From: a virus
Virus record (IMG/VR): IMGVR_UViG_3300013102_000009
Span: 1 to 61,875 of that record
Reading direction: 5' to 3' (one strand)
Length of the DNA: 61,875 bases
Shown: positions 1 to 61,875 of the stretch, piece by piece
Layout: each line of letters opens with the position of its first letter
Position numbering within the stretch: the first letter of the stretch is position 1
Notes under the pieces: model-generated
Seen by the model: the letters and a program-made list of their open reading frames with translations, nothing else
What the model was told of the DNA's origin: nothing
The model's database searches: none
Made by a program: the position numbers and the translations under genes

Positions 1-123
1 CAAGCTTGCCGTAGGCTTGCTGATCCAGAAGTGCTTGCGTGAAGCAGGCGAAGAAGTATACGGCGATTTGATCCCCTTCAAGGCTGACGCTGAGTGGGGA
101 CACAACATGGCTTACACCGAGAA
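1..123. repeat. terminal direct repeat, left copy
   Basis: These 123 bases are identical to 61753-61875. The repeat lies inside the DNA polymerase gene and the reading frame continues perfectly through the join. That is what an overlap left by closing a circular assembly looks like. A genuine short terminal redundancy is possible but a coding location makes it less likely. Confidence 0.95.
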
Positions 124-136
124 GCTAGTTGCATAG
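2..136 (+). CDS. DNA polymerase I, C-terminal end (wraps from window end)
   Basis: This is the last 44 codons of the polymerase that starts at 59729. Joining base 61752 to base 1 gives an unbroken 719-residue protein ending ..AYTEKLVA at the TAG of 134-136. This piece lies downstream of the polymerase motif C (HD) and belongs to the palm end of family A enzymes. The next gene starts 8 bases after the stop. Confidence 0.9.
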   Translation, partial: KLAVGLLIQKCLREAGEEVYGDLIPFKADAEWGHNMAYTEKLVA

Positions 137-144
137 GAGACACA

Positions 145-321
145 GTGGAACAGAAGAACTTTGAGCCGCAGGAAGCCCCGGAAGTTGAAGAGGTTGACTA
201 CGATGACTATTACGACGATCCCGAGTGGGAGCAGCCTTGTCCCTGCTGGTGTGAGGCGTGTGGGTGCCACGGCTGGTGCTTGGACGAAGACGAAGAAGAG
301 CTTGACACCGAAACTGAATAG
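145..321 (+). CDS. small acidic cysteine-rich protein (58 aa)
   Basis: Function not recognised. I start it at the GTG of 145, just after the polymerase stop with GGAG at 136-139 as ribosome site; the frame is open further upstream but that would overlap the polymerase. The protein is very acidic (runs of D, E and Y), with a central cluster of five cysteines spaced CPCWCEACGCHGWC that could bind zinc, flanked by acidic tails. It is the first of a run of small rightward genes with overlapping or touching ends, presumably co-transcribed with the polymerase. Confidence 0.6.
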   Translation: MEQKNFEPQEAPEVEEVDYDDYYDDPEWEQPCPCWCEACGCHGWCLDEDEEELDTETE

Positions 322-381
322 GTACTAGAGTAGGGGTATCAGCCAAAGCGGCTGGTACCCCTTACTTGTAGGAGCAGGAAA

Positions 382-717
382 ATGTACCAGATTCAAAAGA
401 CTTACAACGGAGTCGATCCGGCACCGAATGACATTGAGCTTCACACCATCTTTGAGATGTTGAAGGAATCCGCTGAGGACTTCCTCCGCGTAGACTCCAA
501 TGACAATGTTGAGGTCGAGCTTGACATTGACGGCTTGCTGAAGCTTCTCATGTCCAACAGCCAAGTAGCACACCGGGAGTTTGGTTTCTACCTCAAGTAT
601 GTGGAAGGCAAGGTGACTCTTCACGGTGTGCCCGAGCACCTGTGCGGCTTCTACACCATCCTGAACTTCTACAGCGATTCGCCCATCTACTCCTTCGAGC
701 AGTGGAGCATTGGCTAA
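382..717 (+). CDS. hypothetical protein (111 aa)
   Basis: Not recognised. ATG start with TAGGAGCAGG about 6 bases upstream. Mixed hydrophilic protein with no membrane segment, no cysteines to speak of and no nucleotide-binding motif; predicted alternating helices and strands (ends YTILNFYSDSPIYSFEQWSIG). It follows a 60-base gap that contains CTAGAGTAGGGGTATC, partly resembling the TGCTAGAGT promoter-like motif seen elsewhere, so a new transcript may begin here. Confidence 0.65.
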   Translation: MYQIQKTYNGVDPAPNDIELHTIFEMLKESAEDFLRVDSNDNVEVELDIDGLLKLLMSNSQVAHREFGFYLKYVEGKVTLHGVPEHLCGFYTILNFYSDSPIYSFEQWSIG

Positions 718-718
718 A

Positions 719-934
719 TTGAATACTCTTTGCACAAAGCGTTCCTTCCATAGCAAGCGTGAAGCCAAAGCAATGCTGCACTCCACAATGGATTCGCCAA
801 GCGCTGCTAGGAAGGAATGCCGCAGTTACAAGTGCGACAAATGCCGCACATATCACCTGACCTCAATGTCGCTGGAGGATTTTGAGGCCGAACAGAAGAA
901 CAACAAAGCAACAAGTAAGGAACTCAGTCTTTGA
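719..934 (+). CDS. small zinc-ribbon protein (71 aa)
   Basis: A short basic protein with a C-x-x-C pair in YKCDKCRTYHLTS around residues 37-50. That Cys-Cys-His-Leu-Thr-Ser signature is typical of small zinc-ribbon proteins common in actinobacterial phages, whose role is unknown. Start is uncertain: TTG at 719 has GGAG at 704-707, while TTG at 710 overlaps the upstream gene and has poor spacing. The end overlaps the next start by four bases. Confidence 0.65.
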   Translation: MNTLCTKRSFHSKREAKAMLHSTMDSPSAARKECRSYKCDKCRTYHLTSMSLEDFEAEQKNNKATSKELSL

Positions 935-1146
935 ACCGGGGAAGAGAACTGAAGAACTCCCGAGCCAGAGTGAACAAGGCTAGTAGCGACGTGGCCTTGA
1001 GGCGCTTGGAGCTTGCGGCAGCGGAGCGTCTGCTGGCTCTGGAGACCAACACGATGCACGAGCTTTACCAAAGCCCGGACACCCTTTCAACCATCAACGC
1101 AGTGATGCGTAACTACCGAAGCAAGAAAGTAGGACTCAAAGCGTGA
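931..1146 (+). CDS. hypothetical helical protein (71 aa)
   Basis: Not recognised. TTG start at 931 with AAGGA nine bases upstream and a four-base overlap with the previous stop. Arginine- and alanine-rich, almost wholly helical (for example DVALRRLELAAAERLLALE), possibly a small coiled coil. It ends four bases into the next gene. Confidence 0.6.
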   Translation: MNRGRELKNSRARVNKASSDVALRRLELAAAERLLALETNTMHELYQSPDTLSTINAVMRNYRSKKVGLKA

Positions 1147-1418
1147 CTGAGAAAATTGAAGTTGGAGACATCCGTGGCGATCTGGTGTCAGTAGGCGACA
1201 GGATTGCATACGCAACACGAGCAGGAAGTAGTGCCTGCCTTACCGTGGGTACCATCATTGAGATTGTTCCTGCCAAGAAAGCTCCCCAGCACAGTCATCG
1301 TACTGTTACGCCCATGAAGCTTAGAGTCCAGTGCGAACACGAGAGCAATGGCTGGCCTCCAGAGAGGCCGGTACTCATTGAAGTCCACCACAAGCGCTTC
1401 GTGAAGGTAGGCCAGTAG
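1143..1418 (+). CDS. SH3/KOW-like small protein (91 aa)
   Basis: GTG start overlapping the previous stop. Contains a VGDRIAY..G..ACLTVGTIIEIVP pattern at residues 17-45, the beta-barrel signature (GD-x-V then a G-x-V/I turn) shared by the SH3/KOW-like proteins repeated throughout this genome. Function unknown. The C-terminal part is basic and could touch nucleic acid, but that is inference. Confidence 0.65.
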   Translation: MTEKIEVGDIRGDLVSVGDRIAYATRAGSSACLTVGTIIEIVPAKKAPQHSHRTVTPMKLRVQCEHESNGWPPERPVLIEVHHKRFVKVGQ

Positions 1419-1594
1419 TGGATAACCCGGAATACGTCTACGTGTGCTACAGCAGGAAGAACAAGGACGATCTTGAAGCTGCGCGATGGGAGAGGATTTA
1501 CTTGGACAGGGACAAGGCTGTAGCTTGGATCAACAAAAAGAACTGCCTCTCCAAGAGGTTCTACTTTCTGGTGGCGGATCAAGTAAGTGACTGA
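1418..1594 (+). CDS. hypothetical protein (58 aa)
   Basis: GTG start immediately at the end of the preceding gene (TAGTG overlap) and an eight-base overlap with the next. Aromatic- and lysine-rich (YVYVCYSRKNKDD..RWERIYLDRDKAVAWINKK). Compact single domain, no recognised family. The tight overlaps on both sides are the main evidence that it is translated. Confidence 0.6.
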   Translation: MDNPEYVYVCYSRKNKDDLEAARWERIYLDRDKAVAWINKKNCLSKRFYFLVADQVSD

Positions 1595-1934
1595 AGTTTG
1601 TACCAAAGGTCACGAACTTTCAGGCGACAACCTAATTATCCACAAGAGAAGTGACCGTCCCAATCCACGTAAACGCTGCAAGATTTGTTGGGAGAACTCC
1701 CCCAGTAGAGCTAGCCGTAGAGCCAGACCGTCTTGGAATGAGATGAAGGCTATGGCTACCACGTACTTGCACGAAGACATTGAAGACCTCTTGAACTTTG
1801 GTGCCACGTACCATGAAATTCTGGAGCGTGGAGGTTTCTCAAGCTGGAACAAGCTGCAAGTGTCGTTGAAGAGTCGTGGCCGTACTGACCTGCTTGACCG
1901 TCTCTATGAACGAAAGAAGCAATTGACTAAGTGA
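1587..1934 (+). CDS. zinc-finger/HNH-like DNA-binding protein (115 aa)
   Basis: The N-terminus has CTKGHELSGDN..RKRCKICWE (residues 5-35), two Cys pairs with a GHEL turn like the zinc finger of phage HNH and endonuclease VII-like proteins, but I do not see the catalytic H-N-H residues. Residues about 60-115 look like a helix-turn-helix (TYHEILERGGFSSWNKLQVSLKSRG). Likely a DNA-binding regulator or accessory factor. GTG start; TGA overlaps the RuvC-like gene start by four bases. Confidence 0.65.
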   Translation: MTEVCTKGHELSGDNLIIHKRSDRPNPRKRCKICWENSPSRASRRARPSWNEMKAMATTYLHEDIEDLLNFGATYHEILERGGFSSWNKLQVSLKSRGRTDLLDRLYERKKQLTK

Positions 1935-2416
1935 AAATACTGGGATGTGATCCGGGTCTTGCGACCGGATTTGCAATTTATGACACAGACCTCTGTACGC
2001 TCACGTACACGTTTGAAACAGGGCAGGGCATCTACGGCTTCAAGCCCAAGTTCAAGGAACTCATGGGTGGCCTGTCCAATCCCTACGGGATTACCCACTT
2101 TGCCTGTGAGGGCTTTACCTTGCGCTCCAGCAACAAGTTCACGGCTGACTTGTCAGGCGTGGAAATCATTGGTTGGCTCAAGGGTGAAGGCTACTGGGGA
2201 AAGAAAAACCCTGAGCCTTTCCAGCACATGGGCCTGACCAAGCTGGGTGAAAAAGACTCAAAGGCTGACAGTAAGGTGACCAAGCTCATGAAGGCTCAAG
2301 GCTTCAAAATCGGCAAGGGTCATACACGAATGGCGGGAAGCGTTGCGATCTGGTACGCTTCCAAAGTGCTTTACCACGAACCAACTCTGGAACTACTCAA
2401 ACCGAAGGATAGCTAA
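1931..2416 (+). CDS. RuvC-like Holliday junction resolvase (161 aa)
   Basis: RNase H fold enzyme expected to cut branched DNA during replication and packaging. The first strand carries the catalytic aspartate D7 in ILGCDPGLATGFA, and the second acidic position is E60 in FACEG. The C-terminal helix KGHTRMAGSVAIWYASKVLYH sits where RuvC proteins carry their last acidic pair, but no clear Asp is present there, so activity should not be assumed. Length fits RuvC. It sits downstream of the polymerase with recombination genes of the same arm. GTG start in a GTGA overlap. Confidence 0.8.
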   Translation: MKILGCDPGLATGFAIYDTDLCTLTYTFETGQGIYGFKPKFKELMGGLSNPYGITHFACEGFTLRSSNKFTADLSGVEIIGWLKGEGYWGKKNPEPFQHMGLTKLGEKDSKADSKVTKLMKAQGFKIGKGHTRMAGSVAIWYASKVLYHEPTLELLKPKDS

Positions 2417-2650
2417 TTGGGAACAGGACGTAGGATCAACGGTGACTCTGAGAGAGCTTACCGAGTCGTAAGAACAACCGAGTACACCCGTACTACCACA
2501 AACCAGTTCTACGGCCCTTACAGCACTCTGGCTGCTGCCAAAGGTAAGCGGACCACGTTGGTAGGGAATGAAGAGCGTTGGCCTACTGGAGCGCCTGTGT
2601 CGATTGTCATTGAACAGACGCCCGAGGGCTGGGAAAAGGTGGAAATCTAG
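2417..2650 (+). CDS. hypothetical protein (77 aa)
   Basis: TTG start directly after the upstream TAA with AAGGATAG as a ribosome site. A beta-rich sequence (AYRVVRTTEYTRTTTNQFYGPYSTLAAAKGKRT) reminiscent of small single-domain phage proteins that fold around an incoming peptide or RNA, but no family is recognised. Stop overlaps the next GTG by one base. Confidence 0.6.
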   Translation: MGTGRRINGDSERAYRVVRTTEYTRTTTNQFYGPYSTLAAAKGKRTTLVGNEERWPTGAPVSIVIEQTPEGWEKVEI

Positions 2651-2883
2651 TGCTGGAAGACAAAGAAGTAATGTGCATTGGCTGTGACGCCACGCACCTT
2701 GCAACGCCTGAAGAGCGTGAACACAAGAACCATGAGGGCAACGTCGTCATGGGAGTCCCTGTAGAGGACTACACTTACGTGATCGACATGTACAAGGGGC
2801 TTGGTCCCGGCCCTGTGTGCAAGAAGCACACTCGGGATGAAATCAGTACCATAAAAGAAAAGGAATTCGACTACAGTGTCTAG
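2650..2883 (+). CDS. hypothetical protein with Cys pairs (77 aa)
   Basis: GTG start in a TAGTG overlap. Contains MCIGCDATHLATPEE (C-x-x-C plus H) near the N-terminus and a later single Cys-Lys-Lys-His near residue 58, suggesting one zinc site. No known family recognised. Overlaps the next gene by eight bases. Confidence 0.6.
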   Translation: MLEDKEVMCIGCDATHLATPEEREHKNHEGNVVMGVPVEDYTYVIDMYKGLGPGPVCKKHTRDEISTIKEKEFDYSV

Positions 2884-3655
2884 GACTTCAGATTTGCGAG
2901 TTGGCGACAAAGTTCGTGTCTTGAACAAAGCATCCACAAGTAAGGAATGGGTTGGTGCTCAAGGCATCATCAAGAACATTCTTGAGCAGTCATGGGGCAG
3001 GGACAACAACACTCTCGTTGAGCTTGAGTTGACCGCCACTGTAATCAGTGAGTGGGAAACGTGGAAAGTCGGACAGGTGGTAACCATTCCCATCTACAAG
3101 CTGGAGCTTGTTGAAGCTGCTGCAACTGTCTGGAAGGTTGGTGACCTTGTTGAGTTCTGGGATGAGGACAACGATCACTGGCAGGGTGGACGAGGCAAGG
3201 TAGTTTCGGTACCTGAAACCAATGGAAGCGTGTTCGTGCGTGTGGAACTCACGGAGCGTATCCCCCTGAACGAGCTTTACGGTGTGGGACAGGTGGTTGG
3301 CCAATTCCCCGAGAACTTGCGGGTACCCAAGCTCGCCACATGGAACACTGAAGCAGGTACCAATACCTGTGGCGGGCAGTTTGGCCCTTGTGATAACTGC
3401 AAGGAAGCTAAGGAAGAGGTTGTAGAAGAGACTCCCAAGGAAGCTGTCAACCACCCGCCACACTACGGTGGAGACACCACCTATGAGACGTGGAAGGTTG
3501 CTGAGGCTTGGGGCCTTGACGAAGATGCGTACCTCTTCAACGTGCTGAAGTACATTGCTCGCGCCGGTAAGAAGGGCAGCAAGCAGGAAGACCTTGAGAA
3601 GGCACAGTCTTACCTCCAGCGCCGTATCGAACACCCATTGGGGGCAGCAAAGTGA
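2876..3655 (+). CDS. two SH3/KOW-like repeats fused to a DUF3310 domain (259 aa)
   Basis: Residues about 6-75 (VGDKVRVLN...GAQGIIKN) and 80-155 (VGDLVEFWDED...GRGKVVSV) are two copies of the SH3/KOW-like unit found across this genome. Residues about 192-255 (VNHPPHYGG.TYETWKVAEAWGLDED..FNVLKYIARAGKKG) match DUF3310, often labelled nucleotide kinase in phages without direct proof. A short Cys cluster (CGGQFGPCDNC) links them. GTG start with eight-base overlap; ends in a GTGA overlap with another SH3-like gene. Confidence 0.75.
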   Translation: MSRTSDLRVGDKVRVLNKASTSKEWVGAQGIIKNILEQSWGRDNNTLVELELTATVISEWETWKVGQVVTIPIYKLELVEAAATVWKVGDLVEFWDEDNDHWQGGRGKVVSVPETNGSVFVRVELTERIPLNELYGVGQVVGQFPENLRVPKLATWNTEAGTNTCGGQFGPCDNCKEAKEEVVEETPKEAVNHPPHYGGDTTYETWKVAEAWGLDEDAYLFNVLKYIARAGKKGSKQEDLEKAQSYLQRRIEHPLGAAK

Positions 3656-3858
3656 GCTTCAAGATTGGTGACCGCGTAGTGCCGAAGTTCGGCCAACACT
3701 ATGACGGTCATGAGGGCAAAGACCTTGAGGTAATGGCTATTGATCCTAGAACACCTGACATTTCAGGTGTCGGACTCAAGGGCAATGATCCAGAGATTGA
3801 ACATGACGTAGAGCTTGGTTACGTCTGGTACTACAACCGTGACTTGGAGAAGGTGTGA
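3652..3858 (+). CDS. single-domain SH3/KOW-like protein (68 aa)
   Basis: Almost entirely one SH3/KOW-like unit: FKIGDRVVPKFGQHYDGHEG then a LEVMAIDP strand and an aromatic end YVWYYNRDLEKV. It overlaps both neighbours by four bases (GTGA), so it is translated with the DUF3310 fusion and is probably its paralogue. Function unknown; related proteins are usually annotated hypothetical. Confidence 0.65.
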   Translation: MSFKIGDRVVPKFGQHYDGHEGKDLEVMAIDPRTPDISGVGLKGNDPEIEHDVELGYVWYYNRDLEKV

Positions 3859-4160
3859 TTCCCCCACAACCAAAGCTCCCTGAGTACATGACGTACCGGG
3901 AGGACCGTAGCCCGAAATACAAGGGGCACACAAATATTGGCCACGCAAAGAACGCGGTCAACAATGTAATTAGCCGCTACACGTATCATCGTGACAATAC
4001 AGGTAAGATCATGCGTGATCCAGTTACCAATCGTGTTTTGTACTTGCCGTCACATGTCTACAGCCCTATCTCTGTCTTCAAGCTGGATGATGGGGAATGG
4101 AAGCTGCTCTGGGACTTCCCCAAGGGATTCCCTGAGAAGGACTTGCCGTGGCTCCAGTAA
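3855..4160 (+). CDS. hypothetical protein (101 aa)
   Basis: GTG start in a four-base overlap. Proline- and tyrosine-rich N-terminus followed by a beta-rich half (VTNRVLYLPSHVYSPISVFKLDDGEWKLLWDFPKG). No motif recognised. Overlaps the next gene by thirteen bases. Confidence 0.6.
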   Translation: MIPPQPKLPEYMTYREDRSPKYKGHTNIGHAKNAVNNVISRYTYHRDNTGKIMRDPVTNRVLYLPSHVYSPISVFKLDDGEWKLLWDFPKGFPEKDLPWLQ

Positions 4161-4360
4161 CTCAAGCAGGCAAGGGCCATGTGCCCGAAGAGAACCTTCA
4201 CGAGTACCGTAAGCTGGCACAGATCGCACGCCAGTACAACACGCTCTCGTATAACTTGAGCGCTCTTGGGAAAGGCTTTGAAGCTAGTACAGCTTTTAGC
4301 TGGTCACAAAACTACTGGAAGCAAGCTAACGCCTTGCGTGTAGACCTCCCCACCAAATAG
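4148..4360 (+). CDS. hypothetical protein (70 aa), last gene of the rightward arm
   Basis: GTG start overlapping the previous gene. Helical, with a patch of Ser, Tyr and Asn; not recognised. It ends four bases before the bidirectional terminator that closes the rightward arm. Confidence 0.55.
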   Translation: MAPVTQAGKGHVPEENLHEYRKLAQIARQYNTLSYNLSALGKGFEASTAFSWSQNYWKQANALRVDLPTK

Positions 4361-4363
4361 AAG

Positions 4364-4397
4364 AAGCCCCTCACCGGAGTAGTGGTGAGGGGCTTTT
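4364..4397. terminator. bidirectional intrinsic terminator between converging arms
   Basis: Arms AAGCCCCTCACC (4364-4375) and GGTGAGGGGCTT (4384-4395) form a 12-bp stem with an 8-base loop. A T-run follows on the + strand and an A-rich flank (AAATAGAAG) gives a U-rich tail on the minus strand. It lies exactly between the converging genes 4148-4360 (+) and 4404-4655 (-). Confidence 0.9.
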
Positions 4398-4403
4398 CTG
4401 TGT

Positions 4404-4655
4404 CTAAGCTCTTCGTTGATGATACCAAGCAGGTAGTTCATCCAGCCAGTCAGGCATTTCGTTGTTTACTACAACGTCTTCCATGAAATGACCTGAGTAG
4501 CACATCCGATCAGTTTCCAAGTCCCACATTAGAAGCTTGAACAGTGCGCTTGTATTGCTACCTGTTAGGTGAGACGCCCACTTGGTAGCAATCTGTTGCC
4601 GGACACGCTTCTCTTCTTCAGACATTTCTCTGTCTTCAAAGCAGAAGGCACACAC
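4404..4655 (-). CDS. hypothetical protein (83 aa)
   Basis: Last gene of the leftward arm. GTG start in a TAGTG overlap with the exonuclease stop; ATG eleven codons in is an alternative. N-terminus CAFCFEDREMSEEEKRVRQQIATKW, then a helical region with several Trp residues. Not recognised; likely expressed with the exonuclease. Confidence 0.55.
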   Translation of the reverse strand: MCAFCFEDREMSEEEKRVRQQIATKWASHLTGSNTSALFKLLMWDLETDRMCYSGHFMEDVVVNNEMPDWLDELPAWYHQRRA

Positions 4656-5488
4656 TATCCGCTGATCCTGACCTTGGCTGTGAAAAGCCTGTCCGGTACG
4701 CGCGCCCTGAACGTGCTTCTAAGGGGCGCGGAGCACTCGTTGCACCTGTAGGTCTGGTAAGTGCTTACGTTCGCCTTGGTGGACTTCACAAGGGGTGTGA
4801 GGGATGTGCTGCCACAGTTGGGGCACATGCTTTCCCCGTTGTCAAGCGGAAGGTACATTCCCATGTGTGGGTGCTTCTCGATCCAAGGCAGCACACTGAA
4901 ATACAGTTTCTCGGTAACCTTGATGTCACCAATGTTGTACTTCTTCATCATGGCCCACGCCTTGGCGTCACCGGCCATACACTTGACCCAGAGTTCGTGG
5001 CCGATGTGAGCCACCTTGGCACCGATACCGAGCCGCTGGACAACGTAATCCAGTTTGTTGCTGGGGAAGCGGAATGCCTTCTTCACTGCTACAAGCAAAT
5101 CGACATTCTTGTACGGAGTCGGCGGGGCATAACCCGCATCAAGGAATTCAGTGTGCAGGTGCTTCATGTCAAAGCCCTGTGAATTGTAACCAATGATGAT
5201 GTCAGCTTCGTTGACCAACTCGTAGGCTGCACGAATCATTTCTTCGTGGCCGTCGTGGAAATTGGATTTGAAGATAATCTCTGGGTGGCCTACCCACTTC
5301 GCTGCAAACGAAATGATTTCCTGTGGCAACTGCAATTGCGCCAGAGAAACGTTCTGCTGCCACAGTCCCCAGACGTGGGCAATGTTAGGCGAATTCTCAA
5401 TGTCGATGACCAGCACACGCACATCGTTCTTGCGAAGACGTTTCCCCATTTTTGCTGTGGCGTCAAGCGCCTTGATGAGTTCGCTCAA
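4655..5488 (-). CDS. DnaQ-like 3'-5' exonuclease with C-terminal zinc ribbon (277 aa)
   Basis: RNase H-like exonuclease (DnaQ/YprB type). The DxE motif is D29-I-E31 in VIDIENSPN; the second motif is IIGYNSQGFDMKHL (about residues 93-106); the third is the YNIGDIKVTEKLY pattern (Y-x-x-x-D) around residue 185. Residues about 218-245 add CPNCG and CNEC pairs, a zinc ribbon likely to hold nucleic acid. It could trim DNA or RNA; the separate location from the polymerase, which has its own proofreading domain, suggests a distinct role. TTG start one base after the upstream stop. Confidence 0.85.
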   Translation of the reverse strand: MSELIKALDATAKMGKRLRKNDVRVLVIDIENSPNIAHVWGLWQQNVSLAQLQLPQEIISFAAKWVGHPEIIFKSNFHDGHEEMIRAAYELVNEADIIIGYNSQGFDMKHLHTEFLDAGYAPPTPYKNVDLLVAVKKAFRFPSNKLDYVVQRLGIGAKVAHIGHELWVKCMAGDAKAWAMMKKYNIGDIKVTEKLYFSVLPWIEKHPHMGMYLPLDNGESMCPNCGSTSLTPLVKSTKANVSTYQTYRCNECSAPLRSTFRARVPDRLFTAKVRISG

Positions 5489-5489
5489 G

Positions 5490-5717
5490 TTAGAGTCCCA
5501 AGACCTCTCGACGGTACCGCTTGACAGAAGAGGAACTGACCTTGTAGTTTAGTTCTGTGAGGGTCTTGGACAGGGCATCGGCAGACCAGACAGCAGGTTC
5601 AGCTAGTGCCGTCTCCAGAGCATCCCTCTCTTCCTCAGTCACCTGAGTCAGGATGTGATCCAGCTTACGCGGGTTGATCTTGGGCGGGTTGCTTAGAGCG
5701 CCAATCAGTTCAGTCAA
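5490..5717 (-). CDS. small helix-turn-helix protein (75 aa)
   Basis: I use the TTG at 5717 because GGAGGA lies five bases upstream; an in-frame GTG at 5753 lacks such a site. The C-terminal half WSADALSKTLTELNYKVSSSS VKRYRRE reads as a helix-turn-helix with a recognition helix ending in basic residues. Similar small DNA-binding proteins accompany nucleases in actinobacterial phages. It is the first gene of a three-gene leftward unit with a promoter-like motif at 5752-5766. Confidence 0.7.
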   Translation of the reverse strand: MTELIGALSNPPKINPRKLDHILTQVTEEERDALETALAEPAVWSADALSKTLTELNYKVSSSSVKRYRREVLGL

Positions 5718-5751
5718 GGGTATTCCTCCAGTGGGTTGTAGTTCTCCAACC

Positions 5752-5766
5752 ACTACTCTAGCACAT
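5752..5766 (-). promoter_or_regulatory. promoter-like repeat ATGTGCTAGAGTAGT
   Basis: Read on the minus strand this holds TGCTAGAGT, an extended -10 pattern (TG-n-TAnnnT), about 35 bases before the start at 5717. The 14 bases TGTGCTAGAGTAGT recur identically at 17948-17961 and 32079-32092, both minus strand, so it is a genuine repeated element. No good -35 hexamer is visible at the normal distance. Confidence 0.55.
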
Positions 5767-6049
5767 CCCGCTCACGTGGCAGGTCAAACCCAACTCCAAC
5801 CAAGTAGTTGGAACGCGTTTTCGACGTTCTCTTCTGATCTATAAATATTTATATAAAAAAATATATACAAAAATAAAACAAAAAAAAGAATGAATGAGAG
5901 TAGAGAGAGTGTGTTTTTTGCAGACGGCTGAGGCCAACCCCCTAGAATTCAAGGAAGTTGGCCTCATAACTGTACCGTCTGGTACACAATACATTCTGTC
6001 CGAAAATTTATAGGACGTTCTACCTCAGTAAGGGTAACCTAACCGAAAG
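5767..6049. other. non-coding block A with AT-rich tract
   Basis: No convincing gene. Bases 5838-5892 are almost pure A and T (ATAAATATTTATATAAAAAA and similar), followed by a GA-rich stretch AGTAGAGAGAGTG. The same order (AT tract, GAGAGA, then the GGACAGAATAC inverted repeat) is seen in block B near 36.0-36.3 kb. An unwinding region, boundary or regulatory zone are all possible. Confidence 0.6.
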
Positions 6050-6076
6050 TCATTCGTTTACATTTTCGGACAGAAT
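5993..6076. repeat. 15-bp inverted repeat carrying the GGACAGAAT element
   Basis: ATTCTGTCCGAAAAT (5993-6007) pairs perfectly with ATTTTCGGACAGAAT (6062-6076) across 54 bases. The right arm runs on as GGACAGAATACGGGGA, close to the element at 36300-36316 and 56909-56925. The spacing is too long for a simple terminator; two binding sites in opposite orientation fit better. Confidence 0.8.
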
Positions 6077-6211
6077 ACGGGGAGCCTTCGGAGGGCACCC
6101 TGCACAGTTCGGAAAACGGTAGACCATCGTCTCCAGAAAGTCCTTCGTATCCTCTGGATACTCAACTGGAGGAAGGGTAATGCTGAGGTCAGGTCCGCTA
6201 CTGTCCGTCAA
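6050..6211 (-). CDS. possible small protein (53 aa), doubtful
   Basis: A leftward open frame starting at TTG 6211, overlapping the end of the holin-like gene by 14 bases. The sequence (TLPPVEYPEDTKDFLETMVY, then YRFPNCAGCPPKAP) reads plausibly as a protein with one C-x-x-C. No ribosome site is visible and the end coincides with one arm of the inverted repeat, so it may not be real. Confidence 0.3.
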   Translation of the reverse strand: MTDSSGPDLSITLPPVEYPEDTKDFLETMVYRFPNCAGCPPKAPRILSENVNE

Positions 6212-6491
6212 GGTCGATGGACACTGTAGAAACGGGTCCGGTGGTGACCTTGGCTTCCACCTTCTTAGGTTCGGCAAGCTCAACCTGTGGGGCTTCCACA
6301 GGAACGGTTGCCTTACCACCCTTGGTCAGATTGGGGATACCCCAGATAGTGGCAAACGACGCGAGGGTGACCTGAGCAATGCTCACCCACTCCTGCGCTG
6401 TCAGGGAACCGTCATCAAGTCCAAGGTAAGCAGCGCCAAGTCCGGCAGCAACGGCACCGACAAGTGCCTTCAGGTAAGTCAGTGGATTCAC
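6198..6491 (-). CDS. holin-like membrane protein (97 aa)
   Basis: Two hydrophobic segments (about residues 7-24, VGAVAAGLGAAYLGL, and 35-50, ISAQVTLASFATIWGI-like) joined by a short acidic turn, then a 45-residue Pro/Val/Glu/Lys tail. This shape and its position directly after the endolysin fit a holin that would permeabilise the membrane for the lysin. GTG start in a GTGA overlap with the endolysin stop. Final gene of the long late unit. Confidence 0.75.
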   Translation of the reverse strand: MNPLTYLKALVGAVAAGLGAAYLGLDDGSLTAQEWVSIAQVTLASFATIWGIPNLTKGGKATVPVEAPQVELAEPKKVEAKVTTGPVSTVSIDLDGQ

Positions 6492-7387
6492 TTTGGGTCC
6501 TTCGTGGTTACAGTCGTTACGGTGGTAATGGCCTTGATAGCCTCGCTAAGCCCCTGCGAGACAGCTTCCTTGATCACCGCTGGGTCAGCGTCGTCAAGGC
6601 CGTCTACGGTGGCTTGCAGCGCCTTCAGGGCACCTTCTACGCGGAGTCCAATCGTCTTGGCGTCCGCAAGTTCCTGCAAGGCAATGATCTTGTTGCCGTC
6701 GCGTGTGACCGGAGTCTTCCACACGGCAGAAGGGATGTTCGGAATGGTCACGATGTGGTGAGCCAAGCCGGGGTTCTTGACGTTGCCGTAGTCGTAGCCG
6801 TCAAAGAGGACATCTTTCAAGTACTGGATAACGCGATCTGCTTCAGCCACGGTAAATTCATCCTTTGGTGTAGTAATTTCTCCAGCGGGGCTTATGTAGT
6901 CCCCGATGACTTTCTCTGGCCTTGGACGCAGCCAGCCAAGCAATGCTCCTGTACCAAGCTGGTAGTAACCCAACGTAGCGAAGTGAGCAGGCTTGTCGCT
7001 GTACAGCGCCCCATCAACCCACTTGTGGGGAAGAGCAAAGCCGTCCTGCTGCACTGCGCCGATGTTCAGCACATCGGCCCACGAGACAGCGCCAGTGTGA
7101 CCGAACTGATTCAGGTAGTCTCCGTCAAAGACAAAGACATCCCCACGCTCTGGAATCTGGTTAGGGTTGGCAGGATCGTTGTAAATCTTGATCCAGTATT
7201 CTTCCGGTGCCACACGCATGAGGTCTCGTGCACCGTTGACACCGCCTACACATGTCTGCCACGGCACTCCAAAGATGTGCTGAGCATAGGCATCTACGAG
7301 GTCCACACACTGGAGACCGTAGTGGCCGTCAGGATCGAACTTGGTCCCTATAGCCGTGGAAAACCATTCTTCTTGTATTGGCTTCAC
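6488..7387 (-). CDS. endolysin with N-terminal CHAP amidase domain (299 aa)
   Basis: Peptidoglycan hydrolase for host lysis. The CHAP catalytic Cys is C27 in YGLQCVDLVDAY and the His is in NQFGHTGAVSW; a downstream polar residue completes the triad as in CHAP amidases/endopeptidases. The barrel is followed by GWLRPRPEKVI and then a C-terminal half (from about residue 150) typical of actinophage lysins, with helical repeats of unknown binding role. No signal peptide, so it depends on a holin. GTG start overlapping the upstream gene by four bases. Confidence 0.88.
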   Translation of the reverse strand: MKPIQEEWFSTAIGTKFDPDGHYGLQCVDLVDAYAQHIFGVPWQTCVGGVNGARDLMRVAPEEYWIKIYNDPANPNQIPERGDVFVFDGDYLNQFGHTGAVSWADVLNIGAVQQDGFALPHKWVDGALYSDKPAHFATLGYYQLGTGALLGWLRPRPEKVIGDYISPAGEITTPKDEFTVAEADRVIQYLKDVLFDGYDYGNVKNPGLAHHIVTIPNIPSAVWKTPVTRDGNKIIALQELADAKTIGLRVEGALKALQATVDGLDDADPAVIKEAVSQGLSEAIKAITTVTTVTTKDPK

Positions 7388-7773
7388 TGCAATTCCTCTG
7401 GACGTGGTGGAACGGGTTTGGGAGGCACAAGAGCTTCCAATACCCCAATGTGTGCTATCGCCTTCAGGATAATTCGATCCCTGAGCGTCAACTCCGTTTG
7501 CAGGCTCTCGACTTTCTCTTTCAGAACCTTGACTTCACTCGTGACAAATGTCATTTGTTCGGTGAAGTTGTTTGTTTGCGTCGTGATCTGAAGCTGCAAA
7601 CTCTCTACAATCTCGCCCCATGCTGTTGTAGTATCCCTAGCAGCTTCATTCTCGCTTGTTCGTTTGGCGATTGTGTTATCAATGAATGCCTTTATGACAA
7701 CCCCGAGAACACCACCGCCAAGAAGAAGACCACCAATTTGCAAACAGATTTGTACTATTTGTTCTACTGGCAT
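7384..7773 (-). CDS. membrane-anchored coiled-coil protein, lysis cassette (129 aa)
   Basis: One strong membrane segment near the N-terminus (IGGLLLGGGVLGVVIKAFI), then a long heptad-rich helix (EIVESLQLQITTQ...VTSEVKVLKEKVESLQTEL) and a proline-rich end PPKPVPPRP. Start taken at ATG 7773, as the frame further upstream runs through a terminator. Directly upstream of the endolysin, so it may be a second holin, a pinholin partner or a spanin-like factor. Confidence 0.65.
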   Translation of the reverse strand: MPVEQIVQICLQIGGLLLGGGVLGVVIKAFIDNTIAKRTSENEAARDTTTAWGEIVESLQLQITTQTNNFTEQMTFVTSEVKVLKEKVESLQTELTLRDRIILKAIAHIGVLEALVPPKPVPPRPEELQ

Positions 7774-7830
7774 CCCATGAACCTTGCGTAAAGTGACGTA
7801 TTCATGAATACCCCCATAATCTTGAAATGA

Positions 7831-7877
7831 AAAATTCCCCCTATACCATACTAGCATTCTGGTATAGAGGGAATTTT
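7831..7877 (-). terminator. intrinsic terminator before the lysis cassette
   Basis: Arms AAAATTCCCTCTATACCA and TGGTATAGGGGGAATTTT (minus strand, one G-T pair) enclose GAATGCTAGTA, followed by TC and further Ts. Lies between the C1q-like tail gene and the lysis genes. The loop contains TGCTAGTAT, resembling the extended -10 motif, so the element might combine stop and restart. Confidence 0.8.
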
Positions 7878-7884
7878 CTAAGTG

Positions 7885-8448
7885 TTACAAAGCCTTCAGC
7901 AACACCACAGACAAAACGTTATAGGTTGCATAAAGCGTGTTGATTGCTACCGAGCCTGTAGTACCTTGGATCAGCACACGCACCCGGAAGGTGTCACCTG
8001 CCACACAGTTGAAGATACCTGCCGCAGTGGAAGGACCAATACCTGCACCGGCAGGAGCGCCGGGGTTCAGTGCGCGGGAGAACGTCCCGCCGTTGCGCTG
8101 AAGCTGGAGGTCAACATAGCCGTTGGTCTGGGTTGTCAGCACAGAGGCGTTGAAGTAGTACAGTCCCGGCGTGGTGATCGTGACAGTACCTCCAGAGAAC
8201 GTCAGACCGTCATTGTAGCCGCCAGCGTTGATGGAGTAGGGAACAGTAGCTTCCACACCATTTGAGAGCGTCCACGTCGAACCTGCCGTCACAGAGCCAA
8301 GCAACGACTTCACAGTTTCCTGCTTGGTCATGCGAGCACCCAGACCACTCTCAATAGAGGAAGCCATGGTTGCCAGCAGCGTGTTCAGCTTGGCAGGGTC
8401 AGTAAGGTCCGGGTACCATACGTTTGATGTAGGGGTAAACTGTCCCAT
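7885..8448 (-). CDS. minor tail protein with C1q/TNF-like C-terminal domain (187 aa)
   Basis: Residues about 1-45 form an attachment part, and residues about 60-187 a beta jelly-roll with GLYYFNASVLTTQTNGYVDL and GDTFRVRVLIQGT strands, the pattern of C1q-like trimeric domains used by phages as receptor-binding tips. The conserved hydrophobic end (YNVLSVVLLKAL) fits a trimer interface. Probably a tail-tip or fibre protein. ATG start overlapping the coiled-coil gene by one base. Confidence 0.75.
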   Translation of the reverse strand: MGQFTPTSNVWYPDLTDPAKLNTLLATMASSIESGLGARMTKQETVKSLLGSVTAGSTWTLSNGVEATVPYSINAGGYNDGLTFSGGTVTITTPGLYYFNASVLTTQTNGYVDLQLQRNGGTFSRALNPGAPAGAGIGPSTAAGIFNCVAGDTFRVRVLIQGTTGSVAINTLYATYNVLSVVLLKAL

Positions 8449-8633
8449 TACGCTGTTACTCCCTCTGGCTCAACCTGCACCACAGGAGTGCCGTACTTGA
8501 TAAGCCCCTGTTGCGAGCCGTCTTCGGTGTCGATGTAGAATCCCTTGAGATTCAACAGAGCCGTCTTCAACGCAGTGACCTGCATTTTCAAACTCTCAAG
8601 TTGAATCGCGAGTTCGTTGATTTGTTCTTCCAT
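8448..8633 (-). CDS. short coiled-coil tail protein (61 aa)
   Basis: The first 30 residues are a heptad coiled coil (EEQINELAIQLESLKMQVTALK), followed by a short beta-rich end. It sits between two minor tail genes and probably trimerises as a connector or chaperone for the fibre. ATG start; three bases after the upstream gene. Confidence 0.65.
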   Translation of the reverse strand: MEEQINELAIQLESLKMQVTALKTALLNLKGFYIDTEDGSQQGLIKYGTPVVQVEPEGVTA

Positions 8634-8636
8634 TTC

Positions 8637-10823
8637 CTAGCTTTCGTAATAAGGCAGTGGAGCCACATTGACATTGGCGATAGTTTTCCCGTTATGCAGA
8701 GTGTTCCAATCCCCTACGGTCTTGCTCTCTGCAAACTCACCATTCAGCACAGAGATTGGATTGTAGGTCTTAGCCTCAGTCACCTGAATTGATTTTGGTG
8801 TAATGGTCTGATCTGTCACGCGGTAATAAGAACCGGCGTGGTAGATCGAATCGTTCAGAGGATTGAACCTGTCTGCACTGGTTCCCGGCTCTGAATAATC
8901 GGCTCGGCTTTCTACAAAGGTAATCGACGCTTCACCGGACCCATATTCAGCAGCGAGTTTGTGCCCGATATTCCATGCCATGAGTTGTTTAGTAATGAAC
9001 TTACTATCCAGTGTAATGCCCACGTCCTGAGCGGATCGTGGATTGCCGGTGTAAATCTTTTGCGGAACAGGTTCCTTCAAAGGCAAACCATAACCAACAA
9101 TGTAAAGTGCTGGGCGATCTGCTACACCTTCAGAAACACGGTATGGAGCACGCACAGTATCAATTGTGGGTGCCTGCATGGTGATTTGAATTTCACCAGA
9201 GACGCCGGTCGTGTTGACAGTGATGGAGCCACCATTGTCTTTCCACCATTGGGGATCAACAATGTAACCGTCGTTGCCGGTAATGACGTAGCTACCAAAG
9301 GCTGACGTGTAGGGAACAGGAACGCCGGAAACCGGAACAGGCTGATTCAGGAAGATAAAGGAATTGTTTGTCTGGACAACCTCAACCTTTGTCTCACCCT
9401 TTTCAAGGCTGTAGACAGAATCCGCTTTCCACATCACGTCGTAGTTGTCAGCGCCGGGAAGGCGTTCGTAGTAATTCACTTCCACCGACCTCGCCGTTTC
9501 CCTGTCCTGCATCTTCTCGACAAGTCCGCTCTTCTTCATGGTCCGTGACGGATAGAAGCCGGAGCCTCCTGTCGGCGTCCGCAACGATGCACGCGAGCGG
9601 AAGTTGATGGAGTCCTGTGAGAAGTAAATGTCCACATCAAGGATGGAGCAGAACTCACGAATCTTGTCCCACACGTTGCCGGTGAAGCCCGGAACAAAGT
9701 CAGGGAACTTGGCCAGTTCCGCAGCAGGGGCAGGGTAGTCAGTGAATAGGCTCAAGTTGATCTGCCACTGAGGGTAGTTCTCCTGCAAGGTGGCATCCTC
9801 AGTCATGAAGGCCACAGACGGCGCAATGTACGTCTTACCACTGATCAGTGCAGCATCGTAGCCCAAGTCCATCGTGAAGGGCTTAGGACGGTTCCTGAGT
9901 GTGCTGACGACACTGGAAACCGTAGAGTCTGTGTACACACTCTGCTGGGTTGTGTAGTTGTACTCCAGCAACCGGAACTGGACATCCACTTTGGTGGCGT
10001 CAGCTACGTTGGCATCCACCTTGACCAAGAAGCACACAGGCTGATTGTAGAGCGGGGCTTGCGTCCACGTCTTGAGTGTGGTAGTAGCTCCACTGCCGAT
10101 CTTCTCCAGCAGTGCCCACGCCGTGTCATTGCGCCGGATAGTGTAGATGACATTCTGCTGAAGGTGAGGCAAGAATGCCTGCACACGGTACTCCGAAACC
10201 TGACTGTCGATGAGCGCACCGAAGGTGATCCCCTGAGACAGGTTCACGTCAATGGTAGGAGCGTAGGCACCCAAGCTGCCTTCAGTCGTCACGTAGGAAC
10301 GGTACGTCGTAGGAGGTCCGTAGTAGCGCCACTTGTACACTGAGTCTGCCATGTAGCCAATGGAGCTAGTACTGGAGATGTAGTGCTTGAGGTTGCCTTC
10401 CACAGAGTACTTGGGTACACCGGCCATGAGGCACCAGTGTTCCAGCGCTTCGTAGGCAGGATACGTCAGAGTGTCGCCCTGCATGATGGGCAACGTGGTC
10501 TGTTCGGTGTTCAGTTTCTCAAAGATCGTACTCGCGTCAATCTGGGTGAGAGGGGACTGAGCTTTGCTCACGCTGGTCACACGTCCGCGCGTGACCTCTC
10601 CAGACTCCTGAGTGTAGTAATAGAAGCCGGTCCAGTCCCTTAGTGACACATCCGTGCCAACAAGAGCCTTGGGGTCTCCATCAAAGTCTGTCACCGTTGC
10701 GCTGAAGGTAGGAATCTGCCCTGAGCTATCGGTAGGGTTTACTGGCACGGCTGTGCTACGAATGTTGTAATTGGCAAGCTCACCAAGTGGTGTATTGGTG
10801 TCTGTCCGCTTGAGGCTTTCCAC
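8637..10823 (-). CDS. large minor tail/baseplate hub protein (728 aa)
   Basis: Follows the distal-tail gene as tail-associated lysin or hub proteins do. The N-terminal 200 residues (VSLRDWTGFYYYTQESGEVTRG) resemble siphophage tail-tip proteins; a laminin-G-like beta sandwich may occupy about 150-340; the C-terminal third is hub-like (SARDVGITLDSKFITKQ). No peptidase or lysozyme motif visible. GTG start in a TAGTG overlap. Confidence 0.75.
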   Translation of the reverse strand: MESLKRTDTNTPLGELANYNIRSTAVPVNPTDSSGQIPTFSATVTDFDGDPKALVGTDVSLRDWTGFYYYTQESGEVTRGRVTSVSKAQSPLTQIDASTIFEKLNTEQTTLPIMQGDTLTYPAYEALEHWCLMAGVPKYSVEGNLKHYISSTSSIGYMADSVYKWRYYGPPTTYRSYVTTEGSLGAYAPTIDVNLSQGITFGALIDSQVSEYRVQAFLPHLQQNVIYTIRRNDTAWALLEKIGSGATTTLKTWTQAPLYNQPVCFLVKVDANVADATKVDVQFRLLEYNYTTQQSVYTDSTVSSVVSTLRNRPKPFTMDLGYDAALISGKTYIAPSVAFMTEDATLQENYPQWQINLSLFTDYPAPAAELAKFPDFVPGFTGNVWDKIREFCSILDVDIYFSQDSINFRSRASLRTPTGGSGFYPSRTMKKSGLVEKMQDRETARSVEVNYYERLPGADNYDVMWKADSVYSLEKGETKVEVVQTNNSFIFLNQPVPVSGVPVPYTSAFGSYVITGNDGYIVDPQWWKDNGGSITVNTTGVSGEIQITMQAPTIDTVRAPYRVSEGVADRPALYIVGYGLPLKEPVPQKIYTGNPRSAQDVGITLDSKFITKQLMAWNIGHKLAAEYGSGEASITFVESRADYSEPGTSADRFNPLNDSIYHAGSYYRVTDQTITPKSIQVTEAKTYNPISVLNGEFAESKTVGDWNTLHNGKTIANVNVAPLPYYES

Positions 10824-11707
10824 TAAATAGTCCTGTTCGAGATGTTCTGAACTTCAGTGAAGTCCAAGGTCAAACCAATACGATCAATGACAGAGGATAC
10901 GAGAGTTCCTGCACCTGTACCTGAGAATTGCACAGCGCCTACACCTTGCCCCGGAGGCATGAATTCGTTTGGCTTGGTGGTTTGGTAATCCGTGGTGCCA
11001 AAGGTAATTCCACGCAAAAGCAGTGTGGAGCCAAGAGGCATGTAGATATCCAACTCCAGCATGGAATACGTGGTGTCAGTTGCCGCCAAAACTTCAGAAG
11101 AACCGCCAGTGAAGTTAGTGAAAGTGTTCAGAACAACCCAGCTATCAGTGGACGCATTGTAACCGCGCACCTTGATAGCTGCCCCACCTGTGGCGAAACC
11201 AAGCGCTGCCAGCCGGTAAGGCATTCCCGGTACACGAATGTGCCGCGTCCGCAAGACTCCCTCCAGCAGCACACCCGAACCAGAGAGAGCCTGTGTCAGG
11301 TGTAGTCGCCGGTTGGACCTGTAGCTGAGTGCGTTGGGGACTTGGGCAATAGGCCACGGAGACACGTAAGGGCGGCACCAGCCATTGGCTTGGTACGCCA
11401 GCATGTAAGGGTTGCTCCACCGAGCGGGAAGGATGTTGTCCTGCCCCGCAGAGGGGTCCGTCATGTAGAACGGACCCCCACCGAATTGGCCGTTGTAGGT
11501 GTTGATCAAATGCTGCAAGCCTGTAGAGCCAGACTTCCATCCAAGGGAGAAAGACTTGAATGCGGTGGGCGCACGATAAATGCTACGCCCACCACTTACA
11601 AGCTCTGTTACCTCAGTGTCAACCGTTGTGTCAAACGACATTCCTGATTCAGGAGGACGTACTTCTTGAATCGCTCCCGGAACACCGAAGTAAAATTTGT
11701 CAGCCAA
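10823..11707 (-). CDS. distal tail-type minor tail protein (294 aa)
   Basis: First gene after the tape measure. The N-terminus (FYFGVPGAIQEVRPPESGMSF) and the strand-rich middle (APTAFKSFSLGWKSGS..LQHLINTYNGQFGGGPFYMTDP) match the beginning of actinophage minor tail proteins equivalent to Dit. A carbohydrate-binding-like insertion lies around residues 140-240. It should cap the tube and hold the tip. TTG start with GTAGGA upstream, adjacent to the tape measure stop. Confidence 0.75.
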   Translation of the reverse strand: MADKFYFGVPGAIQEVRPPESGMSFDTTVDTEVTELVSGGRSIYRAPTAFKSFSLGWKSGSTGLQHLINTYNGQFGGGPFYMTDPSAGQDNILPARWSNPYMLAYQANGWCRPYVSPWPIAQVPNALSYRSNRRLHLTQALSGSGVLLEGVLRTRHIRVPGMPYRLAALGFATGGAAIKVRGYNASTDSWVVLNTFTNFTGGSSEVLAATDTTYSMLELDIYMPLGSTLLLRGITFGTTDYQTTKPNEFMPPGQGVGAVQFSGTGAGTLVSSVIDRIGLTLDFTEVQNISNRTI

Positions 11708-11708
11708 T

Positions 11709-14700
11709 TTATCCTACGCCCTTGCTTGCCAGAATTGCAGTTCCTTCAGCCACCGTAGATGCGAGCTTTTCAACACCTGCATAAAGATCAACAGGGCGAT
11801 CAGCGAGCCGCAGTATAGTGGCAAGATTATCTGCTGTCAATTCTACCAGCATGGCTCCACCGCCCCCAGTACCTCCGCCGGAGCCTCCACCAACCTTGCC
11901 GCCGCTGGAGAAATGAGGCATCTGCATGTTGTTCATGGCGTTCATGACATCCGTGCCCCAGAAATCCACGGCACGCTTCTTCATGATGAACTCTTCGGAC
12001 TGGATGCCAACCAAGCCCTTGCCGTCAACCTTGGCAAGCATGTTGTCCTTGCTAAGGTTTGACGGAGCCTTCCCCGGTATTAGCCCACCGTCAGAGAAGC
12101 CTTGAACCACGCCACCCTTGCTGTACGCAGAAGCTTCAGCGAGACCTTTGAGGTCCATACCAGCCGCGCTAAAGATAGGCTTGATCTGGCGGATCATTGC
12201 CTCCAGCTTGGCCTTAGCTTTTGTCGTGTCTGCGTCAATGTCGATAGTGCTTGACTTGTAGGCAGGGATAGAGTTGATAGCCCCAGCCAAGTCCCTAGCG
12301 TTGGCTGCACCAGCGCCGAAGTCGTTCTCAGAGTCAGTCACCACGCGGTAAGGTACCTTGTAGATCGTGTCAATGTAACGCTGAGTAGTACCGATCAAAG
12401 CATTCAACGAGCCTTGGTTGTAGCCCATCTGCGACACCTGAATACCGAAGGTGTTTGTCAGACCAGCAGCGTAGTTGGCTACCTGCTGCTGACTTGCACC
12501 TGTAGCAGCATAGGCAGCAACCATGTCGATCATCTTGGACTCAAGGCCACGGAGAGCTTCACGGTTTGCGATAGCCGCATCCGAGTAACCGTCCAGCGCG
12601 TACATACCTTGCTCAAGAGAGGTTTGAGTTTTCTTGTTGGCGTCAATATCCCTCTGCTTGGCAGAAGCCGCGTCAAGCGCCTTCTGTTCCTGAGCAGCGT
12701 AGTCAGCAGCACGATCAACTTCTCCATACTTGATGGAGATGTCTTTCTCAATCCCAGCCTTGCGAGCGTTGACCATTTCGTCGTTACGCTCATTGTTGAG
12801 TTCCTTCTGCTTCTCAATGAGGTCACTGATCTGCTGAAGTTCATCTTCACGCTTCTTGGCGATAGCATTCAGGGCAGAGTGGTACTCATCCGTGGCCTTC
12901 TGGAGACCGTGCTGCTGATCAAAAGCACTTTGCAGGCCAGTCTTCAAACGGTTGGCGTAATCCTCAGCAGCTTGGGTGGCACTGTCAATGCCGTCCTTCA
13001 TGTCGTCGCCAGCCTTCTTACCGGCGTCGCCAGCCTTCTTGGCTGCTTCCTTCACCTTGTCATAGCCGTTTGAAAGGCCACCAAAGTTAGGAGTGGCTGC
13101 TGCTGTAGGTGCAGCCTTCACCTGAGACGGCGCGGCACCAGCAGTGCCAGTGCTCAACTTGCTCTTGTAGTTGTTGAGCATACTGTTGGCGATCTTCTTG
13201 ACTCCGCCAAGACCGAAGCTCTCCATCATGCCAGCGACGTTACTCACGACACCCTGAAGGCTGAACAGTTCAGCGCGCGTGTAGTTGCTGAAGTTCATGA
13301 CGTTGGCAATGGCAGCCGAAGTATCAGTGTTGATCTTCGCTTCGTACTTGCCGTTCACGATGTCAACAATGTACTGCTGCATCCGGGCCGCGTTTTCGTT
13401 GGCCGGATCAGTCAGTGCCGCAAGGACAACCTCATAAGGCTCACCAGTGATCGTGGAAACATCCTGTGCAAGCTGAAGCACAGCCTGCTGTGCAGGAGTC
13501 GTGTCCGCAGCAATCGCCATGTGAGGATTGTTGTTCTTGAGGAAGTCACGCAACGTCTGATCAAACACCGACAGGTCAGACAGGGCTTTGTCAGTGTCCA
13601 CGTTCACCGGCAGGTCTACACCCTCACCGAAGATGCTAGCCACGCCCTGCTTCGCCTGTTCTGCCACAGCGCTGACCTGTGCAGGATCAATACCGCGAGC
13701 AGCCATTTCCTGTGTCAGACCATCAACGAACGCCGTGTAGTCAGCCGTTGCCTGCTGAGTTGACTTTCCAGTGGTTTCAATGAGGTTCTGCTGTTCCCGA
13801 GCAGCGGCAGCCAAAGCCTCTTGGTAGTTCGCAATGTTCTCGCGCCCACCTTCAGTGGATGTGCTGAAGTCCAGTGAGTTAGCGAGACCTTCACCCAGAT
13901 TGTTCAAAGCCTCTTGGGTGGCAGATTCCGCATTGGCGATACCAAAAATCTGGTCAATCAGCTTGTCGATCTTGTCAGCAGCGGTTTCCGCTTTGTCACC
14001 GACATCTCCGATTTCCTTAGTGAGTCCGTCAACAGACGGGGCAGCATTAGCGGCAGCGTCACCGACACCGCCAGCAGCCTTGTCAACGTCCTTCAGGTTC
14101 TCAGTTGCGGCAGCAGACTTCTCGCCAACCTCAGTGACCTTGTTCTTGATCCACTCAAGGCGACCGTCGAAGTCCTTGTTCTGCATGTCCCCGAAGTCTG
14201 CGAAGCCCTTCTTGCGAGCAACTTCGTCAAGTACCTTGATGACTTCCTTGCCAGCGTCACGGCCCTTCAGGGCAGCGGCAGCCAGCTTCTCAAAGGGGAC
14301 ACCAGCCTGACGTGCAACCTCAGTCAGTGACTTGTTCAAGTTGCCTACAGCAATGCCGTCCATCCACGAAACCTTGATCTGGTCAAGGGCTTCAGCAGAG
14401 GCACGCTTGGCAGCGTCGGCACCCTGACCCATGGCGCGAGCCATTTGATCAGCAGCCTGAGAAGTCTCTTCAGCAGACGTGATCATGGTGGTACCGATCA
14501 GAGCCGCAGCGCCAATCAGCACACCCACAGGACCACCGGCAAGACCGAGAGCAGCGGAACCGAGAGACTTCATGCCCCCACCCAGACGCCCAAGAGCGCC
14601 GGTTGCCGTGGTAGCAGTAGGAGCAAGGACACCGATGGAACCGGCAGTGCCAGCCTTGATTGCGCTGTTGGAAGTGGTTGCAGCGATGGACAGCGCCTTG

Positions 14701-16652
14701 AAAGCTCCAGCGTTCTGGATCAGAGACGCGGCGTACTGAGCAGAAGCACCCTTGGCCATGAGCATAGTCATGGCTACCTGCTGGATCGTACCCTTAGCGG
14801 TCAGACCTGACTTGAGGGTACCGGCACCCAAGACCTGCTGGAAACCGACCATGCCAGCAAGCGTGAACGCCTGTGCAGCCTTGAACGCGAGCAGGACACC
14901 GACAACGGTACCCAGACCCAAGAAGGCGTTGATGAACGTAGTGATTGCAGGAGAGGACTTTGCCAGCCGGTCAGCAGCAGTGGTGATGTTCAGAACGGTG
15001 TCAGCCAATGTGCTGAGGATACCGCCCTCACCCAGCGAACCCTTGGCCAGCGTGTCCATGAGGTTCTGAATGGAGTTGGAAATACGCTTGATCTTCGCGT
15101 CCATGGTCTCGAAGACGCCCTGCGTGCTTTCCTTCAGGAATGATCCCTCAGAGAAGGCAGTGGAGGCGTTCTTCAGGGAGTCACCGAAGACACCGTAGCC
15201 GTTGGCCAGACCAAGGATGAACTGCTTGTCAAAGACGTTCTTGGCTCCAATGTCATCCAGCACACCGGAGACAGAGCCGGTGTCAGCAATCGCCTGCTTG
15301 ATACCTCCGATGTACTTGTAGAAGAACGCGGAAGGGTCAGTCTTCAGCAGGTTCTTGGCAGCGTCGTCAGTTTCGCCAGTGTACTTGGCAAACTTGTGGA
15401 AAGCCTGCCCACCTTCATCAGCAGAGCGGGAGAGTCCAAGCATGATGCGCTGGAACGCACCACGAGCCAGTTCAGGACGGATACGCACGGATGCCAGCGC
15501 ACCGGAGAGACCCACAACCTGATCAGCCGTGAAGCCGAACTGTGCACCGGCAGCAGCAATCTGGTTGGTGACAGCAATGATTTCGGTTTCCGTAGCGGCA
15601 GACTTCACACCGACGTAGGCGATAGAGGAACCGATCTTGTTGAAGAAGTCCTCTTGCTTTCGGAGCGGATCAAAGCTATTCTGGAGACGGCCAAAGGCAG
15701 TAGAGGCTTCGTCAAGAGAGACGTTCGATGCAGCACCGAAGCGTGCAACCGTTTCGGTGAACGCGCCGATTTCCTCTCCAGCGATACCAAGCTGACCGCC
15801 AATGGTGGAGATGTTCGCGAACTCACCGAACGTCAACGGAATCTCCGTGGCCAGTGACTTGAGTTCCTGACGAAGGTCAGCGAAGCTTGTAGTAGTCGAG
15901 TCCTTGAGTGAGTCGTTGGTACGGATCACCTGTGCGAAGTCGCGTTCATAGGCGATAGCCACAGCAGACGTGGCAACAGGGATCGACATCAGGGCAGCAC
16001 TGATTACGGTGAAGGTCTGCCCCACGTCATAGAGCAGGTAGCGCGAGTTGCTGAGGCTGTCATTGAGACTCATGGAGCCGGAAGCAGCCTTCTGCTGTGC
16101 CTGTGCAAGGCGAAGCTGAGTAAGCTCTGTACGAGCCGTAGCGCTGGCAAGCTGCTGCTGTGCCATAGCTCCACGAGTAGAAGCAGCCGTGGTGCGTTCT
16201 GTCTCCGTAGCGAGCCTCTGAGCGCCGATAGCTGCCTGTGCATCCATACGCACGCGAGCTTCAGCGTCACGGCGTGCAGAAGTAGCAGCGGCTCCCAGAC
16301 CGCTGGCCACACCACCCTGACGGATGCGAGCAATCTTCGCTTCAGCAAGTGCCTGTTCACGCGCGGTCTTAGCCAGCTTGGAAGAGTTGTTGATGCGTAC
16401 ACCATCGGCACGAGCAGCTTCAGTGGTTGCCTTGGCACGGTCACGGTCAGAACGGATCAACGCAGCGTTCGCGCGAGTCAGTTCAGCCATGCTCTTGGCT
16501 ACAGAGTCAAGGTTTCCCTGAGCACCTTTGAGGGCACCATCAAGATTGCGGAGAGTTTTGTCAAGGTCTTTGGCCGTATTGTCAAGGTTCCGCAAACCCT
16601 TTTCTGACTCGGCTGTGCTAATTACCACACTAGCGTTGAAATCGCCGGACAC
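11709..16652 (-). CDS. tape measure protein (1647 aa)
   Basis: The longest gene. N-terminal 230 residues are Ala/Arg-rich coiled coil; residues about 230-480 resemble the phage tail tape measure core domain (ISTIGGQLGIAGEEIGAF); two hydrophobic segments follow (FLGLGTVVGVLLAF and GPVGVLIGAAALIG), then long helices. At about 1.5 angstrom per residue the tail would be near 245 nm. GTG start chosen with AAGGGG upstream. It has its own promoter-like site and sits behind a terminator. Confidence 0.93.
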   Translation of the reverse strand: MSGDFNASVVISTAESEKGLRNLDNTAKDLDKTLRNLDGALKGAQGNLDSVAKSMAELTRANAALIRSDRDRAKATTEAARADGVRINNSSKLAKTAREQALAEAKIARIRQGGVASGLGAAATSARRDAEARVRMDAQAAIGAQRLATETERTTAASTRGAMAQQQLASATARTELTQLRLAQAQQKAASGSMSLNDSLSNSRYLLYDVGQTFTVISAALMSIPVATSAVAIAYERDFAQVIRTNDSLKDSTTTSFADLRQELKSLATEIPLTFGEFANISTIGGQLGIAGEEIGAFTETVARFGAASNVSLDEASTAFGRLQNSFDPLRKQEDFFNKIGSSIAYVGVKSAATETEIIAVTNQIAAAGAQFGFTADQVVGLSGALASVRIRPELARGAFQRIMLGLSRSADEGGQAFHKFAKYTGETDDAAKNLLKTDPSAFFYKYIGGIKQAIADTGSVSGVLDDIGAKNVFDKQFILGLANGYGVFGDSLKNASTAFSEGSFLKESTQGVFETMDAKIKRISNSIQNLMDTLAKGSLGEGGILSTLADTVLNITTAADRLAKSSPAITTFINAFLGLGTVVGVLLAFKAAQAFTLAGMVGFQQVLGAGTLKSGLTAKGTIQQVAMTMLMAKGASAQYAASLIQNAGAFKALSIAATTSNSAIKAGTAGSIGVLAPTATTATGALGRLGGGMKSLGSAALGLAGGPVGVLIGAAALIGTTMITSAEETSQAADQMARAMGQGADAAKRASAEALDQIKVSWMDGIAVGNLNKSLTEVARQAGVPFEKLAAAALKGRDAGKEVIKVLDEVARKKGFADFGDMQNKDFDGRLEWIKNKVTEVGEKSAAATENLKDVDKAAGGVGDAAANAAPSVDGLTKEIGDVGDKAETAADKIDKLIDQIFGIANAESATQEALNNLGEGLANSLDFSTSTEGGRENIANYQEALAAAAREQQNLIETTGKSTQQATADYTAFVDGLTQEMAARGIDPAQVSAVAEQAKQGVASIFGEGVDLPVNVDTDKALSDLSVFDQTLRDFLKNNNPHMAIAADTTPAQQAVLQLAQDVSTITGEPYEVVLAALTDPANENAARMQQYIVDIVNGKYEAKINTDTSAAIANVMNFSNYTRAELFSLQGVVSNVAGMMESFGLGGVKKIANSMLNNYKSKLSTGTAGAAPSQVKAAPTAAATPNFGGLSNGYDKVKEAAKKAGDAGKKAGDDMKDGIDSATQAAEDYANRLKTGLQSAFDQQHGLQKATDEYHSALNAIAKKREDELQQISDLIEKQKELNNERNDEMVNARKAGIEKDISIKYGEVDRAADYAAQEQKALDAASAKQRDIDANKKTQTSLEQGMYALDGYSDAAIANREALRGLESKMIDMVAAYAATGASQQQVANYAAGLTNTFGIQVSQMGYNQGSLNALIGTTQRYIDTIYKVPYRVVTDSENDFGAGAANARDLAGAINSIPAYKSSTIDIDADTTKAKAKLEAMIRQIKPIFSAAGMDLKGLAEASAYSKGGVVQGFSDGGLIPGKAPSNLSKDNMLAKVDGKGLVGIQSEEFIMKKRAVDFWGTDVMNAMNNMQMPHFSSGGKVGGGSGGGTGGGGAMLVELTADNLATILRLADRPVDLYAGVEKLASTVAEGTAILASKGVG

Positions 16653-16660
16653 ACGCGCCC

Positions 16661-16692
16661 CTTATATCATAGGAATTGAACTATGTCAATTC
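16661..16692 (-). promoter_or_regulatory. promoter with overlapping palindrome before the tape measure
   Basis: Minus strand TTGACA (16689-16684), 17-base spacer, TATAAG (16666-16661) with an extended TGA in front. GAATTGA and TCAATTC (16673-16679 and 16686-16692) form a palindrome over the -35, suitable for an operator. The -10 ends only about nine bases before the GTG at 16652, so the leader would be very short or absent. Confidence 0.6.
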
Positions 16693-16704
16693 TATCGTAT
16701 AAAC

Positions 16705-16740
16705 GAAAATGCCCTCCAGCTTTTGACTGAAGGGCATTTC
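16705..16740 (-). terminator. terminator between tail chaperones and tape measure
   Basis: AAATGCCCT (16707-16715) and AGGGCATTT (16731-16739) give a 9-bp stem. The minus-strand sense is 3' of the tape measure promoter in map order but 5' in transcription: RNA from the chaperone genes would meet it after 16741. The tail is TCGTTTAT, so strength is uncertain. Confidence 0.6.
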
Positions 16741-17825
16741 TTATGTAGCCTCGGCTTCTTTTGCAACCTTGGCCATTAGTTCGTTGTGATAATCCTCCCG
16801 AGTGGGGAGAGTATCAAAACCTTCTTCCAAAACCGGAACAACAAACAATGTCCTACCCGGCTGAGGATTCTTGATCTTCTTGCTTTCCACTTCATCAAAA
16901 GCACATGAGTGGCATTCAATGTGGTCATGCTTGAAAGCAATTGCGTTGTTCTCAGAGTATGCGTACCAAACGGGAACTCCACACTTGGGGCATTTCTCTT
17001 TCTCAATTGTCTCGTAAGCCATGGCCAAAGCTGCATCCCATTTGTGTGGGGTCTTCAGCTTCTTGTGGTTATTCATCAGCATGTGAGCCGGTGAGTAACC
17101 CCATTCCTTAGCAGAAGCGATTGCCCGAAGGTAACCGCGCTGCTGAGGACGGATTAGGACTGTGACAAAAAATCTGCGTCCGCAGCCTTGACGTTGTGGA
17201 ATACAGCATTGGCGAAGGTCAGGGTGTTGGCCTTATCCAGCACACGCTCCCACTCAGACTGGAGCAGCTTGCCGCGAAGCTTCTCTACAGTCTCAACCTT
17301 GAAGGCACGTTCGTCAGTCGCGCCCTTGGCATTGGTTACCCGGATGATTGCCTTGGAGACCAGTTCGTTGTCAAGCTTCTCCAGCATGACCTCATTGGCC
17401 TCTTCCTTCTCATCGGCAGAAGCCTTGGAAGCAGCCTTGTTCTTGCGACGGACTTCCTTGACCAGAATGCGCCAGAGTTCAGGCGCCACACCACGCATGT
17501 GGAAGGTGAGAGCAGAGCCGGAGACGCGCTCAATAAGTTCCTTCTCGCGCTCCTGAAGCTCTTCAATCTGCGCGTCGATAGCTTCCTTTTCAGGAGAGTC
17601 AGTCATAGACCCCTGTGCTTCAGCGGAGTACTTCAATGCCTCTCGACCGAGTTCAGCAATTTCCGCTAGGACTTCATTCAATTCTTCTGCACCAGCAGCG
17701 TCAAGGTAAACCTTGACCTCACCCGTAGGGTAGGTAACCTCATTCAGTGCCTCAACAAGATCAAAGGTTTCGTCAGCCTTCATTTCTTCAACAACGGCGG
17801 CAACTTCAGCTTCGTTCACAGACAA
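16741..17825 (-). CDS. tail assembly chaperone long form, made by -1 frameshift
   Basis: Reading 17825 to the slip site 17172-17166 and then shifting back one base gives an open continuation VTVLIRPQQRGYLRAIASA, through ..SPAHMLMNNHKKL, ending at 16741. This fuses the 223-residue chaperone to about 140 more residues that include CPKCG and CHSC zinc-type pairs. It corresponds to the G-T fusion of lambda-like tails. The downstream frame has ATG codons (17082, 17076) but no good ribosome site, favouring frameshift expression. Confidence 0.8.
17154..17825 (-). CDS. tail assembly chaperone short form (223 aa)
   Basis: Acidic, helical protein with coiled-coil regions (EELQEREKELIERVSGSALTF), lying between the major tail proteins and the tape measure, as expected for the gpG-like chaperone that coats the tape measure during tail assembly. 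TTG start with AAAGGAAATG upstream; a GTG two codons later is possible. It stops at TAA shortly after the slip site. Confidence 0.85.
   Translation of the reverse strand: MSVNEAEVAAVVEEMKADETFDLVEALNEVTYPTGEVKVYLDAAGAEELNEVLAEIAELGREALKYSAEAQGSMTDSPEKEAIDAQIEELQEREKELIERVSGSALTFHMRGVAPELWRILVKEVRRKNKAASKASADEKEEANEVMLEKLDNELVSKAIIRVTNAKGATDERAFKVETVEKLRGKLLQSEWERVLDKANTLTFANAVFHNVKAADADFLSQS
17166..17172 (-). other. programmed -1 ribosomal frameshift site TTTTTTG
   Basis: Minus strand reads GCA GAT TTT TTG TCA in frame; T-TTT-TTG satisfies X-XXY-YYZ. After slipping, the next codon is GTC and the frame stays open to 16741. The zero frame stops five codons later. Position and direction match the conserved frameshift of siphophage tail chaperones. 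Confidence 0.85.
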
Positions 17826-17881
17826 TTTGACATTTCCTTTTTTAGGGGGTATAAGCTCAACCCCTATACTATCAGAACGTA

Positions 17882-17917
17882 GAAAAGCCCCTCTCCGTGG
17901 AAAGAGAGGGGCTTTTC
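17882..17917 (-). terminator. terminator after the major tail proteins
   Basis: GAAAAGCCCCTCT and AGAGGGGCTTTTC form a 13-bp stem around TTCCACGG (minus strand). A good intrinsic terminator that may set the ratio of major tail protein to chaperone mRNA. Symmetrical, so it would also work on the + strand. Confidence 0.85.
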
Positions 17918-17947
17918 AGGATTCGTTACGTTCCAATACCAACGTGT

Positions 17948-17962
17948 ACTACTCTAGCACAT
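17948..17962 (-). promoter_or_regulatory. repeated promoter-like element (second copy)
   Basis: Same TGTGCTAGAGTAGT as 5752-5765 and 32079-32092. Here it falls just after the stop of the 17964-18464 tail gene and before the terminator at 17882-17917. A promoter directly before a terminator would be odd, so the element may instead bind a regulator or direct processing. Confidence 0.5.
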
Positions 17963-17963
17963 G

Positions 17964-18464
17964 CTACGTGGCAAGTACGACGTTCACTGCCATTTGGCCC
18001 TGCGGCTTGAATGGAACGGTGAACTGGATCGGTGCGCCGCCGTCGCCTTCAACGTCCTGAGTGTAATCGGAGATTACACGGAAGACCGAGACAAGCTGCC
18101 CGGAAGCAGGAGCGACAGTGGACTTGTAACCGTGGCGGCTCACAAGCCAACCTTCCACGCGACCTGCCTTGAACAGGTTCACAGCCGTGGTGAACACCGT
18201 AGGTGCGTCACCAATGGCGTCACGGAAGAAGGAAATGTTCGCTTCGTAGTTACCGAAGGTGTACGTTGACACGTTACCTTCATCTACGATAGTCTTGGAG
18301 TCATCGGTATCCGAGTCAGTTGCAGCCAGCGTGTAGCCGGTAACAATTGCAGCGGAGATGTTGACACCAGCAGCAAGTTCGGTAGCCTTGGGAACAAGGT
18401 AGTTCGCAATGCCAGCGAGAGGAACCCACCAGATAGTAGAGTTCGGGGACATCATTTTAGCCAT
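17964..18464 (-). CDS. major tail protein paralogue 2 (166 aa)
   Basis: Same length as the gene upstream and clearly homologous over its whole length: MAKMMSPNSTIWWVP, SGYTL-type TGYTLAATDSD, NYEANISFFRDA, and GAPIQFTVPFKPQGQM all align with the partner. Tail tube subunits of actinophages look like this. One copy may form the tube and the other decorate it or form a minor tube component. ATG start, AAGGATG upstream. Confidence 0.8.
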   Translation of the reverse strand: MAKMMSPNSTIWWVPLAGIANYLVPKATELAAGVNISAAIVTGYTLAATDSDTDDSKTIVDEGNVSTYTFGNYEANISFFRDAIGDAPTVFTTAVNLFKAGRVEGWLVSRHGYKSTVAPASGQLVSVFRVISDYTQDVEGDGGAPIQFTVPFKPQGQMAVNVVLAT

Positions 18465-18476
18465 TGGGCATCATCC

Positions 18477-18977
18477 TTACGCTACGAGAGCGACGTTGAG
18501 GTTCATGCTGCCCTGCTGAGCAAACGGAACCGTGAACTGGATCGGGCCAGAGTCAGACACGACATCCTGAGAGATGTCAGACATGACCTTGTAGACCGAG
18601 ACAACGTGACCAACGGCAGCAGCCGTGGTGGACGGATAACCGAGACGACGTACAAGCCAGCCGATGGAACGGCCAGTCTTGAAGAAGTTGAACGCCTTAG
18701 CGTAGTCAGTCGTGGTGGTCACAAGGTCCGAGTCACGGAAGAACGTGATGTTGGCTTCGTAGTTGTAGAACGTCGGAAGCTCTACGTTCGCACCGTCACA
18801 AATGCTTGTGCTGTCATCAACGTCAGAGTCAGTTGCATTCAGGGTGTAACCCGAGACAACAGCACACGAGATGTTACGGGCAACCGTCAACAGCGCAGCA
18901 GAGGGTGCCAGCGGGTTGAGGTTGGCGGATTCAGGAACCCACCAGATAGTCGTGTTTGGCGACATCATTTTAGCCAT
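18477..18977 (-). CDS. major tail protein paralogue 1 (166 aa)
   Basis: Tandem homologue of 17964-18464, sharing MAKMMSPNTTIWWVPES, TLNATDSDVDDS, NYEANITFFRDSD and GPIQFTVPFAQQGSMNLNV. The intergenic sequence (12 bases) and ribosome sites are also alike, pointing to gene duplication. Start at ATG 18977, overlapping the 82-residue gene by eight bases; an in-frame GTG at 18989 is less likely. Confidence 0.8.
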   Translation of the reverse strand: MAKMMSPNTTIWWVPESANLNPLAPSAALLTVARNISCAVVSGYTLNATDSDVDDSTSICDGANVELPTFYNYEANITFFRDSDLVTTTTDYAKAFNFFKTGRSIGWLVRRLGYPSTTAAAVGHVVSVYKVMSDISQDVVSDSGPIQFTVPFAQQGSMNLNVALVA

Positions 18978-19218
18978 TGTCGGCACCATCCTTGTTTGTT
19001 ACTTCGTCGTCAGCGCCCTTGGCAATCGGACCTTCTGGAATTACGCCGTCTTTGACAGCCTCACCGAAGACTTCGATTTCCTCAGCGCGAATGGCTGCAT
19101 CAATCTGCTTCTGTGTAGCTTTCTTCAAAGCCGGGATGTTTTCAATCTCGCTTGGCAAGACCAGAGAAATAATGCCAGTCACTTCGTGGACGGCGTAAAC
19201 TTTCTCAAATTCACTCAC
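18970..19218 (-). CDS. hypothetical protein before the major tail genes (82 aa)
   Basis: Helical middle (IPALKKATQKQIDAAIRAEEIEVFGEAV) and a Gly/Asp/Lys-rich tail. GTG start with AAAGGAG upstream. Lies between tail terminator and major tail protein; not recognised. Could be a small tail assembly factor. Confidence 0.6.
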   Translation of the reverse strand: MSEFEKVYAVHEVTGIISLVLPSEIENIPALKKATQKQIDAAIRAEEIEVFGEAVKDGVIPEGPIAKGADDEVTNKDGADNG

Positions 19219-19259
19219 TTTTGCTCTCCTTTATCCTATTCAATATTAGCACGGTTGTG

Positions 19260-19694
19260 CTATGCGGGAATTTCCGCTGCATTCACGATATATCGGAATG
19301 ACTGTGTTGATGCATAACGGCTTGGATTTACCAAGTGCGTTACAGCACCGTGCGCCCCATAAAGCGCATTTCGGATTTCTCCGCAATTGGTTGGAACAAA
19401 TCCAAGCAGCTTAGTACGGGCAATAGAATGCAGCCGTCGCGCTGCCCCTTTTGTACTCGCAACACACTGAATGACAATTGTTGTTTCGTCAGAGTCATAA
19501 GCAGCCCCGACAATTCCATTCATGCGACGTGGAGCCTCAGCCGTACCACCAAAGGAAATGGTGATGTACGGTTTGATTTGATCACCAATCATCGTAATCA
19601 TGTCTTCGTCAGGAACTTCATCTTCATGATGATCCACATGAGGAATTGTCTTGATGCGAGCAATGATTTCTTCTTGGCTTTGAAACAGTGTCAC
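19260..19694 (-). CDS. tail terminator-like protein (144 aa)
   Basis: Sits between the gp10-like connector and the tail proteins, where siphophages encode the tail terminator. The pattern (ITMIGDQIKPYITISFGGTAEAP..SDETTIVIQCVASTKGAARRLHSIART) is the alpha-beta fold with a long strand pair typical of terminator proteins. GTG start overlapping the previous stop by four bases. Confidence 0.65.
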   Translation of the reverse strand: MTLFQSQEEIIARIKTIPHVDHHEDEVPDEDMITMIGDQIKPYITISFGGTAEAPRRMNGIVGAAYDSDETTIVIQCVASTKGAARRLHSIARTKLLGFVPTNCGEIRNALYGAHGAVTHLVNPSRYASTQSFRYIVNAAEIPA

Positions 19695-20116
19695 TTGATT
19701 CCCTTGTTCTTCAGGTGTTTCTCCACAGCCATTGCGGAGTTGGTCAGCGCGTGCATGGCACTGACCTCAACCGTTCCCCTGCGAGTTTCGACAGTGCCAC
19801 CATGCTCTTGAATGTCAAAGTACTTTTTCTTCTTGTTCAGCCAGCCCCACTTGACAGTGATAATGTTCCCTCGCTGTGTCACATCAGCGTCGTAGGCGTC
19901 GTACATGGCACCTGTCCAGATACGGTTGTCCTTTGGCTCTATGGACAGATCAGAGGGTGTTGTTGCAATAGTGTTTTGGCCAACGTTCTTTGCAATGATC
20001 CCTGCCACCAAGGCGTCATCCACAGCGTTCTTACGGATTGTGGTCTTGGCAGCTTTGTTGAATCCGAGCAGACTGTTACGCAACTGCACACGGCCCTCTA
20101 CGCCTGCCCTAGTCAC
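19691..20116 (-). CDS. HK97 gp10-like tail completion protein (141 aa)
   Basis: GTG at 20116 preferred: GGAG lies upstream and it overlaps the zinc-finger gene by eight bases; the frame is open upstream but would bury that gene. Basic helical N-terminus, then YFDIQEHGGTVETRRGTVEVSAMHALTNSAM, the aromatic/His region characteristic of HK97 gp10 family connector or tail completion proteins. Confidence 0.65.
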   Translation of the reverse strand: MTRAGVEGRVQLRNSLLGFNKAAKTTIRKNAVDDALVAGIIAKNVGQNTIATTPSDLSIEPKDNRIWTGAMYDAYDADVTQRGNIITVKWGWLNKKKKYFDIQEHGGTVETRRGTVEVSAMHALTNSAMAVEKHLKNKGIK

Positions 20117-20246
20117 TAGGCTCCGCTTCCAGTCCGTAAGGCTGTCCTGAGTCCTTCTGAAGGCAGCGGTACAGGTAGGTCTCGTGAATCCACAGACCTC
20201 CAGAACCCTTAGAGATGTTGCGGCCACAGTGCTTGCAAGTTTTCAT
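20109..20246 (-). CDS. mini zinc-finger protein (45 aa)
   Basis: MKTCKHCGRNIS...WIHETYLYRC: Cys4/His-type zinc knuckle in a 45-residue protein. ATG overlaps the upstream TAA (TAATGA). Small CxxC proteins often lie in connector regions of actinophages; function unknown. Confidence 0.6.
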   Translation of the reverse strand: MKTCKHCGRNISKGSGGLWIHETYLYRCLQKDSGQPYGLEAEPSD

Positions 20247-20680
20247 TACGCCTGCTTCATGTTGTTCTGTGCTGTCAGCACACGCTCCCAAGCGTTGCTG
20301 CTGGATTCGTCCCCATGAACGTAGTAGGTGTCCCCAACCTTCTCGGGGTCCGACTCATTTGCGAGAACAGTAATCCGGTCATTCACACTCACGTTGAATG
20401 AGCCGGGGATCAGTTCGTTTTCATCAAAGCCAATGCAAATACGCATACGTTGAAGTTTGGCTGCATCTTCAGGAATGTCACGGTTGGTAGGGAATGCTAC
20501 CTTCTGAATTCGGGCAGCCCCACGGTAGATAGGTTCGTAACCTCCACCGTCAACTTCTCCAGTTTCAAAGTTGTAATCACCGCGCTCCGTAATATGCTCA
20601 ATAAGCACACGCCCCAAGTGTGTACCATTTACCGTATTCCGGTGGTGGAAGATAAACCCCGGATGGAATACACCCCTCAT
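20246..20680 (-). CDS. head-tail stopper-like protein (144 aa)
   Basis: ATG at 20680 overlaps the preceding stop (ATGA); GTG at 20692 is also possible. Beta-rich (RVLIEHITERGDYNFETGE..YRGAARIQKVAF...NVSVNDRITVLANES) as in small beta-barrel head-closure (stopper) proteins. Position after the adaptor-like gene supports this. Confidence 0.6.
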   Translation of the reverse strand: MRGVFHPGFIFHHRNTVNGTHLGRVLIEHITERGDYNFETGEVDGGGYEPIYRGAARIQKVAFPTNRDIPEDAAKLQRMRICIGFDENELIPGSFNVSVNDRITVLANESDPEKVGDTYYVHGDESSSNAWERVLTAQNNMKQA

Positions 20681-21078
20681 CGGAGCGGCCACTTTGCAGG
20701 AGTCTCGTAGAAGTCCACAACCTCAAATGCCTCAAGGGAATCGTTGGACTCATCCAAGTCATTCTGCTTGATCTTGAATTCAGCAGCGGTGCGGCGAAGT
20801 TCAGCAGCTACAGCGGGACCGTCTGTGCTGAGGTCTTCAGTACGAATTTTCTTGGACACAAGCGCTTCGTTGGATGCCAAAGCAAGCAGGGCATCAGCAG
20901 CAGCGCCATACAGCTTGTCACCATTGATTGCAATGTAGGCACTCAGTTGGTCATCAGGTACGAGGTAGTCAGCAGGAGCTTCAGGATTCGCGGGGTCTTT
21001 GTACCGCTCTGTCTGGAACAGCAGCGCCCTAAGCTGCCCCAGTGGGGTATTGTACTGTGGGGGATAAATGTTGGCCAT
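20677..21078 (-). CDS. head-tail adaptor-like protein (133 aa)
   Basis: Mostly helical (LSAYIAINGDKLYGAAADALLALASNEALVSKKI), like gp6/gp15-type connectors that sit on the portal. ATG at 21078 has no ribosome site, but TGCTAGAAT lies 8 bases upstream, so the transcript could be leaderless, as is common in actinobacteria. A start at 21102 is open but less likely. Confidence 0.65.
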   Translation of the reverse strand: MANIYPPQYNTPLGQLRALLFQTERYKDPANPEAPADYLVPDDQLSAYIAINGDKLYGAAADALLALASNEALVSKKIRTEDLSTDGPAVAAELRRTAAEFKIKQNDLDESNDSLEAFEVVDFYETPAKWPLR

Positions 21079-21082
21079 ACCA

Positions 21083-21102
21083 TACATTCTAGCATTTGTC
21101 AA
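21083..21102 (-). promoter_or_regulatory. promoter-like TTGACA..TGCTAGAAT before the connector genes
   Basis: Minus strand: TTGACA (21102-21097), five bases, then extended -10 TGCTAGAAT (21094-21086). The spacing is far below 17, so the TTGACA may be a protein site. The same arrangement with 9 and 6 bases recurs near 23290 and 24400. Confidence 0.45.
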
Positions 21103-21144
21103 ATAACCTAAGTCAGAAAATACCGGCTAAGGTTATAACGCAAG

Positions 21145-21182
21145 AAAAATCCCCCACTGCCCGTATTCAGTGGGGGATTCTT
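21145..21182 (-). terminator. terminator upstream of the connector unit
   Basis: AATCCCCCACTG (21148-21159) and CAGTGGGGGATT (21168-21179) form a 12-bp stem with an 8-base loop; the minus-strand tail is TTTTTC. It ends the leftward capsid transcript or an antisense run from the inverted gene region. Confidence 0.85.
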
Positions 21183-21297
21183 AGCAGGAGCACTCAATCG
21201 CGAAAGGAAGGAAAGCGAAGAGGTATAGCTCGGAACTGCCGTAATAAATACTTTAGCACACTTGACAGTTTTCTGCTGGAGAGGTTACTGTGGACAC

Positions 21298-21612
21298 ATG
21301 CACACAGAACAGCTTATCGAATCTGTACGTTCTCTCCCAATGCCTGCTTGGACCGGAAGCAAGGAAGAGTACTACGAAGCCAAGACAAAGGTTGTAAACG
21401 CAAGAAACCTCCTTGAAAAGGAGTGGGAGCTTTGGCTGGCAGAAATGTACGCTAGTGACCTGTCCCGCAACGTCCAAATCCTGATCTTTGACAATGTGCG
21501 GAGTGAGGCATACCTCAACCAACATCTTATGTGGGAACAAAGGTATCTTGAGATGCATGGCATGTACACTGTCTACGCTGCTTTCGCACGGCAAGTGATT
21601 GACCTCCAATAG
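21298..21612 (+). CDS. lone forward gene inside the structural block (104 aa)
   Basis: The only + strand gene in a 36 kb leftward arm. Start taken at ATG 21298. Helical, acidic and aromatic (SKEEYYEAKTKVVNARNLLEKEWELWLAEMYASD). Not recognised. Terminators stand on both sides (21145-21182 and 21619-21652), and TTGACA at 21262 could be its -35. It behaves like an independently expressed cargo gene (moron). Confidence 0.65.
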   Translation: MHTEQLIESVRSLPMPAWTGSKEEYYEAKTKVVNARNLLEKEWELWLAEMYASDLSRNVQILIFDNVRSEAYLNQHLMWEQRYLEMHGMYTVYAAFARQVIDLQ

Positions 21613-21618
21613 GGCATA

Positions 21619-21652
21619 AGAAAAGCCCCCACCTTTCGGTAGGGGCTTTTCT
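21619..21652. terminator. bidirectional terminator between forward gene and capsid gene
   Basis: AGAAAAGCCCC and GGGGCTTTTCT form the stem around CCACCTTTCGGTA. T-rich on both strands. Separates the converging gene 21298-21612 and the major capsid gene ending at 21660. Confidence 0.88.
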
Positions 21653-21659
21653 AGAAGAC

Positions 21660-22829
21660 TTAGACTACAGGAGTCAGGAAGTCAGGAGCAGCAGCGTTGG
21701 ACTCGCCGGTGGATGCGTACATGGACGCACCGAACCAGAAGCCACCAGCCACAACGTGACGCACGCGGTACTCGATGTCATCATTCAACAGCGAGCCTTC
21801 CAGAGAAGGAACAGCGCCGCCGCCCAAGTAGAGGCCGGTGTTGCCCGACTGGCGGAACTCTGGCTTCTCGTGGTTGCGGAGGAAGTTGACCACGATGGAA
21901 TCGCGGGTACCGTCGTTACCGTTCAGCGGAACAAGGAACCACGTGGTGGCTGCGTTAGCATCCTTGTTGATCTGAGTGAGGTAGTCGTTGACTACCAGAG
22001 TCACATCGGAGCTACCAACAGAAGTGGTGTACTTCTTGGTGCCTTCCGTAACCTCAACAGAACCGAGAGCCAGAATGCGCTCTGCCGTGGTCTGAAGGTT
22101 GGTAGGAACGATCAGGGCGAACTTGTTCACCGTGACGTAGTTGCCGTTGACCTGACGGCTGCGGATTTCGCGCTTGGCGAATTCCAGAGCGTTCAGAGAC
22201 AGCTTGTAGCGGGTACCGGATGCACCAGTCGTACCCATGGCGTTGCCGTTGCCGGAGTTGAAGGTGACAGTGTTCACACCAGTAGGAGTGACCAGCGACT
22301 CAAGAGCAGCGGTTTCCTCAGTGGTCTTCGCAATGCGAGCCATTTCACCCGGCAGAGAGGCAATGAAGCCCCACTCATCGTTGATGACGTCTTCCCACGA
22401 GAACGGAATGCGAGCACCGTTCTTACGCAGAGACAGACCCTTTTCGGATGTGCTCCACCGGAACGTTGGGTACTCAGTCAGTTCAGGGATGTTCGGCAGC
22501 GAGTGAACCGGAGTCGCGAAACCGCCGTTGTCCGCGAGGTCAATCGCGTTGTTGAAGAGGAATTCCTTCTTGCGCTTCGGCTTGAAGTCCTCAAATACGT
22601 CGCGCTTGGCGAACTGGGTCCACGTGGTGGGGAGACCTGCATACTGCTTGAGCAGTTCAGCACCGTTGGCGTAAGCGAACGTGCGAGCGAGGTCAGAGGT
22701 AGAGATAGCTTCGTTGAAGGCATGACCCTCAGAAACTACCTGCTTGAGAATACCGCGAGCACGGTAGTCTCCACCGAGAGCGTCACCAAAGACCTTAGCG
22801 GTCTCTTCAAGTTTCTTGTTGTAATCCAT
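21660..22829 (-). CDS. major capsid protein, HK97 fold (389 aa)
   Basis: Follows protease and decoration genes. The N-terminal 100 residues are helical (ETAKVFGDALGGDYRARG), then GFATPVHSLPNIPELTEYPTFRWSTSEKG and a P-domain-like strand series, ending HVVAGGFWFGASMYASTGES. Similar proteins are the HK97-type capsid subunits of actinophages. The protease gene at 23440-24366 carries the scaffold, so this protein has little or no own delta domain. ATG start. Confidence 0.82.
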   Translation of the reverse strand: MDYNKKLEETAKVFGDALGGDYRARGILKQVVSEGHAFNEAISTSDLARTFAYANGAELLKQYAGLPTTWTQFAKRDVFEDFKPKRKKEFLFNNAIDLADNGGFATPVHSLPNIPELTEYPTFRWSTSEKGLSLRKNGARIPFSWEDVINDEWGFIASLPGEMARIAKTTEETAALESLVTPTGVNTVTFNSGNGNAMGTTGASGTRYKLSLNALEFAKREIRSRQVNGNYVTVNKFALIVPTNLQTTAERILALGSVEVTEGTKKYTTSVGSSDVTLVVNDYLTQINKDANAATTWFLVPLNGNDGTRDSIVVNFLRNHEKPEFRQSGNTGLYLGGGAVPSLEGSLLNDDIEYRVRHVVAGGFWFGASMYASTGESNAAAPDFLTPVV

Positions 22830-22842
22830 TGTCCGCTATTCC

Positions 22843-23253
22843 TTACGCGCTTGCCGTTACTTGACCGGGCTGGAGAACCTTTACGATTGCATCTCCCAGA
22901 CCAGTTCCCTTAGCACGGATAGCCGCGCCCCAGAGGAAGTTGCCAGTGGCCGTTGCCGTCAGAGCGCCAGCAGGGGTGATGTATACGGGAGTACCGTAAC
23001 CGGCAAGTGCACCGTTCACAGGAACTCGCCAGACACCAACGTGGCTGATGGAGGCGAAGTTATCAGCATTGCCGATACCGCCGGTCTTCTGCGGAACGCC
23101 ATTGATGACATTCTGATTGGTAGTTGCGCCACCTTCGTCAGTCTCAGCAACGGCATTCAGAATGCCAATACGGAGAGGGGTACCGGAGAAAGTACCATCG
23201 GGGACTGGCGCAGAAAGGTGGTTACCTTCCTTGAAAACTTCGTTCAAAGCCAC
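22843..23253 (-). CDS. capsid decoration protein, DUF2190-like (136 aa)
   Basis: Small Gly/Ala-rich beta protein: FKEGNHLSAPVPDGTFSGTPLRIG, then YGTPVYITPAGALTATATGNFLWGAAI. This pattern (GTPV then a GxAL..T..G.. then GxA) matches DUF2190 decoration or head fibre proteins placed immediately before the capsid gene. GTG start. Confidence 0.75.
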   Translation of the reverse strand: MALNEVFKEGNHLSAPVPDGTFSGTPLRIGILNAVAETDEGGATTNQNVINGVPQKTGGIGNADNFASISHVGVWRVPVNGALAGYGTPVYITPAGALTATATGNFLWGAAIRAKGTGLGDAIVKVLQPGQVTASA

Positions 23254-23286
23254 TGTTTGACCCTTTCGAGAATTTGTTCTAATAAC

Positions 23287-23307
23287 ATATTAGCAGACAA
23301 TTGTCAA
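23287..23307 (-). promoter_or_regulatory. promoter-like TTGACA..TGCTAATAT before capsid genes
   Basis: Minus strand: TTGACAATTGTC (a GACAATTGTC palindrome) followed by TGCTAATAT, 34 bases before the decoration gene start. Same combination at 24395-24412. Confidence 0.5.
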
Positions 23308-23338
23308 ATGCCATTTAGAACTAAAGATTTTGGTAAAG

Positions 23339-23374
23339 CGGGGCAGGTACTCTCTATTGAATACCTGCCCCATT
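23339..23374 (-). terminator. hairpin after protease gene
   Basis: GGGGCAGGTA and TACCTGCCCC form a 10-bp stem around TTCAATAGAGAG. The minus-strand tail is GCTTTACC, without a strong U-run, so it may be an RNA-stabilising hairpin or a weak terminator. Confidence 0.55.
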
Positions 23375-23439
23375 AGCACACCCATTACGGCTTCACAGCG
23401 TTATGCCCCTGTGCTGAGGGAGACAGGATCACCGCCTAA

Positions 23440-24366
23440 TTAGTTGCTGGCATACACCGAACTAAAGTCAAACGCCTTATTGCCATTACCGGCCTCTTCA
23501 ATAAGGCCAGCACCGTCTCCAGCCTTTGCAGCCTCAAGAATCTCAGCAGCAATTTCCTGCTCTGCCTTGATAGCTTCGTCAAGAGCCTTGCCAGCTTCGA
23601 CAGCCTCAAGCACACGAGTGCGAGCCTTAGCGGACAGCTTGGCCTCTACGAGAGCGTCAGCAACCTCAGTGGCGGACAGAGCCTTGGGCTTGTTGGCCTC
23701 TTCAAGAGCCTTCTGCTTCTCGGTCTCTGCAAGCTCACGAGCGGTCTGCTCTGCTGCAAGAGACTCGTTGAGAGTGTTGACACCCTTGGTCAGGTTGTCA
23801 AGCGCGTCCAAAAATTCCTTGGGGAGTTCCAATTCAGTTTCCTCTTCCTGTGCTTCCTCAAGCTTTTGTTCTTGGGAATTGTTTTCTCTGGCAGACTCTA
23901 CAAGAGAGTCAAATGCTCCACCGGCACCAGCCGTGGTAACAATGTCAACCGAATGGACCTGCGTGAATTCCGCAACTTCCATTCCCCTTGCAGTTTCTAC
24001 AAGGTTTCCTTCTGCCCTAATGGACACTGCAATCAAGCCAGCTTCAGCGAGTTCCTTGATTTCGGCACGCTTGGATTCCTTGATTGTCAGGTTTGCCCAA
24101 AGGTCTTTGCCGTCGAATTCAGCATCTTCGGAAAGCCAACCAACAATGTCACCAATACGCCGTTCCGGCTGGGACCATTTATCTTCTGAGCTTGGGTGGT
24201 TCTCAAAGCTGCGAACGCCTGCCTTGAACAAACCCTTGCCAGCTTCAAGCGCTTCTTTGGGGTAATAGGCAGATGACCCTTGACGGTCACCTTCAATAAT
24301 CTTGATACGCCATGTCTTACCTGTAAGATTGCCTGCAAGCTTTCCTGCTTCTAGCAGTTGAGCCAT
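23440..24366 (-). CDS. prohead protease fused to scaffold domain (308 aa)
   Basis: Residues about 1-165 look like a serine prohead protease: the conserved His is in FENHPSSEDKW and the catalytic Ser in LIAVSIRAEG, followed by HSVDIVTTAGAGG. Residues about 170-300 are an acidic coiled coil (LAEAQTARELAETEKQKALEE-like) typical of an internal scaffold cleaved off at maturation. ATG at 24366 has TAGGAG upstream. It processes the capsid encoded next. Confidence 0.82.
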   Translation of the reverse strand: MAQLLEAGKLAGNLTGKTWRIKIIEGDRQGSSAYYPKEALEAGKGLFKAGVRSFENHPSSEDKWSQPERRIGDIVGWLSEDAEFDGKDLWANLTIKESKRAEIKELAEAGLIAVSIRAEGNLVETARGMEVAEFTQVHSVDIVTTAGAGGAFDSLVESARENNSQEQKLEEAQEEETELELPKEFLDALDNLTKGVNTLNESLAAEQTARELAETEKQKALEEANKPKALSATEVADALVEAKLSAKARTRVLEAVEAGKALDEAIKAEQEIAAEILEAAKAGDGAGLIEEAGNGNKAFDFSSVYASN

Positions 24367-24394
24367 TGTCACACTCCTATTGTTCCTAAACACA

Positions 24395-24412
24395 ATATTA
24401 GCAGATTGTCAA
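24395..24412 (-). promoter_or_regulatory. promoter-like TTGACA..TGCTAATAT before protease
   Basis: Minus strand: TTGACA (24412-24407) then ATC and TGCTAATAT (24403-24395), 29 bases before the protease ATG and 20 bases after a terminator. A restart point for the capsid unit is likely. Confidence 0.5.
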
Positions 24413-24417
24413 ATGGC

Positions 24418-24446
24418 AAAAGAAAAGCCCTCCTAAGAGGGCCGTT
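24418..24446 (-). terminator. terminator after the large fibre gene
   Basis: GCCCTC and GAGGGC with a CTTA loop, followed on the minus strand by TTTTCTTTT. Directly after the 780-residue gene and before the protease promoter-like site. Confidence 0.82.
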
Positions 24447-24448
24447 CT

Positions 24449-26791
24449 TTATGCTACCTTCGCACCGTACTTGTTTCCAAGGTAGCGGCTAACCGCTGCC
24501 CTAGTTACTGCATCGTGGTAGCCACGGTAGATAATGGTGCGAATATGAACCCCCCACGCGGTAGGCGCGGAAATAGAAATACGCTCATGCGGCAGAGTCA
24601 TTACCTGACTATCCGTTACCACTGAACCATTATTCAGTGAGTTGAAAATGAAACCGCTGGTATTCAAGCCCCATACTGCTACGTTGTTGCCAACCATGCT
24701 ACCGGCTGTCAGTGAACCAGCCCCGCCCGTCCTACGCGCCAGAAGCGCGTTACTCGGGCCAGCAAAAGTCTGTTGGCGCATCGTGATAAATGTATTGGGC
24801 ACAACATCATTCAATGCTGTGGAACCGTAGGTTAGCAGTAGCGGAACACTTGAATCTGTGATGTCAGCCAAGTTGCTGTAGACCGTATAAATAGTCCTAG
24901 CTTCAGCATCTCCGAAACCGCCCGGCAAGGTATACCCGCCTACCGTTGAAGTTGTCAAGTCATATTCGGGCTTGCCAGCAAGGTCAAGCAACTGAGGCGG
25001 GTAGCCAATTGATGTGCTCCCGTTGACAGTACCTTCCCACTTGCTGAAGGGCTTTGTACCGTCTATGAAGTCTCCCCGGTAATCTCCTTCAACGAGCATC
25101 CATTCCCGGAACTCAAACACACCATCTGTCGCTGTCTGAGGAACCAGAGGAAGGGAAGCGTATACGGTGGTGGCTGGAGTACCGTCCCGCAGTGCTGTGA
25201 ACGTCCTACGGTACTCAGTCCACCCCGTAGTGTTGATAAGCCGTGAAGTGTCGTAGGCTGCAACAATGTTCTGCCCCGTCTGGTCAGCCACCTGTACTTG
25301 AAACGTCTGAGTGCTGCCCCAGCCATACGCACGGTATCGAATCCACAACGTGTACTGGCCACCAGCCTTGAGTTGTGTACCGGGGAATCCGTACTGGCTA
25401 TTGCCTGTAATTCCAGCAAGTCTCCAGTTAGAGCTTGGAGTTCCGGCAGGAGCGACCCACTTGCACGTCTTTGAGCCGTCTTCAGCAGTGGCAGCGTAAA
25501 CCCAAAACTTACTGTTCTCAAACCCGACACCAGTACTTTTGCCAGCTATCGCAGCCGGAACGTTGAATACACGCTCATTGCTGATACTTTGCCCTACTGT
25601 ACCGCCCCACAGGTAAGTAAAGTCCCCCACAGAAGATGTAGACCCGTCAAAGTAACCTGTCATCACAGTGTTCTGTTCCACCATGAGCGAGTCCACATAG
25701 AATGTCGTCGGGGTATGGGTTGCATTAGCACGCACCATAGGTTGGAGCCTAGTTGCCCCTGAAACTGCTGTGAACGTAGCTGAGACTCTAACCCATTGAC
25801 CTACAACCAAGCTTCCCTGAATGTTGAGAAAATCATCCTTCAGAATCGTTTCGTTGCTGTCCTTCCAACGCAGCAATACGTTCATCGACGGCACAACAGA
25901 AGTCAACTTAATCCATATCGAAACGGTGTAAGTTAGCCCTGCTGTGACGGTGATGTTGTTATGGTATAGCCCATCACCATTGAAACCCTTTGTAAGCACA
26001 GCCCCACATTTTGTCCCATGCATAGGCGAAGTACCGGACTGGTAGGCAATACCTGTGCTTGTAGCCGCCCAACCCCCAATTGAGGGGGCACGCATCCAAC
26101 TAACGCTTGCATTGGCTGTACTAGTCCATGCGTAGCTGAAGTCACCGGACGCTGCTGTGGCCCCATCAAAGAAAGTGGGCGAAGCGTTAGCTGCATCGAC
26201 AGCTTCAATCATGATGCCCGTTACAAGAATCGAGCCTGTTCCAGTGCCGCCTACCGCTGCAAAACGGATACCGAAATTCGGCCCCGGCGAAGCTGTAGTA
26301 GTACGGGTCCAAGTAATCTTCTGCCAAACACCGACCTGTGCGTTGTCCAAAGCAGTGCCAGAAACGACACCGTTCTCAGCGAATCCTCCCCCGCCCGGAG
26401 TGCTGGTCAAGGACTCAATCATCACGTAGGCTGACATCGTGTAAGTAGTGCTGGCACTGATTGGCGACATGATGTTCAAGCCGGGGTTGCTGGCTGACGG
26501 CCCATAGGTGAATCGCAGCGCTGTTGTGATACCTTCCGGTGCGGTCACGGAAATGTTGTTCGTGATCGTCTGAGCCGTAGGACCGGAGTAATGCAACATC
26601 GTGAGGACACCGCGTGGATTGGTGCAAAGGTTCTGACGTACTGGGATGAATACGCCAGCGTAATCGAAGTTTGGGTACTGTGCGAGGTTCTGGCGAACAT
26701 TCGTGGTACCGGCACTCACAGTATTGAATGCCGGATTACCCGCGTAGTTACGGATGGGCTGGGAGCCAGAATCAATAGAGTCTCTACGCAA
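24449..26791 (-). CDS. large fibre/minor tail protein with carbohydrate-binding-like repeats (780 aa)
   Basis: Three successive jelly-roll modules of the CBM4/9 type; each ends with a related phrase (TFFDGATAASGDFSYAWTS at about 220, YFDGSTSSVGDFTYLWGG at about 380, and GDFIDGTKPF near 590). The first 40 residues carry NxxGNPAFNT-like phrases usual in phage minor tail proteins. The end (ARTIYTVYSNLADI...YRGYHDAVTRAAVSRYLG) is a lectin-like domain as found at fibre tips. Probably binds host surface glycans. TTG start with GGAGG upstream. Confidence 0.78.
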   Translation of the reverse strand: MRRDSIDSGSQPIRNYAGNPAFNTVSAGTTNVRQNLAQYPNFDYAGVFIPVRQNLCTNPRGVLTMLHYSGPTAQTITNNISVTAPEGITTALRFTYGPSASNPGLNIMSPISASTTYTMSAYVMIESLTSTPGGGGFAENGVVSGTALDNAQVGVWQKITWTRTTTASPGPNFGIRFAAVGGTGTGSILVTGIMIEAVDAANASPTFFDGATAASGDFSYAWTSTANASVSWMRAPSIGGWAATSTGIAYQSGTSPMHGTKCGAVLTKGFNGDGLYHNNITVTAGLTYTVSIWIKLTSVVPSMNVLLRWKDSNETILKDDFLNIQGSLVVGQWVRVSATFTAVSGATRLQPMVRANATHTPTTFYVDSLMVEQNTVMTGYFDGSTSSVGDFTYLWGGTVGQSISNERVFNVPAAIAGKSTGVGFENSKFWVYAATAEDGSKTCKWVAPAGTPSSNWRLAGITGNSQYGFPGTQLKAGGQYTLWIRYRAYGWGSTQTFQVQVADQTGQNIVAAYDTSRLINTTGWTEYRRTFTALRDGTPATTVYASLPLVPQTATDGVFEFREWMLVEGDYRGDFIDGTKPFSKWEGTVNGSTSIGYPPQLLDLAGKPEYDLTTSTVGGYTLPGGFGDAEARTIYTVYSNLADITDSSVPLLLTYGSTALNDVVPNTFITMRQQTFAGPSNALLARRTGGAGSLTAGSMVGNNVAVWGLNTSGFIFNSLNNGSVVTDSQVMTLPHERISISAPTAWGVHIRTIIYRGYHDAVTRAAVSRYLGNKYGAKVA

Positions 26792-27584
26792 GGCTCTTGC
26801 CTCCTACAAGACCGAACCAATACGTGCCGGTCCACAACAGATTGATAAACGAAATGGAGTTGGCAGCAGAGGCAGGCTGCTGTACGATACCGTCAGGCCA
26901 CTTCACGCTGGCAGGCCACGTGATCGTGCGACCTCCCGTACCATCCTGAGTCAGGATAAGAGTGATCGTGCCCGAACGTTTCGGTGTAGCAGCAGGAGTA
27001 GGCAGTGTCAAGGTGACGTTGCCCGTCAGACGCCACTCCGGTGTGCTGGGAAGGTCAGCCTCAGTCAGAGCCACAGCCCCAGACTTGTTCACGGAGTCAT
27101 ACGCCAAGCTCATGTCACCCACAGCGCCCTGTGGACCTTGGGTAGTCAGCACACCGCCCTGCATGGAAACCGGCATGAGGTCAACCATGTCACTCGTGAC
27201 ACCTTCAGGCACGAAGATGCTGAAGGACGGCAGTACCACCGTGTAGCCAGTGGCCACATCCAGAAGGTCAAACTCGACCTTCCACGTGAAGCCCGTAGGG
27301 TTGAACAGGGGGGAGTTCGACGCCGGAAGCTCAATGCCTACGTCAGTCCGCCCCTTGGGCACGAGACGGCCTTGAGAGTCGAACTCAGCATCAAAGGTCA
27401 TCGGAATGATGACAGCCTTCTTGGTGGGCATACGGAGCGGGTCCGTAGCCTCACACGTGAAGGTGACCTTACCGGAAACAACCGTCAACTCTGGATCAGT
27501 GTCAGCGTCAATGTTGTCTTCGTTGACGAAGTAGTATTGTCCGGTTACAAGGCCGGTGGGGATTTCGTTCGGCAGTACAGCCAC
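26784..27584 (-). CDS. fibre or tip protein, beta-rich (266 aa)
   Basis: Residues 1-130 are beta strands (EATDPLRMPTKKAVIIPMTFDAEFDSQGR); the middle has a collagen-like turn TTQGPQGAVGD; residues 175-266 (NVTLTLPTPAATPKRSGTITLILTQDGTGGRTITWPASVKWP) form a receptor-tip domain common in phage fibres. It probably partners the 780-residue protein, with which it overlaps by eight bases. GTG start one base after the portal stop region. Confidence 0.7.
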   Translation of the reverse strand: MAVLPNEIPTGLVTGQYYFVNEDNIDADTDPELTVVSGKVTFTCEATDPLRMPTKKAVIIPMTFDAEFDSQGRLVPKGRTDVGIELPASNSPLFNPTGFTWKVEFDLLDVATGYTVVLPSFSIFVPEGVTSDMVDLMPVSMQGGVLTTQGPQGAVGDMSLAYDSVNKSGAVALTEADLPSTPEWRLTGNVTLTLPTPAATPKRSGTITLILTQDGTGGRTITWPASVKWPDGIVQQPASAANSISFINLLWTGTYWFGLVGGKSLA

Positions 27585-27585
27585 T

Positions 27586-29196
27586 TTAGCCGTTCCTTCC
27601 CTGAGAGTACTTGTGCTGTCCAGCAGCCTTGCGATTACTGTTGTCCCCGTAGCTTGGCGCGTTCGATTGCGCCTTCTTCGTGGAATTGGTGCTCTTACCG
27701 GGAGAGCTTCCCGGCTTACCGTTCGGCCCTGCCACTACCGGCTGGGGAGGATTCTTGGCTGTCTCCAGTTGAGCCTTACCCAGTTCGGTGTTTGACGGAT
27801 TCAGGAGTCCAAGCTCTTCCTCAGTCGGAAGATCGTTATCGTTCTCAATTTCGAGAATGACCTTGACCAGTTCGCGGACCTCTTCAGCGTGCAGCACATT
27901 GAGCGGAGTTGCTGCTGTGATTGCCTGCATGTTGCGGAGAACTTCACCGGCATCAATCTTGCCCCAGACAACCTTCACGTCTTCTTTGCCAAGGTAGGCG
28001 AACAGACGCTCGAAATACCCTCCCCAAAGCTGCTGACGGGCCTTCATAGCCTTCAACGTAGGCTGCTCAAGGGTCTCAGCCGCAGAGCGGTTGGAAGAGC
28101 CTGAATCGGACGTGAGAGCCGTCAGAGGGATTTCCAGACCGGCAGCTACCATGGACGCCAGCGGAAGACCCGCGTTGAAGTCAACGGAGCCGCCTGTACG
28201 GCCAATGGTGGACATTGTGGTGCCCATGCCCATGACAGCAGTTCCACCGACAGCGGAGACCTCGCCAGTGAAGGGATCGCGCGTAGGCTGTGCAGCCACC
28301 TTTGCGGAAGCGCCCTGTACGGCGTTCTTGGTAGGAGCCGTGATCTTGAACGCGAACCGGCTGTATGCCTTCACCAGCGAAGCGGAGTTCTCAAGGAATT
28401 CCTTGTACGCCTTGGTCCAGAAGATGACGCTCATGAGGTCAGGTGCGCCCCACTTCCAGCCAACCTGCTTGTTGGCAGTGTTGTGGAGGATCGCGGAGTT
28501 CCAGACAACCGGCTTGTTCTGAATGGTGAAAGGTTTGCCGTTCTCAATGTCGTAGTCGGTAGCCGGGTACCAAGCTTCGACATTCTTGGAACTGGCTTCG
28601 CCCGTTCGGTAGCTCTCAGTGGTCACTTCAAAGGACCGCTTGAAGAACCAGATGTCCTCTTTGTTGTAAGGGTTGCTCACCGTGGCGACAATCTCACCCA
28701 TGGGAATGCGAGTGATCTTGGCGACCGAAGCCTTGCCGTCTGTGGTCAACCGGCGACGGCCACCACCCGGCTTCGTGATCAGAGTGAAAATCTGCCCATC
28801 GGTGGCCATGCAGGCTTCAAGCTCTGCATATGCCTGTGGGGAGAAGTGGAACTTCTTGTTGTTCGGATCAGTAAGCAGCGGGTCTTTTTCATCAATGCCG
28901 ATGAATTTGACGCCAGCGCCCCAGATAAACGTGGTACGCACAGCGACACCACGCTTGATGAGAGGATTGATAGCCACGAGACCGCGAGTGGTCTGTGCTA
29001 CATTCTTGATCGTGTCCAGCTTGATTTCAGTGGCGTCTTCATTAGCGCCCAAGGGACGCCAGCCAACATCATCCAATGCAAGTACAACGTCAGCCATTGA
29101 TTCTTGCAGAGTTTCAAAGCTGTGCTGCAATGCGTCATTCTCGCCCCGCAGCCGTGCAATTTCGGCACTCTGCTTTACTTCAGCTAGCGTAGTCAA
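27586..29196 (-). CDS. portal protein (536 aa)
   Basis: Directly after the terminase. N-terminal coiled coil, then AINPLIKRGVAVRTTFIWGAG, a Trp-rich body (YPATDYDIENGKPFTIQNKPVVW), the ALTSDSGSSNRSAAETLEQPTLKAMK region, and a disordered Ser/Gly/Lys/Asn tail. All fit actinophage portal proteins forming the dodecameric DNA channel. TTG start with AGGAGAC upstream. Confidence 0.88.
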   Translation of the reverse strand: MTTLAEVKQSAEIARLRGENDALQHSFETLQESMADVVLALDDVGWRPLGANEDATEIKLDTIKNVAQTTRGLVAINPLIKRGVAVRTTFIWGAGVKFIGIDEKDPLLTDPNNKKFHFSPQAYAELEACMATDGQIFTLITKPGGGRRRLTTDGKASVAKITRIPMGEIVATVSNPYNKEDIWFFKRSFEVTTESYRTGEASSKNVEAWYPATDYDIENGKPFTIQNKPVVWNSAILHNTANKQVGWKWGAPDLMSVIFWTKAYKEFLENSASLVKAYSRFAFKITAPTKNAVQGASAKVAAQPTRDPFTGEVSAVGGTAVMGMGTTMSTIGRTGGSVDFNAGLPLASMVAAGLEIPLTALTSDSGSSNRSAAETLEQPTLKAMKARQQLWGGYFERLFAYLGKEDVKVVWGKIDAGEVLRNMQAITAATPLNVLHAEEVRELVKVILEIENDNDLPTEEELGLLNPSNTELGKAQLETAKNPPQPVVAGPNGKPGSSPGKSTNSTKKAQSNAPSYGDNSNRKAAGQHKYSQGRNG

Positions 29197-29216
29197 CTTG
29201 TCTCCTATTACAAATG

Positions 29217-29253
29217 AAAAGGTCTCCTGCTAATTCTAACAGGAGACCTTTTC
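29217..29253 (-). terminator. strong terminator between terminase and portal
   Basis: AAAAGGTCTCCTG and CAGGAGACCTTTT form a 13-bp stem around CTAATTCTAA/TTAGAATTAG. It lies between the terminase stop and the portal ribosome site, so it may reduce read-through in the late unit or mark a transcript end. Confidence 0.88.
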
Positions 29254-30750
29254 TTACCACGGAGAAATAGTGGTTTCGTAATCGTAGAGCAATTCTTCCA
29301 GCCCGTAGCTGTATTCCTCACCCGGACTTAGTTTGGATTCTGGAGCCGTAGGATCAATTCCCAATTCAGCACATGCGTACACAGCGGCGTCCGCAAAGTC
29401 AGGAGACTTACCACGGCGCTTGATAATGTCATCCTTGGATTCAATTTGCAAGGAGCCACGCTTGGCGAAGAAATACTCAACATCCCCAAGTTCATCTTCA
29501 AGGGCTTTGTCCTCAAAGGTGATGTCAATTTCGCTCTTGAACATGCGCTCACGCATATTGTCGTACCAATAGGCACGCGCGTTGAGCCACTTGTCAAGAT
29601 CAGGAGAGGAAGCGTTACCAATCATAGCGATAGTCTCGTATCGGTTATCCGACTGGTGAGCTACCATATCCACGACAGGACCACCAAGGCCAACACCGTC
29701 AATGCGGACTTCGTTGCAGCCGTACTCCCACGCGAGATCACGAATCTTGCGTGCTGTCTCAACCGTGTTGGTCTTATTCCAACGGTCCAGCAGGCGCAAG
29801 TTGCCGTCATGGTACAGGTAGACCACCGTGTAGTCGTCACCGTACCGGGCAATATCGCATCCCAGACGCGGTACGCTCTCCTGTGACGGCCTAATCTCAG
29901 TCGCGTGCCCCCGAGTCAGGGTTTCCAGCGTGAAGAGGTTCCTACCACCCTCTGTGGTGAATTCACCCAGTACCTTGGACTTGTAGCGAGGGGATTCAAC
30001 GCCCCACTGGTCCTTCTTTTCCTCTGCCCACTCGACAGACACCAGACCCTTGCGAGCCTCTTCAGGCATGTATTCGCCAGTGAAATTGGGGGTATCATAG
30101 GCCGAAATGGTGATTTTGTGCCATGATTTGTCGTCTTTGAGGAAAATACGCCCGAATTCGGAAGTCGGGATATCGGGGTTGGCAATTGCAAGAATTCGGT
30201 CATGAGAACCCGTTGTAATGGCTTCTACACCCGTAAACAGCGTTTCGTTGACGCCACAGGCCTCATCAATGACCGCCAGCACACCACCGGAAGAGTGAAC
30301 ACCCTGAAAGCCCTGAGTGTTCGTGTCAGCAGGCTTGCGGCCCCACGCTACAACCTCACCCTTGGAGTCTTTCCACTCGTCAGTCTGGGTGACGTGGCCC
30401 ATAAGTTCGTTCTTGCCGTGGTGTTGACGGATGTAACGCCACAGAATCTTGTTGACCTGCTCATAGGTCGGTGCAGTGGACACCACGACGGCCTCAGTAC
30501 CGTAGCGGGTATCTACCCACCATGCAACAACGATGGAGGCAAAATAGCTCTTGCCGGAGCCGTGGCAGGACTTGACAGCCACTTTCTTGTGCTTCACCAG
30601 AGCTTGGGCAATCTCAACCTGCTTGGACCACAGGTGGATACCCAGCTTGTCCATGGCCCAAAGCTTGATGTCATGCTTGTACTGCTCTCGCTTCTTCGCA
30701 GCGAGGTTCTGCGTCTTCGCCTGTGCGAGTACAGCCTTACTTAGCGCCAT
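29254..30750 (-). CDS. terminase large subunit (498 aa)
   Basis: ATPase and nuclease that drives DNA packaging. Walker A is SCHGSGKS (K67), Walker B is VLAVIDEA near residue 155, and the RNase H-like nuclease begins with GCDIARYGDDYTVVYL (about residue 300), with later acidic residues in VRIDGVGLGGPVVD and DAAVYAC. ATG at 30750 overlaps the upstream gene by 14 bases. A complete, normal-length enzyme. Confidence 0.93.
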   Translation of the reverse strand: MALSKAVLAQAKTQNLAAKKREQYKHDIKLWAMDKLGIHLWSKQVEIAQALVKHKKVAVKSCHGSGKSYFASIVVAWWVDTRYGTEAVVVSTAPTYEQVNKILWRYIRQHHGKNELMGHVTQTDEWKDSKGEVVAWGRKPADTNTQGFQGVHSSGGVLAVIDEACGVNETLFTGVEAITTGSHDRILAIANPDIPTSEFGRIFLKDDKSWHKITISAYDTPNFTGEYMPEEARKGLVSVEWAEEKKDQWGVESPRYKSKVLGEFTTEGGRNLFTLETLTRGHATEIRPSQESVPRLGCDIARYGDDYTVVYLYHDGNLRLLDRWNKTNTVETARKIRDLAWEYGCNEVRIDGVGLGGPVVDMVAHQSDNRYETIAMIGNASSPDLDKWLNARAYWYDNMRERMFKSEIDITFEDKALEDELGDVEYFFAKRGSLQIESKDDIIKRRGKSPDFADAAVYACAELGIDPTAPESKLSPGEEYSYGLEELLYDYETTISPW

Positions 30751-30949
30751 TGGTGATGCTCCAGAGGTATTCGTCAAAGGCCGAAGGGTCTTCGTTGTAC
30801 AGGAACAGCACCTTCAGAAGCTCGGTAATCAGCCAGCTAGAGTGCTTGGAGAGGTACGCCATTTCACGGATAGCCGCAAAATCGGGCTTCTCGGGGTAGT
30901 TGTCAAATACAGCGTCCAGCAGAGCGCAAAGCTCTTGTTCTTTAGTCAT
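30737..30949 (-). CDS. hypothetical protein between terminase subunits (70 aa)
   Basis: ATG at 30949 with AGAGG upstream, overlapping both neighbours. Acidic and helical (ELCALLDAVFDNYPEKPDFAAIREM). Not recognised. Genes of this size and position accompany terminase in several actinophages. Confidence 0.6.
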   Translation of the reverse strand: MTKEQELCALLDAVFDNYPEKPDFAAIREMAYLSKHSSWLITELLKVLFLYNEDPSAFDEYLWSITNGAK

Positions 30950-31466
30950 TGCTGTCAAGCCTCTCAAGTGCCTTGTCATTCATGTCAGCCAACTGCCCGA
31001 TCAGGTCTGCCTTAGCGGCCTTGAGGGTCTTGTGCTTCTGGAAAGCTTCTTCAATCATGCCGGTCATCATCAGACGTGCGACCTCCAGCACATGCAAGAG
31101 TTGTTCACCCTGAAGCTGGTACATCTTGTCTGCCTCAGCCTGTGCGACCTCCTTGCGGGACATGTTGAGCGACATAAGCTGCTCAAGCCGGTCAAGGATA
31201 CCAAGGACCACTTCAAAGTCCTTCAGTTCTGTGCTGTATTCCAGCTTGAGGTTTGCGCGGACCAAAAGGTCTTCAAGGCGCATAAGCATGAGAAGCCATT
31301 GCTCTTCTTTGGGAATTTCCACACGCGCGGAGACGTATTTCTTCCATTCCTTGAGGACATCCTCTACAGGAATTCGGAGATTGCTGGCAATTTCCTCAAA
31401 GCTTTCGCCAAGGAGTTTGCCGTCAACAACCTTCTTTGTGAGAATTGACATGCCTGTTTCGGTCAT
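30942..31466 (-). CDS. terminase small subunit candidate (174 aa)
   Basis: N-terminal helix-turn-helix (LGESFEEIASNLRIPVEDVLKEW) followed by long helices suited to ring formation. Position just before the large subunit supports a DNA-recognition role. Family not recognised beyond that. ATG at 31466; the ATG at 31451 is an alternative. Confidence 0.6.
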   Translation of the reverse strand: MTETGMSILTKKVVDGKLLGESFEEIASNLRIPVEDVLKEWKKYVSARVEIPKEEQWLLMLMRLEDLLVRANLKLEYSTELKDFEVVLGILDRLEQLMSLNMSRKEVAQAEADKMYQLQGEQLLHVLEVARLMMTGMIEEAFQKHKTLKAAKADLIGQLADMNDKALERLDSND

Positions 31467-31521
31467 TTTGTTGCAATCCGTTTCGTTTTGTGGTATCTAC
31501 ACACAAAACTACCACAGACGC

Positions 31522-31578
31522 AGAAAAGCCCTCATTCAGCGGCCCCGATTTTCGGCAGGGACTTCATGAGGGCTTCTC
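31522..31578 (-). terminator. terminator-like long hairpin after the tRNA unit
   Basis: AGAAGCCCTCAT and ATGAGGGCTTTTCT (minus strand) pair as a 10-bp stem with a 33-base loop that can fold further (CCGAAAATCGG). Followed by TTTTCTGCG. Overlaps the end of the small gene 31532-31720. Confidence 0.55.
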
Positions 31579-31720
31579 GCAGTGCGGCATATTTCAATGC
31601 TGCGTCCTCAGTACTTTTATCGACACCCTGAGCGGTGCCATTGGCTTGAGGTCTAGCCCTGTGACTTTCGCCGGAACTAGACTTGTAATTGAAAACCACC
31701 GACTTGAGGTAATCGGCCAC
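31532..31720 (-). CDS. hypothetical protein (62 aa), uncertain
   Basis: GTG start 17 bases after the tRNA-Asn end; no good ribosome site. Ser/Ala/Lys-rich and soluble. Its last codons lie inside a hairpin (AGAAGCCCTCAT and ATGAGGGCTT, 31522-31578) that looks like a terminator for the tRNA unit. May not be a gene. Confidence 0.4.
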   Translation of the reverse strand: MADYLKSVVFNYKSSSGESHRARPQANGTAQGVDKSTEDAALKYAALREALMKSLPKIGAAE

Positions 31721-31736
31721 AGAGGCCGGTGATGTG

Positions 31737-31810
31737 CTGGGGATATAGGATTTGAACCTATGACTACACGATTAACAGTCGCGTGCTCTGCCTGACTGAG
31801 CTAATCCCCA
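31737..31810 (-). tRNA. tRNA-Asn (GTT)
   Basis: Minus strand folds into a full cloverleaf: acceptor TGGGGAT/ATCCCCA, D-arm GCTC..GAGC, anticodon loop CTGTTAA with anticodon GTT, T-arm ATAGG TTCAAAT CCTAT, discriminator G. No CCA encoded. 74 bases. Confidence 0.93.
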
Positions 31811-31857
31811 AAGCGAGGGTTTTTCAGAAACTCAACGTTACCCACAAACGTAGTTCG

Positions 31858-31930
31858 TGCAAGTGACAGGACTCGAACCTGCAACCCCCTGTTCCCAAAA
31901 CAGGTGGCCTACCAATTGGCCCACACTCAC
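31858..31930 (-). tRNA. tRNA-Pro (TGG)
   Basis: Acceptor GTGAGTG/CACTTGC (with G-T pairs), D-stem GGCC/GGCC, anticodon stem CCTGT/ACAGG with loop TTTGGGA, giving anticodon TGG, T-loop TTCGAGT, discriminator A. The loop matches bacterial tRNA-Pro. One base separates it from the next tRNA-like element. Confidence 0.88.
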
Positions 31931-31931
31931 G

Positions 31932-32006
31932 TCGGGCAAGGCGTGGACTCGAACCACGGCTTCTGGGACTCCAACGCCCCAGCGGACTTCCTAATCCTAC
32001 CACCCG
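31932..32006 (-). tRNA. tRNA-like element with 8-base anticodon loop, identity uncertain
   Basis: Begins CGGGTGG and ends CCTTGCCCGA. A standard T-arm (CGTGG TTCGAGT CCACG) and D-arm (GGA..TCC) are clear. The best anticodon stem is CTGGGG/TCCCAG with the loop CGTTGGAG, eight bases, and the acceptor pairs only if two bases bulge. The C1-G72 start hints at tRNA-Pro. It may be a degenerate or unusual (frameshift-type) tRNA. Confidence 0.6.
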
Positions 32007-32078
32007 TTATGCCACGTTTTTCAGCTTTATCTACTCGATATTACTTGGTCTGAATTGGTACGTGGCCAACCGTTAGAA

Positions 32079-32092
32079 ACTACTCTAGCACA
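32079..32092 (-). promoter_or_regulatory. repeated promoter-like element before tRNAs (third copy)
   Basis: TGTGCTAGAGTAGT on the minus strand, overlapping the last codons and stop of the gene 32080-32301. About 70 bases before the first tRNA, so it could drive a tRNA transcript. Confidence 0.5.
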
Positions 32093-32301
32093 ATCCCTGT
32101 GCCGTTGGCTTTCATGATGCTGTTGAACTTGCGCTTGGCGCGAGAGACCTCCGCATTGTGCTGCTTGCTCCAGCCTCTATGCTGGGGGAAATACCTGTTG
32201 ATGGTGACCCTGCTGACCTTCAATGTCCGGGCAACCTCAGCAAGTGCAGCACCGTCTAGCAGCATGGCCTCAATCGCGTCAAGACGCTCTTTGCTGGCCA
32301 T
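32080..32301 (-). CDS. small helix-turn-helix protein (73 aa)
   Basis: RLDAIEAMLLDGAALAEVARTLKVSRVTINRYFPQHRGWSKQH: a compact HTH of the resolvase/homeodomain type with basic ends. Such proteins near terminase or tRNAs may regulate or recognise DNA. ATG start with AGGTAA upstream. Confidence 0.72.
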   Translation of the reverse strand: MASKERLDAIEAMLLDGAALAEVARTLKVSRVTINRYFPQHRGWSKQHNAEVSRAKRKFNSIMKANGTGIVLE

Positions 32302-32302
32302 T

Positions 32303-32470
32303 TTACCTGTGACCGCTGCTAGGGTGGGCCAGCATTGCCAGCTTGCGCTTGTAGTCGTCAGACGCCTTCAGGAAGCGTCCGTGACCTGTACCAAAGGGGT
32401 TGAAGATGAACAGGTTCCATCCGATGTGCTCCGTGACATCGGCCATGAGGTTGTAGTAGAAGCGCTTCAC
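32303..32470 (-). CDS. hypothetical protein (55 aa)
   Basis: GTG at 32470 overlaps the upstream stop by four bases. Sequence KRFYYNLMADVTEHIGWNLFIFNPFGTGHGR then a basic helix. Aromatic and His-containing, not recognised. Strong operon overlap supports it. Confidence 0.6.
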   Translation of the reverse strand: MKRFYYNLMADVTEHIGWNLFIFNPFGTGHGRFLKASDDYKRKLAMLAHPSSGHR

Positions 32471-32814
32471 TTGGCAGCCAACGTATCGCTCATGACTTTC
32501 AGGGTGTACAGATTCGCAATAATGTTGCGCTCCAGATACTCGCGACCTTCGACTATGTCTTCTTTGGTGGCCTCAAGCGTCTCGGCCTTTATACCCGCCA
32601 TGGTGGCGTCAAAGGTTGCCTGCGACATCTCTACTGGCTTGATTCTGTCTTCCGGGAGCATGTCTGCCATGACCCTGAAAATGTCCAGACCCTCAAACGA
32701 CGCTGCCATGACTGAATCACCGTCAAGCATCAAGTCGATGCCACCTTCATCAATGACAAGTGTGTCTGCCATTGCGTATTCATCGGACGTGATTCGTGTT
32801 GGAAAAGCTCCCAC
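32467..32814 (-). CDS. hypothetical acidic protein (115 aa)
   Basis: GTG start immediately after the previous stop. Acidic with many Met (DEGGIDLMLDGDSVMAASFEG) and a helical C-terminal half. Not recognised. Confidence 0.6.
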   Translation of the reverse strand: MGAFPTRITSDEYAMADTLVIDEGGIDLMLDGDSVMAASFEGLDIFRVMADMLPEDRIKPVEMSQATFDATMAGIKAETLEATKEDIVEGREYLERNIIANLYTLKVMSDTLAAK

Positions 32815-33399
32815 TTAGTATTCCTTTTTGATAATGCCGCCCTTGGCGAACAATTCTTGTACGTGTGCTTCGTACCGTTGGTTTTGGTACTTTTGGATGT
32901 CTCTGCCATGTACTCTACACAGCGGATTCCTCCGTGTCAAAATCTGCTTGCGGTGGTAGTAACTGGTGTCTTCATGCCACTCACAGTCGCACTCAAATGT
33001 GTAGTACGGCGTGTCTTCGTAGCCACACTCGGTGCAAACGTACCAGTACCAGTCGCTTGCGTGGTTATACACATGCTTGCAATTCTTACGCTTCAGTTCT
33101 TTTTTGAGGTCTGTGAAGTCTATGTTCCACTTGTTGCGCTCTGAAACGCGAGCATTGCGCTTGGCGTCATGCTTTTTCTTCCACTCTTTGTACTCTGGAG
33201 TGGACTTGGCTACGTCTTCAATATCCTGCCATTTGACAGGAGGCATGAGTTCAAGCGGGAGAGGCTGCTTGGCCTTGGCAATTTCGTCCCAGACCCAGAC
33301 CTTCTTCTCACCACGCTTGATGTGTTTGTTGAACCAGATGCCTATGTATATCCACATCCCCACGGTGAAGAGTATGTAGGGGATTGCGTAGGGGTCCAC
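32815..33399 (-). CDS. membrane-anchored protein with zinc site (194 aa)
   Basis: One N-terminal membrane segment (IPYILFTVGMWIYIGIWF), a basic linker (EWKKKHDAKRNARVSERNKW), then a Cys/His cluster (KHVYNHAS..YVCTECG..FECDCEWHED) that should bind zinc. The soluble part would face the cytoplasm. Not a known family. GTG start with GGAGCA upstream. Confidence 0.65.
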   Translation of the reverse strand: MDPYAIPYILFTVGMWIYIGIWFNKHIKRGEKKVWVWDEIAKAKQPLPLELMPPVKWQDIEDVAKSTPEYKEWKKKHDAKRNARVSERNKWNIDFTDLKKELKRKNCKHVYNHASDWYWYVCTECGYEDTPYYTFECDCEWHEDTSYYHRKQILTRRNPLCRVHGRDIQKYQNQRYEAHVQELFAKGGIIKKEY

Positions 33400-33455
33400 G
33401 GTGTGCTCCTAATCTGTCGGATTTACTTCAGTTTAGAAGCACACCGGGGGCTATG

Positions 33456-33623
33456 TCAAGTTCGGAAGTAGTATGGTTTACCGGTCATTAGCCGGTCAAG
33501 AAAGTTGACAGTTTCCCGGCTGAAGGCTCTCTTGCCAAGCCTTGAGAGAAGGTGGTATGCCGGAAACAGCATTCTGGCTTCAATGATGCCAGCGCGAATC
33601 TGGCGTGCGTACTTAGCCTTCAC
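33456..33623 (-). CDS. small basic protein (55 aa)
   Basis: GTG in a GTGA overlap with the upstream gene. Very basic (KAKYARQIRAGIIEARMLF...LGKRAFSRETVNFLDRLMTG). Possibly nucleic acid binding; not recognised. Confidence 0.6.
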   Translation of the reverse strand: MKAKYARQIRAGIIEARMLFPAYHLLSRLGKRAFSRETVNFLDRLMTGKPYYFRT

Positions 33624-33847
33624 TTGGACGCCTTCAATGCAAGCCGCAGTTCATTGAACTCAAGACACTTCTCAGAGGCTACAGTGACCTCCCATTGGTT
33701 CAGGCGGTCCAAGTAGAAAGCAATGATGAGCTTGGAGCCGTACCACGTCTTCTTACGAAGAGCAACATAAGCGGTTTGGACGCCACCGCCAAGACGGAGA
33801 GTGTAGCCTTCAGGGGCTTTGGGAAGGGTAAATTTAGCCACGGTCAT
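33620..33847 (-). CDS. hypothetical protein (75 aa)
   Basis: ATG at 33847 preferred for its GAAGAGG site; ATG at 33880 would add 11 residues. Beta-rich with aromatic residues (GYTLRLGGGVQTAYVALRKKTWYGSKLIIAFYL). Not recognised. Confidence 0.55.
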   Translation of the reverse strand: MTVAKFTLPKAPEGYTLRLGGGVQTAYVALRKKTWYGSKLIIAFYLDRLNQWEVTVASEKCLEFNELRLALKASK

Positions 33848-33883
33848 ATGCCTCTTCGTCAAATTCGACTTCGCGTTCATCGT

Positions 33884-34342
33884 TCACGCGGTCACTTCCT
33901 TGGCCTCAGCGAGAGTCCACTCTTCGATCTTTGCCTTGTCCTTCTCGTTCACGGTCCATTCCTTGAGACCAATGGAACTGTACTTGATGTAGTCCGGGGT
34001 GTACCAATCTCCGCAGCTATCAAGAAGGGCCAACGCCGGTTTGGTGAGGACAACGCCGTCATACTTCTTGACGAAGATGAGTGAGCCTTTCTCAGTGGGC
34101 AGTTCCGGCTTCGGGCGGTCAATCAGGTAGAAGGTCTTGTTGGACTGGTAGCTGTTGGCGATAGCTCGCATACCACCTTCGGTGTACCAGTAGCTCACGG
34201 TGCCCCCGTGGTCATCCCTGACTTCAACGACACCGATCTTGATGTCCAGCACCGTGTTTTCTTCAACAACTCGGGCAATGGTGTCACCCTTCTGGATGTC
34301 CTTGAACTCAATGACAGGGTACTGCTCAAACGGGTTTTTCAC
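33884..34342 (-). CDS. SH3/KOW-like domain protein (152 aa)
   Basis: GTG start with AAAGGAATC upstream. Residues about 12-60 (DIQKGDTIARVVEEN..DIKIGVVEVRDDHGG) carry the KGD..G.V signature of the genome's SH3-like family; residues 80-140 form a second part (LIFVKKYDGVVLTKPALALLDSCGD) of unknown type. Confidence 0.62.
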   Translation of the reverse strand: MKNPFEQYPVIEFKDIQKGDTIARVVEENTVLDIKIGVVEVRDDHGGTVSYWYTEGGMRAIANSYQSNKTFYLIDRPKPELPTEKGSLIFVKKYDGVVLTKPALALLDSCGDWYTPDYIKYSSIGLKEWTVNEKDKAKIEEWTLAEAKEVTA

Positions 34343-34404
34343 TTGATTCCTTTTCTCAATTACGGGTTGTTATGAGAAAACTCTATGCGGGTTTTCTCAC
34401 GCTG

Positions 34405-34689
34405 TCAAATCGTGCATACTTTAGACAGCCAATAGGTAGGCTTGCCGTCCATGCCCCACTCACTGCCGCAATCGCACTCCGCAGATGCGTCTCCACCGTC
34501 CCACCCGTTCTGGATGAAGACAGGGACACCGCAGCAGGGACTACGCAGCACACTGGGGGTGTCGCGGTCTGTGATGCTCACGCCTGCTTCAAGCAGCGCC
34601 TCAGCAATCGCCTTGTCCGTTGCAATGCCGCCGTCCACCCAGCGTGCCTTGTAGATGACGGCCTGTACCTTCTCAAGCTGTGTGCTCAC
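34405..34689 (-). CDS. zinc-ribbon-like small protein (94 aa)
   Basis: N-terminal half helical (VQAVIYKARWVDGGIATDKAIAEALLEAG), C-terminal half with CCGVP and CDCG pairs that could hold a zinc. GTG start, overlapping the next gene upstream by four bases. Function unknown. Confidence 0.62.
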   Translation of the reverse strand: MSTQLEKVQAVIYKARWVDGGIATDKAIAEALLEAGVSITDRDTPSVLRSPCCGVPVFIQNGWDGGDASAECDCGSEWGMDGKPTYWLSKVCTI

Positions 34690-34877
34690 CGTCCTGCCTC
34701 CACTGAGATGAAGGTGTCAGGTGTGCAGCAGACAAGCTCTCCCGGCTCCGTGTCCCACTCAACCCAGACGTTGCGGCCACCCTCTTTACGGTTGTCAGAG
34801 TGAACCGTACCTTCTGTCTTGACGTAGAGAAGCCTTACACGGTCTCCCTTTTCGTATGTTCCGGGTATGCGGCTCAC
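34686..34877 (-). CDS. single SH3/KOW-like domain protein (63 aa)
   Basis: YEKGDRVRLLYVKTEGTVHSDNR then VWVEWDTEPGELVCC: a minimal SH3-like barrel with the KGDRV start and aromatic strand. Relative of the repeats at 42066-43880. GTG/ATG overlaps at both ends. Confidence 0.62.
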   Translation of the reverse strand: MSRIPGTYEKGDRVRLLYVKTEGTVHSDNRKEGGRNVWVEWDTEPGELVCCTPDTFISVEAGR

Positions 34878-35110
34878 TGGCCCAACCTCTTCTCAATGAT
34901 CCGCATTAGCGGGTTGAACTTTTCAGGGGCAGTGGTGTAGTTCAACAGTTCAAGAAGGTTCGCTGTCCGCTGCTCAAAGGCAAGCGCGAGCGTGGCCTGC
35001 GTGCCGTGGTAGTCCTCCTGACTGTGCTGATTGTAGTCAGCGACAGCGTAGTGCCAGTTCGGCTCCATGCTCATGTGGTCAACAGGCTGGGGGTCTTGTT
35101 CGTTCATCAT
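34874..35110 (-). CDS. hypothetical protein (78 aa)
   Basis: Start at ATG 35110 (or 35107) with AAGGAAGG upstream; the frame is open further upstream. Middle is His/Gln-rich, end helical (RTANLLELLNYTTAPEKFNPLMRI). Not recognised. Confidence 0.55.
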   Translation of the reverse strand: MMNEQDPQPVDHMSMEPNWHYAVADYNQHSQEDYHGTQATLALAFEQRTANLLELLNYTTAPEKFNPLMRIIEKRLGQ

Positions 35111-35205
35111 GGTTTGAACACTACCTTCCTTTTCGCTTAGGCGCAAATTTTGCGGCGGATATTTTCAGGACGGCTTCTTGTGGGAAGCACACAGTTCTGA
35201 TTGAG

Positions 35206-35403
35206 CTACTTGAAGTCGAGCGGGTCTTTCCCGTCCTTGGTGCACAGCGCGTCATACAGGCTGAAGGGCTTGGCAGGCGGCTTAGGCTCTGCTGCCTTGC
35301 GCTCACGCCTCAAGCGACGGTCCCGCCCGTTGCGCGATTCAGCGCCGCAGACACGGCAGCGGCCATTGGCTCCACGTCCATAGATGTGCTCATGAGTTTC
35401 CAT
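35206..35403 (-). CDS. small zinc-finger protein (65 aa)
   Basis: N-terminus HEHIYGRGANGRCRVCGAE has His-His plus Cys-x-x-Cys, followed by an extremely Arg-rich stretch. First gene of the long leftward unit after non-coding block B. The leader lacks a clear ribosome site. Confidence 0.6.
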   Translation of the reverse strand: METHEHIYGRGANGRCRVCGAESRNGRDRRLRRERKAAEPKPPAKPFSLYDALCTKDGKDPLDFK

Positions 35404-35629
35404 GTGAAAAGGCTATAGGGAAAAAACAGGTTTGTCTAAATGTTTCTCCAAAGCGCACGGACTTTTTCGGTCCTCTATCATCTAAAGCTGATTTAGTCAA
35501 GTACTTTTTCACAAAAATGTCGTAACAATCGCTCTGAATTTTTATGCCCACACTCTGCATAATCATTCATTACAATGCATACCCATACACTGCACATTAC
35601 TTAGTTGACAATTCCTGTAATACACATAA

Positions 35630-35692
35630 ACACAATTACTAATACCCAATACACAATTAGTAATGCATATTCATTCACACACAATTACTTAT
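35630..35692 (+). repeat. iteron-like direct repeats ACACAATTASTWAT
   Basis: Three copies: ACACAATTACTAAT (35630-35643), ACACAATTAGTAAT (35651-35664), ACACAATTACTTAT (35679-35692), spaced 21 and 28 bases. A weaker copy (GCACATTACTTA) lies near 35592. ATGCAT occurs after copies 2 and 3. Such arrays often bind a replication initiator or regulator. Confidence 0.65.
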
Positions 35693-35837
35693 TCATGCAT
35701 TGTTATAAGCCCATGCTTGACATCTTCCCTGTTGTATGCATCAACAGCACATGAGGGCAGCCCTACGTACTCCCATGCACTCATACGCGCTGTGAGCCAT
35801 TCTAAGGGCTTAGTAGATGCATAGTGGCACTCACTCC

Positions 35838-35896
35838 CACACATAGCCCTACAGGCGCTCTAAGGGGCCATAGAAGGCTGCTGAGAGCTATGTGTG
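35838..35896. repeat. 10-bp inverted repeat CACACATAGC/GCTATGTGTG
   Basis: Perfect arms at 35838-35847 and 35887-35896 with a 39-base interior. Surrounded by further CATAG, GCATAG and CACATAG words. Could be a folded RNA or a pair of sites. Confidence 0.5.
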
Positions 35897-36182
35897 TATG
35901 TAACCCACGCTCACGGTGTACATGCATAGGCGCACTACACATAGCGGCCAGATAGGGGTTCACTGTTGGGTCGCGATAGTGGACTCTCATTTAGGGCTTG
36001 CACAACTTTTAGGGTGTCTCTCTCATCACTCACTTTATTCTTTTACTAAAATCAATTTCTAAATAAACAAAAAAAATAAATATATATAAGAGAGAAAAAG
36101 TGACCCTGAAGATGTAGACAGTGCCTACATGCCGCATATTCCGCGTGTTCTAGGGGTTTACCTACCCTATCCTGCTAACCTC

Positions 36183-36197
36183 CATAACCTACACAAA
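36183..36197 (+). repeat. CATAACCTACACAAA, shared with 56290-56304
   Basis: Exact 15-base match to the last two units of the 9-bp repeat array upstream of the OB-fold-like gene. It lies 14 bases before the left arm of the GGACAGAATAC inverted repeat. Confidence 0.6.
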
Positions 36198-36210
36198 CCA
36201 CATATCCTAT

Positions 36211-36314
36211 CCCTGTATTCTGTCCACTCCCTATTATCTTTTTCCTTTTTTCCGCACTCCCTGAATCACAGAACGCATAAACCCTGCACCCCTCAAAACG
36301 GACAGAATACAGGG
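36211..36314. repeat. 15-bp inverted repeat carrying GGACAGAATACAGGG
   Basis: CCCTGTATTCTGTCC (36211-36225) and GGACAGAATACAGGG (36300-36314) are perfect complements 74 bases apart. The same element occurs at 6068-6083 and 56909-56925. Confidence 0.82.
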
Positions 36315-36400
36315 GACACCTTTGACCCTGAATCCGGCCGGAGTCTGCCTAGCGCACCCTAGCTCTCAAGCCCCGTTACAGGGTGCCCGGAGACAGCAAA

Positions 36401-36446
36401 AAGCCCCTGCCAGCACATCCGGTTAGGGACATGCCGACAGGGGCTT
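36401..36446 (-). terminator. terminator ending the accessory unit
   Basis: AAGCCCCTG (36401-36409) and CAGGGGCTT (36438-36446), with a partly paired interior; minus-strand tail is TTTTTGC. It stops leftward transcripts from 40.1-36.5 kb before block B. Confidence 0.85.
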
Positions 36447-36471
36447 TGAGCATGTGCTACAGGGTTACAGG

Positions 36472-36546
36472 CTAGATGAGGATCACCAGTAAAAACAGGA
36501 GTGCGAGAGTGGCAATTACTAGAACCTCCACCTTACGCTGACTCAT
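36472..36546 (-). CDS. single-pass membrane microprotein (24 aa)
   Basis: MSQRKVEVLVIATLALLFLL then VILI: a short basic start followed by one hydrophobic helix. ATG overlaps the upstream stop (ATGA), which supports translation. Possibly an inhibitor or a signal at the host membrane; unknown. Confidence 0.55.
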   Translation of the reverse strand: MSQRKVEVLVIATLALLFLLVILI

Positions 36547-36809
36547 AGTTCACCTTTAGTGACTATTACCTCAATGCGGCGGCCTAGGACACTGGCGACG
36601 TTGATAACCTCGCCCCGGTGCCACTCGGCTAGCCGTACAGCACTAATGGCTGTATTCCGGCAAAACTCCGTGTCATTGATACGCAATTCCGAAACCATGT
36701 AATTCTCAATATCCGAAATAGCCATATCGCTATCCATTCTCACGGAATGCTCTTTTAGCCGTGCATTGCCGGGAGTTGGATAAACCCTAATGTCGTACAA
36801 AGCTTTCAT
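36543..36809 (-). CDS. hypothetical protein (88 aa)
   Basis: Looks like a small alpha-beta domain (ALYDIRVYPTPGNARLKEHSV...INVASVLGRRIEVIVTKGEL). Overlaps both neighbours by four bases. Not recognised. Confidence 0.6.
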   Translation of the reverse strand: MKALYDIRVYPTPGNARLKEHSVRMDSDMAISDIENYMVSELRINDTEFCRNTAISAVRLAEWHRGEVINVASVLGRRIEVIVTKGEL

Positions 36810-37051
36810 GCGAATAGCTCCAAATTCCCTTTGATGATTTGTGTTGTTTTGTCCTGTACATCGGTAAAGCCTTGATTGAGGTTAGGAATTCCCAATTCCT
36901 CTTTAGCCGCCTTTACAGCCAACAAAGCATTACCAATCTTCTTGATTTCCCGCCTATGCGTTGAAAGCACATTGGCAAGGGGATCAGGCAATAGCTCCGC
37001 ATCAACCAAAGCCTCAATTGCAATTACTACTTCACCGACTGAGAATTCCAT
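36806..37051 (-). CDS. hypothetical helical protein (81 aa)
   Basis: Helical with Leu/Ala/Lys (VVIAIEALVDAELLPDPLANVLSTH...NALLAVKAAKEELG). ATG start directly after the upstream stop. Not recognised. Confidence 0.58.
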   Translation of the reverse strand: MEFSVGEVVIAIEALVDAELLPDPLANVLSTHRREIKKIGNALLAVKAAKEELGIPNLNQGFTDVQDKTTQIIKGNLELFA

Positions 37052-37405
37052 TTACTTACCTTTGTTTGTGAGTGTGAGGAAATAGGTTTTTCGCGGTTCC
37101 ATGTATTGCGTCATTCCACTGCTGACAGGGTGGATAAACAATGACGTCTTATCAGGGTTGAATCCGACGACGTAATAGGGCTTGACGCTGTAGCCGTCAT
37201 CCAGAATGAACAGGGAGCGCTCGAATTCTTTGGGGGCGTCATAGTCGTGTTTCAGGTGAAGCGTGTAAACGGTTGAAGCTTTTGCGCCCTCATATTCCAA
37301 AAGGAAAGTCTCAAGGGTGCCGTAAACCATATCGAAGGTGCCCGGTTTACGGGTTGCCTTGAAATGAAAATCTTTGTCGAGTTCTTCAATACGCTGCATG
37401 GCCAT
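37052..37405 (-). CDS. hypothetical protein (117 aa)
   Basis: Beta-rich with a two-half architecture (STVYTLHLKHDYDAPKEFERS and LFIHPVSSGMTQYMEPRKTYFLTL). ATG with AAGGAC upstream. No family recognised; part of the accessory unit with the ArdA-like gene. Confidence 0.58.
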   Translation of the reverse strand: MAMQRIEELDKDFHFKATRKPGTFDMVYGTLETFLLEYEGAKASTVYTLHLKHDYDAPKEFERSLFILDDGYSVKPYYVVGFNPDKTSLFIHPVSSGMTQYMEPRKTYFLTLTNKGK

Positions 37406-37416
37406 GATGTTAGTCC

Positions 37417-37716
37417 TTAGAGATAAATACGGAATTCTTCAGTGATTGCGATAAAGCTTTGGCCCTGCCCGTTGCCCATGCTCTGGGAGTCCCAGTAGCA
37501 CCATGTGCTGTCTTCTGTCAAGCAGGGCGTGTCCAGTGGACTCGTGAAGTCCGTAATGCTGCCACCTAGCACAAACACTATGACCAGTGCAATACCGGAC
37601 ATGCGGCGCTGGATGCCCTTGTGAGCGTCTAAGAAGCGTCCCATGGCCACCAGTGGCCGGGAGGTCCAGAATGAACGCCTAGCGGCTCGTGTGGCCGCTG
37701 TGGAGTGCTTGCCCAT
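37417..37716 (-). CDS. membrane protein with extracytoplasmic Cys pair (99 aa)
   Basis: Basic N-terminus (TRAARRSFWTSRP), one membrane segment (MSGIALVIVFVLGGSITDF), then a short outer part with two cysteines (PCLTEDSTWCYW) that could form a disulfide. By the positive-inside rule the C-terminus would be outside. Could act in surface exclusion, but that is a guess. Confidence 0.6.
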   Translation of the reverse strand: MGKHSTAATRAARRSFWTSRPLVAMGRFLDAHKGIQRRMSGIALVIVFVLGGSITDFTSPLDTPCLTEDSTWCYWDSQSMGNGQGQSFIAITEEFRIYL

Positions 37717-37718
37717 GA

Positions 37719-38258
37719 TTATTCCCCTGTCTCAGTGTTTGTGAATTCTTTGTGAGCTACTGCCCAGCCTGCCGGATCACAGTCGCACCCTGACTCTTCG
37801 CTGCAATTCTCTTGTGTGTACTGGCAATGACTTTCAACTACTACAGCCACCCAATAACCCGGAGTCTCCAGAATGTGGCGCTCAAGTCCACCACCGACGA
37901 ATTCAGAGTTATGCATGATTGGTCCTGAATAGCTGTATTGCCCACTAAAGCCGGAAAGCAGTTCCCAACCTTCAGGAATTGAGAATTCGTCTTCCCATTC
38001 CCATGTATCGGGATTAGTCAGGACTACTTCCAATTCAATGCCACTGGACATAAGGGGAACTGGCATAACCTGCCCTGTGTGATTCACGCGGATCACATGG
38101 TCAATTTCCATAACGTCATTCAACGTTGGGTTTTCAAGGTGGACACTGTAAGGACCGGAACATTTAGTTTCTTGTACCGAATCAAGGTGGAACCAATCTC
38201 CCAGAATCAATACGACGTTTTGGGAACATACAGCGCAAATTGGAGTGTAAGTAGCCAT
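37719..38258 (-). CDS. hypothetical protein with N- and C-terminal Cys clusters (179 aa)
   Basis: Starts with ICAVCSQNVVLILGDWFH, a zinc-type C-x-x-C with His nearby, and ends with ENCSEESGCDCDP. The middle is acidic and beta-rich. Not recognised. ATG start, two bases from the next gene. Confidence 0.58.
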   Translation of the reverse strand: MATYTPICAVCSQNVVLILGDWFHLDSVQETKCSGPYSVHLENPTLNDVMEIDHVIRVNHTGQVMPVPLMSSGIELEVVLTNPDTWEWEDEFSIPEGWELLSGFSGQYSYSGPIMHNSEFVGGGLERHILETPGYWVAVVVESHCQYTQENCSEESGCDCDPAGWAVAHKEFTNTETGE

Positions 38259-38260
38259 GA

Positions 38261-38383
38261 TTAGTTGCCTTTACCGTAGACGTGAATGATTGAGTTTGAA
38301 TCGGGATTGATTACTACAGGACCATTAGCCCTGTTGTGGAAGTGACGCGGCTTGAATACTTTGTACCAAAGCTTGAGAAACAT
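38261..38383 (-). CDS. short basic protein (40 aa)
   Basis: MFLKLWYKVFKPRHFHNRAN then a polar end (PVVINPDSNSIIHVYGKGN). ATG start, two bases before the next gene. An amphipathic basic N-terminus could bind membrane or nucleic acid. Unknown. Confidence 0.5.
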   Translation of the reverse strand: MFLKLWYKVFKPRHFHNRANGPVVINPDSNSIIHVYGKGN

Positions 38384-38392
38384 TAGTGATCC

Positions 38393-38485
38393 TTAGAAAG
38401 GCGGATTGAGCCAACCGGGTAATGCGAAAAACAGAATGATGAGGAATAGACCTAGTGCTTGCTGTAACAGCTTTTCAATATCCAT
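38393..38485 (-). CDS. second membrane microprotein (30 aa)
   Basis: MDIEKLLQQALGLFLIILFF then ALPGWLNPPF: amphipathic start, one hydrophobic helix, proline-rich end. ATG overlaps the upstream stop (TAATG). Resembles other phage membrane microproteins only in shape. Confidence 0.52.
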   Translation of the reverse strand: MDIEKLLQQALGLFLIILFFALPGWLNPPF

Positions 38486-39078
38486 TAGTTGGAAGTGTCG
38501 CCCATCGGCATGATTGCCCACCGCTCAAGGAATTGGGCCTTGAGCGTTTCAAAGTCTTTGACTTGGATAGCTGGTGTATCTCCACCTTCAATGAATGCCC
38601 ATTCCCAGTATTCGATACGCTCGCCGTGATCCGTATCGAATAGCACTCGCTCAATTTCTTCCCGGTCAAGTTCCGGGAAATTGTCATCGTGGATATGTGC
38701 GTAACGCAATTCATCAACGACAAATTCTGTGAGAGTTTCGGACTCCAATTTGCTGTGATCTGAATCGTCATAAACCGGGTATTTCTCTTGCAGTGTTTCG
38801 ATCAATTCCCTGACCCACTCATGAGTCTTGAATTGATAGGCGCTGACTGTCAGGTAACCCTTATGCATCTTGAATCGGTTAGCTGCAAAGTCTCGCTGAA
38901 TTGAGCGGCGGTTGGAAGTATCAATAAGCGACTCTCCATAGCCGCTAAACGTCATCGGGATAATGACCCTAGCGACTATTCCCATTTTGCAACGTGCCAG
39001 CAATTCATCAATGTCGGCCACGTCAACAACTGAGTCAAAGTCAGGTCCGTAAAGCCCTGCCTCAATGTACATAAACAT
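38485..39078 (-). CDS. hypothetical acidic protein (197 aa)
   Basis: Acidic, with a basic central patch (SNRRSIQRDFAANRFKMHKG) and alternating helices. The C-terminal WEWAFIEGGDTPAIQV is distinctive, but I do not know a family. ATG start, part of the accessory unit. Confidence 0.58.
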   Translation of the reverse strand: MFMYIEAGLYGPDFDSVVDVADIDELLARCKMGIVARVIIPMTFSGYGESLIDTSNRRSIQRDFAANRFKMHKGYLTVSAYQFKTHEWVRELIETLQEKYPVYDDSDHSKLESETLTEFVVDELRYAHIHDDNFPELDREEIERVLFDTDHGERIEYWEWAFIEGGDTPAIQVKDFETLKAQFLERWAIMPMGDTSN

Positions 39079-39091
39079 GTCTAATCCTTTG

Positions 39092-39265
39092 TTAGTTGCT
39101 TACAGGGCGAATATTGAATGGAGTGTCATTGCGGACTTCAAAATAATGTCCACCGTCAAGAGTCCTTAGAACTAGGTGGTCCTTTGTGCGTCCTGACATA
39201 TCGGTAACCACAAAGGGGCCTGTCCAGTCCATAATCTCTACTTGAGTACCTGTCTCAAATTCCAT
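39092..39265 (-). CDS. hypothetical beta-rich protein (57 aa)
   Basis: FETGTQVEIMDWTGPFVVTD..TKDHLVLRTLDGGHYFEVRN: a small barrel-like domain whose GTQVEI start vaguely recalls the SH3-like family of this phage. ATG with AAAGGATTAGCC upstream. Confidence 0.55.
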   Translation of the reverse strand: MEFETGTQVEIMDWTGPFVVTDMSGRTKDHLVLRTLDGGHYFEVRNDTPFNIRPVSN

Positions 39266-39337
39266 GGCTAATCCTTTCTCTCATGTGCTAATTGCACATA
39301 GCCGGTACCGGGTTATCCCGGTAACGACTAAACGCAT

Positions 39338-39661
39338 TTAGAACTGGGAGAAATAATGACCATCACTTTCAAAGTACTCATGACGGAAATTACGATCCCA
39401 TGAAGCGTCGTAATCCACAACCAGATAACTGTGAATATCAACCTCAATTCCCAGACCTTCAAGAATGAAGTCCTCCCTTGAGTCATAATGTCCGATGTAG
39501 TTATCCTCAATGTTTCTTACATGCGTGAAATTGTCTCCCAGCAAATCAAGAATTCCAATTTCTTGATAATCGCAATACGCCTCATAAACCGACGGCGGAT
39601 AAGTTGTGTCCAATTCCCCATTGTCAAAAGCAATTTCAATTTCTTCATACGTTGCGGACAT
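39338..39661 (-). CDS. ArdA-like antirestriction protein, short form (107 aa)
   Basis: Start at ATG 39661 with AAAGGAAATG upstream. Residues about 53-107 (YIGHYDSREDFILEGLG..IHSYLVVDYDASWDRNFRHEY..DGHYFSQF) match the last domain of ArdA proteins, which mimic DNA and block type I restriction enzymes. The protein is strongly acidic, as a DNA mimic should be, but shorter than classical ArdA (about 165 aa), so domain 1 appears missing. Acts on host restriction by inference only. Confidence 0.65.
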   Translation of the reverse strand: MSATYEEIEIAFDNGELDTTYPPSVYEAYCDYQEIGILDLLGDNFTHVRNIEDNYIGHYDSREDFILEGLGIEVDIHSYLVVDYDASWDRNFRHEYFESDGHYFSQF

Positions 39662-39740
39662 TGCATTTCCTTTGTTCGATTGAATTGTGCCTAGTAGCAC
39701 ATAGCCGATACCTAATTGCTTAGGTGCCGACTAAATGACA

Positions 39741-40127
39741 CTAGTCTTTGTTGTGTCCCTTATCCGCAACTGCATTTATTGCGTCTTGCAGTTTTTGGTC
39801 TGCCCTACGGCTCAATGTTTCATTGCAGTGTTTACGGAATTCCGCAGGTGTTTTAGTGCTGGCATTGGTTCGGAACCCAATAAAGTCGTAAAGGAATTCA
39901 AGAGTCAGGAACGGCTCATGTCCACTGGCCGCATAAAGCATTACGTGACGCCGGTAAAATTCTTGAGCTACGAAAATGTCTTTGATGTTGTTTATGCCAA
40001 CAGACATTGTCCCGAATGCCATTGATTGAAACATTTCGTCATCGACTGAATCCCACCATTCTTGACGTTCCGGTGTATCCAGTTTCAAGTCAGTACGTAC
40101 TTTCAAGTTATTCCAAGTGAGTGACAT
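39741..40127 (-). CDS. hypothetical protein, first gene of the leftward accessory unit (128 aa)
   Basis: Starts MSLTWNNLKVRTDLKL; acidic N-terminal half with Trp residues (QEWWDSVDDEMFQSM), helical C-terminal half (KTPAEFRKHCNETLSRRADQKLQDAINAVAD). Not recognised. It is closest to the divergent control region, so probably among the earliest expressed. Confidence 0.58.
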   Translation of the reverse strand: MSLTWNNLKVRTDLKLDTPERQEWWDSVDDEMFQSMAFGTMSVGINNIKDIFVAQEFYRRHVMLYAASGHEPFLTLEFLYDFIGFRTNASTKTPAEFRKHCNETLSRRADQKLQDAINAVADKGHNKD

Positions 40128-40334
40128 TTCTTATCCTTTGCTATGTCGTGTGAGCCATTCACACTATGCGCTGTACGGACTGTATGCCCGTACAACGCCT
40201 AGCGCGTATGCCTTCAGTATCTCTATTGAGTTATCAAACATCCTGTCCAGTGAAGCTGGCCGGTGATTCAATCCCCTGCCCTGCCCCCGAACTTGCTACG
40301 CCTTGAGCCTAATACGGTTCACCTGAAAACACCT

Positions 40335-40471
40335 AATTCCACAGGTTTTTCCACAGAAAAACTGCACTTATCCACAGTTTTTGTGCCTGTATTCACATTC
40401 TGACGTGAGTTATCCACAAAATAATTTCTGCTATCCACAGGTTATCCACAGTTTGAGCCTAGTTATCCACA
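40335..40471 (+). promoter_or_regulatory. DnaA-box array with 21-bp phasing, probable replication origin
   Basis: Perfect TTATCCACA at 40368, 40410, 40442 and 40463. Near matches in the same orientation: TTTTCCACA at 40347, GTATTCACA at 40389, CTATCCACA at 40431, and AATTCCACA at 40335. Starts are 21 bases apart from 40347 to 40431, then 11, then 21. TTATCCACA is the canonical DnaA box; two helical turns per step would put every box on one face of the DNA. Phage-encoded DnaA is not present, so host DnaA is the likely binder. Confidence 0.82.
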
Positions 40472-40479
40472 GATTTTTG

Positions 40480-40495
40480 GTTACTGACCAGTAAC
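40480..40495. promoter_or_regulatory. palindrome GTTACTG-AC-CAGTAAC
   Basis: Perfect 7-bp arms with a 2-base centre, nine bases after the last DnaA box. Operator-like; the protein is unknown. Confidence 0.55.
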
Positions 40496-40612
40496 ATCAC
40501 AGAAAGTTACCATTTTGAGACCATTTCGTTATCAAACTAATTTTTCGCGTGTAGGGATAAAGGAACGTGCACGCGCAAATAACACACAACTGGCGATTCT
40601 GTCAAAACGGGC

Positions 40613-40626
40613 CTAACACGTGTTAG
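40613..40626. promoter_or_regulatory. 14-bp perfect palindrome CTAACACGTGTTAG
   Basis: Self-complementary with no spacer and CACGTG in the centre. Lies between the DnaA boxes and the rightward start. A dimeric regulator site is plausible. Confidence 0.5.
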
Positions 40627-40890
40627 ATTGCCCTCTAACGGCCTCAAAATCGCATAGTGGCACTACCACTCACATTCCGCTCAAAAGTCGCTCACACGCG
40701 AATTTCCACATGGTGGAACTACTTTTGATGCCTATAAGTAAACAACATGCAATTGCATCTACAGTTGACAGTTCACTAATCCATAGGGTAGTAGGGCATT
40801 GTGTCAACGGTACAAACACCATTACAAAGTAGCGCATGGCTTATACGGGAGTCTTTAGAACCTGTCAACTCAGGGGACCCTAACTTGAAT

Positions 40891-40947
40891 GTGCGAAATG
40901 TCAGACATTTCGGGAGTTACGTGAAATGTGCGAAATGTCAGACATTT
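40891..40947. promoter_or_regulatory. two operator-like palindromes, 37 bp apart
   Basis: GTGCGAAATGTCAGACATTT occurs identically at 40891-40910 and 40928-40947. Each has the palindrome AAATGTC-A-GACATTT, extended in the first copy to CGAAATGTCAGACATTTCG. A half site GTGAAATGTG precedes the second. Upstream of the rightward arm by about 260 bases; an early-promoter operator is the simplest reading. Confidence 0.75.
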
Positions 40948-41209
40948 ATAGTTATGCACGCGCTCTGAATAATTATTGACTCCGATGCATATTCATACAT
41001 GAGCGAAGGTAGGACGTCCTATGCTCTACAGCGTGTAGAAGTGAGACGAAACTCTCATTTGTTAATCCAGTGAGTGGAGTAATAGAATGATCGGTCAGTA
41101 GCACATCGGTGTTGGACCTTGACCCTCGCGCGAAAAACTGAAAAGGGGGTAAAGAACCCTCTCACGCGCAAAATCCGGGGGGAATTTTCAATTTGAAAAA
41201 TTTTTTGAG

Positions 41210-41737
41210 ATGTGCTTCGATAGATTCATGGCCAAATTCATGGAATACAAACCTGTCCAAGTGACAATAGCTCAAGGTGACTCTGAAGTGGTCTACCAAG
41301 CACAGAACGTGAACATGCAGCATCAAAGCGGAGGTTTTGTGCAGTTGCGTGCAGACCTGTTTGGTGCAAGTATTAGTCCGAAGGTTGCAACCGTACCCCT
41401 AAATGGAACCCCGAAGAAAGCAGAACAAGTGACCAACTCGTACCACATCAATGACGACAAGAACAAGGCAATCGGCAGCGTAAAGCAGGCTGTGGAGACG
41501 CTGGAGAAGACCCTTCTCGCACGTCAGCTTGAGATTGAGCGCGTCACGCTTGAGCAGGATGCTTACGTGGCCACTCAGGTCCGTATCCTTGACGGCAAGC
41601 TGTTGGCAGCCATTCAGGAAGATGTCCTCATTGAAGAGCTTGAAGTCGCGATTCCTGCCCACAACGGTGTGCTGGCAAAGCGTGTGGAAAGCATCTTCGA
41701 CCTCACCGGCCTTGACAAGATCGCAGAGCTTGTCTAG
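41210..41737 (+). CDS. hypothetical protein, first rightward gene (175 aa)
   Basis: ATG at 41210; the ATG at 41228 is an alternative, and neither has a strong ribosome site. N-terminal third is beta-rich (YKPVQVTIAQGDSEVVYQAQNV), the rest helical (GSVKQAVETLEKTLLARQLEIERV). Not recognised; likely immediate-early by position. Confidence 0.6.
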   Translation: MCFDRFMAKFMEYKPVQVTIAQGDSEVVYQAQNVNMQHQSGGFVQLRADLFGASISPKVATVPLNGTPKKAEQVTNSYHINDDKNKAIGSVKQAVETLEKTLLARQLEIERVTLEQDAYVATQVRILDGKLLAAIQEDVLIEELEVAIPAHNGVLAKRVESIFDLTGLDKIAELV

Positions 41738-41738
41738 C

Positions 41739-41981
41739 ATGGAAACCATGCAGAAACTCAACAAGGGTGACAAGGTAACCATCAAGCACATGTCCGGTGA
41801 CACGAAGGTTCACGCTGACCTTCATGCACGTGTAGTAGGCGCTGAAGCCTACGTGAAGAAGCTTCATGAAGGTACGGATTGGATGGAGTTGACAATTCCA
41901 ACCCACCGCTACTATTCTGGACACAACAGCTACATAGCTGCACGTGAGGAACTTGAGCTTGTAGAGGGGCACACCCCCTAA
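41739..41981 (+). CDS. SH3/KOW-like small protein (80 aa)
   Basis: ATG at 41739, just after the previous stop. LNKGDKVTIKHMSGDTKVH and the later LHARVVGAEAYVKK..WMELTIPTHRYY fit the family's KGDKV start and following strands. Unknown function. The frame is open far upstream, but that would overlap the previous gene. Confidence 0.6.
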   Translation: METMQKLNKGDKVTIKHMSGDTKVHADLHARVVGAEAYVKKLHEGTDWMELTIPTHRYYSGHNSYIAAREELELVEGHTP

Positions 41982-42065
41982 CGAACCATTTTGGCAATCC
42001 GTAGGAAACGACTTGCCAAAACAATTCTGATAGACCCGTATTTGAAATCAAAGCAAAGGAAAGCA

Positions 42066-43880
42066 TTGACTACTTCTACAGCAGTAAAGTTTGAAATCGG
42101 TGACCGCGTTGAACTCGTTGAGGACTACGGTTCCTTCAACACAGGTGCTCAAGGAACTGTTGAGCGTGTTACTGGGGGTTACTCGGATAACATTGTCAAG
42201 GTCAAGATGGATCACAAGAATGACAACGGGCGTGACTCCATCAACGCCTTTGCGTACCGCCTGAAGAAGGCCGCTGACTTCAAGAAGGGCGACCGTGTTG
42301 CCTTCAATCAGGACTACGACGGATACAAAACTGGAGACACCGGAACGGTGATCCTCGCTGAAGATCCCGGCACAGTGCTGCGGGGTCTCCATGTCACCAT
42401 GGACAAAGACAAGAGTGAAATCTTTGCCTTTGTTGAGCGCTGGGACAAGATTCCAGAGACCAAGTTCAAGGTGGGAGACCGCGTTCAGAACGCGAAGGGC
42501 CAGTTCTCCTACAAGAAGCACAAGGGCCAAGAGCTTGTAGTGGTGAAGGTACTCTCACAGGCGCGGTCCTATGACTATGCTGTGAGTGTCGTAGGCAGTA
42601 CCCGCCCTGCCGATTCTGGAGACTACTTTGAGGCAGAGCTTGAGGCTTACGTGGCACCCCAGCCTGCCACGTTCAATGTGGGTGACTACGCAGAAGTTCA
42701 TGGCCGTCTTGACAGTTGGGACGGTGCCATTGTCCGTATCGACACCCTTCCTGCTGGGGAATTCAGCTTCTACAAGGTCAATGTCGTGTCCGGTGGCCAA
42801 AATGACTACACAGGCTCCGCACACTTCCTCCCCCGCCAGTTGAAGGCTGCTGAGAAGCCTTGGGAACCCAAGTTCAAGAAGGGTGACTGGGTAGAGGTTA
42901 CCAATAACTCCGCGTGGGCCGGTATTGGTCAGATTGTACGTGAGGCAAGTTACAGCGGTGACTCTCTGAGTGTGGAGATGCACGCTGACAACGGCAACTA
43001 CGGCGCTGGTAAGCGTGGTGGCTTCTCCGAAAGTGACGTAATTCCCGCGTCCAAGCCTATCCCGAAGTCGCAGCACGTGAAGGCAGACTTCAAGGTAGGC
43101 CAGAAGGTCAAGGCACTTAGTTACGGTGGAGATGTAAACAACGAGCACAGTGGCAAGACTGGAGAAGTCGTTGAGATTGACATGTACATCCGCGTCAAGC
43201 TTGGGACTGGAAGGAATCCGCTCTTCAAGCCTGAAGAGCTTGAGATTCTGGAAGAGTCCACGGTGAAGTTCCAGCACAAGCTTGGTGACTACGTGGAAGT
43301 TGTAGGTCATAACTACAGCAACGGTAAAAAGGGTTGGGTTGTTGAGCCCAATTCTCACTGGGAAGGTGATGACTACATTCACATCACCACTGAAAAGGGT
43401 GGCAAGTCTCAGTACCGCTTCCCGGCTGAGAATCTGAAGGCTGCTGAGGAACCCAAGCCGTTCGCAATCGGTGACCGTGTAGAGCAGCGTGGTTACGGTG
43501 GAGGCAGCATGGACGGCATCATTGGTGTTGTCAAGGGCTTTGAACCTGCCGATTGGGACGATAACACTCTCTGGGTGCAGATCGACGCAACCGAATCCAA
43601 CGAAGGCAAGTTCCGTCGCTTCCCGGCTGAGAACCTGAAGAAGGCTCCGAAGCCTGAACCGAAGACTGAACCGAAGCTTTGGACTGAAGAGGCCAAGATT
43701 GGTCAGGCTGTCTACACCAAGCTGTCGAACGGCAAGATTGACCGCGTTGCCCACAAGACAGGTGAGAATGAGTGGGAGGTCACGTACCCGGCCCTGAACA
43801 CTGGTAACAAGGCAACCTCTGTTACCTACGGCAACAAAGATGTACATATCATTGCTGATGACGATTACGTACTTGTCTAA
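42066..43880 (+). CDS. tandem SH3/KOW-like repeat protein (604 aa)
   Basis: TTG at 42066 has AAAGGA five bases upstream and is preferred to TTG at 41991. Eight units of 60-70 residues begin near residues 8, 71, 132, 202, 268, 340, 400 and 465; each opens with F-x-[IVK]GD-x-[VA] (for example KFEIGDRVEL, DFKKGDRVAF, KFKKGDWVEV), contains a G-x-V turn and ends with an aromatic strand and linker. RFPAENLK closes units 7 and 8 identically. A ninth divergent unit (KIGQAVYTKL) ends the protein. Role unknown; such barrels bind nucleic acid or peptides. Confidence 0.8.
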   Translation: MTTSTAVKFEIGDRVELVEDYGSFNTGAQGTVERVTGGYSDNIVKVKMDHKNDNGRDSINAFAYRLKKAADFKKGDRVAFNQDYDGYKTGDTGTVILAEDPGTVLRGLHVTMDKDKSEIFAFVERWDKIPETKFKVGDRVQNAKGQFSYKKHKGQELVVVKVLSQARSYDYAVSVVGSTRPADSGDYFEAELEAYVAPQPATFNVGDYAEVHGRLDSWDGAIVRIDTLPAGEFSFYKVNVVSGGQNDYTGSAHFLPRQLKAAEKPWEPKFKKGDWVEVTNNSAWAGIGQIVREASYSGDSLSVEMHADNGNYGAGKRGGFSESDVIPASKPIPKSQHVKADFKVGQKVKALSYGGDVNNEHSGKTGEVVEIDMYIRVKLGTGRNPLFKPEELEILEESTVKFQHKLGDYVEVVGHNYSNGKKGWVVEPNSHWEGDDYIHITTEKGGKSQYRFPAENLKAAEEPKPFAIGDRVEQRGYGGGSMDGIIGVVKGFEPADWDDNTLWVQIDATESNEGKFRRFPAENLKKAPKPEPKTEPKLWTEEAKIGQAVYTKLSNGKIDRVAHKTGENEWEVTYPALNTGNKATSVTYGNKDVHIIADDDYVLV

Positions 43881-43894
43881 GCAATAAACCCCTA

Positions 43895-43935
43895 GTGGTG
43901 TGTGCTAGTCTCGTACTGGCACACACCACTTTTTT
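43895..43935 (+). terminator. strong terminator after the repeat protein
   Basis: GTGGTGTGTGC and GCACACACCAC form an 11-bp stem around TAGTCTCGTACTG, followed by six Ts. It ends the first rightward transcript. Confidence 0.9.
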
Positions 43936-43958
43936 ATGTGAAAGGCATACACCCCGTA

Positions 43959-44648
43959 ATGGAAGAACTTGTAAAGGTCCACAAGCAGTGGAAGAACTTC
44001 ACAGCAGACCGTGAGGCCGCACGTAACGCCCTCACCAACGGAACCTCTCCCACAGCACAGGAGTACCGTAAGAAGCGCTTGGAACTGGTAAAGCTCAAGG
44101 CTGAGGTAGCTCTCCTGAAGGCTCAACACGACGTGGAACAGCAGGGCTACAGCAAGCCCATCTTCGACGCTGAGTGGCAGGAGCGCAAGGTGGAGCTTAG
44201 GAGCAAGCTGGAGGGCTTGATTGCTGACGAACTCAACAAGGGCAAGAAGCCTGCACAGCTAGCCAATGAGCTTGGCAGCAAGAATCTGAACCTCTTCTAC
44301 GAAGTGAAGGGCAAGGTTGACCACTATCGCAACGAACAGAATGACCTCGCGGAAGAGGCTGAGTGGCAGTGGAGCCGTTTCAGTGGCGCTCAACGTTATG
44401 CCTTGGCAAAGGTACATGGCGAATGGGCATTGGTCCTCATGCATGGAACTGTGGACACAGAGCTTGAGGGTGAAAAGTGTGTCTTCGACTACAAGACTGG
44501 AGCCTATATCTCTGGCTCTGTTGAGGTTTATAACTCAGACTCAGAAGCAAATCGTAGCAAGCGTGCCGTAACACTTGCATCCGTACTCGATAAGACATAT
44601 GCTGGTCGAGTAAAGGAAATCCCGAACCCCTACTTCGAGGAAGTGTAA
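43959..44648 (+). CDS. hypothetical coiled-coil protein (229 aa)
   Basis: ATG at 43959; GTG at 43938 is also in frame. N-terminal half is a long charged helix (QEYRKKRLELVKLKAEVALLKAQHDVEQ), middle helical, C-terminal third a mixed domain (KVHGEWALVLMHGTVDTELEG..CVFDYKTGAYISGSVEVYN). Not recognised. Confidence 0.62.
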   Translation: MEELVKVHKQWKNFTADREAARNALTNGTSPTAQEYRKKRLELVKLKAEVALLKAQHDVEQQGYSKPIFDAEWQERKVELRSKLEGLIADELNKGKKPAQLANELGSKNLNLFYEVKGKVDHYRNEQNDLAEEAEWQWSRFSGAQRYALAKVHGEWALVLMHGTVDTELEGEKCVFDYKTGAYISGSVEVYNSDSEANRSKRAVTLASVLDKTYAGRVKEIPNPYFEEV

Positions 44649-44649
44649 C

Positions 44650-44982
44650 GTGGCAACGTATATTACCCGCAAGGACATCAAGCATGGTGACAAGCTGGAA
44701 ATCTTCTGGGAACGCAGGGGAGTATTGACCACTCGTGTTGGTGTAGCCCACGAGAAGCGTGGAGATGTTTGGCTCACCAAAGAAGGTGGAAGCCTTGGCA
44801 CCAGTGGCGAGATGAAAATCAGCATCAACCTGCTGGAACGCCTTACCAAGGAACAGCGCTTGCAGAAGCGCCGCGAAGAACTCTTTGAAGAGTTCCTTGG
44901 AGAGCATGTGTCTTGGGACTATGTAGCTAAGCCAATGCAAAAGGCTATTGAACGCATCATCGAAATGGAAGAAGCAAAGTGA
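44650..44982 (+). CDS. SH3/KOW-like protein with helical tail, paralogue 1 (110 aa)
   Basis: ITRKDIKHGDKLEIFWERRGVLTTRVGVAHEKRGDVW forms the barrel; the C-terminal half is a helix rich in Glu/Arg (TKEQRLQKRREELFEEF). Very like the next gene in order and length. GTG start one base after the upstream stop. Confidence 0.65.
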   Translation: MATYITRKDIKHGDKLEIFWERRGVLTTRVGVAHEKRGDVWLTKEGGSLGTSGEMKISINLLERLTKEQRLQKRREELFEEFLGEHVSWDYVAKPMQKAIERIIEMEEAK

Positions 44983-45332
44983 GCACCATCATTACCCAGA
45001 ACAAAATCCGCAAGGGTGACAAGATCAAAGTCACCTACACCAGCAGTGATGTTGAGTACAGCCGCACAGGCGTGGCCTTTCATCAAAGCTCTGAGGGTGA
45101 TTGGGAGACCACACAAGGTATCTTCCTCACCTTCACAAGTCGCCAGAATCAGGTCATTGAGCTTCTGGAGCGTCCCAAGACGGCAGAAGAAATCCTCAAA
45201 GAACGCCGTGACGCGCTTGTTGTGAAGTACGCAGGTCACGGTGGAGAGTATGCTTGGGCATCGGAACTCTCCAAGCAACTCGTAGACCGTGTTATCGAAC
45301 TTGAAGACGAAAAGGAAGCACTCACCAAGTGA
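44979..45332 (+). CDS. SH3/KOW-like protein with helical tail, paralogue 2 (117 aa)
   Basis: ITQNKIRKGDKIKVTYTSSD..YSRTGVAFHQSSEGDW aligns with the preceding gene, as does the tail (IELLERPKTAEEILKERRDAL against INLLERLTKEQRLQKRREEL). A tandem duplication. GTG start in a GTGA overlap. Confidence 0.65.
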   Translation: MSTIITQNKIRKGDKIKVTYTSSDVEYSRTGVAFHQSSEGDWETTQGIFLTFTSRQNQVIELLERPKTAEEILKERRDALVVKYAGHGGEYAWASELSKQLVDRVIELEDEKEALTK

Positions 45333-45724
45333 AGAAGCAAATCGCAGCAGGAATCATTGCCCTTGGTCTGATCTTTGGAGCCACCGCGTGCGGCACGCAG
45401 GCCAAGACAGCATCCGAGAACATTGCCAAGGAAGCTGACACCTTCAATATCCAGCGCAAGATCACTGGAGTCAACGGCATCACCGACAAGGTAGCCTTTG
45501 AGGTTACAGGTAAGTGTTCAATTGAGCCTGAAGACCGTAAGCTGGTTGTGCTGTGTAAGCATGGTGCTGACGACTACCGCAAGCACTACGTAGGTCTCAG
45601 TGACAACACCTACTGGGTGGCAGAACAGCTTGACGGTATCGACGTGAGCGTGTACCACACGAAGATCATTGTCCGTCCCGAAGCTCTGATCCCTGAGTTC
45701 ACATTGGACGCTGGCAAGCAGTAA
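45329..45724 (+). CDS. phage beta-sandwich lipoprotein (131 aa)
   Basis: KKQIAAGIIALGLIFGATAC is a lipoprotein signal peptide with a lipobox ending at Cys21 (ATAC). The mature part (ADTFNIQRKITGVNGITDKV..VTGKCSIEPEDRKLVVLCKHG..YRKHYVGLSDNTYWVAEQL) matches a family of small beta-sandwich lipoproteins widespread in actinophages; the function is unproven, with superinfection exclusion a common idea. GTG start in a GTGA overlap. Confidence 0.78.
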   Translation: MKKQIAAGIIALGLIFGATACGTQAKTASENIAKEADTFNIQRKITGVNGITDKVAFEVTGKCSIEPEDRKLVVLCKHGADDYRKHYVGLSDNTYWVAEQLDGIDVSVYHTKIIVRPEALIPEFTLDAGKQ

Positions 45725-45737
45725 CTAAATAGCCAAG

Positions 45738-45776
45738 AGATGCCCTGTCGCTGGAGTTGCGCGGCAGGGCATCTTG
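45738..45776 (+). terminator. terminator after the lipoprotein gene
   Basis: AGATGCCCTG and CAGGGCATCT form a 10-bp stem (with extra CG pairs inside), followed by TGCATTATG. T-tail is weak, so efficiency is uncertain. Confidence 0.7.
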
Positions 45777-45815
45777 CATTATGCTCAAGGTATGGAAACG
45801 ACGGAAGGAACTCCA

Positions 45816-46172
45816 ATGAAACTCACCCGCAACGAACGAAAAATGGTTATCGAACACGAAGCACAGGAATGTGCTAACGAACTCCCGGCTACCGACTCTG
45901 ACCTGTTCTGGGAAAACTACGACAAGGTAATGGAGCAGCACTGGCTGTCCTTGCTTGTCAAACTGGAGCTTAGCTACCGTTTCCCGCGTGAAGTTGGTTG
46001 GCTTGAGCTTGTGGAGTTTGTCCGCTCCGCTGACGAATTGGACCGTGACCCCGGAGGACACTTGAACGGTTTGGGTGTAGAGGACACTGAAGCTAACCGA
46101 CAGTTCTGGCATGATCACTATAACGACACGATTGGAATGCACATTGACGGCATCTCTTACCGAGCTTCCTGA
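45816..46172 (+). CDS. hypothetical acidic protein (118 aa)
   Basis: ATG at 45816 with GGAAGGAA six bases upstream. Acidic and helical with many Trp and His (FWENYDKVMEQHWLSLLVKLE..ANRQFWHDHYND). Overlaps the helicase start. Not recognised. Confidence 0.6.
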   Translation: MKLTRNERKMVIEHEAQECANELPATDSDLFWENYDKVMEQHWLSLLVKLELSYRFPREVGWLELVEFVRSADELDRDPGGHLNGLGVEDTEANRQFWHDHYNDTIGMHIDGISYRAS

Positions 46173-47610
46173 ACTACTGGAGCCTATGGTTCCACACGAT
46201 GACCAAGAGGAAGCAATAGCCTTCATACTGGAACACAAGGCTGTCTTGTTGAAGGCTCCCACAGGGGCAGGGAAGACCCTTGTGGGAGTGGAGACAGCTA
46301 TCCGTTCTGGAGCACAGAGGGTGCTCATTGTAGGGCCGCTGAACACCGAGTCAAGCTGGCGCAAGACCGTGGCACGGCAGACTGAGTACGAGGTTGAGCT
46401 AAAGTACTGCCACACCAAGAGGGTAGCCAACAAGCGCCACTTGGAAGACCTCCACAGCGGCAAGCCCGGTTGGTACTTCATCGGCAGGGAGTTCTTCAAG
46501 AACTTCTCGTGGAAGAAGGTCAAGGGTCTGGACTGCATCATCTTTGATGAATGCCACGTAGCCACGAACCGAGACACCAAAATGTGGAAGATGCTCATGA
46601 CTTCCATGGCACCTATCAAGCTCGCAATGTCCGCTACACCGGCTGGCAACAAGCTTGAGGGTATTTGGGCGTTGGCCCGTTGGCTGTGGCCTAAGAAGAC
46701 ACCGCGCGGCTTCTGGAACTGGATCACGCAGTACTTCACCACTGAGTTTGATCCCCACGCTGTGAAGGTTCTGCCTGACGGTACCAAGCTCAAGGGCAAG
46801 AAGGTCACTGGAGAAGCACAACCGGGGCTTATGTGGTCCGAGCTTCCCGCAGCGTACAAGATGCCGTCTGTCTACAAGGACAAGCCAACCATCCACGAGA
46901 TTGAAGTAGAGCTTTCAGCCACGCAGCGGAAGCACTACAAAGACCTTGAGGAAGAGGCAATCACGTGGCTGGACAATCACCCTCTCGCTGTGGACATCCC
47001 GGCTGTCCTTCACATGCGTCTTCGTCAGTTGTGTCTTGCCGTGCCCTCAGTGCGTCAGGACTGGGTGAAGCGCAAGGACAAGGACACAGGGCTTTGGGAG
47101 GATGTCTGGGGCGACGTTGTTTGGTTTGAGGATGACGCCAAGAGCACCAAGATAGACGCTCTCATTGAACTGTTGGGTGACCTCTACGCAGAGAAGCCCT
47201 TCCCTGTTGTGGTGTACACCGACTCCCGAATCTTTGCCACGATCTGCACCAAGCAGCTTCAGGAAAAGGGATTCAACGCACGTCGCTTTGTAGGTGGGAT
47301 GCCTGCTGACGAACGCGCGTGGAAGAAGGACATGTTTGGTGAAGCCTACGACGTGGTTGTGTGTACCATTCCGGCCGTGGCAGAAGGCTTGGACGGCTGG
47401 CAGTACGTGTGTGACACCGAAGTGTGGATGAACTACACATACAGCAATGTCCTGAATCACCAAGCAGAAGGACGTGTGTCACGGCAGGGGCAGACACGCA
47501 GCGTCCAGCGGTACGTCATCAAGGCCAAGGACACTGTAGAGGTACGGCAGATTGGCAAGCTCAAGTCAGACGCGCAGAAGCTCGCTGAGGGATACGGAGA
47601 TGAAGACTAG
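46144..47610 (+). CDS. SF2 DEAD/DEAH-like DNA helicase (488 aa)
   Basis: Start taken at TTG 46144, overlapping the upstream gene; ATG 46186 is possible. Helicase motifs: I PTGAGKT (K44), Ia LIVGPLNTESSW, II FDECH, III SATPAGNK, V and VI EGRVSRQGQTR near the end. ATP-driven DNA or RNA unwinding, as in SNF2/RecG-like phage helicases used in replication or recombination. Standard length for the two RecA-like domains alone. Confidence 0.88.
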   Translation: MTASLTELPELLEPMVPHDDQEEAIAFILEHKAVLLKAPTGAGKTLVGVETAIRSGAQRVLIVGPLNTESSWRKTVARQTEYEVELKYCHTKRVANKRHLEDLHSGKPGWYFIGREFFKNFSWKKVKGLDCIIFDECHVATNRDTKMWKMLMTSMAPIKLAMSATPAGNKLEGIWALARWLWPKKTPRGFWNWITQYFTTEFDPHAVKVLPDGTKLKGKKVTGEAQPGLMWSELPAAYKMPSVYKDKPTIHEIEVELSATQRKHYKDLEEEAITWLDNHPLAVDIPAVLHMRLRQLCLAVPSVRQDWVKRKDKDTGLWEDVWGDVVWFEDDAKSTKIDALIELLGDLYAEKPFPVVVYTDSRIFATICTKQLQEKGFNARRFVGGMPADERAWKKDMFGEAYDVVVCTIPAVAEGLDGWQYVCDTEVWMNYTYSNVLNHQAEGRVSRQGQTRSVQRYVIKAKDTVEVRQIGKLKSDAQKLAEGYGDED

Positions 47611-47846
47611 TGGAACGTGGAATCCTTATCAGGAACTTCACCAAGGCACCTGACGGTCAGCCTACAAGCAGCATCCAGTTCATGCGGAGTAACGCTGTGA
47701 ATCGTTTGGCTGAAGACATACTTCATGTCAAAGAGTTGGAACGTAAGCTTGCAAGCGCACGTGAATCTGAGCGCTACTGGAGGAACGAAGTAGCTGTCTT
47801 TGACTTCCAGCTTCAGGAACGCGCACGTGAGGTCAACGGACTTTGA
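47610..47846 (+). CDS. hypothetical protein (78 aa)
   Basis: GTG in a TAGTG overlap with the helicase. Helical second half (ILHVKELERKLASARESERYWRNEVAVF) suited to a coiled coil. Not recognised. Confidence 0.58.
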   Translation: MERGILIRNFTKAPDGQPTSSIQFMRSNAVNRLAEDILHVKELERKLASARESERYWRNEVAVFDFQLQERAREVNGL

Positions 47847-48130
47847 GTGTGATCTTCAAGCAGGCAGCAGTACGGTGGGCAGAGATGTCAGCGGACTACA
47901 TGGACTACGTTGACGACGCCTACAACAAGGCGCTGGAGGGTACGGGCGGTGTGCTTCTGAACAAGGCAGGCCGCGCTCTCCACTTGGACGGCTATGACCT
48001 ATTCCGTGGACCTCGCGCAAGGGCAGAGAAGTTTGCCTCAGAGGAATTGCTAGACTATTGGGGGAGAGTTCCACGGCTCTCCCTTGCGGAATTCGAGCAG
48101 CAGTGGGTAGGAGGAAATCATCAATACTGA
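47843..48130 (+). CDS. hypothetical protein (95 aa)
   Basis: TTG in a four-base overlap. Aromatic and acidic (VRWAEMSADYMDYVDDAYNKALEG), then a basic region and WGRVPRLSLAEFEQQW. Not recognised. Confidence 0.58.
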   Translation: MSVIFKQAAVRWAEMSADYMDYVDDAYNKALEGTGGVLLNKAGRALHLDGYDLFRGPRARAEKFASEELLDYWGRVPRLSLAEFEQQWVGGNHQY

Positions 48131-48137
48131 ACATGGC

Positions 48138-48194
48138 GTGAAGTGTCCCTTGAGTGTCAAGGGCGGCGAAGGGTACACGTGCACGTGTAAGTAA
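48138..48194 (+). CDS. possible microprotein (18 aa), doubtful
   Basis: MKCPLSVKGGEGYTCTCK from GTG 48138, following GGAGGAAATC at about 48112-48121. Three cysteines suggest a small metal site. Could also be chance; the ribosome site is 17 bases away. Confidence 0.3.
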   Translation: MKCPLSVKGGEGYTCTCK

Positions 48195-48200
48195 AAATGT

Positions 48201-48242
48201 GTGAGGCTGGAGTTGCATAGCTCCAGCCTCACGTGTATTCTC
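48201..48242 (+). terminator. hairpin between helicase unit and small genes
   Basis: GTGAGGCTGGAG and CTCCAGCCTCAC form a 12-bp stem with an 8-base loop, followed by GTGTATTCTCTTCTT. A good stem with an interrupted U-run. Confidence 0.7.
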
Positions 48243-48272
48243 TTCTTATAGGCACCGAACAAAGGAAAGAAA

Positions 48273-48455
48273 ATGTCAGGCTACGGACTCAAGGTAGAGA
48301 CAGACACAGGCCATTTGATTTGGCTGACGGAAAAGGGCACCACTCGTAGCAAGCGATACGCAATGCGTTTCGACTCGCAAGAAGGTGCCACACAGTACGC
48401 ACAAATCCTGTCCCGCGCAAACAACGACATGACAATCCTGATTGTCAAACTCTAA
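48273..48455 (+). CDS. hypothetical protein (60 aa)
   Basis: ATG with AAAGGAAAG upstream. Small alpha-beta protein (YGLKVETDTGHLIWLTEKGTT..SQEGATQYAQILS). Similar tiny phage proteins are known but unnamed. Followed by 18 bases and the next gene. Confidence 0.6.
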   Translation: MSGYGLKVETDTGHLIWLTEKGTTRSKRYAMRFDSQEGATQYAQILSRANNDMTILIVKL

Positions 48456-48473
48456 GAAAAGGAACTGATCAAA

Positions 48474-48839
48474 ATGGCAACTCCCTCACCCGCACTGGAA
48501 ATGCTGGCAATCAAGGCTCTTCGCGCTGAGATTGCAGCCAAGAAGGCAGCAGCAGAATACGAAGAGGCCAAGCTCAACTTTGTTGAGCAGGCTGAAAAAG
48601 AGCAGATGCTCAACCCTGACCTCAAGGCCGTTGGCCCGGTGAAGCTGGCAGTCACGGAGAACCGCTTCTTCGACTTGGACACCGCTATCACGCTGGTGCC
48701 TGAAGAGGTTGTGGAAGAGTCCAAGGTCACCGTTGTGGACACGGCTCTCCTGAAGCAGCACATGACGCCTATTCAGGTGGAAGCTGCCATGAAGTTCCAC
48801 CCGAAGAAGTACAAGGTTGGCTTCAAGGTCAACAAGTAA
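48474..48839 (+). CDS. hypothetical alpha-helical protein (121 aa)
   Basis: N-terminal Ala/Lys/Glu helix (MLAIKALRAEIAAKKAAAEYEEAKL), then a small beta part (VKLAVTENRFFDLDTAITLVP..KYKVGFKV). ATG with AAAGGAACTG upstream. Not recognised; ends at a strong terminator. Confidence 0.6.
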   Translation: MATPSPALEMLAIKALRAEIAAKKAAAEYEEAKLNFVEQAEKEQMLNPDLKAVGPVKLAVTENRFFDLDTAITLVPEEVVEESKVTVVDTALLKQHMTPIQVEAAMKFHPKKYKVGFKVNK

Positions 48840-48854
48840 CCCATGTCACATAGG

Positions 48855-48885
48855 AAGACCCCCTCCAGTGGAGGGGGTCTTTTTG
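48855..48885. terminator. bidirectional terminator between converging genes
   Basis: AAGACCCCCTCC and GGAGGGGGTCTT form a 12-bp stem with an AGT loop and TTTTTG downstream. Sits between 48474-48839 (+) and 48892-49257 (-). Confidence 0.9.
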
Positions 48886-48891
48886 TTTGGG

Positions 48892-49257
48892 CTAGGACTC
48901 GTGAATTCTTCCGTTTCTCAGAATGGGCAGGTGCTCAAAAGGGAGTAGATCACCCCTAGCAAAAACTAGCTGCCTGTGTCCGAACCTGATCTTATTCAAC
49001 GCCACTTTGTAAACCGCTATGTTGAAGCCTGTCAGGTCCAATGACCGTTTGTGACCACGGAACCACCATTCAAGGTCTTCCCGGCTTCCAAAGCCACAGT
49101 ATTCCCTCTTCACGAGCTTGGCTATGCCGTCTTCGTTAGGGTGTGGCCGGTTCTTATGGTGCGCGTCGTGCATACGACGAAGTTCAGTGAACTTGTGGTT
49201 GTAAGGACCGGCTCCCCGCCAGTTCTCAACCCTATAAACAGAGACCCCAGATGTCAT
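48892..49257 (-). CDS. conserved phage protein of unknown function (121 aa)
   Basis: The only leftward gene in this arm. Begins VSVYRVENWRGAGPYNH, then CGFGSREDLEWWFRGHKRSLDLTGFNIAVYKV..IRFGHRQLVF. This layout (cGf.s...l..WF....l...Gf.i..Y.v...G..Q..F) is a recurrent unnamed phage protein. ATG start. Flanked by a terminator and a divergent promoter region. Confidence 0.68.
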   Translation of the reverse strand: MTSGVSVYRVENWRGAGPYNHKFTELRRMHDAHHKNRPHPNEDGIAKLVKREYCGFGSREDLEWWFRGHKRSLDLTGFNIAVYKVALNKIRFGHRQLVFARGDLLPFEHLPILRNGRIHES

Positions 49258-49426
49258 GAGCAGTAGCTAATCATCCAGCGTGTGGATTTGCAAACTACAA
49301 GCGTGTCGTTATCCAACCGTTATGGAACAAACGTAATTGACTTTGACAAAAGGGTTGACTGTGCTAATGCGGCGGGGTAAGTTTGTATCAGTAGCAAGGA
49401 GCTACCCACTACCGAAAGGCAAGACA
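49258..49426. other. divergent intergenic region
   Basis: 169 bases between the leftward gene 48892-49257 and the DGQHR gene. Contains the rightward promoter at 49343-49370; leftward promoter elements are not clear. Confidence 0.5.
49343..49370 (+). promoter_or_regulatory. promoter TTGACA-N16-TAATGC
   Basis: TTGACA at 49343-49348, spacer 16, TAATGC at 49365-49370 preceded by TG. Two further TTGAC words (49337 and 49355) overlap it. Drives the DGQHR gene. Confidence 0.6.
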
Positions 49427-50623
49427 ATGACTGCAACAGCAACCCTCGCAAAGTCCGTAGCCAACACGGCCAACAAGGCATCCAAGATGGAGATTGCTAC
49501 CACGCTGATCCCCGGCAAGGTGGCAGTGGCCCTCATGACGCCGGACAAGCTGCACGCTCTCAAGTTCGTGTCCTCCTACTCAGCACAAGACCCGCAGAGC
49601 ACGGACACCCACGAGAAGCACGGCTACCAGCGTGATCCTGATGAGTCCCGCTTTCCCGGCATCGGTCGCCACTACTACACAGGTGACAACCGCTACCACA
49701 TCCCGAACCTGCTGGTCTCGGTACGGGTCTACGAACCCAAGCAGCGGACCCGCTTCAACACCCTGTTCAATCAGGGCGCTATCTCCAAAATCCACAAGGA
49801 ATTCGGCACGAGCGTCTTCTCCATCCTTGACGGCCAGCACCGCGAAGGTGGTCTGTTCTACGCATGGAAGAAGTGGGAAGACTTCAACGCCATGATCCCC
49901 ATCACCCTGTACTACGGGATGACCTTTGAAGAGGAAGCACGCCTCTTTGACGAAATCAACACCAAGCAGAAGAAGCTCGCGACGGCGCTGATTGAAGCCA
50001 CGAAGGTCCACCTTGAAGCAGGGGATGACTCCCACGCGCAGAAGCTTCGCGAAATTGCTCTGGGTCTCTCTCAAGATCGTGACTCGGTGTGGAAGAACTT
50101 GGTCAACATGACAGGTGCTCGCGGTAGCGGCAAGCCCGTCTCCTACGCAGCAATGCGGCGCTCCACCGGCTACATGCTTCCAGCACAACTCATGACACGG
50201 TTGGAGGATCGCGGTCTCAACCCGGAGCGAGTCGTGAAGAAGTACTGGGAGTTCGTTGCCAAGGCTTGCGACACGGCTTGGAATGAAGAGCCTGTGTACG
50301 TGGAAGTGGACGGTGAGACCGTACAGGCTGAGGTCAAGTACCGGCTCAAGCACCTTGTGGGGGTGTCCTCAGTCTTCAAGCTGGGAGGGGACATTGCCGG
50401 GACGGCACTGGACAAGTCCGCCAACAACGAGGACTTCTGGAAGATCATGGAAGCCTACGTCGCCAAGCTTGGCGAAGTGGATTGGATCATGGCTCGCAAC
50501 AACCCATGGACCACCACTTCAGCCGGTTACGGCGGCAGTGGGCACCTGTACCAGATGCTCTACGAATTGGTCTACATGGACAAGATGCCCGGTGACGAGG
50601 ACTTGCCGACAGAGAGCAAGTAA
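49427..50623 (+). CDS. DGQHR-domain protein, DndB/ParB-like (398 aa)
   Basis: ATG at 49427 with AAAGGCAAG upstream. Residues 135-139 are DGQHR and residues about 174-185 are FDEINTKQKKL, the two signatures of the DGQHR family that includes DndB, the regulator of DNA phosphorothioation, and ParB-like nucleases. Acts on DNA in some relatives; whether it cuts, modifies or regulates here is unknown. Well-separated promoter and terminator mark it as a single-gene unit. Possible counter-defence role is inference. Confidence 0.78.
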   Translation: MTATATLAKSVANTANKASKMEIATTLIPGKVAVALMTPDKLHALKFVSSYSAQDPQSTDTHEKHGYQRDPDESRFPGIGRHYYTGDNRYHIPNLLVSVRVYEPKQRTRFNTLFNQGAISKIHKEFGTSVFSILDGQHREGGLFYAWKKWEDFNAMIPITLYYGMTFEEEARLFDEINTKQKKLATALIEATKVHLEAGDDSHAQKLREIALGLSQDRDSVWKNLVNMTGARGSGKPVSYAAMRRSTGYMLPAQLMTRLEDRGLNPERVVKKYWEFVAKACDTAWNEEPVYVEVDGETVQAEVKYRLKHLVGVSSVFKLGGDIAGTALDKSANNEDFWKIMEAYVAKLGEVDWIMARNNPWTTTSAGYGGSGHLYQMLYELVYMDKMPGDEDLPTESK

Positions 50624-50644
50624 CAACTTCATAACATGAAAGAT

Positions 50645-50670
50645 AAACCCCGGAAACGGGGTTTTCTTTT
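50645..50670 (+). terminator. terminator after the DGQHR gene
   Basis: AAACCCCG and CGGGGTTT with a GAAA tetraloop followed by TCTTTT. Compact and typical. Confidence 0.82.
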
Positions 50671-50697
50671 GCCCTGAAAAGAGGTAGGTTAGTAACT

Positions 50698-50916
50698 ATG
50701 ACAAAGCAAAGGAAGCAGAAGTGGACACACCCCGAATTCTACCGTGACGCTATTGCAATACTCGCAGCCATACTCGCAGGTATCGTTGTGCTGGCAATTA
50801 TTGGTTACTACCTGAACACCAACTTCTTGACCCCCGCAGGCTTTGTGGGTATCGGGGTCTGGACTGTAATTCGTTTTGCACTACTTGTAAGGACGTACAA
50901 GCTTGAAACTCACTGA
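50698..50916 (+). CDS. small membrane protein (72 aa)
   Basis: Two membrane segments (AIAILAAILAGIVVLAIIGYY and FVGIGVWTVIRFALLV) with a basic N-terminus. Overlaps the RNA ligase start by 14 bases. Unknown role. Confidence 0.65.
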   Translation: MTKQRKQKWTHPEFYRDAIAILAAILAGIVVLAIIGYYLNTNFLTPAGFVGIGVWTVIRFALLVRTYKLETH

Positions 50917-52075
50917 TCTGTTTGACGTAGACCTCCTGAACGAAGAAATCAAGAACGGCTACGTTCGCAAGACCCTCCACCCAACGTTGCCGCTGGCAAT
51001 CCTCAACTACACAGAGAAGGCCGCGTTCGACCGGCACTGGACGCCTGTCACCCGTAGGTGCCGGGGCTTGATCTACCGTCAGGCGACTGGACAGGTCATT
51101 GCCAGCGGTCCCGCCAAGTTCTTCAACTACGGTGAGTCCAGCGCTGTCCAGTACCCGCTTGATACCCCTGTCCGCGTCGTCCCGAAGGAGGACGGCTCAC
51201 TAGGTATTGGCTGGTACTACGAAGACAACGAAGGTGATTGGCACTGGGGCATCTCCACACGCGGCAGTTTCGCTTCCGAGCAGGCAGAACACGCTACGGC
51301 ACTGGTGAAGTTCGCACCGGCTGAGGATCGTAACAAGCACCACTATGACCTCCTGCTTGAGTCACTGGAGCAGTACAGGGGACAGAATGAAACCTACATT
51401 TGCGAGATTGTCTACCCTGCCAACAAGATCGTTCTGGACTACAAGGGTGCTGACAAGGTAATCCCTTTGGGAGTGGTGGAAAACAGGACCGGCCTCATTG
51501 ACTGGCGTCCTTGGACGTTCAATGACTGGGATGACAGGATCATCACTCTGGCCGAAGCTCTCATGCTCCCTATTCCAGAGGGCAAGGAAGGCTACGTACT
51601 GGATGTGCTGAATGACAAGGGTGAGGTCATTGACCACCTGAAGCTCAAGGGCGACTGGTACAAGATGATGCACGCAGCTATTTTCGGCCTGACCGAGAAG
51701 CGTGTGTGGGAGGCATGGAGCCTGCACGCTGATGACTTCATTCAGGAGCTTCCTGACGAACTCCAGCCGTGGGCACTCAAGGTCTGGAGCCGTCTCGATG
51801 ATGAATACGGCGCTCTGTCCTTCAAGGTATCCACAGCCTTCAGGAACATTTGCAGTAAACTTGGCTGGGACGCAGACCGTAAGGAATTTGCTATTGAGGT
51901 CATGAAAGACTACCCTGAATTGTCAGGGGCATTGTTCGCTTCCCTTGACCATGACGAACACAAGCGTATGGAATGGATTGACAAGAAGGTCAAGCCCACC
52001 AAACATGTCCCCTTCAACGCACACGATGTGCAGCACATCCCCGTAAAACAGCAGCAAGAAAAGGTGGCAGCATAG
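50903..52075 (+). CDS. T4 Rnl1-like RNA ligase (390 aa)
   Basis: Joins 5'-phosphate and 3'-hydroxyl RNA ends using ATP. Nucleotidyltransferase motif I is PKEDGSLG with the adenylylated Lys at K95; further motifs are YICEIVYP (IIIa region), EGYVLDV (IV) and HLKLKGDWY (V). The C-terminal 150 residues are helical, as in Rnl1. Downstream of it lies the end-healing kinase, so the two can repair tRNAs cut by host anticodon nucleases. TTG start within the membrane-protein gene. Confidence 0.9.
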   Translation: MKLTDLFDVDLLNEEIKNGYVRKTLHPTLPLAILNYTEKAAFDRHWTPVTRRCRGLIYRQATGQVIASGPAKFFNYGESSAVQYPLDTPVRVVPKEDGSLGIGWYYEDNEGDWHWGISTRGSFASEQAEHATALVKFAPAEDRNKHHYDLLLESLEQYRGQNETYICEIVYPANKIVLDYKGADKVIPLGVVENRTGLIDWRPWTFNDWDDRIITLAEALMLPIPEGKEGYVLDVLNDKGEVIDHLKLKGDWYKMMHAAIFGLTEKRVWEAWSLHADDFIQELPDELQPWALKVWSRLDDEYGALSFKVSTAFRNICSKLGWDADRKEFAIEVMKDYPELSGALFASLDHDEHKRMEWIDKKVKPTKHVPFNAHDVQHIPVKQQQEKVAA

Positions 52076-52317
52076 AAGCCATTGCCGGTGTCCTGAAGGC
52101 TCACCGGCCAGTTACCTTCAACCACCTAGCAGGACTCCACTGCAACGCAGCAGACTGTGACGTTGTTGTGGCTAGCATGATGGACTTCTTCCTGCACCAA
52201 GCAGAAGTAATCGAAAGGGAATGCATTGCCAAAACTGACAGTAACAAGAGGTCTTCCCGGCTCTGGAAAGAGCACGTGGGCAAGGCACCACGGCGCAGGA
52301 GTACCCGTAGAGCGTGA
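52072..52317 (+). CDS. open frame without standard start between ligase and kinase (81 codons)
   Basis: Fills the 150-base gap between ligase and kinase. The frame opens at ATA 52072, overlapping the ligase TAG, and reads IEAIAGVLKAHRPVTFNHLA then a helix, like a winged-helix unit. No ATG, GTG or TTG occurs before GTG 52168. AAGGTGG is four bases before the ATA. The last 30 codons overlap the kinase start in another frame and look unstructured. Confidence 0.35.
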   Translation: MEAIAGVLKAHRPVTFNHLAGLHCNAADCDVVVASMMDFFLHQAEVIERECIAKTDSNKRSSRLWKEHVGKAPRRRSTRRA

Positions 52318-53161
52318 CATGATCCGCAAGGAACTGTTTGGTTCCTACTGGACAGGTAATCAGGAGGATGAGAACCTTGTCACTAAGCTTCAGATGAAGC
52401 GTGTGAAGGGTCTCCTGAAGCTGGGTATGGATGTCATTGTCTCTGACACCAACCTCCCTGACCGCTCTGTGAAGCGCTGGATGCAGGTCTGCCACGACAC
52501 AGGGGCACAGGGCTTCATCAAGGACTTCCGGCACGTGGACTTGGAAACGGTGCTGGAGAACAACAACAGTGCCGTGCGTCGCGCTGAGGGCAAGCTGGTT
52601 CCTCCAGAGGTCATCGTGGACAAGCACAAGCGCTTCATTGAAGGCCGTGACCTCAGCAAGCCGGTAGTCTTCACTCCCAAGGTGGAGAAGGAACTTGAGG
52701 TTGTGCCCTACGAGCAGCCGACGACGCCGCTGACTCAGCAGGCAGTCATCTTTGACATTGACGGTACCCTTGCGATCATGGGGGACCGTTCCCCCTACGA
52801 TGGTGCCAAGGTCTGGATGGACACTGTAAATCAGGACGTTCATATGGCCTTGTTCCAGTCATGGTTGTCTGGAGACAAGATCATCATTGTCACTGGACGT
52901 GACGAAATCTACAGGTCTGTCACTGAGGCTTGGCTTAGGAACAACAAAATTGAATACGATGCACTCTACATGCGTCCCACGGAACCGGGGGAGAAGCGTG
53001 AGGACAGCATCATCAAGTACGAACTGTTCAACAAGCACATCCGCCCGAAGAACTACCGAATCATCGGTGTGTACGATGACCGGCACCGTGTGCTTCGCAT
53101 GTGGCGCAAGCTTGGCTTGACGACGTTCCACGTCAACGGGCCGGATGCAGGCGACTTCTAA
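52226..53161 (+). CDS. polynucleotide 5'-kinase/3'-phosphatase, T4 Pnkp-like (311 aa)
   Basis: Heals RNA (or DNA) ends for the ligase. The N-terminal kinase has P-loop GLPGSGKST (residues 9-17) and VIVSDTNLPDRS; the C-terminal HAD phosphatase has DIDGTLA (D177 and D179), IIIVTGRDE and IGVYDDR. Both activities appear intact and length matches T4 Pnkp. TTG start with AAAGGG upstream. With the ligase and phage tRNAs it forms a complete RNA repair route. Confidence 0.92.
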   Translation: MPKLTVTRGLPGSGKSTWARHHGAGVPVERDMIRKELFGSYWTGNQEDENLVTKLQMKRVKGLLKLGMDVIVSDTNLPDRSVKRWMQVCHDTGAQGFIKDFRHVDLETVLENNNSAVRRAEGKLVPPEVIVDKHKRFIEGRDLSKPVVFTPKVEKELEVVPYEQPTTPLTQQAVIFDIDGTLAIMGDRSPYDGAKVWMDTVNQDVHMALFQSWLSGDKIIIVTGRDEIYRSVTEAWLRNNKIEYDALYMRPTEPGEKREDSIIKYELFNKHIRPKNYRIIGVYDDRHRVLRMWRKLGLTTFHVNGPDAGDF

Positions 53162-53168
53162 AAAGTTT

Positions 53169-53209
53169 CTCTCAGAGGGCTTGACAAACCCTCTGAGAGT
53201 TACTAAGCT
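53169..53209 (+). promoter_or_regulatory. promoter inside an 11-bp palindrome
   Basis: CTCTCAGAGGG (53169-53179) and CCCTCTGAGAG (53189-53199) are perfect complements. The loop holds TTGACA (53181-53186), and TAAGCT (53204-53209) lies 17 bases on. A repressor bound to the palindrome would cover the -35. The hairpin might also end the kinase transcript. Confidence 0.7.
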
Positions 53210-53231
53210 TTAGATATAACGAAAGGGAAAT

Positions 53232-53783
53232 GTGAAACTCACTGAATATCAGCATGAGGCACTGAAGACAGCGATTTACCCTGTAGATCGTGAGCTTGAC
53301 TACACAGTGCTTGGACTTCTGTCCGAAGTAGGCGAACTTGGAGAAGCCTACGCAGCAGGTAAGCAGGGCTGGGGATACTCACAGGCAGCACTTGAGCAGT
53401 TGTTCTCCGAAGCTGGAGACTGCTACTGGTACCTCGCAGCCGTGGCAGACGCGATCAACTCGCCTCTTGGCAGCATCGTCACCGTTGATACTGTACGCCA
53501 AGCGCAGTACCTCAGCAGCCGTGGCCTCACTGTCCTTGAGATTGTCAGGGCAGCTTCGGCAATCGCTGGAGTGGTCAAGAAGGCAATCCGCGACAATGAC
53601 GGTTACCTGTCTGACAAGGGACGCGAAACAATCAAGACTGAACTCGCAACAGCGTGGGTACACCTTGACAATTTGGCTGTCCTGTTCGGAGGCCGTGGTG
53701 AGGCGATCCGAGCCAAGAACCTCAATAAGCTTGCTGACAGGGCCGCGCGTGGTGTGCTGGCAGGATCGGGGAACACCCGTTGA
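53232..53783 (+). CDS. MazG-like nucleotide pyrophosphohydrolase (183 aa)
   Basis: The all-alpha MazG core: LLSEVGELGEAYAAG (residues 29-43) and FSEAGDCYWYLAAVADAI carry the metal-binding E-x-x-E-x-x and E-x-x-D residues. The middle has a second helix set (GVVKKAIRD). MazG homologues hydrolyse NTPs or ppGpp, which may keep host metabolism active. GTG start from its own promoter. Confidence 0.85.
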   Translation: MKLTEYQHEALKTAIYPVDRELDYTVLGLLSEVGELGEAYAAGKQGWGYSQAALEQLFSEAGDCYWYLAAVADAINSPLGSIVTVDTVRQAQYLSSRGLTVLEIVRAASAIAGVVKKAIRDNDGYLSDKGRETIKTELATAWVHLDNLAVLFGGRGEAIRAKNLNKLADRAARGVLAGSGNTR

Positions 53784-54157
53784 AAGTCAAGGAATCCCAC
53801 ATTGCGCTGCTGAGGACGATGTACGGTCCTAAGCAGGAGAAGGCAGACCTTCTCATGGTGCAGAACGCTATCCAGCGTATGTCCGAGAAGGAACAGGAGC
53901 AATTCAGCGCCTTCATGATCCAAGCTGGTGAGGTATTCACCGATCTCATGGAAGACCTTGACCGTGAGCTTGAAAAGCTTGCAGACATCTTCCCTGACGA
54001 AGAAGACCCACGCAACTGGGATGCTGACGACTTCCTGAAGTTTGAAGCTGCCATTGCAGGGCACGAGTACGAAGAGTTGTGGAGAACCTACGCTCTCCAA
54101 AAAGACAATCTCCACCTTGTGTGGGCTAAAGTACTGGAGCGTATTGACAAACTCTGA
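53780..54157 (+). CDS. hypothetical acidic protein (125 aa)
   Basis: TTG start in a four-base overlap. Helical and acidic (VQNAIQRMSEKEQEQFSAFMIQ..LEDLDRELEKLADIFPDEED). Not recognised. Confidence 0.6.
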   Translation: MKVKESHIALLRTMYGPKQEKADLLMVQNAIQRMSEKEQEQFSAFMIQAGEVFTDLMEDLDRELEKLADIFPDEEDPRNWDADDFLKFEAAIAGHEYEELWRTYALQKDNLHLVWAKVLERIDKL

Positions 54158-54440
54158 ATTCTTCAAGGACGAATTCACCCGCCTTGTCGCTGAAACATCT
54201 CCAGAGTGCACGGAAGCGAATCCTGATTATTGGTTCGCTGATGAGCATGACGAAGATGAGAAGTACGGCAAGTCAGAGCAAGCAATTGCAGCGGGTATCT
54301 GCAAGCGTTGTCCGATCAAGCATCCCTGCTTGCAGTATGCACTAACTACGAATCAGACTCACGGTATCTGGGGCGGTCTCTTGCCAGCACAGAGGCATAG
54401 CTACCTCAATCAGATGAACAGGTCTGAGGGTCGCCTTTGA
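54144..54440 (+). CDS. WhiB-family transcription regulator (98 aa)
   Basis: Iron-sulfur protein specific to actinobacteria and their phages. The four Cys are C22, C53, C56 and C62 (C-x30-C-x2-C-x5-C), followed by THGIWGGLLPAQR, the family's GIWGG turn. TTG at 54144 overlaps the upstream gene. Phage WhiB proteins can interfere with host WhiB and alter septation; the effect here is unknown. Confidence 0.9.
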   Translation: MTNSEFFKDEFTRLVAETSPECTEANPDYWFADEHDEDEKYGKSEQAIAAGICKRCPIKHPCLQYALTTNQTHGIWGGLLPAQRHSYLNQMNRSEGRL

Positions 54441-55117
54441 GAATATCAACGCTTGAACGGTTGATACTCGCAGAGATTACCAAGCCAACTGATAGAGGCC
54501 AGCAGAAGTCTGTTGGTCCCAGTCAGATCGGTGGTTGTCCCCGCTGTTTGGGTGAAGCTCTCGCACTACGATTGCCCGAGCAATATCCTGATTTGCAGCA
54601 TGAGGAAAACTTTGGTCTGGGTAGCTGGATTGGTAGCTGTGTCCACTTTTGGGCAGAGCACAACTTTGAAATCCCCGGTGCTATCAAAGAGCAGAAGAAC
54701 TTTGTCTACCACCTGAAAGGATATGGGGACATCAAAGGTTCAACTGACTTGTATGTTGACGGCCACATTGTTGACTACAAGACGCTGGGTAAGTACATGT
54801 ACGACGAATGCTGCTTGCAATATCTGTTGGAACCGGGTAAGCTACCGAAGGTTGAATACAGGGCACAGCAACACTTGTACGGGCTGGGTTGGGAACTTGC
54901 AGGCTACCCCGTCAAGACGGTAAGCTTGTGTGTTATCCCCAAGATAAGTAATCGGAAAGAAGACATCAAGTTCTTCACCGAAGACTACAACCGCGCTTAT
55001 GCAGAAGGTGTGCTGAAGCGGTTGGAGAAAATCTGGCAGTGGGTCCAAGAGGGCAAGCTTGAAGAGTTGCCCATTGACGATGACTGCTACAGGTGCAAGA
55101 GAGTCCTCTACAGATAG
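54437..55117 (+). CDS. Cas4/RecB-like PD-(D/E)XK exonuclease (226 aa)
   Basis: GDIKGSTDLYVDGHIVDYKTLG (residues about 97-118) gives D and D-x-K of the nuclease core; an earlier His/Cys region (CPRCLGE, near residue 35) and DDDCYRCKRV at the end give four Cys for an iron-sulfur cluster as in Cas4/AddB. QQHLYGLGWELAG is motif IV-like. Probably works with the recombinase-like ATPase two genes on. TTG start in an overlap. Confidence 0.85.
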   Translation: MRISTLERLILAEITKPTDRGQQKSVGPSQIGGCPRCLGEALALRLPEQYPDLQHEENFGLGSWIGSCVHFWAEHNFEIPGAIKEQKNFVYHLKGYGDIKGSTDLYVDGHIVDYKTLGKYMYDECCLQYLLEPGKLPKVEYRAQQHLYGLGWELAGYPVKTVSLCVIPKISNRKEDIKFFTEDYNRAYAEGVLKRLEKIWQWVQEGKLEELPIDDDCYRCKRVLYR

Positions 55118-55124
55118 GAACGTA

Positions 55125-55325
55125 GTGAAAATTGGCGATAGAGTAGAAGTTACTCAAGGGTTTGAAGGGCATCCCGCTTGGGTTGGACGCACTGGGACCA
55201 TCTCTGAGGTACCTGTAAGCCCCATCATGAAGTACGCTTTCGTAGTGTCCTTGGATGCCACAAATGACGAAGACGCTGACTCACTAGCTGTCTACGCTCA
55301 TGAAGTGGCGTTGATCAATGACTGA
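55125..55325 (+). CDS. single-domain SH3/KOW-like protein (66 aa)
   Basis: MKIGDRVEVTQGFEGHPAW, then GRTGTISEVPVSP: a complete unit of the genome-wide SH3/KOW-like family, with a typical G-T-x-x turn. GTG start with TAGGAACG upstream. Overlaps the next gene. Confidence 0.68.
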   Translation: MKIGDRVEVTQGFEGHPAWVGRTGTISEVPVSPIMKYAFVVSLDATNDEDADSLAVYAHEVALIND

Positions 55326-55491
55326 AGCTGAAAAGCGAGAACACGCGCTCCGTCTGGCGAAAGACTGGATGCAAGACTACGAGTTCCTGAACGTTGTTGA
55401 GGACTGGGACTTGGTAGAAGAAGACGCCAGTGAAGAAGACCTGCTGGCAATCCACGCAATGGTACAAAAAGTAAAGGTAAGCATTGACTGA
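55318..55491 (+). CDS. small acidic protein (57 aa)
   Basis: ATG in an eight-base overlap. Acidic helices (EKREHALRLAKDWMQDYEFL, DLVEEDASEEDLLAIHAMVQ). Overlaps the ATPase start by eight bases. Not recognised. Confidence 0.6.
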   Translation: MTEAEKREHALRLAKDWMQDYEFLNVVEDWDLVEEDASEEDLLAIHAMVQKVKVSID

Positions 55492-56242
55492 TAATGAAAT
55501 GGACGATCCGTTCGTTGACTTCGATCTTTCCAGCTTGGGGCTGAGTATGGCAGAGCCTACCAAGGCTGTTGAGAAGCACACGATCCTCTTGTATGGTCGT
55601 CACCGTGTGGGTAAGTCCACACTGGCAGCGTCGATTGCAGACGTTGAAGGTAAGTATCCGATTCTCTGGGTAGCTGCTGAAGACGGCACCACGGCATTTG
55701 AGGGTCTGTACCCTGAAGGCCGTATCAAGGTAGTCAACGTCCGAACGTGGAAAGAGATTCAGGCTCTCGTTGAGAAGGTCTTGGATGAAGAAACCCCGTT
55801 CAAGACTGTCGTGTTCGACACGTTGGGCCAGATTCAGGAAATCATCAAGCGTGACTACCTGAAGGCGAACAAGTCTTCTGACTTCGCAATGTGGGCACAG
55901 ATCGCGGACAACCTCACTTGGCTGGTAGACGCCTTCCAAGACAAGGATCAGCCGTACAACGCGGTCTTCATTGCTCACACGGAGAAGGTCAAGGATGATA
56001 ACCTTGGCTCTGTACTTCTCTCACCTTACTTCCTTGGTAAGAAGTCCATTGTGGACATCCCCAAGATTCCTGACACCATTGCCTACCTTGCGAAAGCAAC
56101 GGACGGCGACGGAGAAACAGTGCGTGTGCTTCAGTTGACAAGCACTGACAGGATTGACGCTGGCAGCCGTCTGGAACACAAGTTGCCGAAACAAATGGTG
56201 AATCCGACGTTCAAGGAATTTTTTGGACACCTGAGTCGTTAG
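55484..56242 (+). CDS. RecA-like AAA ATPase, Sak4-type (252 aa)
   Basis: Walker A is YGRHRVGKST (K44), Walker B about residue 107 (VVFDTLGQ), with VFIAHTEK as sensor. The fold and length match Sak4/AAA_24 ATPases, which pair with ssDNA-binding proteins and promote strand annealing. The neighbouring OB-fold-like gene and nuclease support a recombination module. TTG start. Confidence 0.82.
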   Translation: MTDNEMDDPFVDFDLSSLGLSMAEPTKAVEKHTILLYGRHRVGKSTLAASIADVEGKYPILWVAAEDGTTAFEGLYPEGRIKVVNVRTWKEIQALVEKVLDEETPFKTVVFDTLGQIQEIIKRDYLKANKSSDFAMWAQIADNLTWLVDAFQDKDQPYNAVFIAHTEKVKDDNLGSVLLSPYFLGKKSIVDIPKIPDTIAYLAKATDGDGETVRVLQLTSTDRIDAGSRLEHKLPKQMVNPTFKEFFGHLSR

Positions 56243-56268
56243 CACCATAGCTACAAAGCAGTACAGCA

Positions 56269-56304
56269 CTACATAATCTACATAATCTACATAACCTACA
56301 CAAA
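56269..56304 (+). repeat. four tandem 9-bp repeats CTACATAAT
   Basis: CTACATAAT twice exactly, then CTACATAAC and CTACACAAA. The last 15 bases recur in block B at 36183-36197. Just upstream of the OB-fold-like gene (56319), so translation or replication control is possible. Confidence 0.75.
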
Positions 56305-56318
56305 GGACGTAACCCATA

Positions 56319-56849
56319 GTGGCACGCGAAGCACTCATTCTTGACGAAGCAGTAGCAAACGGCAGCGACTTCACCCCGCTCCCCGCAGCTTGGTACGACG
56401 TTGAGATTGACGAGGTAGAGGAAAAGGAATCGACCTCTGCCAAGAACCCCGGCAAGCCGATGTACAAGTACAAGCTCAAGGTTGTCGGTGGAGACCACGA
56501 CGGACGTATCCTGTTCGTCACGGCTTGCCTCTGGAACGAAGCAATCTTCACACAGGTTGACATCCAGAAGGCTTTGGGTATTGAGCCTGAAGACTTGGGC
56601 AACGGCAAGAAGAAGTTCGTCATTGCTGACGAGGATGACCTTGTTGGCAAGGAACTGAAGGTACGTGTTGTCCTGAAGGACAAGTATGTCAAGCCGGGTG
56701 AAGAGGCCGAGCTTGACGAAGACGGCAACCCTGTCAAGGACAACGAAGTGAAGTCCTTCAAGGCTCGCGGTGCTACCTCTCCTGCTGCTGCTAAGGGCGG
56801 CAAGGCAAAGGGTACTGCAAAGAAGGCTGACGGCGGTTTCGACCTCTAA
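56319..56849 (+). CDS. OB-fold-like single-stranded DNA-binding protein (176 aa)
   Basis: Residues about 20-130 (AAWYDVEIDEVEEKESTSA.. MYKYKLKVVGGDHDGRILFV) resemble DUF669/OB-fold proteins placed with Sak4 ATPases. The C-terminal tail is Lys/Ala-rich and ends acidic (GGFDL), like the protein-binding tip of SSB. Should coat single-stranded DNA during replication. GTG start. Confidence 0.72.
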   Translation: MAREALILDEAVANGSDFTPLPAAWYDVEIDEVEEKESTSAKNPGKPMYKYKLKVVGGDHDGRILFVTACLWNEAIFTQVDIQKALGIEPEDLGNGKKKFVIADEDDLVGKELKVRVVLKDKYVKPGEEAELDEDGNPVKDNEVKSFKARGATSPAAAKGGKAKGTAKKADGGFDL

Positions 56850-56864
56850 GCCACGGCTGTAACT

Positions 56865-56899
56865 CAGAAGGCCACTCAGAAATGGGTGGCCTTCTGTTT
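56865..56899 (+). terminator. terminator before the primase gene
   Basis: CAGAAGGCCAC and GTGGCCTTCTG form an 11-bp stem around TCAGAAATGG, followed by TTTA. Separates the recombination unit from the replication unit. Confidence 0.82.
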
Positions 56900-56908
56900 A
56901 GCCACATC

Positions 56909-56938
56909 GGATAGAATACAGGGGAATTATGCTAAGCT
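56909..56938 (+). promoter_or_regulatory. GGATAGAATACAGGGGA element with -10 TGCTAAGCT
   Basis: One base differs from GGACAGAATACAGGGGA of block B. TGCTAAGCT (extended -10, TAAGCT at 56933-56938) follows 8 bases later, so the element sits over the usual -35 position. Start of the primase transcript 29 bases before its GTG. Confidence 0.6.
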
Positions 56939-56966
56939 GGACTTTTGGCTTGAAAGAGGGAACAGA

Positions 56967-59192
56967 GTGACACCGATCTACGAGGACTTCCTACGGCAAG
57001 TGTGGGGAGAGCAGGAAGGGCACGTTGACATTGCCCGGATGAACGAACACAAGGAACTGCGACGGCACAAGTTCTTCCAGTGGCCTGCACAGGCTGAGGA
57101 TGTGTTCCAGTACATCGAGAAGTACAAACACGAGGACGTGTACTTTACTCCGGTCTTGTTCCGTGGTCCCAAGAGGCTTCGTGTGCTGGCTCAATACGCT
57201 ACCGTAGTCTACGGTGACGCTGATGACTTCAACCTTGATGACATCCGTGTAGAGCCTTCCATCGTGGTCCGTACCTCCCCCGAGAAGACTCACCTGTATT
57301 GGTTCATTGATGAAATGACCGATGCCCGTTTGGCTGAGACCCTTTCTCACTCTGTCTCAGTAGCACATCCGAAGAAGCAGACCGGCTTTGACGATGGGTG
57401 GTCTTGCACCAAGCTTCTGCGTGTTCCCGGCACCACGAACACCAAGTACTTTGAAGACAAGGGTGAAGTCTACGAAGTCACGATGGAGCACACCGGCCTT
57501 ACGTACACAGAAGAAGAGTTCACTCAGTTCTACCCTGCCGTGCCCGAGTTTGAATTTGAGCCCTCCCCGTTCCCCGAAGAGACTCAGATTCCGAGCTACG
57601 CCGAAGTGCTTGGCCAGATTCCTACGTCCTCGCGACTGGAAAGCCTTCTCAACACCAATCAATTCGACAAGGGTAGCTCTGGCTCTGAAGCCCTCTACGC
57701 GCTCTACACCGAACTCTTCTCGCTGGGTGCCACGGACATTCAGGTGTTCGTTGTCGCTAAGCACTCTGAACTGAACAAGTGGCACCGTGACGGCGACTCT
57801 GGCGCTGACAAGAAGCTCTGGGATGACGTACAGCGTGCCCGAGCCAAGGACGGCATCTTCATCGACGGTGACGTTGAAGAAGAGGGTGAGGACGTTGTTA
57901 TCACCGTCGCGCCCAAGAAGAAGACCAAGGGCTTTGACTTCCTCACGCCTTACGAGAAGGAAAACCTGAACCGTACCTTCGTGGATGAATACCTCTCGTG
58001 GGCAACGTCCAAGACTGACGCTCCCGAGCAGTACCACATTGCCGGTGCATTCACTGTGCTGGCTACGATCTTCAGCGACTTTGGGCACGCTTCCCCTCAC
58101 TGGGGAGATACCCCGTTGAATCTGTGGTTCATGGTTCTGGGAAGCACAACGCTCTCGCGTAAGTCCACCACCAAGTCTCTGATGCTCAAGTGCATTGAGT
58201 CTGTGGAGACTGAGAACTACACCTACGATCTTGGTTCCAAGTTCACTGCTGAAGGTCTGGATGAAGCTCTGCGTGCCGGTGCCAACCGTTCCGCTCTGCT
58301 GCACCGTGACGAAATTCAGGGCTTCATGAAGGAGATTGACAGCAAGGCGTATCTCGCTGGCATCAAGGGTGAACTCACCGAAATCTACGACGGCAAGGTG
58401 ACTGGCAAGCTGAGGGCTTCCGGTGAGGACAAGGACAAACAGCGCAAGGGTGCTCGCGTGGCTCTGAACCTGTTCACCATGGGTATCCGTGACCAACTTG
58501 CCGATTACCTCACGCTGGAGGACTTCCAGAGTGGTTTCTTGACTCGCTTCATCTACGTCCACTCAGAGACCCCCGAGCGTACCAAGGAATCTGACTACGT
58601 TCGCCAGCAGGACGCCAACGAACGTACCAAGGGTGACCCTGCCTTCAACAGCATGATTGAGAAGCTGAAGGAAGCGCGTGATGCTTGGGAAGACTGGAAT
58701 GATCCGACCGAGCGCACCATTGCCGTGCCTTGCACGGAAGAGGCTTGGGAACGCTGGAATGTCTTCATCACCGCTGCCTTGGATGCAGCACAGGGGGAGG
58801 CACGTTCAAACGTCCTTGAGGCAGGCGCTTCACGTCTGAACACGTCGGTTCTGAAGGCTGCAACGGTCTTGGCTATGGCTGACATGTGCGAAGAGGTTCA
58901 ACTGTCCCACATGCTGGCTGCTATCAATTACTGTGGCCAGTGGTTTGAGCACCTTGTAGCCATGACTGAACGCATCTCTGAGAGCGGCTGGAAGCGCCAG
59001 CAGGAGAAGCTTGCTGAACTTCTGGTGGCCAACGCTGGGGAAATCTCGTGGAAGGCTGCATACCGCGCGTTCTCTGCTGAGTTGAAGCCCAAAGCGTTCA
59101 TTGAATTGGTTCAAGCTCTGGAAGAGGCAGGACGCCTTACCATTGCCAAGAGCCGCAACAACAAGACCCTTGTAAGCACGGAGTTGTACTAG
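56967..59192 (+). CDS. primase-helicase (741 aa)
   Basis: GTG at 56967 chosen for AGAGGGAAC upstream. Residues about 60-260 (ATVVYGDADDFNLDDI.. VVRTSPEKTHLYWF) resemble an AEP-type primase with D-x-D. The C-terminal half (VLGSTTLSRKSTTKSLMLK Walker A-like, LLHRDEIQGF, FTMGIRDQLADYL) is the DUF3987-like helicase core. One protein would supply both primer and unwinding activity. Just upstream of polymerase. Confidence 0.82.
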   Translation: MTPIYEDFLRQVWGEQEGHVDIARMNEHKELRRHKFFQWPAQAEDVFQYIEKYKHEDVYFTPVLFRGPKRLRVLAQYATVVYGDADDFNLDDIRVEPSIVVRTSPEKTHLYWFIDEMTDARLAETLSHSVSVAHPKKQTGFDDGWSCTKLLRVPGTTNTKYFEDKGEVYEVTMEHTGLTYTEEEFTQFYPAVPEFEFEPSPFPEETQIPSYAEVLGQIPTSSRLESLLNTNQFDKGSSGSEALYALYTELFSLGATDIQVFVVAKHSELNKWHRDGDSGADKKLWDDVQRARAKDGIFIDGDVEEEGEDVVITVAPKKKTKGFDFLTPYEKENLNRTFVDEYLSWATSKTDAPEQYHIAGAFTVLATIFSDFGHASPHWGDTPLNLWFMVLGSTTLSRKSTTKSLMLKCIESVETENYTYDLGSKFTAEGLDEALRAGANRSALLHRDEIQGFMKEIDSKAYLAGIKGELTEIYDGKVTGKLRASGEDKDKQRKGARVALNLFTMGIRDQLADYLTLEDFQSGFLTRFIYVHSETPERTKESDYVRQQDANERTKGDPAFNSMIEKLKEARDAWEDWNDPTERTIAVPCTEEAWERWNVFITAALDAAQGEARSNVLEAGASRLNTSVLKAATVLAMADMCEEVQLSHMLAAINYCGQWFEHLVAMTERISESGWKRQQEKLAELLVANAGEISWKAAYRAFSAELKPKAFIELVQALEEAGRLTIAKSRNNKTLVSTELY

Positions 59193-59581
59193 TGGAAGAT
59201 CGTTTGCTATCGGGCCTCAAACTCGCTGAGGTCTACTGGAAGAAGGCACCCTTCGCAAAGCGTGAAGAGAAGGTGACCATGGCTGAAGCTCTGAACTATT
59301 ACGAGATGTTCAGCCTCACACAGCTTGCAAAGATCGTGGATTTGAACCCTCGCGATCTTTCTGGCAAGCTGAAACCTAGCGCTGGAGGGGGCAGGTTTGA
59401 CCCTCAGACGCTTGGAACGCTGGTGATGCTACGGGAACACCGGCTCAAAGGTTCTAAGCCGTCTACGGGGCTTGTAGCCCTCACACGAGAAGCAGGGAAC
59501 TCCCTGTCATGCACGTGTGCTTTGACCGGCATCCCTTACACGACGTACTACAACCAACTCGTAAACGAAAGGAAACAGTGA
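59192..59581 (+). CDS. hypothetical protein with HTH-like segment (129 aa)
   Basis: GTG in a TAGTG overlap. Residues about 30-75 (EMFSLTQLAKIVDLNPRDLSGKL) look like a helix-turn-helix; a later repeat-like part (YTTYYNQLVNERKQ) suggests a second. Probably a replication-linked DNA-binding protein. Confidence 0.6.
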   Translation: MEDRLLSGLKLAEVYWKKAPFAKREEKVTMAEALNYYEMFSLTQLAKIVDLNPRDLSGKLKPSAGGGRFDPQTLGTLVMLREHRLKGSKPSTGLVALTREAGNSLSCTCALTGIPYTTYYNQLVNERKQ

Positions 59582-59739
59582 AGACAGCTAAGGTTACGAT
59601 CCACAAGAATCCTCACGGTATGTGGGAAATTGGCACCCTTACCCCGTTGGAAGACGGCGAAGAGCTTTATCAGAACCGCCATGAGGCTTCCACGTGGGAA
59701 GACGCTGCCAAGTGGGTAGAAGCTCACTATGTCAAGTAA
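59578..59739 (+). CDS. hypothetical small protein (53 aa)
   Basis: GTG in a four-base overlap. KTAKVTIHKNPHGMWEIGTL then TWEDAAKWVEAHYVK: a compact beta-hairpin and helix. Overlaps the polymerase start by 11 bases. Confidence 0.6.
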   Translation: MKTAKVTIHKNPHGMWEIGTLTPLEDGEELYQNRHEASTWEDAAKWVEAHYVK

Positions 59740-61875
59740 GGTATACCTTCACAGCGCCGATCCTATTCGGCCACAAGCTCTCGCAATTCTCAAGGCCGCT
59801 AAGGAAGCTGCTGGGATTACCGAGACCCTGAACTTCATACCGATGCCAGAGAAGCCGTTCAAGAACATCCCGATTATGTCTCTTGGGCGGCTGCCCTGTG
59901 AGGTCTACAACCGTGTCATCTTGGCACCGTCTGTAGGCTCGCTGGTGACCAAGGCTGACAGCCTCACACGCATGACTGACGCCTTCAAGCTGCTGGTGAA
60001 TGACGTGGACCTTGGGGAGATGCACTACAAGGTTGAAGAGCGAATTGACTGGCTGGTAACGTACCTGAACGCCACCAACGGGAGGCTGGTGTCGTTTGAC
60101 ATCGAAACCTCTGGTGACGTGAAGTTCGACAAGCCTCACTACGATCAGGTCATCTCTGTGGCCATGTGGGGCGGCACCGGCTCTGCCATGGTGATCCCCG
60201 AGCATGTGCTGAGGGATGATCGTGTCCGCAACGCTCTGGACATCTTTGTACGGTCCAACAAGATCATCACCGTCAACGGCAAGTTCGACCTCAGCTATTT
60301 CAGTGAGGGTGCACAGCACTACTTTGACGTGATGCTGGCTCACTATGCCCTGTTCCCTGCTGGCAGCACACACGGTCTGAAGGACTTGGCAGACCAGTAC
60401 TTTGGCTCTGGTGACTGGGATGCAGGGAACAAGCCCTACACCGTGGCAAAGACATACAAGGAAGCCGGGACCGGCGAAGACGGCGTGTGGTGGAGTGCTC
60501 GCAAGTACAGCGGTGGTTCTGGCTACGAACGTATCCCGCGTTCCATCCTGTACGAGTACAACGCCTATGACGTGTTCTACACGTGGCACCTGTACAAGCT
60601 CATGGAGGATTACCTAGCACAAGACCCTGACTCGCGCAAAGCCTACGACTGGCTCATGCGCCTGTCTGACATGTTCGCTGGTGTGGAGCGTCGTGGTATC
60701 CGGTTGGATGTCGAGTACCTTGAAGAGCTTGAAGTGGAGATGAAGGCTGAACTGTTTGAGGCAGAGCAAGCCTTCTGTGAAACGGCTGGCAGGGTTGTCA
60801 ACCCACGCTCTCACGTACAGGTCAAGGACTGGCTACTGGAGAATGGTTGCCGTGTCAAGAGTTCTGACAAGCCCACGATCAAGAAGCTGATCGAGCACGC
60901 ACGTGTGCCCGAACATGTCAAGGACTTCTGCCGTGCTCTGACGAAGTGCCGGTTCATCTCCAAACAACTCAGCACATACGTGACTGGCTACTTGGCTCAC
61001 GTCAAGGAAGGTGGCTTTGTCCACCCCGGCTACAAGCTTCACGCAGCCTCTACGGGCCGTCTGGGAGGCGCTGGAGCTTCCATGCTCACAATCCCCCGCG
61101 ACAAGCGTTTGAAGCGCATGGTGCTGCCTTCAAAGCCCGGTGACGTGATCGTAACTGGTGACCTCTCACAGGCAGAGTTGCGTGTCATGGCTCTGGAGAG
61201 CATGGATCAGTGGATGATTGATGCCTTTGCCCCTGATGCCGGTGACATCTTCGACATTCTGCTTTCGGCGGCTGATCCCACCAAGGATTGGGCAGAGCTT
61301 CACCGACGTGCTGATGAAGGTGACGATCCGGGGCAGTTCTACCAGACTTGGCGTGCGTACATGAAGGGTGTAGTGTACGGTGTATCCTTTGGGCGTGGTG
61401 TGGCAGCAATCGCCGCAGCGCTTGAGATTACATTTGAACGTGCACAGCAGCTTGTCAACGGTTTCGTGCGTCCCGGCAGTGCGTTCGCCTTGTGGCGTGA
61501 AGAGATTGAAGATAAGGCTAAGACTGGTGGGGAAATCATCACCAAGTTTGGCCGTCACTTCCAGTCTGAGATTGTCACGGCGAAGAATGAGCATGAGGTT
61601 GTCAACTCAGCCTTGAGCTTCACTTCACAAAGCACAGCCAACGACATTTGCTTGCTGGCAGCGCTCAACCTTGACCCGCAGCTTGCACAGTACAACGCTA
61701 CGCTCATGGGCACGATCCACGATGCTATCTACGTGTCTTGCCCTGAAGAACACAAGCTTGCCGTAGGCTTGCTGATCCAGAAGTGCTTGCGTGAAGCAGG
61801 CGAAGAAGTATACGGCGATTTGATCCCCTTCAAGGCTGACGCTGAGTGGGGACACAACATGGCTTACACCGAGAA
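59729..61875 (+). CDS. DNA polymerase I with 3'-5' exonuclease (719 aa, cut at window end)
   Basis: Replicative family A polymerase. Exonuclease motifs: SFDIETSG (D124), VNGKFDLSYF, and YNAYDVFYTWHL. Polymerase motifs: A GDLSQAELRVMALES (D478), B KGVVYGVSFG, C TIHDAIYV (HD near 664-665). Residues 1-100 are an extra region of unknown role. Reading continues through the window join to base 136. No 5'-nuclease domain. ATG at 59729 overlaps the previous gene. Confidence 0.93.
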   Translation, partial: MSSKVYLHSADPIRPQALAILKAAKEAAGITETLNFIPMPEKPFKNIPIMSLGRLPCEVYNRVILAPSVGSLVTKADSLTRMTDAFKLLVNDVDLGEMHYKVEERIDWLVTYLNATNGRLVSFDIETSGDVKFDKPHYDQVISVAMWGGTGSAMVIPEHVLRDDRVRNALDIFVRSNKIITVNGKFDLSYFSEGAQHYFDVMLAHYALFPAGSTHGLKDLADQYFGSGDWDAGNKPYTVAKTYKEAGTGEDGVWWSARKYSGGSGYERIPRSILYEYNAYDVFYTWHLYKLMEDYLAQDPDSRKAYDWLMRLSDMFAGVERRGIRLDVEYLEELEVEMKAELFEAEQAFCETAGRVVNPRSHVQVKDWLLENGCRVKSSDKPTIKKLIEHARVPEHVKDFCRALTKCRFISKQLSTYVTGYLAHVKEGGFVHPGYKLHAASTGRLGGAGASMLTIPRDKRLKRMVLPSKPGDVIVTGDLSQAELRVMALESMDQWMIDAFAPDAGDIFDILLSAADPTKDWAELHRRADEGDDPGQFYQTWRAYMKGVVYGVSFGRGVAAIAAALEITFERAQQLVNGFVRPGSAFALWREEIEDKAKTGGEIITKFGRHFQSEIVTAKNEHEVVNSALSFTSQSTANDICLLAALNLDPQLAQYNATLMGTIHDAIYVSCPEEHKLAVGLLIQKCLREAGEEVYGDLIPFKADAEWGHNMAYTE
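61753..61875. repeat. terminal direct repeat, right copy
   Basis: Identical to 1-123. See the left copy for interpretation. If removed, one continuous polymerase gene remains. Confidence 0.95.

Follow-up and report, generated by a model that had tools for sequence, protein, structure and literature searches.

The phage contig analysed here carries an array of eight DnaA-box sites, all in one orientation and mainly at two-turn steps, which probably works like an oriC module, as judged from its sequence and conservation. The window, meaning the whole 61,875-nucleotide stretch of DNA analysed, is an IMG/VR virus contig of an Amigovirus-like phage whose primase and portal proteins are ~48-51% identical to those of the Arthrobacter phages Amigo and Molivia. 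To the left of the array lies a minus-strand lysis/tail/head/portal/terminase arm and to the right a plus-strand DNA-metabolism arm (Table 1). The preliminary description had placed the array at the only point where the two arms diverge, and this fits the ORF and family calls; the detrended cumulative GC skew also has its minimum there, at ~40782-40785, and its maximum at 3857, near the convergence of the arms. Besides the polymerase and primase-helicase, the phage encodes a Sak4-like protein, an SSB-like protein and a Cas4-like exonuclease. Linkage to dnaA is common for oriC, though not universal; the DnaA family PF08299 is absent from the whole record, and no recognised Rep gene lies beside the array, both flanking genes matching no Pfam or PHROG family. 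Elsewhere in the window, a 428-aa protein (49337-50623) matches DndB-like (DNA sulfur modification) proteins and, weakly, ParB-like ones, and the segment 39275-39354 is a dispersed repeat that matches three separate places in the related phage G052 at 78-80% identity and may be a cassette with a promoter or terminator for the left arm.

Table 1. Features of the control region and of the genes referred to in the text (positions in the window)
Feature	Position	Strand	Remarks
First left-arm gene, 128 aa	39741..40127	-	No Pfam/PHROG match
Noncoding divergent control region	40128..41209	.	Holds the array
Degenerate first box AATTCCACA	40335..40343	+	3 mismatches
Box TTTTCCACA	40347..40355	+	1 mismatch
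Perfect DnaA box TTATCCACA	40368..40376	+	
Box GTATTCACA	40389..40397	+	2 mismatches
Perfect DnaA box TTATCCACA	40410..40418	+	
Box CTATCCACA	40431..40439	+	1 mismatch
Perfect DnaA box TTATCCACA	40442..40450	+	11-bp step after preceding box
Perfect DnaA box TTATCCACA	40463..40471	+	Final box of the array
AT-rich 3' flank	40472..40545	+	Candidate unwinding element, from AT content
Perfect inverted repeat GTTACTG-AC-CAGTAAC	40480..40495	.	Followed by TTACC-type repeats
Distal element TTCCAC-ATG-GTGGAA	40704..40718	.	~240 bp 3' of the array
First right-arm gene, 175 aa	41210..41737	+	No Pfam/PHROG match; no recognised initiator
Phage primase-helicase	56886..59192	+	DUF3987, weak RepB_primase match; query for relatives
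Family A DNA polymerase	59729..61873	+	Open at contig end

The DnaA-box array in the window is real. Its starts, its steps (12, 21, 21, 21, 21, 11 and 21 bp) and its single plus-strand orientation are exactly as first described. Four perfect boxes and four near matches had been reported; the perfect boxes and two with one mismatch stand, but the site at 40389 has two mismatches and that at 40335 has three, so that 'near match' is generous for the latter, a register that holds a better box in relatives (TTTTCCACA / CTTTCCACA). Outside the array, the 61.9-kb record contains a single perfect TTATCCACA, at 1636. When boxes with up to one mismatch were counted over the whole window against shuffled sequence, as the preliminary description had proposed, 26 were found compared to 10.7 expected, and none of 100 shuffles reached that number. 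Locally, six such boxes fall on one strand within 140 bp, compared to a maximum of two in 2000 dinucleotide shuffles of the 1.1-kb noncoding region, and no other place in the window exceeds this count (up to one mismatch, one strand, 140 bp). The cluster is far above chance and helically phased in one orientation.

Relatives were gathered by a scan with primase alignment, which returned 40 related loci; among the close relatives (58-70% primase identity), only G052 (61.4 kb) and G054 (61.1 kb) were seen to span the control region. In both of these nearest near-full-length relatives, whose primases are 70% and 63% identical, the array sought by the earlier reader is present at the same place, in the same orientation and in synteny, with eight boxes and the two-turn phase retained (steps of 12, 21, 21, 21, 22, 21 and 20 bp in G052 and 12, 21, 21, 21, 21, 21 and 20 bp in G054). 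Between the three arrays the boxes are 85-93% identical and the spacers 37-42% identical in ungapped comparison: boxes match at 46-47 of 54 positions and spacers at 19-20 of 51 when the window is compared with either relative, and at 67 of 72 and 30 of 71 when the relatives are compared with each other. By this measure the array is conserved in the nearest relatives while its spacers diverge. Further away, at ~48% primase identity or below, no cluster of perfect boxes occurs in the long related records, and when Amigo and Molivia are aligned with the window they lack the array block, although flanking segments align. Searches with the first right-arm protein or the 499-aa helicase found no close relatives. 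In the same control region, Amigo has GTACAA-type repeats at spacings of ~9 and 11-12 bp, or 20-21 bp per pair (locus L006, 5080-5180), a different phased array where DnaA boxes are lacking.

The DNA on the 3' side of the array is AT-rich, at 65% in its first 60 bp and 62% in 120 bp compared to 47.7% for the window, and its segment 40496-40545 is the 11th weakest non-overlapping 50-mer in the window. Over 60 bp, the 3' AT content of the window, G052 and G054 is 65, 58 and 67% against genome values of 48, 46 and 44%, with the 5' flank near background in all three, and dnaA-linked chromosomal arrays show the same 3' AT-rich polarity. In each of the three phages the cumulative GC skew reaches its minimum 300-500 bp away from the array, on the 3' side. 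Thus an AT-rich element adjoins the boxes and strand composition switches at the site, but the skew minimum is not independent evidence, because GC skew also follows divergent transcription. The weakest DNA in the window is found in two extremely AT-rich 50-mers at 5837-5886 and 36040-36089, within a phage of 52% GC.

Several other elements were noted in the control region. At the position of the inverted repeat beside the array, G054 has GTTACT-GGCG-AGTAAC. The distal element is common to the window, Amigo and Molivia and lies within a noncoding segment, 40684-40743 (TTCCACATGGTGGAA...TTTTGATGCCTATAAGTAAAC), that is 85-92% identical to both, with no further DNA similarity to them within the surrounding 7.9 kb. 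We considered this segment as a part of the array and rejected this, treating it as a separate element that is not in the closer relatives G052 and G054; at about the place of the distal element, ~245-256 bp 3' of the array, these two have a box pair with an 11-bp step. The two copies of a perfect 23-bp direct repeat, AATGTGCGAAATGTCAGACATTT, at 40888-40910 and 40925-40947, each contain an inverted repeat and, lying upstream of the right arm, resemble a pair of operators; a 65-bp noncoding stretch upstream of the first right-arm gene (41018-41082) is 79% identical in G052 within diverged noncoding surroundings. An Rfam search returned two tRNAs and no other RNA family, single-strand folding of the region was unremarkable (z -1.3), and no obvious DnaA-trio repeats were seen by eye beside the boxes.

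To place the array in context, steps between boxes were examined across viral contigs. In IMG/VR, the steps of direct pairs of perfect boxes pile up at 11-12, 20-22 and 29-34 bp, with almost none of 14-19 or 25-28 bp; steps of 11-12, 21 and 32 bp dominate (R=0.69 at 10.5 bp), 11-12 bp being the commonest viral step. A control with the reversed motif (the same nine bases backwards) gave a 3-bp coding period instead, and inverted box pairs are helically phased too, with a different offset. After similar contigs were clustered, 83 of 95 steps were on phase, for which a p-value is descriptive only because the phase classes were picked after seeing the data. Counts of arrays per collection are lower bounds: at least 120 IMG/VR contigs, in 63 sequence clusters, contain three perfect boxes at 20-22 bp steps, compared to one contig in the whole collection for the off-phase control of three perfect boxes at 25-27 bp steps. 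These triple arrays lie inside ORFs of at least 100 aa in 7% of cases compared to 61% of random positions. Contamination by chromosomal oriC as the source of the viral arrays was rejected: no DnaA was found in 50 triple-array contigs, where the DnaA C-terminal domain was sought, or in 50 contigs of the pair set, nor by tblastn in 472 viral loci, and 22 of the 50 checked triple-array contigs encode a terminase of one PHROG family. As a class, viral arrays have flanks enriched in AT by only 2.7% and 1.5%, compared to 12.5% and 17.9% for dnaA-linked chromosomal arrays, so that a general rule of an AT-rich 3' side in viral arrays is not supported. The relation of array polarity to skew sign was positive in 39 of 52 viral triple arrays and in 21 of 31 after dereplication (p=0.07), so that this association is only suggestive.

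Named phages were found through a weak BLAST search and their boxes then verified by reading; these are Lactococcus phages WRP3 and phiL47, Klebsiella phages Koku and S16a, Escherichia phage nasanit, Vibrio phage BD1, microvirus mar39 and gokushovirus WZ-2015a. Koku has T7-like replication genes yet carries eight boxes between its late and early modules (steps of 11, 22, 20, 22, 21, 33 and 22 bp); in T7 itself the first 6.5 kb contain no perfect box. The 5.2-kb genome of the ssDNA gokushovirus WZ-2015a holds six boxes, five of them perfect, with steps of 11, 21, 21, 21 and 11 bp (locus L658, 1514-1607).

What do these arrays bind? Escherichia coli DnaA requires box pairs with 2-3 bp gaps, that is, 11-12 bp steps (PMC11317965), and because this is the commonest viral step, host DnaA is very likely the reader of the boxes. 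The first part of the original proposal, that host DnaA sites form a phased array here, has good support from the consensus match, from spacing kept despite spacer drift and from phasing across viral contigs with a strong off-phase control. The second part, a replication origin, appears plausible given the 3' AT-rich flank, the skew minimum and the divergent noncoding region, and on balance we favour a DnaA-assisted origin in this lineage. The array would act as a docking platform for host DnaA, whose boxes, all on one helical face (steps of two turns, and 11-12 bp near the ends), would allow co-operative assembly of DnaA monomers in one orientation. The resulting filament would most likely open the AT-rich DNA at the 3' end of the array, and bidirectional replication could then begin from the divergent control region, after which the phage would install its own primase-helicase, polymerase and SSB-like protein. 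We infer in this way that DnaA binding, DNA opening and replication start take place at the array.

Against an origin, viral arrays as a class have almost no AT-rich flank, relatives do without the array at ~48% primase identity or less, the window phage encodes a polymerase, a primase-helicase and an SSB-like protein of its own, and arrays are also found in phages not expected to need DnaA, such as Koku and the ssDNA gokushoviruses. Because of the caveats of skew, class flanks and self-sufficient phages, we hold the origin as only somewhat probable and weigh it against control of transcription and titration of DnaA. DnaA on the array might repress or activate divergent early promoters and so tie phage expression to the host DnaA-ATP level. 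DnaA is known to act as a transcription factor and to bind pairs of boxes 2-3 bp apart (PMC11317965), the array sits in the only divergent noncoding region, and operator-like repeats lie in its flanks (40704-40718 and 40888-40947); however, the first right-arm gene is more than 700 bp away, the two promoter-like sites of the control region do not exceed shuffles (mean 2.5), and eight boxes in a two-turn register exceed the need of a switch, making this unlikely. We consider it slightly less likely still that the array is a sponge, by which multiplying phage DNA would titrate DnaA, stop new rounds of host chromosome replication and spare nucleotides for the phage. Arrays in phages with self-sufficient or unrelated replication modes (Koku, WRP3 with steps of 21, 21 and 20 bp, and gokushovirus WZ-2015a) and the flanks of viral arrays as a class are in line with titration, but it requires neither a single orientation nor one fixed site at the divergence point, and in this lineage an AT-rich 3' flank and a GC-skew minimum lie beside the array.

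Iteron arrays are often phased at 20-22 bp, and Amigo has its own repeats in the corresponding region, so the boxes might be look-alikes of DnaA boxes, bound as iterons by an initiator or repressor that the phage itself encodes. This is very improbable: the boxes match the DnaA consensus exactly, many unrelated viruses and bacterial genomes share their 9-mer and phase, and no recognised initiator is among the genes adjoining the array. Chance, or a chromosomal oriC fragment joined by mis-assembly, has nothing in its favour except the short motif and is excluded because the array is conserved in relatives, the shuffle test, the synteny in two relatives and the absence of a DnaA gene from the window and from the checked viral contigs that carry arrays all arguing the same way.

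The array preferred here as an origin resembles chromosomal oriC arrays in its 9-mer, tandem orientation, helical phase and AT-rich 3' side, but it has no adjoining dnaA, lies in a phage that encodes a primase-helicase and a polymerase itself, and has mainly two-turn steps. DnaA boxes are known in plasmid and P1 origins. P1 oriR, RK2 and pSC101 are likewise mobile replicons that recruit host DnaA through boxes in a control region; in them a few boxes are joined by iterons and a cognate Rep protein, and no Rep is recognised beside the window array. No regular two-turn phase is known for datA or DARS. These DnaA-titrating and reactivating loci are DnaA-box clusters outside oriC (PMC5835720), and as chromosomal regulatory loci they differ from a phage array. 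Lactococcus phage WRP3 (Audreyjarvisvirus) has same-strand boxes at 23367-23437 in a 2.5-kb divergent noncoding region, but it is an unrelated phage with fewer boxes, and its record has no origin annotation there. The layout was unfamiliar to the earlier reader, although viral contigs commonly have it, as do bacterial genomes, where at least 119 loci have three boxes at 20-22 bp steps (dnaA within the fetched stretch of up to 8 kb in 26 of 119). That impression holds for the open full-text literature, which yielded nothing on two-turn-phased DnaA arrays in phages, a weak absence with subscription papers outside its scope. It did yield one predicted phage origin with DnaA boxes, the Ori-Finder prediction for Pseudomonas phage vB_PseuGesM_254; this concerns one phage, and the passage concerned mentions neither two-turn phasing nor conservation analysis (PMC11512268).

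Two-turn-phased DnaA-box arrays may, we tentatively suggest, be a general and largely undescribed viral module, built independently in many unrelated bacterial viruses (actinobacterial siphoviruses, T7-like podoviruses and ssDNA microviruses) to seize host DnaA, with the role of an origin in some and of a sponge or switch in others. The usual view is that phages bypass DnaA if they bring replication genes of their own. Finding a conserved platform for this protein, rigidly phased, in a phage of that kind and in many others suggests that host-DnaA control is a common viral strategy, and the phage arrays offer compact natural material for testing DnaA filament formation on double-stranded DNA.
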